IMG/VR virus record: IMGVR_UViG_3300003690_000056
Coordinates: 1-26,488 of that record
Origin: a virus
DNA length: 26,488 nucleotides
Strand: one strand, 5' to 3'
The position numbers and the translations under genes are program-made. Positions 1 through 26,488 of the stretch are shown piece after piece. The notes under the pieces are model-generated. The model worked only from the letters and a program-made list of their open reading frames with translations. It was not told where the DNA came from and searched no databases. Every line of letters begins with the position of its first letter. Positions within the stretch are counted from its first letter, which is position 1.

Positions 1-714
1 AATGCTGATGTGTGGGCTTTCCACAAGGACATTGGCGATCAGACTCGTAACAATGCGGATAATCCAATTAATTTGGATACAGAAGCGACCGAGTTTGTGA
101 CACAGCGTCTCTTGCTTCGCCAGGAGAGAAAATTCGTGGCAGACGTGTTTACGACTGGTGTATGGGGAACTGACCGTACATTGTCGGGAACCGATCAGTG
201 GAGTGATTTTGTAAATAGCGATCCACGAGATGATGTAGATACGGCTGTGGAAGCTATTCTTGGTGTCACTGGTTTCAAGCCGAACACGATGGTTGTAGGA
301 TGGCAGGTTTGGCGTCAGTTGAAGAATCACCCCGATTTCCGTGAGCAGATCAAGTACACCTCGGCTGATAATATGACGCCAGGGATGGTTGCTCGAATGT
401 TGGAAATTGATCGATTCATTATTGCCAGTTCCATCTATGCAACTAATGTTGAAGGCGCAACGGGAGCATATGCATTTAACTTCGGTAAATCAGCTTGGAT
501 TGGCTATGTCAACCCAAGTCCTGGTCTACTTGCTCCAAGCGCAGGTTATACTTTTGCGTGGAATGGTGTATCTGGTACATTGGGCGCAAACGTTGGAATT
601 AGTAGCATTGAGATGCCATTGAAGAAAGCTACTCGAGTTGAGGGTGAAATTGCTTTTGACAATAAGATTGTTGCTACTGATCTTGGATACTTCATTAGCG
701 CAGCAGTTGCTTAA
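1..714 (+). CDS. Major capsid protein, C-terminal part (cut by window edge)
   Basis: This is the shell-forming head protein, of which 237 codons are visible. The frame is open to base 1, so the N-terminus (including any scaffold-like delta domain) lies outside the window and the GTG at 10 is not a start. Seen in the sequence: a segment with HPDFREQIKYT, then ARMLEIDRFIIASSIYAT, then a glycine-, alanine- and tryptophan-rich half (FGKSAWIGYVNPSPGLLAPS). This order is familiar from HK97-fold capsid proteins of many environmental siphoviruses, where a 'peptide binds, then names the metal/coat loop' region precedes the last beta strands. Its position directly upstream of head-tail connector genes fits. 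Assignment rests on motif recall and synteny, not on an alignment. The frame ends in TAA at 712. Confidence 0.82.
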   Translation, partial: NADVWAFHKDIGDQTRNNADNPINLDTEATEFVTQRLLLRQERKFVADVFTTGVWGTDRTLSGTDQWSDFVNSDPRDDVDTAVEAILGVTGFKPNTMVVGWQVWRQLKNHPDFREQIKYTSADNMTPGMVARMLEIDRFIIASSIYATNVEGATGAYAFNFGKSAWIGYVNPSPGLLAPSAGYTFAWNGVSGTLGANVGISSIEMPLKKATRVEGEIAFDNKIVATDLGYFISAAVA

Positions 715-728
715 AATTGGGGGTTTAT

Positions 729-947
729 ATGCATTGTGTGGTTCAGAAACCGTTTCATGGCAATGGTATCGATTATAAGAGCAATTGGTTGATTGATACC
801 GATGGGTGGAAGTCGCGCCGTAGAAACCAACTGATTTCACAAAATTATATCCGAGTCGCCTCCGATGAAGAGATTTCTTCTGCAACAGAAGAGAAGAAAT
901 CTTCTTCTCCACGGCGACCGTCCACTCGAACTCGTAAGAATAAATAA
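729..947 (+). CDS. Small basic protein of the head module
   Basis: This is a 72-residue protein of unknown function between the capsid gene and the next head gene. ATG 729 is chosen over the upstream TTG 717 because a G-rich site (TTGGGGG) lies at suitable spacing before it. The N-terminal half (MHCVVQKPFHGNGIDYK, then a WLID..GW segment and a VASDEEI ending) looks like a small folded domain. The C-terminal third is a low-complexity Glu/Lys/Ser then Arg/Lys tail ending in RTRKNK. Small proteins of this layout are often found right after major capsid genes in siphovirus operons. A role in head completion or DNA contact is possible but is inference only. Confidence 0.68.
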   Translation: MHCVVQKPFHGNGIDYKSNWLIDTDGWKSRRRNQLISQNYIRVASDEEISSATEEKKSSSPRRPSTRTRKNK

Positions 948-973
948 ACTCCTTCTGAACGGAGGTAAAGTCT

Positions 974-1450
974 ATGGGAGTACAAGGTAAAAATAAAGGC
1001 AATTTCATAGTCGGTCGTATGAGCAGCGATAATTTGAATATTGCGTCTGTCACATTGACGAATGCTCAGATTTTGACAGTACGAGCAACTCCAATTACTC
1101 TTGTTCCTGCACAGGGTGCAGGGACAGTAATTGAATTTGTCAGTGGGATGCTGTTTCTGGATGCATCGGCAGGTGTCTATACAGAAACAACTGACAATTT
1201 GATTTTCAGATATGTTGATGGGTCTGGACTTGTTGTCTGTGATGACATAGAATGCACTGGATTTGTGACTGTTGCTGATGAAATGGCAACCACTATTTCA
1301 GCGAAAATTAATGCCATTGTTACCGATGCCCAGTGTGTGAATCAGCCGTTAGTTATTCATGGTTCTGGTAGCGGTGAATTTGGCGGTGGAAATGCTGCAA
1401 ATACTTTGCTTGTTAAAGTAGGATATCGCGTTCATGCGTCTGGTTTCTAG
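974..1450 (+). CDS. Putative head accessory/decoration protein
   Basis: This 158-residue protein has a good ribosome-binding site (CGGAGGTAAAGTCT before ATG). The sequence is rich in Val, Thr, Ala and Gly with alternating hydrophobic stretches, such as ATPITLVPAQGAGTVIEFV and LIFRYVDGSGLVV, and a Gly-rich GSGSGEFGGGN segment near the C-terminus. It is therefore predicted to be all-beta. There is no signal peptide, membrane segment or cysteine cluster. It sits between the capsid protein and the head-tail connector, the usual place for decoration or other virion-associated proteins. Similar proteins are usually annotated as hypothetical. Structural role inferred from position and composition. 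Confidence 0.6.
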   Translation: MGVQGKNKGNFIVGRMSSDNLNIASVTLTNAQILTVRATPITLVPAQGAGTVIEFVSGMLFLDASAGVYTETTDNLIFRYVDGSGLVVCDDIECTGFVTVADEMATTISAKINAIVTDAQCVNQPLVIHGSGSGEFGGGNAANTLLVKVGYRVHASGF

Positions 1451-1462
1451 TAGAGAAAGTCG

Positions 1463-1855
1463 ATGACTTGGACATATAACTCCGCGTCGATTGGAACTGA
1501 TCTCGCCAAGGTTCGATTGCAAATTGGTGATACAGATACCAATGATCAGCAGTTGACTGATGAAGAGATTCAGTTCTTTATCGACACGGAGCAAACGATC
1601 TTTATGGCAGCGTATCGATGTGCGCTGGCATTGGTCGCTGAATATGCTAGAAAAGTTGATAAGGAGATGGGCGATCTCAAACTCCTTGCAGCTCAACGTC
1701 ATCGTCATTATCTTCGACTGGCTGCACAATTGAGACAGAAAAATGTTCCTGCTATTCCATCTGTGGGGGGTGTTTATCAAACTGAGAAAGATACCTTAAC
1801 GGATAATACGAATTGGGTAAAACCTTTCTTTAAACGTGGAATGATGGAAAACTAG
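1463..1855 (+). CDS. Head-tail connector (gp6-like adaptor)
   Basis: This 130-residue protein probably forms the ring that docks beneath the portal. The N-terminus contains DLAKVRLQIGDTDTNDQQLT followed by DEEIQFFI. This 'VR..IGDTD...LTDEEI' pattern is characteristic of the gp6/YqbG-type head-tail connector family of small helical adaptors. A helical central segment (FMAAYRCALALVAEYARKVD) follows, then a KLLAAQRHRHYLRLAAQL helix. The C-terminal tail is Pro/Gly-containing and less structured. Length agrees with the family. It lies 12 bases after the previous gene and 2 bases before the next, consistent with a tightly packed structural operon. Confidence 0.78.
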   Translation: MTWTYNSASIGTDLAKVRLQIGDTDTNDQQLTDEEIQFFIDTEQTIFMAAYRCALALVAEYARKVDKEMGDLKLLAAQRHRHYLRLAAQLRQKNVPAIPSVGGVYQTEKDTLTDNTNWVKPFFKRGMMEN

Positions 1856-1857
1856 TA

Positions 1858-2229
1858 ATGGCTGTCAGTCCGAATTTGGATTATGGGTTTCGGGAATTGA
1901 TGGCAGAAACGGTGACAGTTGCGCCTAAATCTGGTCAGGATCAATATAACGTACCGACGTTTGGTACAGCAGTTTCGTATCAAGCGAGAATCGTTGGAAA
2001 GATTATGGAGTTAAGAGACAAACGGGGAGAAGAAGTAACAACGACATTTGAGCTGTGGCTTGATACCGTTGATACTATTCAACCGGATGCCCAATTAACT
2101 TTGACTGGATCGAAGTGGATTGACACTACACCAGAAATATTTACTGTTCGACGTGTAACTGATGACAAGGGTGATAGTCATGTTCAAATTTCATGTGGAT
2201 GGCAGTACCATCGACAGGGGAGCGGATAA
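1858..2229 (+). CDS. Head closure / head-tail joining protein
   Basis: This is a 123-residue mostly beta protein. The segments ELMAETVTVAPKSG, FGTAVSYQARIVGK and LWLDTVDTIQPDAQLTL, followed by a C-terminal DDKGDSHVQISCGW, match the layout of head-tail joining (head-closure, SPP1 gp16-like) proteins, which begin with 'M...T.T...' strands and have an 'RxV...' beta barrel. The position is right after the gp6-like adaptor and before an HK97 gp10-like protein, which is the standard order. The stop codon overlaps the next start (TAATG), suggesting coupled translation. Family assignment is by pattern and synteny. Confidence 0.68.
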   Translation: MAVSPNLDYGFRELMAETVTVAPKSGQDQYNVPTFGTAVSYQARIVGKIMELRDKRGEEVTTTFELWLDTVDTIQPDAQLTLTGSKWIDTTPEIFTVRRVTDDKGDSHVQISCGWQYHRQGSG

Positions 2230-2681
2230 TGGCTAAGTCACCGGGGGGGGTAAAAGTTGTAGTTAATCCTGTAGATTTAGCTGGAACTGTCGGACGCATA
2301 ATGCGGATGGGGGAGGCAGCTCTCGATGCATCTCAAGATTCGTTTAGAGATATTCTTAAATCTATAAAAGAATCCAGCCAAATGATGGTTCCTCGTAAAA
2401 CAGGTGCATTACGTAAATCAGCTTATTTCAGAGTAAATCGTAAATCTCAGGCTGTTGAGGGAGAAGTCGGATACGATAAAAACAATGAACTTGGTTATGC
2501 ATATATAAGACACGAGGTGCCAGCGAAAACGTACACTACACCAGGGACAACGCATCAGTATTTGATTTTGGCGTTTAATCAATACGAAGATGTTATTGGT
2601 CATTTGGTTATGAAAGAATATAACAAACGATTGAAGTTAATCGGATTTAAAGAAGGAACAGTTGGTATAGCATCGGTATAG
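2229..2681 (+). CDS. Tail-completion / HK97 gp10-like protein
   Basis: This 150-residue protein starts at ATG 2229, which overlaps the TAA of the preceding gene by one base. The central part reads MMVPRKTGALRKSAYFRV, then GEVGYD and YAYIRHE, and a TTPGTTHQYLILAFNQ segment later. The hallmark of the HK97-gp10 family is 'A.P..TG.L..S......' followed by a short beta stretch and 'YA...E', and it is clear here. These proteins sit between the head-tail joining protein and the tail terminator and are needed to complete or join the tail. The N-terminal helix (MRMGEAALDASQDSFRDI) is also typical. Confidence 0.76.
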   Translation: MAKSPGGVKVVVNPVDLAGTVGRIMRMGEAALDASQDSFRDILKSIKESSQMMVPRKTGALRKSAYFRVNRKSQAVEGEVGYDKNNELGYAYIRHEVPAKTYTTPGTTHQYLILAFNQYEDVIGHLVMKEYNKRLKLIGFKEGTVGIASV

Positions 2682-2685
2682 TTTA

Positions 2686-3078
2686 ATGTCGTTATTAGAA
2701 GATATCAGTCTTCGATTAGATGATCAAGGACGAGGAACACGAGGAACTGATATATTTATTAGCCAGTCACCCGACGATCCAGACAATGTGATTGTTATTT
2801 GGGAGATGATGGGTCAAGAACCTTATAATACAATGGGTCCGTCAGGAACGGCTCCATATGTTAAACGTCCTCGATTTCAAATAATGGTAAGAAATACAAG
2901 TTATGCTTCGGCACAGACTTTATCGGATCAAATCTTTTCTGATTTGCATTGGTTTAAAGGAACCATTGATTCGACTGAATACATGTTAATTAGAGCTTTA
3001 AACCAACCGCATTCAGCTGGAGAAGATGAGAACCGAAGAGCACAATTAATGTGTAACTACAGATCTTGGAACGTATAG
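2686..3078 (+). CDS. Tail terminator-like protein
   Basis: This 130-residue protein has the layout of tail terminator / 'minor capsid' proteins: an N-terminal helix (MSLLEDISLRLDDQG), a strand with SQSPDDPDNVIVIWEM, a loop, then RPRFQIMVRNTSYASAQTLS and a final beta region. 'P..QI.VR...Y..A' is the recognisable signature. Proteins of this family cap the growing tail tube and form the interface to the neck. Order relative to the gp10-like gene upstream and tube genes downstream supports this. The TAG stop overlaps the GTG of the next gene. Confidence 0.66.
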   Translation: MSLLEDISLRLDDQGRGTRGTDIFISQSPDDPDNVIVIWEMMGQEPYNTMGPSGTAPYVKRPRFQIMVRNTSYASAQTLSDQIFSDLHWFKGTIDSTEYMLIRALNQPHSAGEDENRRAQLMCNYRSWNV

Positions 3079-3353
3079 TGACTAATAAAGATATGTTGAA
3101 ACAACAGCTTTTAGCTCTTCAAGCTAATTGTGTATCTATTGTTCAGATTGTTGAATCAACATTATCGATACTAGATAATACTGAAAAATCGCCTTCGGAC
3201 ATAGAACCGAAGATGTGTTTGCATCCTAAAGATACGTTACAAGATGCACGAACAATGGGGTATCCCACTCGATGGAGATGCCCCCAGTGTAATGAGTATC
3301 TTGAAATTGCAAATGATCAAACTCCACAAAGAGGGAAACAGGAGATTAACTGA
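3078..3353 (+). CDS. Small zinc-binding-like protein in tail operon
   Basis: This is a 91-residue protein. GTG 3078, overlapping the previous stop as TAGTG, is the preferred start; ATG 3093 is an alternative. The first half is a predicted amphipathic helix (LKQQLLALQANCVSIVQIVE). The second half holds C47, H49 and a CPQC pair (C68, C71) separated by a 'D....MGYPTRWR' stretch, resembling a small zinc ribbon with a CxH knuckle and a CxxC knuckle. The family is not recognised. Zinc binding is inferred from ligand spacing. It is a second small cysteine-rich protein in this tail operon, besides the one at 12167. Confidence 0.62.
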   Translation: MTNKDMLKQQLLALQANCVSIVQIVESTLSILDNTEKSPSDIEPKMCLHPKDTLQDARTMGYPTRWRCPQCNEYLEIANDQTPQRGKQEIN

Positions 3354-4111
3354 TGGCTATTCAAGGATTGATGGATGCTAGAATATTGTTAGGAGGGTAT
3401 GAATACACCAGTTTCTCTAATTCATTAACCACAGACTATGGTGTTGAAATGTTAGACAATACTGTGTTTGGTGATACAACGAGATCGAATCGTGCTGGTC
3501 TTCGTACTTTCAGTTTTAATGTAAATGGATATCGGGATGATGGATCATCCACTCCCTTTGGAGATACATCAGGAACTGCGTATTCTCGAATAGGAGCGAC
3601 TCGGGAAGTATTCTCATTCGCTCCTGTCGGTACGGCAGATGGTCAACGGTCGTTTACAATTCGTGGAGTCAACGGAACTTATACTCCTTTGTCTGGATCG
3701 GTTGGAGATCTTTTACCTTTTGAGTTGACTGGAAATGCTGCTCACTCCGAATTGATTAAAGGCGTTGTTGAAGGTGTTGGTGCAAAAACTGCGACAGCCA
3801 ATAGTACAGGATCAAATATTGGTGCATTGTCTGCTACGCAAACTTTGTATGCAGCTCTTCATGTTACAGCGTTCAGCGGAACCTCACCTACATTGGATGT
3901 TTTAGTCGAGAGCGATAGTGGTTCTGGTTTTGGGACAGCTTCTTCTCGAGTTTCATTTGCTCAAAATACGGGAAGCATTCAATCTCAGTGGGTAAGTGTC
4001 AATGGGGCTGTTACCGATACATATTGGCGAACAAAAATGACTATCGGAGGATCAGACCCTTCATTCACAGTCTATGTAACTCTAGGAATTGGAAGTCTAG
4101 CTATTTCTTAA
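3353..4111 (+). CDS. Tail-tube-like protein (first of two paralogues)
   Basis: This is a 252-residue beta-rich protein. An AGGAG site precedes ATG 3353, which overlaps the previous stop. Residues about 30-50 contain VEMLDNTVFGDTTRSN followed by AGL, almost identical to EMLDDTVMGDTTRSN in the next gene, so both belong to one tube-like family. This copy is nearly twice as long. The extra C-terminal half (from about residue 155: ATQTLYAALHVTAF, TLDVLVESDSGSGF, TYWRTKMTIGG) looks like an added beta-sandwich domain that could decorate the tube surface. Which of the two genes makes the bulk tube is not decidable by eye. The second has the stronger ribosome-binding site and a terminator after it. 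Confidence 0.72.
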   Translation: MAIQGLMDARILLGGYEYTSFSNSLTTDYGVEMLDNTVFGDTTRSNRAGLRTFSFNVNGYRDDGSSTPFGDTSGTAYSRIGATREVFSFAPVGTADGQRSFTIRGVNGTYTPLSGSVGDLLPFELTGNAAHSELIKGVVEGVGAKTATANSTGSNIGALSATQTLYAALHVTAFSGTSPTLDVLVESDSGSGFGTASSRVSFAQNTGSIQSQWVSVNGAVTDTYWRTKMTIGGSDPSFTVYVTLGIGSLAIS

Positions 4112-4124
4112 GGAGGTTAGGGTA

Positions 4125-4535
4125 ATGGCAACATTTGTATACACCGATGCATCAGTGGTCGTTAATTCAGTAGATTTAAGCGATCATGTAAAATCTTGCA
4201 CATTGAATTATGAAGCTGAAATGCTTGATGATACAGTGATGGGCGATACGACTCGTTCCAACATGGCGGGTTTGTTGAACTGGTCGATTGATGTTGATTT
4301 TCTTCAAGATTTTGCATCAGCAAAAGTTGACGCAACATTGTTTACTCTCGTCGGGGCTGCAGCATTTACTGTAGTGCTAAAACCTACTAGCGGATCTGTT
4401 TCTTCAACCAATCCATCATTTACTGGTACTGCGGTTCTGGAATCCTATCCGCCTATGACAGGAGGGGTTGGAGACATTGAAACAGTAAGCGTGACATTCC
4501 GATCTGCTGGAACATTGGCGAGAGCTACATCATAA
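4125..4535 (+). CDS. Major tail tube protein candidate (second paralogue)
   Basis: This 136-residue beta-rich protein is preceded by one of the strongest ribosome-binding sites in the window (AAGGAGGT, 8 bases before ATG). Early strands VVVNSVDLSDHVKSCTLNY are typical of major tail proteins, which often open with 'v.vng.dlS.yv....l'. The EMLDDTVMGDTTRSN motif is shared with the upstream gene. The C-terminal GGVGDIETVSVTFRSAG strand matches the closing 'sv.f...G' of tube proteins. A perfect hairpin terminator follows 11 bases after the stop, as expected for a very highly expressed gene whose transcript level must exceed that of the tail-tip genes downstream. Confidence 0.75.
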   Translation: MATFVYTDASVVVNSVDLSDHVKSCTLNYEAEMLDDTVMGDTTRSNMAGLLNWSIDVDFLQDFASAKVDATLFTLVGAAAFTVVLKPTSGSVSSTNPSFTGTAVLESYPPMTGGVGDIETVSVTFRSAGTLARATS

Positions 4536-4546
4536 ACTGAGTGGCG

Positions 4547-4579
4547 ATGAAGGGAGGGATGTCCCTCCCTTCATTTTTT
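4547..4579 (+). terminator. Rho-independent terminator after the tail tube gene
   Basis: A 12-bp perfect stem (4548-4559 with 4562-4573, TGAAGGGAGGGA paired to TCCCTCCCTTCA) with a two-base loop is followed directly by six T residues (4574-4579). It lies between the tail tube gene and the chaperone gene. Partial read-through would lower expression of chaperone, tape measure and tip genes relative to head and tube genes. Confidence 0.9.
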
Positions 4580-4634
4580 ACCTCCTGTAACGCTCGCTGC
4601 CTGGCCTCCGTTATAAGGATTAGGAGAATATCGT

Positions 4635-5078
4635 ATGACAAACCTTCAAGCTCGTGAACTCAACATTTTTGTAGAAAAGGGTATTGAGTCTAAGCCTCGA
4701 TATCTTCGATATGACTTTAATGCTCTTGCAGATTTCGAACAAATCAATGGCATGGGTCTTGGTCAATTGTTGTCAATGAAAGCTGTGTTCGGAACAGTAA
4801 GAGCCATGTTGTGGGCTGGTTGCAAGGCTGATGATGCTGGACTGACTATTCAAGGAGCTGGTGAATTAATTGGTGACTATATTCGAGCCGGTGGGACGAT
4901 TGATGACATATTGGGAAAATGTTTCGATGCTGCTATAGATCAAGGGGCCATTGGTTCACCGAACAAAGAAAAAGAAGGTGAAGACAGTAAATCGGGAAAC
5001 GTATCCCCACCCACTCCGAAGGCGTTAAAAGAGGTCTCCAAACGTGGGGAGAGTGGATCGAAGAAGCCAAATCCATAG
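4635..5078 (+). CDS. Tail assembly chaperone, short (unshifted) form
   Basis: This is a 147-residue protein with an AGGAG site before ATG 4635. It is equivalent to lambda gpG by position between tail tube and tape measure genes. The N-terminal domain (FVEKGIESKPRYLRYDFNAL, then ADFEQINGMGLGQLLS and MLWAGCKADDAGLT) shows the typical chaperone helical pattern 'l.yd..al..lee..g.....l'. From residue about 110 the frame becomes low-complexity and charged (KEKEGEDSKSGN, then PPTPKALKEVSK), as expected for the tail of the unshifted product. A -1 frameshift heptamer lies at codons 120-122, giving a longer fusion with the following frame. Chaperones of this pair coat the tape measure protein during tail assembly. 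Confidence 0.82.
   Translation: MTNLQARELNIFVEKGIESKPRYLRYDFNALADFEQINGMGLGQLLSMKAVFGTVRAMLWAGCKADDAGLTIQGAGELIGDYIRAGGTIDDILGKCFDAAIDQGAIGSPNKEKEGEDSKSGNVSPPTPKALKEVSKRGESGSKKPNP
4994..5000 (+). promoter_or_regulatory. Programmed -1 ribosomal frameshift site GGGAAAC
   Basis: In the chaperone frame the codons read tcG GGA AAC, a canonical X-XXY-YYZ slippery heptamer that differs from the lambda G-T site (GGGAAAG) only in the last base. The -1 frame has stops at 4979 and 4988 and then stays open from 4991 to 5347, so the heptamer lies at the very start of the usable overlap. Three bases downstream, TCCCCAC (5004-5010) can pair with GTGGGGA (5044-5050), a possible stimulatory stem with a 33-base loop. 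Confidence 0.85.
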
Positions 5079-5347
5079 CATTCGGACCATTGGCTTTAAA
5101 ACATAATGAATTGTATGCAATGACCCCACGAGAATTTCATGATCTTTCAATAGGATGGAATTGGAGGCAAGAATTTCAAGAAGAACGCGAGGCTAAATAC
5201 GTCACCATTCTTGCCAATGCGAGTGGAAATTTAAAAACACGTCTTCGTATTGAAGACGTGTTGGGTCGAAATACCATGCGTCAAAAAAAAGACATAAGCG
5301 AGAAGAGAAAAATATTGGCTGAACGACGGAAGCAACAGGATAGTTAA
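5000..5347 (+). CDS. Tail assembly chaperone, -1 frameshift extension (gpT-like)
   Basis: This is the -1 frame portion, translated only as a fusion to residues 1-122 of the upstream chaperone. The fusion product would have 237 residues. The extension reads RIPTHSEGVKRGLQTWGEWI, then EEAKSIAFGPLALKHNELYA, then MTPREFHDLSIGWNWRQEFQ. 'L..MTPREF..L..GWNWR' is the recognisable part of gpT-like chaperone domains (compare 'm...e......g...r' in minor tail T families). The C-terminus is basic and helical (RQKKDISEKRKILAERRKQQ). A start inside this frame (TTG 5090) has no convincing ribosome-binding site. The stop abuts the tape measure ATG with no gap. Confidence 0.83.
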   Translation, partial: RIPTHSEGVKRGLQTWGEWIEEAKSIAFGPLALKHNELYAMTPREFHDLSIGWNWRQEFQEEREAKYVTILANASGNLKTRLRIEDVLGRNTMRQKKDISEKRKILAERRKQQDS

Positions 5348-8300
5348 ATGGCAGTTGAAGATACAGTACGAATAAAATTTGTAGCCAATACAGCTGCCTT
5401 TAACGCTGGTCTGAAAACAGCTTCAAGTTCGTTATCACGATTCGGGACGAATGCTTTTTTCCTGGGATCTCGTATCACAGCAGGCATTGGTGTACCGATT
5501 GCTCTTCTGACAAAAGCAGTCGTAGGGATTGGGGCGGCATTTGATCAAGCAATGACCGAATCGCTGGCCATCATGGGTCGTGATGGACAGCAAATGCGCG
5601 GCCAGATGGAAGACATCGCCAAATCGATTGCTCTTCAAACTAAATTCTCTGCAGAAGAAGCCGCACAAGCGTATTTCTTTCTTGCGTCGTCAGGATTAAA
5701 TGCTGCTGAATCAATGCAAGCATTGCCCGTTGCGGCTAAATTTGCACAAGCCGGTGTTATTGGCTTAGAAAAAGCGACTGAATTACTATCCGATGCATAT
5801 ATTACGTTGGGATTGCGATCTGCAGATCCAATCGAGAATATGCAAAATATGCAGCGGGTAGCCGATGTTTTAACAGAAGCTAATAACCGCGCACAAGGTT
5901 CTATTATTGAATTTGCCCAAGCATTGACCAATAGAGCTGGTGTTGCGTTCCGTACCTTTAATATTGATGTTGAAGAAGGGGTGGCAGCTCTCGCGGCCTT
6001 TGCCGAACGAGGAATTAAGGGACGGACAGCAGGTCGGCAGCTGTTTATTGTTATCCGCGACTTGCAACGTGCCGTTTTGAAAAATAATGACGCATGGGAA
6101 AAACTTATTGGAAAGGATGCTGTTTTCTCTGCGGCAGAGGGTGATTTTAAAAATCTTGCAGATATCATCGGAACATTAGAAAATCGTCTTGAAGGGATGT
6201 CCGATAAAACAAAAAAGACCACCCTTCAATTGTTAGGTTTCCAAGAACGATCTCTCCAAGCAACATTGGCTCTCATTGGAGCCAGCGACCGGATACGTGA
6301 ACTCGAAGGTTATTTACGTTCAGCTGGTGGTGTTACGCAACGGGTTGCTGAAAAACAAATGATGTCGTTTACGAACCAATTAGGTTTGGTATCGGAACGA
6401 TTGAAACAAGTCGGCATTGATTTGTTTGATGCCTTTCGTACAACGATTGAGCGTGATGTTCTTCCATTTGCTCGGGCATTGATCGACAAGTTAAAAGGTC
6501 TTGTTCTCTGGATAAAATTGTTACATCCAGAAACGAAGGCATCGATACTCGCTTTCATGGCTTTGGGCGTAGCTTTAGGTCCAGTTGTTGCTGTAGTTGG
6601 AGCTCTCAGTCTAGTGTTAATTCCTTTAATTGCAGCTTTTAAATTAGGAATAGCTCCGATTATCGCATGGGGGATGGCACTGAAGGGAGTGCAGGGATCT
6701 CTTACTGCTCTTGCACGAACATGGGCGATTGTTAGAGCAGGCATGACTGGGGCGACTTTCGTAGGATTGTCTGCAACAGCAGGTGTGGCCGCTACTGCTT
6801 TAGCTGTATTGACGGCCAAAGCACTCGCTTGGATAGCCATAATTTACGGAATTTATAAAGCATTATCATACGCACAGAAAGCAGTCGTTGACTATACATC
6901 AGCCAATAACACAATGGCCAGTTCGATTGGTGTATCCACACTTAGGTTAACTCAATTAGTCAATGAATACCAAACATTAGCTGCTATTATCCATAAATCT
7001 GACGATCAAAAAAATCGATTTGCCCATACAACGGAAATGTTGTCTGCTGCTATAGGTCGATCTGCTGATAGCTTTAGAAACGAAGAAGAAGCAGGCAGGA
7101 GTTTGCTTGGCCTCGTGAGAGATCTGACTATCGCAGAATTCGCCGCAGGAAAGGCAGCGATTGATCAACATATTGAACGGAAGGCAGCGTTAGAAGAAGA
7201 AGCTAGACTTATTGGTGAACAAATAGAAAATATGTCTGCCTTGTTAGCTTTGGGTGAAGGTGCACAGGTAACACGGCAAGAGGCAGGCGTACAAAAGTCC
7301 ACCAGCTTCCTTCCCGGCGGCATCCCTGGGGTGGTGACGGTCGATGATTCACTTCGAGAAAAATGGTTGGATCAGTTAGCAGAACTATCAGTTCAGTTAG
7401 AGAATGTAAAAATAAAGACTAAAGAAACGGAAGAAGCAGAATATTCATTACGTGTAGCGCTGGGTTTGTTAACTCAATCCCAACGAGACGAAATCCAAGC
7501 CACGTCAGATGCTATCAAAGCAAAACAGGAATTGGACGCGCAACTTCGTATCAGTGAATTGCAGGCGGAAGCATACTATAAAAGAGTCGATGCTATAGCA
7601 GCATCATTAAAAGGCCTTGCCACTGAAGGTGTAGCAGAATTAGGAGCAGGTTGGGCAAAGTTAACTGTTGAAGAACAAGCTAATACTGAAAGTATTAAAC
7701 GTTTGTGGGAACAGTACTCAAAACTCCGACCACTGCTTGCTCCCGGCGAAATGCCCGCAGATTTAGAAGCACTGACCAGTGGACTTAGATTACAAGCTGA
7801 AGCGACGAAATTTGCCGCATCTGCTACTGGTAAACTTATTGATTCCATGAAAGGCATCGATTCTGTTTTTGAGCACTATGTTGATAATCAACAACATATT
7901 ATCGATGCCTTTAATGAAATGCAAGGAGAAATGGACCCCAGGTTCTTTGAAGCACATGGGGCTACGATTCTTAAATTAGCAAAATTCTATGGCGATAGAT
8001 TAGTACCTGAAATGGATGGTGTTATCGACGCAGCCAAGGAATGGAAGAAAACATCTACAAACACCACCGATTCAGTTGTGAAGGATCAAGAAAAAGCTTT
8101 TGACTCTATTGTTGAAGCTTCCAACCGGATGACAGCCAGCATGATGGATAAACAGGCTGAGCTGAATGCGTTTACATTAAGCGCACAAGACGCCGAGATT
8201 GTGGGGCTGAAAAAAGGCTACAACATAATGAAATTCAATCATGCCAAGGCTTATGCTGACATGGTTGAGGATGTTGCATTATTACCAGAAGCAGAACGTT

Positions 8301-10537
8301 TTGCAGGCATCATGCGGCTCAATCAATTAGAAGCCGATAGTACAAAAATGCTAGCATTAGAGGAACGAATCGGTCTACTTCGCATACTGAAAGCCTTGGG
8401 TGTTGACGACAAAATTCTTCGCAATCATGAAGATTATTCCAAAGAATGGTTAGAAATAGAAATAGACCGAATGCGCGATGCCGTTGATGAGTGGGAAGAG
8501 TACCACAAACGGGTTGCAGCTCTAACAGCTCTCGCTGGCTTGTTTAATGAATTATCGCGTATCGTTCCAGGTTTAAAAGAAGTCGGAGAAGCATTAGACT
8601 CTGTGGCATCTGCTACGACAGCTTGGGGAAACAGTATTGAGCAAATGTCTGGACCTAAAGCTACAGCAATAGATAAAATAACAGGGGCCATCGGCATGGC
8701 GACGGCTGCTATGTCGGCGTTCATCTCCATCAGTCAAGTAGGCTCCCGTGCAGCACGAGGGGCTTTGGGAGCAATGACCGGCGCACAAATGGGGTCGGGA
8801 ATAGGCGCAATGTTCGGCCCAGCAGGTGCAGCTATCGGAGCAGCCGTTGGTGCGTTGGTTGGCGGTATTGCTGGATTGCTGATGAAAGATCCAGGATGGA
8901 AGAAGATAGAATCAACAATTAAAGATAAATGGGGAATCAGTGTTTCGGAAACATTATCGAAAGAAATTGCAGCAACAGCTAAAGAGATAGGCAGCGATCT
9001 TGGTGCATCATTACTGCACATCAATCAAGTAATTGAAGAATCCGGTGGTGTCACCGCTGGGAATGTGGGTAAATGGACGCGACATGTCCGTGACGCATTC
9101 TCCATGATTCATCAAGGTATTTTTACTACTTCCCAGGCAGCAGAAGTCTTAGATGAAAATTTTGCCTCATTGGTGAAGGTTGGTACTCAAGTAGGCGGCG
9201 TATTACGAGCAGATGTTTTTGAATTGATGCGGTTAGATGAACAATTCCGAACTAATTCTCAAGCCGTAAAAGAATTTAAAGAATCAATGGTAACCTTAGT
9301 TCATGAAGGTTTGATGCTGTTTGCAGAGGGAGTAACATTCACTCGAAAGAAATGGGAAGAAGCTTTTGATGCGAAAATAGCGAAAGTAACCGAGTTAGGA
9401 AAAAAGACTGAAGAAGAAATAATACAAATGCGTACGAATTTTGATGAAAAATTGTTCCAAAAATTAAAAGGCGATTTCCGTGAATTAAGCCAGATGGTGG
9501 AGATGTCCTTTGCGGTTATGGTGAAAGAAGGAAAATCTCTGGTTGAAATTATTCTTGCGCTGGGGCCGGCTCTTGACGAATTAGAAATTCTTGTTAAATC
9601 TCTTGGATTTACCGGATCTGAAACAATAGAATTTTTGCTAAAATTAAGAGAATTCACCAAGGTGAATGAAGGATTGATGAAGAAAATAGCTGGAACCACT
9701 ATGATGTTGGTGGGTATGGCTAACTCTGGTTATATGACGGAAAAGGCGTTCAATCAAATGGGACGGTCTGCCAACCGTCAATTCAATCAGTTGATTAAAA
9801 ATGGTTTGTCGGCAGACGAAGCATTACTGATAATGATGCCTACTCTAATGGCTTTATCAGAGGCAGCTGAATTGTATGGGTTTGCAATCAGTAAGGGTAC
9901 TCAAAAAATTATTGATCAAGCTAAAGCAAAAGGATTGTGGGGTAAAAAGGCTATAACTGTTGATGATAAACAACTCGCTGCTCAACTGGCCATAGCCGAT
10001 GCATTGGGAGTATTGATTGAACTCTTTGGTGGCGAGCTTCCCAAATCGTTGGTGAAATTGCAGAAATCCTCCAAGAAGGAATCAGATAAAATAAGAAAGA
10101 ATTTTAAAGAGAATACACTTCGAATTCAAGATGATTTCAATAACCTGTATATCGATATTGAAATTTCTGATATTGATATACCAGACATCCCGAAACTTGA
10201 AATAGATTTTGACCTTGATATAGAATCTTTTCATAGACAATTCAATGAAATTGATTGGAGTAATTTGAATATTGGTACGAATATCAGTGTTTCGGGAATA
10301 GAAGGAAACCAACATGGAGGGCTTATCACTAAACCAACGCTTTCCATGATAGGTGAAGGAGGGGAGACCGAGTTGATTGGGCCAATTGGATTTATGTCCA
10401 AAGCATTGGAAGGAGCTCTGTCACAAACTGGTCCCTCAGAAGCTGAACGGGAAATGTTAGCAGAATTACATGGATTGAGAAGTGACCTTAAAACATTACC
10501 AATTCATCTTCGCGATGCACTTATTTTAGCGGGATAA
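5348..10537 (+). CDS. Tail tape measure protein
   Basis: This is a 1729-residue protein that sets tail length and occupies the tube lumen. The N-terminal region (about residues 65-270: FDQAMTESLAIMGRDG, TKFSAEEAAQAYFFLASSGL, GIKGRTAGRQLF) is the TP901/PhageMin_Tail type tape measure core. Hydrophobic stretches lie at about 395-445 and 479-506, with a Gly/Ala-rich helix at about 1136-1178 (GAMFGPAGAAIGAAVGALVG); these are membrane-interacting segments typical of tape measures. Long helical, charged regions fill the rest. Near the C-terminus is an unusual Asp/Ile alternation (IEISDIDIPDIPKLEIDFD), then GGLITKPTLSMIGEGGETEL, the conserved 'GG...kPt...GE.G.E' tape measure ending. At about 1.5 angstrom per residue, a rule from other phages, the tail would be near 260 nm. 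No lytic enzyme domain was recognised. Confidence 0.95.
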   Translation: MAVEDTVRIKFVANTAAFNAGLKTASSSLSRFGTNAFFLGSRITAGIGVPIALLTKAVVGIGAAFDQAMTESLAIMGRDGQQMRGQMEDIAKSIALQTKFSAEEAAQAYFFLASSGLNAAESMQALPVAAKFAQAGVIGLEKATELLSDAYITLGLRSADPIENMQNMQRVADVLTEANNRAQGSIIEFAQALTNRAGVAFRTFNIDVEEGVAALAAFAERGIKGRTAGRQLFIVIRDLQRAVLKNNDAWEKLIGKDAVFSAAEGDFKNLADIIGTLENRLEGMSDKTKKTTLQLLGFQERSLQATLALIGASDRIRELEGYLRSAGGVTQRVAEKQMMSFTNQLGLVSERLKQVGIDLFDAFRTTIERDVLPFARALIDKLKGLVLWIKLLHPETKASILAFMALGVALGPVVAVVGALSLVLIPLIAAFKLGIAPIIAWGMALKGVQGSLTALARTWAIVRAGMTGATFVGLSATAGVAATALAVLTAKALAWIAIIYGIYKALSYAQKAVVDYTSANNTMASSIGVSTLRLTQLVNEYQTLAAIIHKSDDQKNRFAHTTEMLSAAIGRSADSFRNEEEAGRSLLGLVRDLTIAEFAAGKAAIDQHIERKAALEEEARLIGEQIENMSALLALGEGAQVTRQEAGVQKSTSFLPGGIPGVVTVDDSLREKWLDQLAELSVQLENVKIKTKETEEAEYSLRVALGLLTQSQRDEIQATSDAIKAKQELDAQLRISELQAEAYYKRVDAIAASLKGLATEGVAELGAGWAKLTVEEQANTESIKRLWEQYSKLRPLLAPGEMPADLEALTSGLRLQAEATKFAASATGKLIDSMKGIDSVFEHYVDNQQHIIDAFNEMQGEMDPRFFEAHGATILKLAKFYGDRLVPEMDGVIDAAKEWKKTSTNTTDSVVKDQEKAFDSIVEASNRMTASMMDKQAELNAFTLSAQDAEIVGLKKGYNIMKFNHAKAYADMVEDVALLPEAERFAGIMRLNQLEADSTKMLALEERIGLLRILKALGVDDKILRNHEDYSKEWLEIEIDRMRDAVDEWEEYHKRVAALTALAGLFNELSRIVPGLKEVGEALDSVASATTAWGNSIEQMSGPKATAIDKITGAIGMATAAMSAFISISQVGSRAARGALGAMTGAQMGSGIGAMFGPAGAAIGAAVGALVGGIAGLLMKDPGWKKIESTIKDKWGISVSETLSKEIAATAKEIGSDLGASLLHINQVIEESGGVTAGNVGKWTRHVRDAFSMIHQGIFTTSQAAEVLDENFASLVKVGTQVGGVLRADVFELMRLDEQFRTNSQAVKEFKESMVTLVHEGLMLFAEGVTFTRKKWEEAFDAKIAKVTELGKKTEEEIIQMRTNFDEKLFQKLKGDFRELSQMVEMSFAVMVKEGKSLVEIILALGPALDELEILVKSLGFTGSETIEFLLKLREFTKVNEGLMKKIAGTTMMLVGMANSGYMTEKAFNQMGRSANRQFNQLIKNGLSADEALLIMMPTLMALSEAAELYGFAISKGTQKIIDQAKAKGLWGKKAITVDDKQLAAQLAIADALGVLIELFGGELPKSLVKLQKSSKKESDKIRKNFKENTLRIQDDFNNLYIDIEISDIDIPDIPKLEIDFDLDIESFHRQFNEIDWSNLNIGTNISVSGIEGNQHGGLITKPTLSMIGEGGETELIGPIGFMSKALEGALSQTGPSEAEREMLAELHGLRSDLKTLPIHLRDALILAG

Positions 10538-10538
10538 T

Positions 10539-12167
10539 ATGCCTGCGATAGCCCCAACCGTATCAGTAGAAGCTACACTGGAAGGATGGCTCGTTGGATT
10601 GGAAGGATCCAGCGAATTGGGAGAAACAACCATCGTCACAGGAACATTGATCAACATCACAGCCGATGTTGATAATTCTTCTCCCATTGAAGTTAATTAC
10701 GGAATTTCTGGAAATGGGCCGTTGGATCGAATTGCTCAAACAGGTACTATGACTTTTTCGCTGAATAATGCAGCGAATAATTCTGGTGGTGTTGTCGGCT
10801 ATTACTCCCCAGGACATACTAATGTTCGGACAGGATGGGATTTAGGATTACTATGTAAATTGAAGTTGACGTATGACAGTGTTACGTACTATAAATTTGC
10901 TGGTAATCTGGTTTCCATCGTACCAGATGCAGGATCATATGGCCGTCGTTCAGTCATGTGTACAGTCGTTGATTGGATGGATGAGGCAGCTCGTGCGAAA
11001 GTAAAAGATATTACTATCCAAACGGATAAACGATCTGATGAATTAGTTGATTTATTAGTCTCAAATTCAGTCACCAAAAAACCACTTGCCACATCCTATA
11101 ACACGGGGCAGTCAACATTTGCGTACGCATTCGATAATTTGTTGGATGCCCAGACAACGGTGCTTCGTGCATTGGCTGATTGCGTTATTTCTGAACTTGG
11201 TTATCTGTATGTTAAAGGCGATACAGCGCAAGGAGGAACATTAAAATTTGAGGATCGTCATGCACGACCGAAATACGGAGCAGCCGATGCGTCATTCGAT
11301 AATTCCATGATGGGATTGACAGTTGATCGAGTAAGATCAGATGTTATCAATAGAGTATATGTGGTGGTTCATCCCCGAACAGCCGATACGTCTGCATCCG
11401 TACTGTATGAATTGACTACAACAGCCTCAGTTCCATCGATCTCTGGTGGGGAATCAATTCAAATTATTGCTCCGTTTAAAGAATCTTCTATACGTGGATA
11501 TCGTATCGCAGGGTCATCTATTGTAACCCCTGTTTCTCCAACAGATTGGGTAGCGAATACAGCATCAGATGGCAGTGGTACGAACATAACATCCGATGTG
11601 GTTGTTACACTTTCCAACACATCGGCAAACAGCGTCACATTTAACATTCAAAACAACGCAACAGTAACAGCGTACATCACCGTATTACAAGTTCGCGGAA
11701 ACGCTTTAAAAGATATAACAGAAACCTTATTTTCTGCTACCAGTATTCCGAGTCAAGGAACCTATGGTGAGAATGATGTTCGGGTTTCCATGCGCTATGA
11801 ATCAAATACTGGAACATATGCTACTGAAATTGCTAGTTGGATTCTTAATACAACAAAAGATGCGCGATATGTAATAAAAGAATTTTCATTAGCCAGTAAT
11901 TCTAATGACACATTGATGACACAATCTCTTGTTAGAGAACCTGGTGATAAAATCACTATTTCTGAATCTGTAACTGGTATAGAAGCTACCGGGGGAAGTG
12001 GAGCAGAAATTGGATATTTTATTAATGGAGTTAATATGACTGTTCGACCGGGGGGTATAATTAATACTTCGTGGGTATTGGCTCCCGCAGATCAACAAGC
12101 AGCCTGGGTGTTAGATCAAGAAGGCGCCAGTGAAATGGGAATATCAACAACTCTAGGGTTTGCATAA
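10539..12167 (+). CDS. Tail-tip / baseplate protein
   Basis: This 542-residue beta-rich protein directly follows the tape measure gene, the usual place for distal tail or tail-hub proteins. The N-terminal 180 residues (DNSSPIEVNYGISGNGPLDR, then GTMTFSLNNAANNSG, then KFAGNLVSIVPDAGSYG) resemble the opening of minor tail/hub proteins where 'R.a..G...f.l.n' precedes a 'G.i..i.p..g..g.r.v.v...D' barrel. A helical DKRSDELVDLLVSN segment and an Ala/Leu-rich middle follow, and then repeated beta strands with Ser/Thr richness. There is no catalytic motif and no cysteine cluster. It probably connects the tube end to the fibres. The stop overlaps the next start (TAATG). Confidence 0.7.
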   Translation: MPAIAPTVSVEATLEGWLVGLEGSSELGETTIVTGTLINITADVDNSSPIEVNYGISGNGPLDRIAQTGTMTFSLNNAANNSGGVVGYYSPGHTNVRTGWDLGLLCKLKLTYDSVTYYKFAGNLVSIVPDAGSYGRRSVMCTVVDWMDEAARAKVKDITIQTDKRSDELVDLLVSNSVTKKPLATSYNTGQSTFAYAFDNLLDAQTTVLRALADCVISELGYLYVKGDTAQGGTLKFEDRHARPKYGAADASFDNSMMGLTVDRVRSDVINRVYVVVHPRTADTSASVLYELTTTASVPSISGGESIQIIAPFKESSIRGYRIAGSSIVTPVSPTDWVANTASDGSGTNITSDVVVTLSNTSANSVTFNIQNNATVTAYITVLQVRGNALKDITETLFSATSIPSQGTYGENDVRVSMRYESNTGTYATEIASWILNTTKDARYVIKEFSLASNSNDTLMTQSLVREPGDKITISESVTGIEATGGSGAEIGYFINGVNMTVRPGGIINTSWVLAPADQQAAWVLDQEGASEMGISTTLGFA

Positions 12168-12568
12168 TGACAATTATCGAAGGACCAATACAAGGCCATG
12201 CACACAGCGGTGTGAAGGATGTCGAGTCTTATCGAACAGCACATACGTCTGCAATGAAAAATGTTGAAAAAGATGTGTATGAAATTGATACGCCTCGAGA
12301 AGCTTATATTAACCATGGTCGATGGGTTGTGAATTGTGAATGTAATGGAGCAGGATTGACCAGTAGAGAATTTGGTGTGACCTGTTGCTTTGATTGTGGT
12401 CGAGTTTACACAAAAATTATTTTTCCAGAAAATGCACAAATGATTGAATCAGTGTTACTGGGCAGGAGAGACCAAACTGAAAGAAATTGGAATATTGGAG
12501 AACCCATAGAATTGTTGAAAAAAGATAACGCAGATCATGGAGTAAATAATGGCTTGGACAACGCCTAG
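12167..12568 (+). CDS. Small zinc-ribbon-like conserved phage protein
   Basis: This is a 133-residue protein between the tail-tip and fibre genes. The middle (residues 50-80) reads HGRWVVNCECNGAG, then GVTCCFDCGRVYTK. CxC (C57, C59) and CCxxC (C73, C74, C77) are spaced like a compact zinc ribbon. The C-terminal half ends in a 'ESVLLGRRDQTERNWNIGEP' stretch followed by IELLKKDNADHG. Proteins with this 'HGRW..dC.C' plus 'r...RNW.pGE....L..dN..HG' pattern occur in tail regions of several phages, from memory, without known function. It overlaps the fibre gene by 20 bases. It could be an assembly factor or a virion component. Confidence 0.68.
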   Translation: MTIIEGPIQGHAHSGVKDVESYRTAHTSAMKNVEKDVYEIDTPREAYINHGRWVVNCECNGAGLTSREFGVTCCFDCGRVYTKIIFPENAQMIESVLLGRRDQTERNWNIGEPIELLKKDNADHGVNNGLDNA

Positions 12569-13901
12569 AACTTGGGTTACTGGAGAGCTTGTTACGGCAG
12601 TTATTTTGAATACTTATGTTCGAGATAATCAGATTGCTCTTGATACATTTGTCGGAGGGCAAGATCTTACTGCGAATCGTATTCTGATCGGTGCTGGTAC
12701 CAGCTCTATTGTGGCGACAGGCGACGGAACGTTAAATGGCGATTTGACTGTTGTCGGTACAGGCCCCCACGTCATCGGCGGCAGCACCGTGGATTATGTG
12801 CGCCTCGGGTTGTCCGGTGCGTTCACGTCTGGCGGCGCGTCCGACGTAGCCTTCGGCACCTACACCTCTGGCGCGTTGACGGGGCATAGCGGGGACTCTG
12901 CTGCCATTGCTGGAACCAAGCTCGACAACTCCGTCGTCACGGCGGGAAGTTGCACGACGATTGCTCAACTGTGGATCAGCGAACCGCAGATCACCGTCGG
13001 TAGTGGCAGCGTCACTAATTCTGCCGCGATCTACGTGGAGGGCGCAGCGTCTGAGGCGACGAACGACCTAGGGATCTGGGTCGATTCTGGGGATGTCCTG
13101 ATTGACGACGATCTGAAGGTAGGCTCACAAGTCATGATCGGCGGCGCAACATCTGGCGGCACGATCCCACTTGGCATTGCCACTAACCAGACCACGAATG
13201 TTCCTTGCATCGATATCGCGAACGCGACCTCTGGGACATATTCACAGGGTATCCATGTGATGCTTGCAAGCATCGGAACAGGTCACGCTGTTGGGTTGGC
13301 CGTTGGTAAAGCGCACTCGGCAAAAAATGATGCTACGTTCGGCTATAAGCACGCCGGTGATGGGAGCGATGCAAATTATGCGTTCGTCGGTGGGCATAGT
13401 AACGACGACGCGCTGAAGGTCTTCATGAATGGCCTTGTGGACGTGCCGGGGACGTTCACCGCAGGCACGAAGACATTCAGAATCCCGCACCCGCTTCCCT
13501 CGCTTGCTGAGTCACACCTTCTCACGCATGCCAGTATCGAAGGCCCACAAGCCGATCTCATCTATCGCGGGTCGGTCACGCTGGTCGATGGCGGTGCAGA
13601 AGTCAATTTAGATTCTGCGAGTGAGATGACCGAAGGCACCTGGGTTATTTTGTGTCGTGATGAGCAGTGCTTCACGTCTAACGAAACCGGCTGGTCGAGT
13701 GTCCGTGGAAGTGTGGCTGGGAACATCCTGACGATTGAGTGCGAGGACGCGACCTCGACCGATACCATTTCGTGGATGGTCGTGGCTGAGCGTCACGATC
13801 CGAATATCTACGACTCATCGTTGACCGACGAGGACGGCCACATCATTGTTGAATCCGAGGTGCCGCAGGAGTCTGATGAAGATGATGAAGACGAAGAATA
13901 G
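12549..13901 (+). CDS. Large tail fibre / receptor-binding protein
   Basis: This 450-residue protein opens with MAWTTPRTWVTGELVTAVIL, a docking motif shared with the shorter fibre gene at 14300. The first about 60 residues use AT-leaning codons like the rest of the operon. From about base 12720 the DNA becomes clearly GC-rich. The middle is Gly/Ser/Thr-rich beta repeats (GDSAAIAGTKLDNS, GGATSGGTIPLGIATNQTTN). The last about 130 residues (FRIPHPLPSLAESHLLTHAS, IEGPQADLIYRGSVTLVDGG, GTWVILCRDEQCFTSNETGW, DTISWMVVAERHDP) match, from memory, a C-terminal domain common in fibres of aquatic phages. The extreme C-terminus is a run of Asp/Glu. It is the likely host-recognition protein. The overlap with the gene before suggests coupled translation. 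Confidence 0.83.
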   Translation: MAWTTPRTWVTGELVTAVILNTYVRDNQIALDTFVGGQDLTANRILIGAGTSSIVATGDGTLNGDLTVVGTGPHVIGGSTVDYVRLGLSGAFTSGGASDVAFGTYTSGALTGHSGDSAAIAGTKLDNSVVTAGSCTTIAQLWISEPQITVGSGSVTNSAAIYVEGAASEATNDLGIWVDSGDVLIDDDLKVGSQVMIGGATSGGTIPLGIATNQTTNVPCIDIANATSGTYSQGIHVMLASIGTGHAVGLAVGKAHSAKNDATFGYKHAGDGSDANYAFVGGHSNDDALKVFMNGLVDVPGTFTAGTKTFRIPHPLPSLAESHLLTHASIEGPQADLIYRGSVTLVDGGAEVNLDSASEMTEGTWVILCRDEQCFTSNETGWSSVRGSVAGNILTIECEDATSTDTISWMVVAERHDPNIYDSSLTDEDGHIIVESEVPQESDEDDEDEE

Positions 13902-14079
13902 TTTGTTTCTACTAAGTGCGCTCGGTCCTGCTCTGTTGTGGGCCGCCTGGCGCTGGAATCGACGACCGCAGCCCGAACCGCCGGGCGGTGGTGTTGAGAA
14001 ATGGTGGTCGATACCGCGTGGCGCAGGAGCGATGGAGCATGAAGAATGGATGACAAACTACACAGTGGGAGATTCATGA
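13876..14079 (+). CDS. Small membrane protein, between fibres
   Basis: This is a 67-residue predicted membrane protein. ATG 13876 has a GGAG site 4 bases upstream and lies inside the acidic-tail codons of the fibre gene, overlapping it by 26 bases in another frame; ATG 13882 or 13885 are alternatives. Seen: a basic start (MKMMKTK), a hydrophobic helix (NSLFLLSALGPALLWAAW), then basic RWNRR and a Pro/Gly-rich linker (PQPEPPGGG). It could be an inner-membrane anchored or spanin-like subunit, but no family is recognised. It is GC-rich like the fibre body and may have arrived with it. Confidence 0.58.
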   Translation: MKMMKTKNSLFLLSALGPALLWAAWRWNRRPQPEPPGGGVEKWWSIPRGAGAMEHEEWMTNYTVGDS

Positions 14080-14297
14080 GCTTCACGATTCTGGTGACTG
14101 TGTTGTTGGTCTGGACGTGGGTCTGGACACTGAACCGTGATCCTTTAATCCATCGGGTTGGTACCACGGTATTCGTTCCCCCATACGATGAGCCAACAAA
14201 TGAGCACGGGGGCAGTATATTCTGGTCAGGAAAGCCTGGCGAGGACACCATCTTTTTTCACGGTATTATTGATGCGCCACTGATGAGGGGACGTTAA
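14076..14297 (+). CDS. Small membrane-anchored protein
   Basis: This is a 73-residue protein. ATG 14076 overlaps the previous TGA as ATGA and has a GGGAG site at suitable spacing, so it is preferred over ATG 14046. An N-terminal hydrophobic helix (SFTILVTVLLVWTWVWTL) is followed by a hydrophilic domain with HRVGTTVFVPPYDEP and SIFWSGKPGEDTIFFHG. A single anchor and a small exported or cytoplasmic domain are predicted. Family and function are not recognised. It forms a coupled pair with the preceding small membrane gene. Confidence 0.55.
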   Translation: MSFTILVTVLLVWTWVWTLNRDPLIHRVGTTVFVPPYDEPTNEHGGSIFWSGKPGEDTIFFHGIIDAPLMRGR

Positions 14298-14299
14298 AT

Positions 14300-14734
14300 A
14301 TGGCGTGGACAACTCCAAGAACATGGGTAAGTGGCGAGCTGGTTACGGCTGCTCTGTTCAACACTCATTTAAAGGATAACCTGAATATTCTTAAAACTGC
14401 TATTAATGATTCAGGACACTTGGAATTTGTAGACGCTACAGAATTGACGATTGCATCTGGCGTGATTACAGTGACGCAGAATTATCACACAGTCGATACC
14501 GAGGGCGATGCCAGTTCTGATGACCTTGATACGATTACGGTGGGAACGAACGTCGGCACCGGTTTTGTGTTGTGCTTGGTTCCTGCTAATGACGGTCGAA
14601 CCGTAGTGCTGAAAGAAGGTACTGGCGGTGCGGATAACTTGGATATTGGCGCTAATCTCACGATGGACGCCGATTATAAAACCATAGCTTTGATTTACGA
14701 TGGATCAAACTGGAAGCAATTCACGTCCCTCTAA
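14300..14734 (+). CDS. Short tail fibre protein sharing the fibre N-terminal motif
   Basis: This is a 144-residue protein, with GAGGGGAC before ATG. The first 27 residues are 20/27 identical by eye to the start of the large fibre (MAWTTPRTWVSGELVTAALF, then NTHLKDN), while the remainder is unrelated. The body is beta-rich (TELTIASGVITVTQNYHTVD, then TITVGTNVGTGFVLCLVP, ending in DYKTIALIYDGSNWKQF). The 'I.LiYDG..W....' ending is common in small phage fibre or spike proteins. It is likely a second adhesin or an accessory fibre docking to the same tip site. It returns to the base composition of the rest of the genome. Confidence 0.72.
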   Translation: MAWTTPRTWVSGELVTAALFNTHLKDNLNILKTAINDSGHLEFVDATELTIASGVITVTQNYHTVDTEGDASSDDLDTITVGTNVGTGFVLCLVPANDGRTVVLKEGTGGADNLDIGANLTMDADYKTIALIYDGSNWKQFTSL

Positions 14735-14774
14735 AGATGGATCGTGTATAACGTAAACCCAAGGGATAGAAACA

Positions 14775-15023
14775 ATGGTGAGCAATGGTGATTGGAATGA
14801 AATGCAGAAATTGGTTCTATCCAAAATGGATGAACATACGAAAAAATTAGATAGTCTTCAAATAAATGTATCGGCATTGAAAACACAAATTGCTGTTATC
14901 ACTGATAGAGAAGATCGTGAACTAGTCGCTGCACGAGGTGTGGCTATCAGATGGAGTACTGGAATTGGGATAGCTGTAGCCGCTATTATCAGTGGAATTA
15001 TGGGATCGATACGTGGAGAATGA
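14775..15023 (+). CDS. XhlA/holin-like membrane protein
   Basis: This is an 82-residue protein with a predicted amphipathic or coiled-coil N-terminus (residues about 8-48: MQKLVLSKMDEHTKKLDSLQ, then NVSALKTQIAVI). It is followed by a single C-terminal membrane helix (TGIGIAVAAIISGIMGSI) and a short basic end. This layout matches haemolysin XhlA-type accessory holins, which sit next to endolysin genes. The endolysin gene starts 10 bases before its stop, supporting a lysis role. Ribosome-binding site is modest (AAGGGA). Holin activity is inferred. Confidence 0.66.
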   Translation: MVSNGDWNEMQKLVLSKMDEHTKKLDSLQINVSALKTQIAVITDREDRELVAARGVAIRWSTGIGIAVAAIISGIMGSIRGE

Positions 15024-15528
15024 TATTAAAAAATGTTTGATAGAAATCCTCGACCGGGAAGGTTGGCCGACCTATACCGATCATCCCGACGATAGAGGAG
15101 GTCCGACCAAAGGCGGTATCACCTTAAATACATTACGTTCGTGGAGGGGTCAATATAAATTAGGTGAAAAATCTTTGAAAGATTTAACACGTAATGAAGC
15201 TTTATCAATTTTTTATCAACGATATGTTTCATGCAATGGAATAGATAAATTATCAAATACTCCATTGAAATATCAAGTTATAGATAATTCAGTTTTATCA
15301 GGTCCATTTCTTGCAGTTAAAGATTTACAGAAATCTGTTCAAGTAAAAGAAGATGGAATCATTGGACCGATAACGCTGGACGCGATAAACAGAAAAGGAT
15401 ATGTTATTGTCGGTCGTAAGCTTGCTGTAAATAGAAGTCTACGGTTAGTTAGATTTGTACAAAAAAATCCAAATCAATTAGTATTTCTTGTCGGATGGTT
15501 AAATCGATGTTTATCTTTTATCAATTAG
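15013..15528 (+). CDS. Endolysin, GH108-type N-acetylmuramidase
   Basis: This is a peptidoglycan-cleaving lysis enzyme of 171 residues from GTG 15013. A further upstream GTG at 14992 is possible; there is no good ribosome-binding site for either, and translation is probably coupled to the preceding gene. Residues 10-40 (EILDREGWPTYTDHPDDRGG, then PTKGGIT) are the GH108 signature: 'EGg...hP.DrGGpTk.GIT', with E16 as the likely catalytic acid. The second half (DNSVLSGPFLAVKDLQKSVQ, then EDGIIGPITLDAINRKG) is the associated peptidoglycan-binding domain with 'DG.iGp.T'. The family is normally about 160-180 residues, so this is full length. It has no signal peptide, so it needs a holin. Confidence 0.86.
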   Translation: MENDIKKCLIEILDREGWPTYTDHPDDRGGPTKGGITLNTLRSWRGQYKLGEKSLKDLTRNEALSIFYQRYVSCNGIDKLSNTPLKYQVIDNSVLSGPFLAVKDLQKSVQVKEDGIIGPITLDAINRKGYVIVGRKLAVNRSLRLVRFVQKNPNQLVFLVGWLNRCLSFIN

Positions 15529-15678
15529 AAATATCGCGCCCATGGTGCGGGGGTGGTCTGTGGGACGGCGTTGGGTATACGGGCGGGGTCAACATGGTGA
15601 TGATGGAAATAGACCCTTATACGGTCGCTTAGGGCGTTTGGCGTGGGTGTTTATACGAATATCCCCAACGAAATGGCC

Positions 15679-15733
15679 CTAAGGGGGTGCCTAAGAACAT
15701 TTAATTGGTGTTTTGGGGGTTGGGTATGGGTAA
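15679..15733 (+). repeat. Degenerate intergenic element, copy 1
   Basis: The + strand reads CTAAGG, CCTAAGAAC, TTTAATTGG, a G-run and GGGTATGGG in order. The - strand of 22432-22475 carries a similar series (CTAAG, TTAGGAAC, TTTAATGG, GGGGGG, TATGTGGG). Each copy lies downstream of genes on its own strand. The 10-mer CCCTAAGGGG is close by in both places (15677-15686 and 22390-22399). Confidence 0.45.
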
Positions 15734-15738
15734 ATGGG
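15715..15738 (+). other. G-quadruplex motif
   Basis: Four G-tracts, GGGGG-TT-GGG-TAT-GGG-TAAAT-GGG, with loops of 2, 3 and 5 bases satisfy the usual G4 pattern on the + strand. A second, looser cluster with tracts at 15549, 15562, 15573, 15581 and 15585 lies upstream. The last tract lies in the left arm of the inverted repeat. Confidence 0.65.
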
Positions 15739-15809
15739 AAATGTCGCTCAGATTGATTCTTAGGGATTCTGAGTGGTATGGAAAATATGTAAGCGACATT
15801 CCCCATTTA
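15731..15809. repeat. Imperfect inverted repeat, 18-bp arms
   Basis: The left arm 15731-15748 (TAAATGGGAAATGTCGCT) matches the reverse complement of the right arm 15792-15809 at 17 of 18 positions; the spacer is 43 bases. An alternative inner pairing, CTCAGA with TCTGAG (15747-15752 and 15768-15773), is possible. It lies just beyond the last - strand gene. No T-run follows either arm, so a simple intrinsic terminator is not indicated. Confidence 0.8.
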
Positions 15810-15816
15810 TGGTTTA

Positions 15817-16095
15817 TCAATTTGTAATAGCAATTTCAGAATCAGTTTGTTTGGAAGCCAACAAATTCTGTAAAGCTACGACTGCATCAATCACACGTCT
15901 CGTAGCATGTTCGACATCTTTATCATTCATAATGTCTTTATCCATTGCTTCTTCAGCAATGCCTAACATGGATAATGTCATTTTAACAGCAGCATCTTGT
16001 TTTTCTACTCCCTTTTTCATAATAAACTTTTCAACCCAATTAATTGCTTCGACAATAAACGGTAATAGCTTTAATCCAATGGATATCCATTTCAT
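15817..16095 (-). CDS. Conserved small phage protein, last gene of the - strand operon
   Basis: This is a 92-residue protein. ATG 16095 has an AGGAG site and overlaps the preceding gene's TGA as ATGA. An amphipathic N-terminal helix (MKWISIGLKLLPFIVEAINW) is followed by VEKFIMKKGVEKQDAAVKM and a helical C-terminal half (DVEHATRRVIDAVVALQNLL). It is all helical and may be peripherally membrane-bound. No function is known to me. Its partner upstream is a two-helix membrane protein, so a lysis or membrane role is possible. Confidence 0.65.
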   Translation of the reverse strand: MKWISIGLKLLPFIVEAINWVEKFIMKKGVEKQDAAVKMTLSMLGIAEEAMDKDIMNDKDVEHATRRVIDAVVALQNLLASKQTDSEIAITN

Positions 16096-16397
16096 TGAGA
16101 TTTCTCCTTATTTGAAGGTGAAACAAATTTACGCATAACGAATGTTACAACAACGACCAATGTACTGATAGTGATACTAAGTTGTTCAGCAGTTAAATCC
16201 AGTCCATATGAACCTCCTAATGCTACTGCTATAGTTATAATTCCTCCCAAAATAACTGGTTCATTTTTTATTGTTTTCTTATCAGCAACCATGTTCTTAA
16301 CCGCCTTTACAATTTGTTTCTGATTCGGTTTTTTAATTGTTGTTTTTTTAAGATAATTCGATACCCCTTTTCCTATAAACCACGATTTGATAGACAT
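16092..16397 (-). CDS. Two-helix membrane protein, possible holin
   Basis: This is a 101-residue protein with a basic N-terminal third (FIGKGVSNYLKKTTIKKPNQ), then membrane helix 1 (PVILGGIITIAVALGGSYGL), a short DLTAEQLS loop, helix 2 (ITISTLVVVVTFVMRKF) and a charged tail. Two helices with a short 'glDlTaEQ' turn resemble class II holin-like or phage membrane proteins that often lie near lysis genes. Here it sits on the strand opposite the endolysin, about 560 bases from its 3' end. The ribosome-binding site is weak (AAGAAAG). It overlaps the following gene by four bases. Confidence 0.62.
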   Translation of the reverse strand: MSIKSWFIGKGVSNYLKKTTIKKPNQKQIVKAVKNMVADKKTIKNEPVILGGIITIAVALGGSYGLDLTAEQLSITISTLVVVVTFVMRKFVSPSNKEKSQ

Positions 16398-16401
16398 ATA
16401 A

Positions 16402-18513
16402 TTACTTTCTTTTTTTATTGGTTTTGATAAACATATGAACCGAACGTTTCAATTCTTCATCAGACTTATATAAATCTGATTTATCTATACATTCACGAAC
16501 ATACGACGACAATTTCCAGTAATGTCGATATGAAGATCCTTCTCGTTTCACAATGTCCAATACATGTAAATCTTGAAGAAGACGAGAGACTGTTGCGAGA
16601 GGATAACGTGTTATACGAGCGAGTTCTTGAGTGGTAATCGCGTTGCTTGGTAATGGGCAATTAATTACTATAGTTCTTATCATATCCTCTACACGTTGAG
16701 GAATTGTATCTAATACAATCTTTTTTACAATCCTGTATTGATCTTTGCCGCATTTCTTTTGTTTATGAATCAAGGCTAATGATTTTACAAATTTTGCTAA
16801 TTGAATTCCCAATCTTGATCCTATTTCTGCACTTGGTCGGCTGGTCATAATATCATGGCGATATGTATCGCGAGAAACCGTTCCACGCAATCTTGCTCCA
16901 AACATACCAAGATATATCAATTTTTCTTTAAAATTCTTATCGATAGAAGGATATAATTCTAGATTTAATTTTTTAGCCCATTCTAATCGTTCATCTAAAA
17001 ACGCTCGAACAACGTCTGCTAATTGCCATTTCATCTCTGTTTCGCGATGAATATTATCAATAGCCCGTCGAATAATTTCTCGTTCACTTGTATGTTTAAG
17101 ATTATGTCCTGATGAGAATTTTAAAAACCGTTCGCCTAGGCTTTGATGTTGACTGGATAAATCATAAATGCGCGGTGTCACCGCTGCTAAAATAGTAAAT
17201 CGACTTTTATAATTACGCTCTACGCCTGTACCAAATACTTTTCCACATTTCCCATCATAGGCATCTCTTAATATTCCGAATATTTCATCTTTATCTGCAT
17301 CACGCATCGACAATATAGATGTGAAATCTTTTACCACCATAACCCGACCGTCTAGTCTGGGAATCAACGATGGATCAGGCATATTTTTAAAATTTGCTCC
17401 CGATATCAAAGCATGAGGTGTTAAACTACTGGTCATATAGGTTTGATCACATAAAAACAATGATCCGATTATTTCAGTTTTAGCACCTCCAGGGGGAGCA
17501 ACTAAAAACATCCAAATGGGAGGTCCATCAATAATTTGAGATAAATGGACTGCCATAATAGTTTCAATTGCATCCGTATCATTTAGAAATAACCATTTTT
17601 TAAATACTTTTTTTAATTCGTCCAGTGATGGAGGTTTTTCCCATTCAGAGGCTCGTTCTTCTTCTTGTTCCTCAGTGCTATCATCCCCATCAATAGGAAG
17701 AATTCTTTTTCTCGGTTTCGTTTCAAATAATTTGGTAAGGGCGATAAAACACTCGCTGCTAGTATTGCGATCCACAGCCCCATAGATAATCCAGTCTCTA
17801 ACATCAAAACCACGATCCACTGAATTCGGCCAATGTGTGTAGGTGATTTTTTTTGTGACTTCACCCAACCGTTTTTGAACCAAGATATCGCCATTTTCTC
17901 CTGCCTCATCAGAATCATACAGAACATGTATAGTTCTTCCATTAAACCAAGGAACCCATTCTTGTTTAAATGTTCCAACTCCTGGAACACAGAGAACTAC
18001 TCCTGGTCTTCGTAATTTTGTAATCAGCCATTGCATGGCAATGGCATCCCATTCTCCTTCACATAGATATACAGGGTCTTTAGGTTTTTTCGATAACCAT
18101 TCTGCTCCCATTAAACCAGTCGAACATCCAGATGTACTCATCATCTGTTTGCCCAATTGATAATGGCGAATATCTTGAACTATTCCTTTAACATTTCGTA
18201 CTGGCCATGTATATCGATGTCCGTCCCATCCAGTGTGCCAAACTTTAAATGCTTCTACAGGTAGATTTCTATGTGATGACAATCGACGCCTAATTGATGC
18301 AGTTAATTGATCTACATTTTGTTTCGATATTTCATAAAGAAATTTAGGAATATCTCCACCAATGCCTGCAGTCTTAGAATCCCACAACATCGTTTGTTCA
18401 TTTACATAGAATTTATCTTCCTTTCCCGTAAATGGGCATAGTCCATAGTGTTCATCTCCCCGCGTGGCGTTGAAGATAACACCATGGGTTTCAAATACCC
18501 CGAATTTCTTCAT
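16402..18513 (-). CDS. Primase-helicase fusion (Toprim plus AAA+ ATPase)
   Basis: This is a 703-residue replication protein. The N-terminus looks like a decayed CHC2 zinc finger: LCPFTGKEDKFYVN then GIGGDIPKFL, keeping C26 but not the other three ligands. The Toprim domain (about 145-240) has LCEGEWDAIAM with the catalytic Glu and VLYDSDEAGENG with the DxD pair. The helicase half has a Walker A-like APPGGAKT (about 338-345, Ala replacing the usual last Gly before Lys), a Walker B-like RVMVVKDFTSI and a probable arginine finger in LGERFLKF. The C-terminal region (about 625-675: TTQELARITRYPLATVSRLL) is a winged helix. A charged linker (STEEQEEERASEWE) joins primase and helicase. It would make primers and unwind DNA for the adjacent polymerase. 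An AGGA site precedes ATG 18513. Confidence 0.83.
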   Translation of the reverse strand: MKKFGVFETHGVIFNATRGDEHYGLCPFTGKEDKFYVNEQTMLWDSKTAGIGGDIPKFLYEISKQNVDQLTASIRRRLSSHRNLPVEAFKVWHTGWDGHRYTWPVRNVKGIVQDIRHYQLGKQMMSTSGCSTGLMGAEWLSKKPKDPVYLCEGEWDAIAMQWLITKLRRPGVVLCVPGVGTFKQEWVPWFNGRTIHVLYDSDEAGENGDILVQKRLGEVTKKITYTHWPNSVDRGFDVRDWIIYGAVDRNTSSECFIALTKLFETKPRKRILPIDGDDSTEEQEEERASEWEKPPSLDELKKVFKKWLFLNDTDAIETIMAVHLSQIIDGPPIWMFLVAPPGGAKTEIIGSLFLCDQTYMTSSLTPHALISGANFKNMPDPSLIPRLDGRVMVVKDFTSILSMRDADKDEIFGILRDAYDGKCGKVFGTGVERNYKSRFTILAAVTPRIYDLSSQHQSLGERFLKFSSGHNLKHTSEREIIRRAIDNIHRETEMKWQLADVVRAFLDERLEWAKKLNLELYPSIDKNFKEKLIYLGMFGARLRGTVSRDTYRHDIMTSRPSAEIGSRLGIQLAKFVKSLALIHKQKKCGKDQYRIVKKIVLDTIPQRVEDMIRTIVINCPLPSNAITTQELARITRYPLATVSRLLQDLHVLDIVKREGSSYRHYWKLSSYVRECIDKSDLYKSDEELKRSVHMFIKTNKKRK

Positions 18514-18524
18514 ATCGCCATTCC

Positions 18525-18692
18525 TTATTTGTTGTTGTTTATTTTATTAGTATTAATTTTTTCAATAGCACTTAAATGGCTATATACACACAGTAATTCT
18601 CTTTTCGTTAAAAATTTCTTTTGACTATCAATTCTAGCTATACGTATCTCTTTGCATATTTCATTACATAGTGTTAGACGATCCATTCTCAT
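18525..18692 (-). CDS. Small 55-residue protein between polymerase and primase-helicase
   Basis: This short gene starts at ATG 18692 (or 18686) with a GGAG site seven bases upstream, lying in the last codons of the polymerase gene, which ends 3 bases earlier. The product begins MRMDRLTLCNEICKEIRIAR and continues IDSQKKFLTKRELLCVYSHL before a polar Asn/Lys-rich end (INTNKINNNK). It is basic and predicted helical, with no membrane segment. It fills an otherwise empty gap between two replication genes. Function unknown; a small accessory factor for either neighbour is possible. Confidence 0.6.
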   Translation of the reverse strand: MRMDRLTLCNEICKEIRIARIDSQKKFLTKRELLCVYSHLSAIEKINTNKINNNK

Positions 18693-18695
18693 AAT

Positions 18696-20705
18696 TTACT
18701 CCAGTAGATACGGAGCAACTTTTGTTTCTTCACTCCAAGATGTATTTGATAAAGCCATATCAATCGGGAATGGAATAGGTAGTCCCAGTATAGAACTATC
18801 CCGTTGCATACATTCAATAATCTGTTTCATCAATTCTATTGAATGGTATTCATAAGGTACCTCCAACACGATTTCATCGTGAACAGACAGAATCATATGA
18901 ATCCCTGGCCAATCTCGTCGGCATATTTCCTCATCAACTGCAATCATTGCGTTTTTCATAATTTCAGCCGATGAACCTTGAATCAAATAATTAACTGACT
19001 TATATCCATGTCCTTTATCGAAATGATACAGCCGACCGAATGGATTTCTAATGTATCCATCTCTATCGGCTTTTCGTGTCATTTCTTCTGAAAATGTTTT
19101 AACTCCAGGTAATTCATTTTCATAATCATCCAAAAATTCTTGTGCTAATGATTCTGGTGACCGTTTTTTATCCTCCTCTGTTAAGAATCGTTTGTCTCGA
19201 AATAATAATTTTGCTATTCGTTTTACTCCTCCTCCATACAGTTTACAGAACATTAATAGTTTCGCGCATTTTCGATAGTATTCAAATTGTTCTTTATAAT
19301 CAGGACGTTTCCCAAATATACTCTTCGATATCTCGCCGTGATAGTCTTTTCCAGATAATAAAGCTTTCATCATAGCTTGTTCTTTAGCTAATGATGCAAA
19401 TACCCAAACTTCCATTTGTTTAAAATCAGGGAAATATAAAATATGACCAGGTCGAGGTCCAAATGCTTCACGTGGACGCATACGAACTCGTGATTTACGC
19501 AATCCCGTTTCGGCATCAGCCACGTTCATGACGCTGGGATCTGAACTGGATAACCGCCCCGTCTTTGCAGCTAATTGACGCCACGTTGGACGTACTACCC
19601 AAACGTCGTGGGATTCCTCAAACCAATAGCGTTCATAGGAATCGATTAACGACACCATGCCTTTTGCTGTTCGAAGTTCCAACACACATTCAGCTAATTT
19701 ATCAGTTTTTGCTAATTCCGTTAAATGTGTACCTGGGAGAGAATAATTTCCTTTCTCTGTGTACATAGGCGTGAGTTTTCGTACATCGTAAAATATCTTG
19801 CACAATTGAATAGCGCTACCTAGATTGATTCCTTCACCACCGTTTTCTTTCGCTAACTGCGTTTGTTCATCGATATAATCTAGATAAAATTCCCGTAATT
19901 TATTAAACCGACGCTTATAAACTCTTATCCCTTTTGCTGACATCCTAGCGACAACATGGAAAAGTTTCATTTCACGGTCGAACACATTCTTCAATCCTTC
20001 ATCCTTTTGTAATTTAGGCCATAATAAGTGGTATAACAACATCGTTCGTTCTACATCTTGTATTGCGTATCGTTGACATAATGCCGGATCGCCTAACCAG
20101 TAATCTGCTTCTGCAGGCGTGCGCCCTGCGATGATTCGATTGCCGAATGCCCAACGATTAGCCTTCGCTTTTCGTCGTCCCGATGCGACAGATTTCTGTA
20201 AATCTTTTTTATCATCATCGCTGAACTCAAACCATTTCTTACACAATGGTTTCAGGCCGTACGTTATTTCCGACCCAGCAGATACAATGTGAGCTAGAAT
20301 CATCGTATCAATGATCTGACCCTTAATTTTGTACCCAGCCATTCGTGCCATCAACACGTCGAAAATAATGTTGTGGCCTATTTTTACAATTGAATCATCA
20401 GCCCAAAAATCTCGAATTAATTTACAGTCGGAATCGTTTTCATAAACAATTTCTCTGTTAATGGGATTGACCTTGTGACGGATATACGCAGTATTCCCAT
20501 CAAGGTCACAAAACGACCATGCGAATGCTCTAGCTGGATGAACGTCTCGTCGTTCTAAGTCTGGTCGGCGTTCTGTACCGAAATTCAATTCTACGTTTCT
20601 GATTGCCCAGGGGAAAAGTCCAGTTGTTTCTGAATCGACTGCAATGATATGTCCTTTAAGCCCAAGTTTTCTTGTTGCATAACCAGCCATTTTAGAAATT
20701 CGCAT
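18696..20705 (-). CDS. polA: DNA polymerase I-type (family A) with 3'-5' exonuclease
   Basis: This is the replicative polymerase, 669 residues. All three proofreading motifs are present: Exo I AVDSETTGL (D24, E26), Exo II GHNIIFD (N112, D116) and Exo III YAIQD (Y213, D217). Polymerase motifs: TGRLSSSDPSVMNV (about 382-395); motif A FPDFKQMEVW (D427, E432); motif B R478-K482-F486-Y490-G491 in RKCAKLLMFCKLYG; motif C SVHDEIVLEV (H609, D610, E611). There is no 5' nuclease domain, as usual for phage enzymes. The residue equivalent to E. coli Phe762 is Phe (F486). Start ATG 20705 has a GGAGGAG site 11 bases upstream, and the first 115 bases overlap the preceding gene in another frame. Confidence 0.95.
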   Translation of the reverse strand: MRISKMAGYATRKLGLKGHIIAVDSETTGLFPWAIRNVELNFGTERRPDLERRDVHPARAFAWSFCDLDGNTAYIRHKVNPINREIVYENDSDCKLIRDFWADDSIVKIGHNIIFDVLMARMAGYKIKGQIIDTMILAHIVSAGSEITYGLKPLCKKWFEFSDDDKKDLQKSVASGRRKAKANRWAFGNRIIAGRTPAEADYWLGDPALCQRYAIQDVERTMLLYHLLWPKLQKDEGLKNVFDREMKLFHVVARMSAKGIRVYKRRFNKLREFYLDYIDEQTQLAKENGGEGINLGSAIQLCKIFYDVRKLTPMYTEKGNYSLPGTHLTELAKTDKLAECVLELRTAKGMVSLIDSYERYWFEESHDVWVVRPTWRQLAAKTGRLSSSDPSVMNVADAETGLRKSRVRMRPREAFGPRPGHILYFPDFKQMEVWVFASLAKEQAMMKALLSGKDYHGEISKSIFGKRPDYKEQFEYYRKCAKLLMFCKLYGGGVKRIAKLLFRDKRFLTEEDKKRSPESLAQEFLDDYENELPGVKTFSEEMTRKADRDGYIRNPFGRLYHFDKGHGYKSVNYLIQGSSAEIMKNAMIAVDEEICRRDWPGIHMILSVHDEIVLEVPYEYHSIELMKQIIECMQRDSSILGLPIPFPIDMALSNTSWSEETKVAPYLLE

Positions 20706-21112
20706 CGATCACATTTCTCCTCCTCTGGAAATAGAAGACATGATTCTTCTGCATTTGGTCGTTCACAATCTTCATGTTCCAAAATGTAGTCTGTCACATC
20801 GATATAAAAATTTTCTGGAAATTTATTCCACATATAGAGTAATGACATCATATTAGCGACATCCATTAGGCGTGAATCAATGCTTTCTGATTCCGTTTTA
20901 CCTAATACCGTATGATTTCTTATTGCTGAAATATGTTTTCTGAGAAGAATCCACAATACTATGGAAGGCGAAACGTTGGTTTCCCAAGACTGTCGAAGCA
21001 ATTCAACAAAAACTATATTATTGGATGCATAATCTTTTGCTTTTGGTTTCATCAGTTCAATACATTTTTTAAAAAATTCCTCATTATGAGTGATTTGATC
21101 TTCAACTATCAT
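20591..21112 (-). CDS. DUF1599-like / nucleotide-modification-associated protein
   Basis: This 173-residue protein has an AAAGGA site before ATG 21112, which overlaps the previous gene by 11 bases. Residues 15-95 are helical: LMKPKAKDYAS, then WILLRKHISAIRNHTVLGKT, then ESIDSRLMDVANMMSLLYMW. The 'K..DYA' start with 'R..H....GK..sESi.drLmDvAN' is the pattern of DUF1599-type proteins, an all-helical group recalled as associated with phage nucleotide or DNA modification. A C-terminal cysteine-rich part (C116, C125, CDRC at 134-137) may bind zinc. The last 38 codons overlap the polymerase gene, so the C-terminal tail (about residues 136-173) may be a by-product of that overlap. The enzymatic role is unproven. 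Confidence 0.58.
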   Translation of the reverse strand: MIVEDQITHNEEFFKKCIELMKPKAKDYASNNIVFVELLRQSWETNVSPSIVLWILLRKHISAIRNHTVLGKTESESIDSRLMDVANMMSLLYMWNKFPENFYIDVTDYILEHEDCERPNAEESCLLFPEEEKCDRCEFLKWLVMQQENLGLKDISLQSIQKQLDFSPGQSET

Positions 21113-21656
21113 CTTCTATTCCTTTCATAAGTTTTCTGGAAATAATTTTTACTGTAGAAGAAGGTTTTTTCATCTCTATTTGTTTTTCTTCTTTTATCCA
21201 GATAAACCATGCACAGGTAACAGAATCCACATTGCCATCGCCTGTAAAAGAATGACGAGGCATTACTAAAATACTGGGAGGATGGTTGGTTAAAAAATCA
21301 GCCCGATTTAGACATGGTTCTAAAAACGTTAAACGAAGTAAAAAAGCTACTCCATATATTGCATAATGAAAAGCATGTTTAACAATTGATGAAGCTTTAC
21401 TAAAAGGGGGATTCGATATAACCCAATCAAAGGGTTCACCTATCCATAAAAAATCTTTTGAAGCATCCATACATCGGTCGGCTTTTCGATTGTGGTCAAT
21501 ATCATTTGTAGTAACGTGATAGCCGTTTTGCATCAATATATTAGCGATTGCATTATCGCCGCTGCAACACTCCAATACCCTGCCGCCAATAAGAGTTCCT
21601 ATATCACATAACAATGCTTTTGTATAGGTGGGAGGAGTTTCATAAAATTCATTCAT
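21102..21656 (-). CDS. DNA adenine methyltransferase-like protein
   Basis: This is a 184-residue protein from ATG 21656, which lies in the last codons of the upstream gene (8-base overlap). An upstream in-frame ATG at 21698 would lengthen it but falls deeper in that gene. Motif I for S-adenosylmethionine binding is RVLECCSGDNAIANIL, with the acidic NDIDHNRKADRC following. The catalytic motif IV is NPPF within DWVISNPPFSKASSI. NPPF/Y indicates amino (N6-adenine or N4-cytosine) methylation. The early FYETPPTYTKALL pattern resembles phage methyltransferases whose N-terminus reads 'e.YyTP'. No separate target-recognition domain is apparent. It would protect phage DNA or tune host restriction; no cognate nuclease is nearby. 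Confidence 0.72.
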   Translation of the reverse strand: MNEFYETPPTYTKALLCDIGTLIGGRVLECCSGDNAIANILMQNGYHVTTNDIDHNRKADRCMDASKDFLWIGEPFDWVISNPPFSKASSIVKHAFHYAIYGVAFLLRLTFLEPCLNRADFLTNHPPSILVMPRHSFTGDGNVDSVTCAWFIWIKEEKQIEMKKPSSTVKIISRKLMKGIEDDS

Positions 21657-21942
21657 TTTCTTCGTTTTCACCGCGTTCTCCAGATGTCGCATTATCATTA
21701 ATAATTTTGTAAAATGCTTTTATTTGTTCTTCACGTTTCTCTGTACCCAAAGCTGAGGTTCCTTTCCGAATTGCATGTCCCATGAATCGAGCCATACCTA
21801 CCAGAAACATTCCAATAGGAATACCGGAAGTACGTAATTCCATATCTAAAATATCTATGGTTTGTTCGATGTATTCTGAAGCTTTTTTAAATTCCTCATC
21901 ACTCATTTCTAGAGAATTATCAATATTTTTGGTATTTGGCAT
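21649..21942 (-). CDS. Hypothetical protein in replication operon
   Basis: This is a 97-residue acidic protein with a strong site (GGAAGG) before ATG 21942, which overlaps the nuclease gene by 23 bases. It is predicted helical: DEEFKKASEYIEQTIDILDM, then a more hydrophobic GIPIGMFLVGMARFMGHAIR segment, then KREEQIKAFYKIINDN and a Gly/Glu/Asn-rich end. The hydrophobic stretch has Arg residues inside and is not a clear membrane helix. Family not recognised; no function proposed. Confidence 0.68.
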   Translation of the reverse strand: MPNTKNIDNSLEMSDEEFKKASEYIEQTIDILDMELRTSGIPIGMFLVGMARFMGHAIRKGTSALGTEKREEQIKAFYKIINDNATSGERGENEENE

Positions 21943-22357
21943 AACCTTCCTCTACCATTTGTTTATTTAAATTAACGTCATCAGCCCACACGGTAATCAA
22001 CCATCTACCAAATTTTCCTTGTTCACGATGGCTTTGAATAAATAATTTCGCACTTACTTGAGCGTCATGCATTTTTTCGATTAACCAATCGCGTGTTTTA
22101 AAACCTTCTTCTTTTTCCGAGCCTCTCACTTCTGGCGCATTAATTCCATATAATCGAGTTTTAATTTCTACTCTCACGTTAAACCCCAAATCAAGAACAA
22201 GATCTAATATCGTGTCCCCATCATAGACACGATATGAAATCGGTCGATATCTCCATTCATCTTTATCAGACCAATTTTCCGAATATCCGGGAGGCCCTAA
22301 TTCAGCAAATCCGCGAACGGGGAAATCATGTTCTATTTCATCGTCATAAACCGGCAT
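21920..22357 (-). CDS. Staphylococcal-nuclease-like endonuclease
   Basis: This is a 145-residue protein from ATG 22357, chosen because GGGGA lies 7 bases upstream; ATG 22402 would add 15 residues. SNase-fold residues are in place: VYDGDTI (D46, D48), TRLYGINAPE with R68 and E76 eight residues apart, as Arg35 and Glu43 in the Staphylococcus aureus enzyme, and FGRWL with R118 as Arg87. The position of the metal ligand Asp40 is Asn73, a substitution also seen in homologues. There is no secretion signal, so it probably acts inside the cell on nucleic acid. It sits in the replication operon, next to the methyltransferase and unknown small gene. Confidence 0.82.
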   Translation of the reverse strand: MPVYDDEIEHDFPVRGFAELGPPGYSENWSDKDEWRYRPISYRVYDGDTILDLVLDLGFNVRVEIKTRLYGINAPEVRGSEKEEGFKTRDWLIEKMHDAQVSAKLFIQSHREQGKFGRWLITVWADDVNLNKQMVEEGYAKYQKY

Positions 22358-22420
22358 ATGTACGTCCCCATAAAAGATTGATTTTAACCCCCTAAGGGGC
22401 ATTCTAAGCGAAAATGAAAC

Positions 22421-22445
22421 GGGGGGTATATCCCACATACCCCCC
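22421..22445 (-). terminator. Strong hairpin downstream of the SSB-like gene
   Basis: A 9-bp perfect stem (22421-22429 with 22437-22445, GGGGGGTAT and ATACCCCCC) has a 7-base loop. Read on the - strand, it is followed by GTTTCATTTT, an imperfect T-rich stretch. It lies 16 bases after the SSB-like stop and about 60 bases before the nuclease start. It could be a weak terminator or an RNA processing or stability element. Confidence 0.6.
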
Positions 22446-22475
22446 AATCCATTAAAGTTCCTAAGAACGTTTCTT
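22432..22475 (-). repeat. Degenerate intergenic element, copy 2
   Basis: On the - strand it reads CTAAG, TTAGGAAC, TTTAATGG, a G-run and TATGTGGG, like the + strand of 15679-15733. A CCTAAGAAC 9-mer (22460-22468) is exactly shared on the + strand with 15690-15698. It overlaps the end of the SSB-like gene and the hairpin. Confidence 0.45.
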
Positions 22476-23243
22476 AGATGATCGACGTGCTTTTTTCGGT
22501 GGTTCTTGTATTGGCTCAGATTCCAATTTATCGACACCGATTCTGACCGTACGTCCTGAATCTAATTTCACTCTACATTTACCTTCGGATTCCATAATCT
22601 CGATTATTTCACCAGGTTCTTCACCTTTTTTGGTAGTAGCAATAACACGCATTCCAATTTCTACAGGTTCCTCAACAGAATCATCGTCTTCTAATTCTTC
22701 TTCCGGTTCATCATCAACTTCATCACCAGACCCATCGTCGGATTCTTCTAAATCCTCATCATCTGATACCATTGATTCATTTTCAGAATCTTCATCAACA
22801 GTATCAGTATCCGATGATACAGATCGCATCAACTTATCTACATAAACATTCTGAAATTCACCTTTGGTTTTTAACCGAATTCTTGCCAATGGTTGTTTTT
22901 CAATAAGTTCATCCAGAATATCAGAAATCTCTGTAATGTCTTCTGGTAATTCGTATCCAAATCGAGACAATTTACGTCCCAAGAAAACTAAATTATCTTC
23001 AGTCTCTAATCCATCGAAATCTAACTTTGTATCTTTCTCAAATTCACCGTCGCTGATTGTCCATGTCCATTGAATTTGGAGACGACCAGATGATCGAGAT
23101 TCACAAATTTGAGCATTTGTCAGATGAGCCAAATAACGACCATCTGGTACTTCTGTAAATCCTGTACTTTCTTTAGCTTTTGACCTTGCACCTTCCCAAT
23201 TGTTTTGAGCCTTTTTTAACTTATTTTTTAATGCGCTATCCAT
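22461..23243 (-). CDS. DUF669-like single-stranded DNA-binding protein candidate, acidic and KOW-like parts
   Basis: This is a 260-residue protein from ATG 23243 (GGAG at proper spacing; 8-base overlap with the previous gene). Residues 20-140 (GFTEVPDGRYLAHLTNAQIC, then GRLQIQWTWTISDGEFEKDT, then LVFLGRKLSRFGYELPEDI) follow the layout of DUF669 proteins, which lie beside Sak4-type recombinases and act as SSBs. A strongly acidic segment follows (about 143-190, DDEDLEESDDGSGDEVDDEP). Then comes a KOW/SH3-like barrel (MRVIATTKKGEEPGEIIEIM and CRVKLDSGRTVRI) and a basic tail (PPKKARRSSKKRS). The acidic and KOW parts look added. It may recruit polymerase, helicase or Sak4 partners. The SSB role is inferred from family and neighbours. 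Confidence 0.66.
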   Translation of the reverse strand: MDSALKNKLKKAQNNWEGARSKAKESTGFTEVPDGRYLAHLTNAQICESRSSGRLQIQWTWTISDGEFEKDTKLDFDGLETEDNLVFLGRKLSRFGYELPEDITEISDILDELIEKQPLARIRLKTKGEFQNVYVDKLMRSVSSDTDTVDEDSENESMVSDDEDLEESDDGSGDEVDDEPEEELEDDDSVEEPVEIGMRVIATTKKGEEPGEIIEIMESEGKCRVKLDSGRTVRIGVDKLESEPIQEPPKKARRSSKKRS

Positions 23244-24096
23244 TAGTGTCTCCTGTAGAGAATAATTTAGTTTCTGATCGCATTGCTCCACCAGCCAAAC
23301 GATCAGGTGTTTTACCGTCAATTAAATCCAGAATCAATTTCCACGGCAGACGCAGTGTTCCGGTGGAACCTGCCCATTTTGGAAAGTCTCGTGCAATTTT
23401 CTCAATTGCTCTTCCACATTTAACCATTCGTTCGTCTATGGTTCCTTGCCCTCCTTTCTGGTAACGGGATTTAGAGTATGGGGCATCAGGACATACTCTA
23501 AAATCTTTTACGCCTTGTTTCATTAACCATAAGAAAAAATGCCGATCATCTAGACCATATGTATCGTGAGGAAAAATATAGTTTCTGCATAAACGTTGTC
23601 CTACACAATAAAAAATCATTGCTGGTTGAGGATAAGATCGATATCCATAGTGGGTTTCCATTTTTTTTATACTATTTCTATCGAAATGTTTAGATGTCGA
23701 ATGAGCACCAGCCATTACACATGGACGTTTATTTTCATTTTTAAAAGCATCAAAAGATTTTATTAACGTATGCAATGATTTTTCAGTAAACACTGCATTA
23801 TCGTCAGTAAAAATATATCGCTGATGATCGCTATTCATATCAGCATGGCACTTTAATTGTTGACGAGCAAAAGATACTGACCCCATTGGATTATGATAAA
23901 ACACATAATGACAATCAGAATTTTCATCCATAAATTCTTGATAATCATCTACTTCTCTATGTTCAATTCCTACATATGTTCGCCAATCATTAAGGAAAGG
24001 CATTTTTTTAAATCCTTTTTGGATTCGATCTGCTCTTCCTTTAGTTGGAATCATAATGGCGTAATTCCATCCATCTTTTGATGATCGGAATCTCAT
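23236..24096 (-). CDS. GT-A glycosyltransferase-like protein
   Basis: This is a 286-residue protein starting at ATG 24096, overlapping the previous gene as ATGA. It opens with AIMIPTKGRADRIQKGF, a GT-A start; then SFARQQLKCH and YIFTDDNAVFTEKS, with D98, D99 and N100 at the place of the metal-binding DxD. Later YGLDDRHFFLWLMKQG gives an acidic pair before a helix, as in the catalytic base region. The order 'IP.KgR', '.RQ', 'DD', '..D..f...l...G' recalls TET-associated phage glycosyltransferases that modify hydroxymethylated bases in DNA, but sugar and acceptor are unknown. Other sugar-transfer roles are possible. It lies inside a replication and nucleotide-metabolism operon rather than in a structural one. 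Confidence 0.65.
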   Translation of the reverse strand: MRFRSSKDGWNYAIMIPTKGRADRIQKGFKKMPFLNDWRTYVGIEHREVDDYQEFMDENSDCHYVFYHNPMGSVSFARQQLKCHADMNSDHQRYIFTDDNAVFTEKSLHTLIKSFDAFKNENKRPCVMAGAHSTSKHFDRNSIKKMETHYGYRSYPQPAMIFYCVGQRLCRNYIFPHDTYGLDDRHFFLWLMKQGVKDFRVCPDAPYSKSRYQKGGQGTIDERMVKCGRAIEKIARDFPKWAGSTGTLRLPWKLILDLIDGKTPDRLAGGAMRSETKLFSTGDTNG

Positions 24097-24938
24097 GCTC
24101 TTCTCTTCAACGTTTTCTTTACAGAAGACTTTGATTCACCAGAATTAGGATTAAATTTATTGTTGAAAGCTTCAACAAAATTTCCGTATCCTTCTTCTGC
24201 AGAATTGCCCATCGGGATTATACGAATCGATTCGCCTTTCCATTTGAATCGACCATCCAGTCTGTGTCCAGCAGATATATCTTCATTTCCACCAATAACT
24301 AAAACTCTTTTATTTCCGTCGTAAGTAAAACATGCCCAAATATCAACTACCCCTTCGATGATTTCTGCAGCCTGTCGAGGCATTGTGCTGACTACGCGAT
24401 GGCTGCTAGAACCATGACGGGTTTTGATTTCTCGTTCCATTGCATGGGAAATAAAAATAACTCCTTTACCGGCTGAAAGAAGTCGATGGATTTGTTGTTC
24501 AAATTCTTTTCTAATAGCTCTCCACCCCTTACCCCATTCTTCGTCAGCAGGGTCATCAATTGCTAATTTAGCACAGGCGTATCGTTCTGCAGATTTAAAC
24601 GCTAAATCGACAGTATCAATCACGATAGTATCGAATCGTTTATCGATCCTTATTTTAGTAACAGCTTTTTTAAATGTCCCCCAATCAGTAAATTCTGACT
24701 GATAGATTTCTAATGACCTTCCCCCTGGTTCAAACATCATGTGAAAGGCATTAGGAAATTGAGCTGACAACATGGTTTTACCGATTTTCTTTTCCCCAAA
24801 CAATAGAACAATAAAATCACCAATCTTTGTTTTAGGAATAGATTTTTCTATTGGCAATTCAAATTCTTCTGATGATCGACGTATTGAACCGTCGCCTGAT
24901 TTTTCTTGAGATGGACGTTGTTTTCTTACCACTGCCAT
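24093..24938 (-). CDS. Sak4-like RecA-fold single-strand annealing ATPase
   Basis: This is a 281-residue protein starting at ATG 24938, which follows a G-rich site (AAGGGGGG); ATG 24971 would add 11 residues. Walker A GEKKIGKT (G48-T55), Walker B FDTIVIDTVD (D108 acidic) and a sensor-like IFISHAMERE (H165) give the P-loop AAA_24/Sak4 layout typical of phage RecA-like recombinases. An early SIPKTKIGDF segment precedes the P-loop. The C-terminal Lys/Arg-rich tail is likely DNA-binding. Its SSB-like partner is two genes downstream, the standard phage pairing. It would promote strand annealing for recombination-dependent replication or repair. Confidence 0.82.
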   Translation of the reverse strand: MAVVRKQRPSQEKSGDGSIRRSSEEFELPIEKSIPKTKIGDFIVLLFGEKKIGKTMLSAQFPNAFHMMFEPGGRSLEIYQSEFTDWGTFKKAVTKIRIDKRFDTIVIDTVDLAFKSAERYACAKLAIDDPADEEWGKGWRAIRKEFEQQIHRLLSAGKGVIFISHAMEREIKTRHGSSSHRVVSTMPRQAAEIIEGVVDIWACFTYDGNKRVLVIGGNEDISAGHRLDGRFKWKGESIRIIPMGNSAEEGYGNFVEAFNNKFNPNSGESKSSVKKTLKRRA

Positions 24939-24959
24939 GTAACCCCCCTTATTCAGTAG

Positions 24960-24972
24960 TGTGATATTCACA
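24960..24972. promoter_or_regulatory. Operator-like palindrome TGTGATATTCACA
   Basis: Perfect 5-bp arms (TGTGA, TCACA) around a 3-base centre lie in the 95-base gap between the ThyX-like gene and the Sak4-like gene, about 20 bases before the latter's start. The gap holds no gene. A repressor or activator site, or a promoter-linked element, is possible; no clear -35/-10 pair was identified. Confidence 0.35.
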
Positions 24973-25033
24973 ATTAATGTAGTCTGATTAGATACATAAC
25001 CATTAAAAGTTTATATTTTTCTTTAATAATCCA

Positions 25034-26068
25034 TTAGATTTTTGGCCTTAATTCTTTAGGATAAAATCCATTAGTTTTTATCCATACAATTGAATCCCCA
25101 TTCATACTGTCTGGATGGAGGATAAAAAATGGATTCTGCAAACGTTTATGCGTTCTTTCTATTGAATCAATTGATTTATCAACAGGCCATTTCAAATCAG
25201 GAGGCCATGATTCTAATTTTGAAAATACAGATCGTTTTGCTCGGTCGCTGTGAGAACCCAAATATTTAGACAGTAACGGGGGGCATTTCCTTTTTATTTC
25301 TCGTAACATCAATTGTGCGACACAATTTATCTCCCAATCCATAACGTGTTCCAATCGATTACCCAGTACTCCTCTCAATGAAGGATACGTATAGCTGATA
25401 TGAATGTATGTCTGTGTTCCAATAGGAAGTAATCGACGTGCATCCTGCCAAGGAATTCCCGAATCCACTAGAGCTGCATATAATTCTTTACCTTGTTTAA
25501 GGTATTTTTCTATCGATTCCATCAAGGTCAATGATTCAGATTTTGCAACATAATTTCCAATAGGTTCTGAATCATCAACACAACAATCATAGAGATTTTC
25601 TTCGGGAGAAAGATCCGTTGAATCAGGGTACTGAACACAGGCTCGTCTGATGGTTTCGGGCAATGTCCAGTTTCGATGCCTCCAATCATTGTCCCGCCCC
25701 CCGTGCTGCATGACAGAAGCACCGATACGTGTTCGTACTAATTGATGTGTACAGGCTCTCGAAACACCGTTAATTGTAAAAGCAAATGTGATTAATTCCA
25801 GGCATTGTTGCAACGTTTTGCCTTCAAAACACGATTCCACATATGCCAATTGTTTAGACGATAGGTCTGAATCACACTTTATTCGAGAAGGATTGTCACC
25901 CCAATTAGATTGAAGTTGATTGTATAAAGTTGAATTTAAATTTTCTTGTGGACCCCATGTGTCTAAAATAACGTCTATAGATTCAGGTCCATATGTAATT
26001 CTGCTGCAAGGATCTTGTCCTTTATGTATTCCATGAGGCCGATGTCCTGCATCAGCGTAATCTGACAT
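25034..26068 (-). CDS. Divergent ThyX-family (flavin-dependent thymidylate synthase) homologue
   Basis: This is a 344-residue protein with a GGAG site before ATG 26068. The ThyX layout is clear: FTINGVSRACTHQLVRTRIG then ASVMQHGGRDNDWRHRNWTL around residues 98-136, and ELYAALVDSGIPWQDARRLL (195-214) followed by PIGTQTYIHISYTYPSLRGV and LGNRLEHVMDWEINCVAQLM. The signature RHRxxSxNExSxR is altered: R112-T113-R114, an extra residue, then S118-V-M-Q-H-G-G-R125. The Asn-Glu and second Ser of the motif are lost. Canonical ThyX methylates dUMP to dTMP with FAD and methylenetetrahydrofolate; this version may use another nucleotide or add another group. It is longer than usual ThyX (about 220-250 residues), with an extended N-terminus and C-terminus. 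Confidence 0.75.
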   Translation of the reverse strand: MSDYADAGHRPHGIHKGQDPCSRITYGPESIDVILDTWGPQENLNSTLYNQLQSNWGDNPSRIKCDSDLSSKQLAYVESCFEGKTLQQCLELITFAFTINGVSRACTHQLVRTRIGASVMQHGGRDNDWRHRNWTLPETIRRACVQYPDSTDLSPEENLYDCCVDDSEPIGNYVAKSESLTLMESIEKYLKQGKELYAALVDSGIPWQDARRLLPIGTQTYIHISYTYPSLRGVLGNRLEHVMDWEINCVAQLMLREIKRKCPPLLSKYLGSHSDRAKRSVFSKLESWPPDLKWPVDKSIDSIERTHKRLQNPFFILHPDSMNGDSIVWIKTNGFYPKELRPKI

Positions 26069-26069
26069 T

Positions 26070-26488
26070 TTAGTCTCCTATCGGAATTTGTTGTAGTTCA
26101 TGAACCATTCGTACCCTGCTCATCGGTTCTATGTTCAATAGATTACTTAATCCTCCCTTTTTTCTACACAACCAATATGCGGGAATATTAGCTGCATCAA
26201 ATTGATTAGCTAAAGATAAATCATCATCAACGGCAAATAAAGGATTAGGAATATTTTCAACTACATGATCGGTTTTATTGTACGACCACCAGATAATGTC
26301 GTATGGCAATTGCTCTCTTTTTAACCATGCGACAGTATCATCATAAAGATTGGGATAACGATCTATTGGTCGGCTTGTTAACAGAACAATAGTAATATTG
26401 TTTTGTTGTATTTTAGTCAAAAATTCTTTGGCATCAATATACGCTGGCATAAATTCTTTGTATCCACTGATACGGAATTTATGTTTTA
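26070..26488 (-). CDS. HAD-like phosphatase/nucleotidase, N-terminus cut by window edge
   Basis: At least 138 residues are visible. The frame continues upstream of ATG 26450 to the window end (…ISGYKEF precedes it), so that ATG is internal. Two HAD-fold motifs are seen: NITIVLLTSRPIDRYP (motif II, T/S at the end of a strand) and FAVDDDLSLANQFDAANI (motif IV acidic cluster). The nucleophile motif I (DxD) would lie off-window. Related phage proteins are often called nucleotidase or HAD hydrolase and adjust nucleotide pools. The stop lies just before the ThyX-like gene, so the two are probably co-translated. The last part (RVRMVHELQQIP) is helical. Confidence 0.7.
   Translation of the reverse strand, partial: KHKFRISGYKEFMPAYIDAKEFLTKIQQNNITIVLLTSRPIDRYPNLYDDTVAWLKREQLPYDIIWWSYNKTDHVVENIPNPLFAVDDDLSLANQFDAANIPAYWLCRKKGGLSNLLNIEPMSRVRMVHELQQIPIGD

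Follow-up and report, generated by a model that had tools for sequence, protein, structure and literature searches.

Translational frameshifting of the lambda G/G-T type is widely conserved among tailed phages (PMC5009743). In phage lambda, G and T immediately precede the tape measure gene and are fused (gpG/gpGT) by a -1 shift at the heptamer GGGAAAG toward the 3' end of G; the frameshift product is needed at about 1 in 30 (PMC5009743). The heptamer GGGAAAC, in which the A-site codon is AAC (Asn) rather than the AAG (Lys) of lambda, has been published for the tail chaperones of Burkholderia phage KL1 (gp18/gp19; a predicted -1 shift; PMC3483164) and Caulobacter phage Colossus (PMC3556154), and G_GGA_AAC at the tail chaperone of the haloarchaeal virus HCTV-1 is cited in PMC5009743. 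GGGAAAC is also among the commoner heptamers of IS1/IS3 elements, with low efficiency in E. coli (PMC4066793).

We analyzed a 26,488-base virus record (referred to here as the window), which belongs to a tailed phage that probably infects bacteria. The gene order at the locus is major tail protein (4125-4535; PHROG 4574, E = 1.7e-29), G, T, and tail tape measure protein (5348-10537, plus strand; PHROG 1533, E = 2.7e-44; Pfam PF10145). The G part, a predicted tail assembly chaperone (4635-5078, plus strand; 147 amino acids [aa] when unshifted), is an open reading frame with a Shine-Dalgarno (SD) sequence (AGGAG) 8 nt 5' of its ATG and matches PHROG 2115 ("tail protein"; E = 1.3e-11). The T domain (5000-5347, plus strand; 115 aa plus the stop), which would be read by ribosomes that have shifted to the -1 frame, is conserved as a protein among relatives; it matches PHROG 7377 (E = 2.9e-9), the function of which is unknown in PHROG, and, weakly, PHROG 1404 ("tail protein"; E = 0.01). 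Both halves match known tail chaperone or tail families, and the two overlapping frames, the second in -1, are flanked by the major tail protein and tape measure genes, as in the G/G-T class.

The original prediction placed a lambda-like -1 frameshift at GGGAAAC, and the geometry that it described is present in the window. The slippery heptamer G_GGA_AAC (4994-5000, plus strand) is in register (i.e., TCG, 4992-4994; GGA, 4995-4997; AAC, 4998-5000) and is the sole in-register XXXYYYZ heptamer of the 28-codon G/T overlap. It stands, as predicted, at the opening of the -1 frame, 3 nt after the last upstream stop (TAA, 4988-4990), and this frame is open from 4991 to the TAA at 5345-5347, thus reaching the base before the tape measure ATG at 5348. 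The coincidence of the -1-frame opening with the heptamer is not essential, because the frame opens 12 nt 5' of the heptamer in two close relatives (L002 and L003). On this reading, most ribosomes would terminate at the G stop codon (TAG, 5076-5078) and yield the 147-aa chaperone, while a minority would slip back one base on the heptamer, with the Gly and Asn tRNAs re-pairing with GGG AAA, and would go on in the -1 frame. A shift after AAC would join SKSGN to RIPTHSEG and yield a G-T fusion of 237 aa. By analogy with lambda, G would coat the tape measure protein and T would recruit the major tail protein.

The locus resembles that of lambda in its position just before the tape measure gene, in the fusion of G to T, in the -1 shift near the G end, and in its slip class (G_GGA_AAN). 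It differs from lambda in its AAC A-site codon and in an SD-like element upstream. In KL1, which shares the identical heptamer at a tail chaperone, another gene intervenes ahead of the tape measure gene, and the slip site is immediately 5' of the G stop. Colossus and HCTV-1 are likened to the window by the heptamer of their tail chaperone shift, which is again identical; HCTV-1 has an archaeal host, whereas the window virus probably infects bacteria. The AAC codon had been regarded as less usual for bacterial slippage. It is of low efficiency in E. coli, but it is common in IS elements and already documented for KL1, Colossus, and HCTV-1; an Asn AAC at the A site is not new for tail chaperones. 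A low efficiency would suit a product needed at a low ratio, as is the case in lambda.

The motif taken alone is weak evidence, because the forward genes of the window contain 22 in-register XXXYYYZ heptamers per 4,345 codons (0.005 per codon), so that approximately 0.14 would be expected by chance in the overlap. When codons were resampled synonymously with the 0-frame protein fixed, 8% of the cases had no -1-frame stop in the overlap. Two other in-register heptamers, AAAGGGT at 4676 and GGGAAAA at 4913, were rejected as slip sites; -1-frame stops follow both of them, and the second is not conserved.

An alignment of related phages had been proposed as a check on the heptamer, and it bore the prediction out. 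The comparison set comprised the window and ten viral contigs (L002 to L010 and L016) that had both parts and spanned the site, with a G gene nucleotide identity to the window of 65 to 88%. GGGAAAC was in register in 11/11 of these contigs, window included, which are related by descent and amount to about 10 distinct rows, given that L005 and L006 have an identical printed overlap and an identical G protein. Among codon pairs encoding the same residue, synonymous differences at TCG, GGA, and AAC numbered 0 in 126 pairs, compared with a rate of 0.50 in G upstream. The heptamer is intact even in L016, where a Gln codon (CAG) takes the place of the preceding Ser codon.

These data bear on a rival reading in which the heptamer matches by chance and the region owes its conservation to something else (i.e., a protein, DNA, or RNA signal), a reading to which the expected number of heptamers given above and the invariant Gly-Asn encoded by the heptamer codons would lend some support. 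The invariant Arg codon of T starts with the C of AAC, so that T coding may contribute to keeping this base constant. The GGA codon is different in this respect. It is 4-fold degenerate and showed no synonymous change, being the only single-codon column (4995) among 14 amino-acid-invariant Gly columns, and the part of T that is translated does not reach back to its third base; therefore, T coding does not explain the constancy of this codon. The GGGAAAA at 4913, 81 nt upstream of the site, served as a built-in control and was kept in only 2/11 contigs. A chance match is thus extremely improbable, and it is conservation that makes the predicted frameshift signal secure.

A separate T gene, translated by reinitiation after the G stop from an internal TTG (5090) or ATG (5120), would require no frameshift. 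The TTG is in the T frame, 12 nt past the G stop, and the ATG is present in most relatives, but the relatives do not consistently keep the TTG, and the ATG at 5120 is missing from L009. Internal starts were rejected, as no SD sequence was found before 5090, 5111, or 5120. Moreover, such a start would leave the conservation of the heptamer unexplained and would lie downstream of the region from the heptamer to the G stop, where the -1 frame is already conserved and dual coding. In this region, differences by 0-frame codon position were distributed as 50:111:110, versus 432:207:1086 in G alone. The excess in the overlap falls on the second codon position of the 0 frame, equivalent to the third of the -1 frame, and the -1 frame is therefore under protein-level constraint already within the overlap, i.e., where it would be read by frameshifted ribosomes only. 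This substitution pattern favors frameshifting over internal initiation, which we consider unlikely, with only a very slim probability that T is a separate gene.

Taken together, the 11/11 heptamers, the zero synonymous change, the dual coding, the gene order, and the PHROG matches support the lambda G/G-T type reading, and on the basis of this comparative evidence we regard it as highly probable that this tailed phage uses programmed -1 ribosomal frameshifting within its tail assembly chaperone operon. The signal is real and well conserved; it is most likely functional, and it is an ordinary one of its kind.

Regarding possible stimulators, the predicted 7-bp stem (5004-5010 pairing with 5044-5050, plus strand), separated from the heptamer by a 3-nt spacer, can form in the window, but it is not conserved in the relatives, the downstream regions of which fold differently. 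Compared with shuffled sequences, the stem region of the window showed no advantage in folding (z = -1.08), and the stem pairs were no better preserved among the contigs (72.9% of cells paired, against 74.8% after shuffling), with no compensatory double change. The RNAalifold consensus was weak (-5.5 kcal/mol) and included a GGGA/UCCC hairpin overlapping the slip site itself. Fold, consensus, and pair-conservation tests on the window and its relatives detected no conserved or significant downstream stem. The 7-bp stem was consequently rejected as a stimulator, a role that is unlikely for it. The SD-like AGGTGA (4976-4981, plus strand), which ends 12 nt before the heptamer, is probably the better candidate. 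It is exact in 7/11 contigs, always at 12 nt, and two more contigs have GGTGA; it is absent in L007 and L010. Stimulatory SD sequences have been searched for 6 to 17 nt upstream of the motif (PMC4066793), a range that includes this spacing.

Divergent loci keep a T-like frame that is offset by -1 from G, and the heptamer near the G end is GGGAAAC in L028 and L029 and GGGAAAG in L026, L030, and L031. Loci L023 to L025, L027, L032, and L033 have the same gene layout with no XXXYYYZ heptamer in the overlap. In a 15-sequence set, profile homology to the window T was clear for Geobacillus phage GBK2 and Bacillus phage Silence only (E of about 1e-11 to 1e-12). These are the nearest annotated homologues, with a T of PHROG 7377 in -1 in both and, in GBK2, a G of PHROG 2115 as in the window. 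They differ from the window in their slip sites (i.e., CCCAAAC, unannotated, in GBK2; CCCAAAG in Silence, in which the join is annotated and the product is named tape measure chaperone). In GBK2 (L034, 1817-2169; NC_023612.1, about 8816-9168), the annotation gives separate genes for the tail protein and for the hypothetical protein after it, and there is an in-register CCCAAAC at the G end with an open -1 frame, which suggests that GBK2 carries an unannotated frameshift fusion, again with AAC. A profile search of viral contigs with the T alignment found no further loci, and a search of genome contigs yielded two remote loci only and no host match. A phage tblastn search with the capsid and polymerase gave remote matches only, the best capsid match being about 49% to Arthrobacter phages.

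Several neighboring features of the window were also recorded. Each of the adjacent genes at 3353-4111 (PHROG 9522) and 4125-4535 (PHROG 4574) has a match among the major tail protein families, suggesting a duplicated tail tube protein. A strong terminator-like hairpin (4546-4575, plus strand; 13 pairs followed by a T run) lies between the major tail protein and chaperone genes and could lower chaperone transcription relative to that of the tail protein. Farther downstream, two separate genes begin, at 12549-12630 and 14300-14380, with a near-identical N terminus (MAWTTPRTWVTGELVTAVILNTYVRDN and MAWTTPRTWVSGELVTAALFNTHLKDN), which is probably a common N-terminal attachment domain. No tRNA was found within the window.

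No base separates the T stop from the tape measure ATG (TAAATG; region 5325-5350), and only a short AGGA precedes this start codon. Some of the initiation on the tape measure gene may be coupled to ribosomes that have shifted frame. Because the two codons abut, frameshifting might also set tape measure synthesis by translational coupling. A further proposal, which we consider rather unlikely, is that the AAC slip site conserved in 11/11 contigs works without downstream structure, through the upstream SD-like element and the host Asn tRNA, and that such coupling operates.

For specialists, the locus would add little new on mechanism; a conserved AAC-type tail-chaperone slip site joins the few that have been published. 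For this uncultivated phage group, the frameshift reading would allow correct annotation, i.e., of a 237-aa G-T fusion and not of a stray TTG open reading frame.

Follow-up and report, generated by a model that had tools for sequence, protein, structure and literature searches.

A variant ThyX, a dUTPase-HAD fusion and a UGM-like flavoprotein in a phage cassette that probably builds a modified DNA base

The window, by which we mean the whole stretch of 26,488 nucleotides analyzed here (positions 1 to 26,488 of the IMG/VR virus record IMGVR_UViG_3300003690_000056), carries an uninterrupted minus-strand operon from 16402 to 26488, whose genes are real and run unbroken, as the first-pass annotation had proposed. 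The replication module ends with a primase-helicase (16402..18513; phrog_47, E 8.4e-8), which is kept in 6/6 long related records examined, and includes a family A DNA polymerase (18696..20705; PF00476, E 3.6e-56), the presumed incorporator of the product of the adjoining genes. The operon further encodes an SNase-family nuclease (21920..22537; PF00565, E 2.4e-7; phrog_452, E 1.8e-27), a DUF669-type ssDNA-binding protein (22461..23321), with weak matches (DUF669, E 0.0031; phrog_378, E 0.00086) and a true start that is probably internal, and a Sak4-like recombinase (24093..24971; phrog_124, E 9.8e-29; AAA_24, E 2.4e-32) lying between a ThyX homolog and a glycosyltransferase. The amino-methyltransferase read earlier (21102..21698), which has an NPPF motif, is confirmed by its match to a phage DNA methyltransferase family (phrog_799, E 5e-34); it is accessory, being found in few relatives (the window, L003 and L016). 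The same cassette adjoins the DNA polymerase in a group of uncultivated phages. The end of the contig falls inside it, and the window is thus without its most telling part. Stop-codon reassignment, suspected in one relative (L050), was rejected, the suspected stops being ordinary gene ends.

Upstream of the recombinase lies the gene for the 344-aa ThyX homolog (25034..26068), a clear member of the Thy1 family (Pfam Thy1, E 3.4e-24; 86.1 bits to PF02511 against a curated cut-off of 24.8; profile-profile match to canonical ThyX with probability 99.4). It lacks canonical signature residues, as had been noticed: RTR replaces RHR and is followed by GASVMQHGGRDNDWRHR, and in place of RHRxxSxNxxSxR the window reads RTRIGASVMQHGGR, with the arginine positions kept and the His, Asn and second Ser lost (residues 112-134, RTRIGASVMQHGGRDNDWRHRNW, at 25667..25735). 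Compared with T. maritima TM0449, with which it shares the Thy1 family, the core by profile alignment and the equivalents of Arg78, Arg90, Arg147 and Arg174, the changes are His79 to Thr, Asn85 to Met, Ser88 to Gly and Tyr91 to Asp; its substrate loop is one residue longer, it has ~100 extra residues, and its family shows a DNDWRHRxWTMPET extension that is invariant or nearly so. The motif MQHGGRDNDWR is identical in 47/47 family members covering that stretch, all 47 having Gly and Asp where the canonical substrate loop has its catalytic Ser88 and Tyr91, and this invariance holds down to ~45-50% overall identity among members. It is no artefact of the search pattern, since a scan with C-terminal patterns only, without that stretch, recovers the same contigs. 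Mutation of Ser88 or Tyr91 slows the T. maritima enzyme, and both have been proposed as aids to methylene transfer (PMC8316439). No relative of the variant ThyX was found in bacterial genomes, and each long related viral record carries exactly one Thy1 and no ThyA. Structure prediction with the family alignment gave a poor model of the protein (pLDDT 48), which was left unused. RTR with Ala at the Tyr91 position also occurs in E. coli phage WFH, a Pbunavirus and Burkholderia phage WTB, for which we know of no DNA modification; hence, of the earlier argument from the ThyX signature, the departure stands as a feature fixed clade-wide, while RTR by itself is no mark of modification.

The HAD enzyme of the first-pass annotation is a real piece of a gene, though only the truncated C-terminal end (26070..26488, sharing 70-81% identity with L001-L004, which are close relatives) of a dUTPase_2-HAD fusion. 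Its complete relatives are fusions of ~320-370 aa, the full-length members having the HAD domain and, in 10 of 13, a dUTPase_2 match; this domain, which is of the all-alpha type and lies outside the window itself, scores 28.2 bits for PF08761 in L001 (cut-off 22.9). Both sets of catalytic residues are kept, namely the ExxE...ExxD of the dUTPase, whose metal ligands E41, E44, E69 and D72 are invariant, and the DxD/Thr/Lys/Asp of the HAD. RNase H matches of the fusion were considered to be due to chance.

The next gene upstream of the fusion in relatives, past the edge of the window, encodes a 276-aa UDP-galactopyranose mutase (UGM)-like flavoprotein, for which a profile search of the PDB returned only UDP-galactopyranose mutases at E<1e-3 (best E 9.5e-7). 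It occurs together with the variant ThyX, and with the dUTPase-HAD fusion in the same loci, in 13/13 long related viral records, and when used as the scan query it recovers essentially the same contigs as ThyX. The significant similarity is limited to profile positions 107-227: the GxGxxG and C-terminal GRF..W motifs are shared with the mutases, the latter at a sub-significant level, whereas the matched UGM chains have ~500 aa and the flavoprotein gene lies beside ThyX with no sugar-biosynthesis context seen. Bacterial UGMs are ~100 residues longer than this protein, and its substrate therefore cannot be assumed from the resemblance. The idea that it merely supplies UDP-galactofuranose to the glycosyltransferase is disfavored because it is present in genomes where the glycosyltransferase is absent.

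That glycosyltransferase (23236..24096; phrog_842, E 0.0015) has a predicted model (mean pLDDT 79) of GT-A fold, with Z 15-17 to GT-A enzymes. The top Pfam family for its family is TAGT (PF20691), which includes a T-even DNA-base glucosyltransferase: 7 of 18 members match it (best E 7.5e-5), all below the curated cut-off of 27.5 bits (best 23.2), and the window protein itself has no TAGT match. The sole phrog in the six members with any phrog match is phrog_842 (best E 1.8e-6), the best viral fold matches of the model include proteins labelled TAGT, and general GT2 families match just 2/18 members. Among solved structures, the folds nearest to it belong to glycosyltransferases of polysaccharide or protein; a profile search against the PDB and a tblastn search of two members against a phage collection returned nothing, and a single-sequence comparison of the family profile with T6 ggt was weak (probability 22%). 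Thus, the proposal of a DNA-glucosyl-type enzyme holds for the GT-A fold and for TAGT as best named family, with the match staying under the curated cut-off; alignment with polysaccharide enzymes only, named earlier as the outcome that would count against it, was not obtained.

Glycosyltransferase genes always sit among replication and recombination genes, at positions that vary among relatives (in L050, upstream between SNF2 and RuvC). Together with c70, a small protein of no assigned family (20591..21112), they occupy 15 of 30 fully covered loci; 12 others have instead a short-chain dehydrogenase (SDR) module (SDR+c81) and lack c70, and the two modules are never found together in the 30. The swap took 5-7 changes on the ThyX tree, although an independent-pairs test could draw on no more than 2-3 supported contrasts (p 0.5), so that phylogenetically independent support is not significant. 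In some relatives radical SAM enzymes or second glycosyltransferases occupy the slot. The DUF1599-like label given to c70 had to be dropped: in 12 family members there is no match to DUF1599 (PF07659, Nmad1) at E<=1, PF07659 finds nothing at that threshold in 14 records, and searches of c70 against Pfam and the PDB gave nothing meaningful. The HMUDK domain (PF18723, the hydroxymethyl-dU DNA kinase of thymidine hypermodification), dCMP deaminase and thymidylate kinase are likewise absent from the 14 records, several of which may be incomplete; the missing kinases could be supplied by the host.

Parts of this cassette recur elsewhere. Near the DNA polymerase of the cultured actinobacteriophages Troll4 (a Mycobacterium phage), Rooney (Streptomyces) and Wollypog (Arthrobacter) lie a homologous UGM-like protein, a HAD and a ThyX; Krampus (a Microbacterium phage) and Madi have the oxidoreductase (UGM-like) and ThyX, with no HAD detected. 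These actinophages have DnaE where the window family has PolA, their HAD is without the dUTPase fusion, no glycosyltransferase of the window family lies in the regions examined, and their ThyX loop is nearly canonical, mostly ESxRFAV; the partner set accordingly does not require an altered ThyX site. In Bacillus phage SP-15, the Thy1 protein gp130 is a proposed hydroxymethyl-dUMP synthase (PMC5977210), and it too is a divergent Thy1 suspected of modified-pyrimidine synthesis, with an SDR (gp129) adjacent as in the SDR+c81 branch. However, gp130 is only ~15% identical to the window ThyX, has a different loop (RQHFSTIKNGLYNK) and is a second Thy1 in its genome, and the rest of the cassette has no annotated counterpart beside it. 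PolB provides an example of a ThyX with a changed substrate (PMC5003785). An analogous arrangement is seen in T6, where TAGT lies beside dCMP hydroxymethylase and near dCTPase (PMC13390438): gp42/gp56/ggt share with the cassette the logic of a nucleotide-pool enzyme, a thymidylate-synthase-type enzyme and a TAGT near replication genes, but T6 acts on dCMP via a ThyA-type enzyme, whereas the window family has a ThyX-type enzyme, probably acting on dUMP, and a UGM-like flavoprotein.

Taken from sequence, the probable product of the cassette is a chemically modified DNA base. Base modification is better supported than in the first-pass reading because the ThyX change is fixed in the clade, HAD and all-alpha dUTPase form a single fusion protein, the flavoprotein is always present in long records and the best named match of the glycosyltransferase is a DNA-base glycosyltransferase family; the DUF1599 part of that reading is not supported, and its argument from the lost ThyX signature is too strong as far as RTR alone goes. 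We give about even chances to the proposal that the enzymes of the operon yield a 5-substituted uracil deoxynucleotide, which is incorporated in phage DNA and glycosylated in the branch of the window. Judging by the families concerned, the dUTPase half would free dUMP and the HAD half would strip competing monophosphates such as dTMP. The variant ThyX might then move a one-carbon unit from folate via FAD to C5 of dUMP; with the canonical Ser88/Tyr91 acid pair missing, the reaction may end early at a hydroxymethyl or other product or be diverted towards one, and since the Arg174 equivalent is retained, uracil rather than cytosine is indicated as the substrate. The UGM-like flavoprotein might perform a further redox step or rearrangement, or supply reduced flavin, before the phage polymerase would build the nucleotide into DNA and the TAGT-like enzyme attach a sugar to the base there. 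More tentatively, and at somewhat less than even chances, we see a pathway that uses flavin enzymes to arrive at a glycosylated hypermodified uracil in DNA, combining a ThyX without dTMP-forming acid catalysts, a UGM-like flavoprotein, a HAD pool cleaner and swappable tailoring modules (GT+c70, GT+radical SAM, SDR+c81), its core already lying unrecognized in cultured actinobacteriophages.

In weighing modification, we counted for it the invariant ThyX stretch, the Ser88/Tyr91 replacement, the 13/13 linkage, the intact residues of the fusion, TAGT as top family, the T6 analogy, the GT/SDR exclusion, radical SAM or second glycosyltransferases in the slot, the actinophage co-occurrence and the SP-15 and PolB precedents; against it we counted the lack of HMUDK, deaminase and kinase in 14 records, TAGT below cut-off, the weak T6 ggt comparison, the polysaccharide and protein glycosyltransferase folds, RTR elsewhere, the near-canonical actinophage ThyX and the p of 0.5.

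The main rival, a possible reading that we hold to be less likely, is plain thymidylate supply. Here, the variant ThyX would be a functional dTMP synthase whose substrate loop has drifted, fed with dUMP by the dUTPase, with the UGM-like protein as redox partner, the HAD as a salvage or host-nucleotide-degrading nucleotidase and the glycosyltransferase in a separate role. The presence in each genome of a single Thy1 and no ThyA, the four retained arginine equivalents (Arg78, Arg90, Arg147, Arg174) and the ordinary pairing of a dUTPase with an adjoining thymidylate synthase are all consistent with this, as are the other phage ThyXs with RTR and a changed position 91, the actinophages that pair the same partners with a near-canonical ThyX, and the absence of the glycosyltransferase from 15/30 fully covered loci. 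However, Ser88 and Tyr91, important in characterized ThyX (PMC8316439), are Gly and Asp in every covering member, and the fixation of a novel 11-residue motif points to a new function more than to drift; nor does dTMP synthesis need a HAD phosphatase fused to a dUTPase, and the cassette repeatedly has radical SAM genes and a base-glycosyltransferase-like enzyme as neighbors. It is improbable that the glycosyltransferase is a chance neighbor of the ThyX cassette acting on host surface polysaccharide, virion protein or another acceptor: its nearest solved folds, its absence from every second locus with full coverage, its several positions (as in the SNF2-RuvC gap of L050) and TAGT matches all below cut-off would suit such a role, but it is always located among replication and recombination genes, its top Pfam and phrog families are DNA-base glycosyltransferases with general GT2 in just 2/18 members, and in fully covered loci c70 is always alongside and the SDR module never. 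Very improbable is a different first step, in which the ThyX-like protein would be a flavoenzyme rather than a one-carbon transferase and, jointly with its UGM-like partner, would act either on a nucleotide sugar or on a base that the DNA already contains. Although the acid catalysts are lost, UGMs use uridine-diphosphate sugars and both phage groups show linkage of a UGM-like protein to ThyX, the dUMP-binding arginines and overall ThyX core are kept and the UGM-like protein is ~100 residues below bacterial UGM size.

Where a phage pathway to 5-substituted pyrimidine nucleotides is established, its first enzyme is of the ThyA type; for SP-15 a route through a ThyX-type enzyme was put forward, and we found no demonstration of one within the literature searched. 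In the window family the ThyX alteration is fixed and its partners are defined. The related core set of UGM-like flavoprotein, HAD and ThyX is present in phages of laboratory hosts, among them Mycobacterium smegmatis mc2 155 and Microbacterium foliorum, and because these core genes exist there the question of modification is open to testing in cultured phages. If our proposal of base modification is true, it would provide a function for the gene annotated as 'oxidoreductase' in many such actinobacteriophages.

The 26.5-kb virus record carries virion-type genes on the (+) strand and a replication operon on the (-) strand, which in its own direction runs from the end of a HAD protein (26070-26488) through ThyX (25034-26068), Sak4, a glycosyltransferase (GT; 23236-24096), a DUF669-type SSB and SNase to a small protein, a methyltransferase, the small protein c70 (20591-21112), PolA and a primase-helicase. 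Its reading frames give no sign of artefact, many other contigs keep the same gene order, and the window ends within a cassette that complete relatives allow us to reconstruct. The HAD enzyme of the first-pass annotation is present, though not as a stand-alone protein: complete relatives have it fused, as the C-terminal portion, to an all-alpha dUTPase (dUTPase_2 detected in 10/13 fusion members, best E 3.5e-7), and their sequences retain the catalytic residues of both domains. Next upstream in relatives lie a flavoprotein and a PDDEXK nuclease, followed by RuvC-like and SNF2 genes. At 276 residues, the flavoprotein resembles a much shortened UDP-galactopyranose mutase (UGM), the sole family below E 0.001 when its profile was compared with solved structures. 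Agrobacterium phage Atu_ph04, whose DNA is restriction-resistant, encodes both a dCMP hydroxymethylase and a UDP-galactopyranose mutase (PMC6630229).

The gene content of this cassette is conserved and linked. A scan of 2.9 million viral contigs recovered 49 loci with the variant ThyX, a scan of bacterial genome contigs recovered none, and the UGM-like profile returned essentially the same contigs as the ThyX scan. All 13 long records encode the UGM-like protein and a single copy of the variant ThyX, and none of the 13 has ThyA. Six nearly completely fetched, mutually diverse records have in common replication and recombination enzymes, c70 and the cassette. Kinases or deaminases were not found in 14 records, which is weak evidence, most records being fragments.

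That the ThyX lacks canonical signature residues, as first annotated, is borne out by profile alignment to T. maritima ThyX, the residues of which have described roles (PMC8316439, PMC5003785). By our mapping of the numbering, R112-T113-R114 align with R78-H79-R80; M120, Q121, G123, R125 and D126 with N85, E86, S88, R90 and Y91, so that Ser88 is replaced by Gly and Tyr91 by Asp; R211 and R238 are the equivalents of R147 and R174. Each of the 47 family members spanning the segment MQHGGRDNDWR has it unchanged, and this invariance is no product of the search, because patterns from the C-terminal part alone recover the same contigs. A caution is that RTR and the loss of Tyr91 are shared by E. coli phage WFH, Pbunavirus Ab27 and Burkholderia phage WTB. 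Plain thymidylate supply would account for the ThyX and the dUTPase, but not for the HAD fusion, the recurrence of the GT or a loss of Ser88 and Tyr91 that has become fixed; we regard it as less likely than not.

The GT was first described as recalling phage DNA glucosyl-type enzymes. Consistent with this, phrog_842 (beta-glucosyl-HMC-alpha-glucosyltransferase) and Pfam TAGT are the only recurrent named families by sequence, and several of its best 30 matches among predicted viral structures bear the TAGT label; yet all TAGT matches (7 of 18 family members, best E 7.5e-5) fall below the cut-off. In T6, TAGT adjoins dCMP hydroxymethylase (PMC13390438). The structure model (mean pLDDT 79) has a GT-A fold, with GalNAc-transferases, chondroitin polymerase, TarP and GlfT2 as solved neighbors (Z 15-17); such polysaccharide and protein GTs are expected for the fold and say little about the acceptor. 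A relationship to DNA-base GTs is thus reasonable, albeit not proven. An unrelated GT lodged in a supply operon seems quite improbable.

Of 30 loci with full coverage between ThyX and PolA, 15 have GT with c70, three c70 alone and 12 a short-chain dehydrogenase (SDR) with the unnamed family c81; GT and SDR never co-occur (Fisher 1e-5, descent ignored). On the ThyX tree seven changes for GT and five for SDR indicate that the modules have been exchanged, with few supported independent contrasts. SDR with c81 replaces GT with c70 between SSB and PolA in related loci L018, L033, L038, L046, L048, L052, L055, L056, L059 and L061. The position of the GT itself varies: it follows Sak4 or SSB, comes immediately behind ThyX, or lies upstream of RuvC. 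Further variants include a radical SAM/SPASM enzyme directly adjoining the GT (L043:12172-13888, L060:12069-13451, also L040-L042), a tandem pair of GT paralogues that immediately follows ThyX (L053:1945-3553, L062:854-3031), a methyltransferase-domain protein between ThyX and GT (L057:11972-12922) and a Dam-type adenine methyltransferase between ThyX and Sak4 (L002:3406-3894; PF05869, E 2.7e-28).

Counterparts occur in cultured actinobacteriophages. Microbacterium phage Krampus gp52, which overlaps the start of a ThyX gene, gives weak tblastn matches to the UGM-like protein; homology was confirmed by profile comparison (probability 98.1) and by hmmsearch against two target sets (E 1e-15 and 3e-13). 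A search with gp52 reached 120 actinobacteriophage records from six host genera. Troll4, Rooney and Wollypog have UGM-like, HAD and ThyX genes near the polymerase, and their HAD shares homology with the fusion of the window (E 3e-13 to 1e-17). Madi has UGM-like and ThyX genes. Unlike those of the window family, the actinophage ThyX loops are nearly canonical, keeping Ser88 and Arg90, and four of the five have Phe at position 91. As the primase-helicases of Krampus and Wollypog are related to the window family's, the genes may in part be associated through common inheritance of a replication module and not because they were assembled independently. In many Gordonia, Microbacterium, Mycobacterium and Streptomyces phages, the gene labelled 'oxidoreductase' encodes a short UGM-like flavoprotein (L140:11911-12717; 120 records), with ThyX alongside in the genomes inspected and a HAD nucleotidase in three of five. 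Troll4 additionally has a homologous SDR; like it and the SDR branch of the window family, SP-15 (gp129-gp130; L023:526-2411) and WFH (L029:1363-3486) carry, beside or near Thy1, an SDR whose annotation reads acyl carrier protein reductase or FabG-like.

PhiW-14 and SP-15 offer a precedent for pathways based on hydroxymethyl-dUMP, with a Thy1-type enzyme as candidate (PMC5977210). We consider base modification by the cassette about evenly poised between true and false, and we infer each enzymatic step of the proposed pathway; the genes are compatible with a route that makes a modified uracil nucleotide, controls the pool, and then incorporates and tailors the product.
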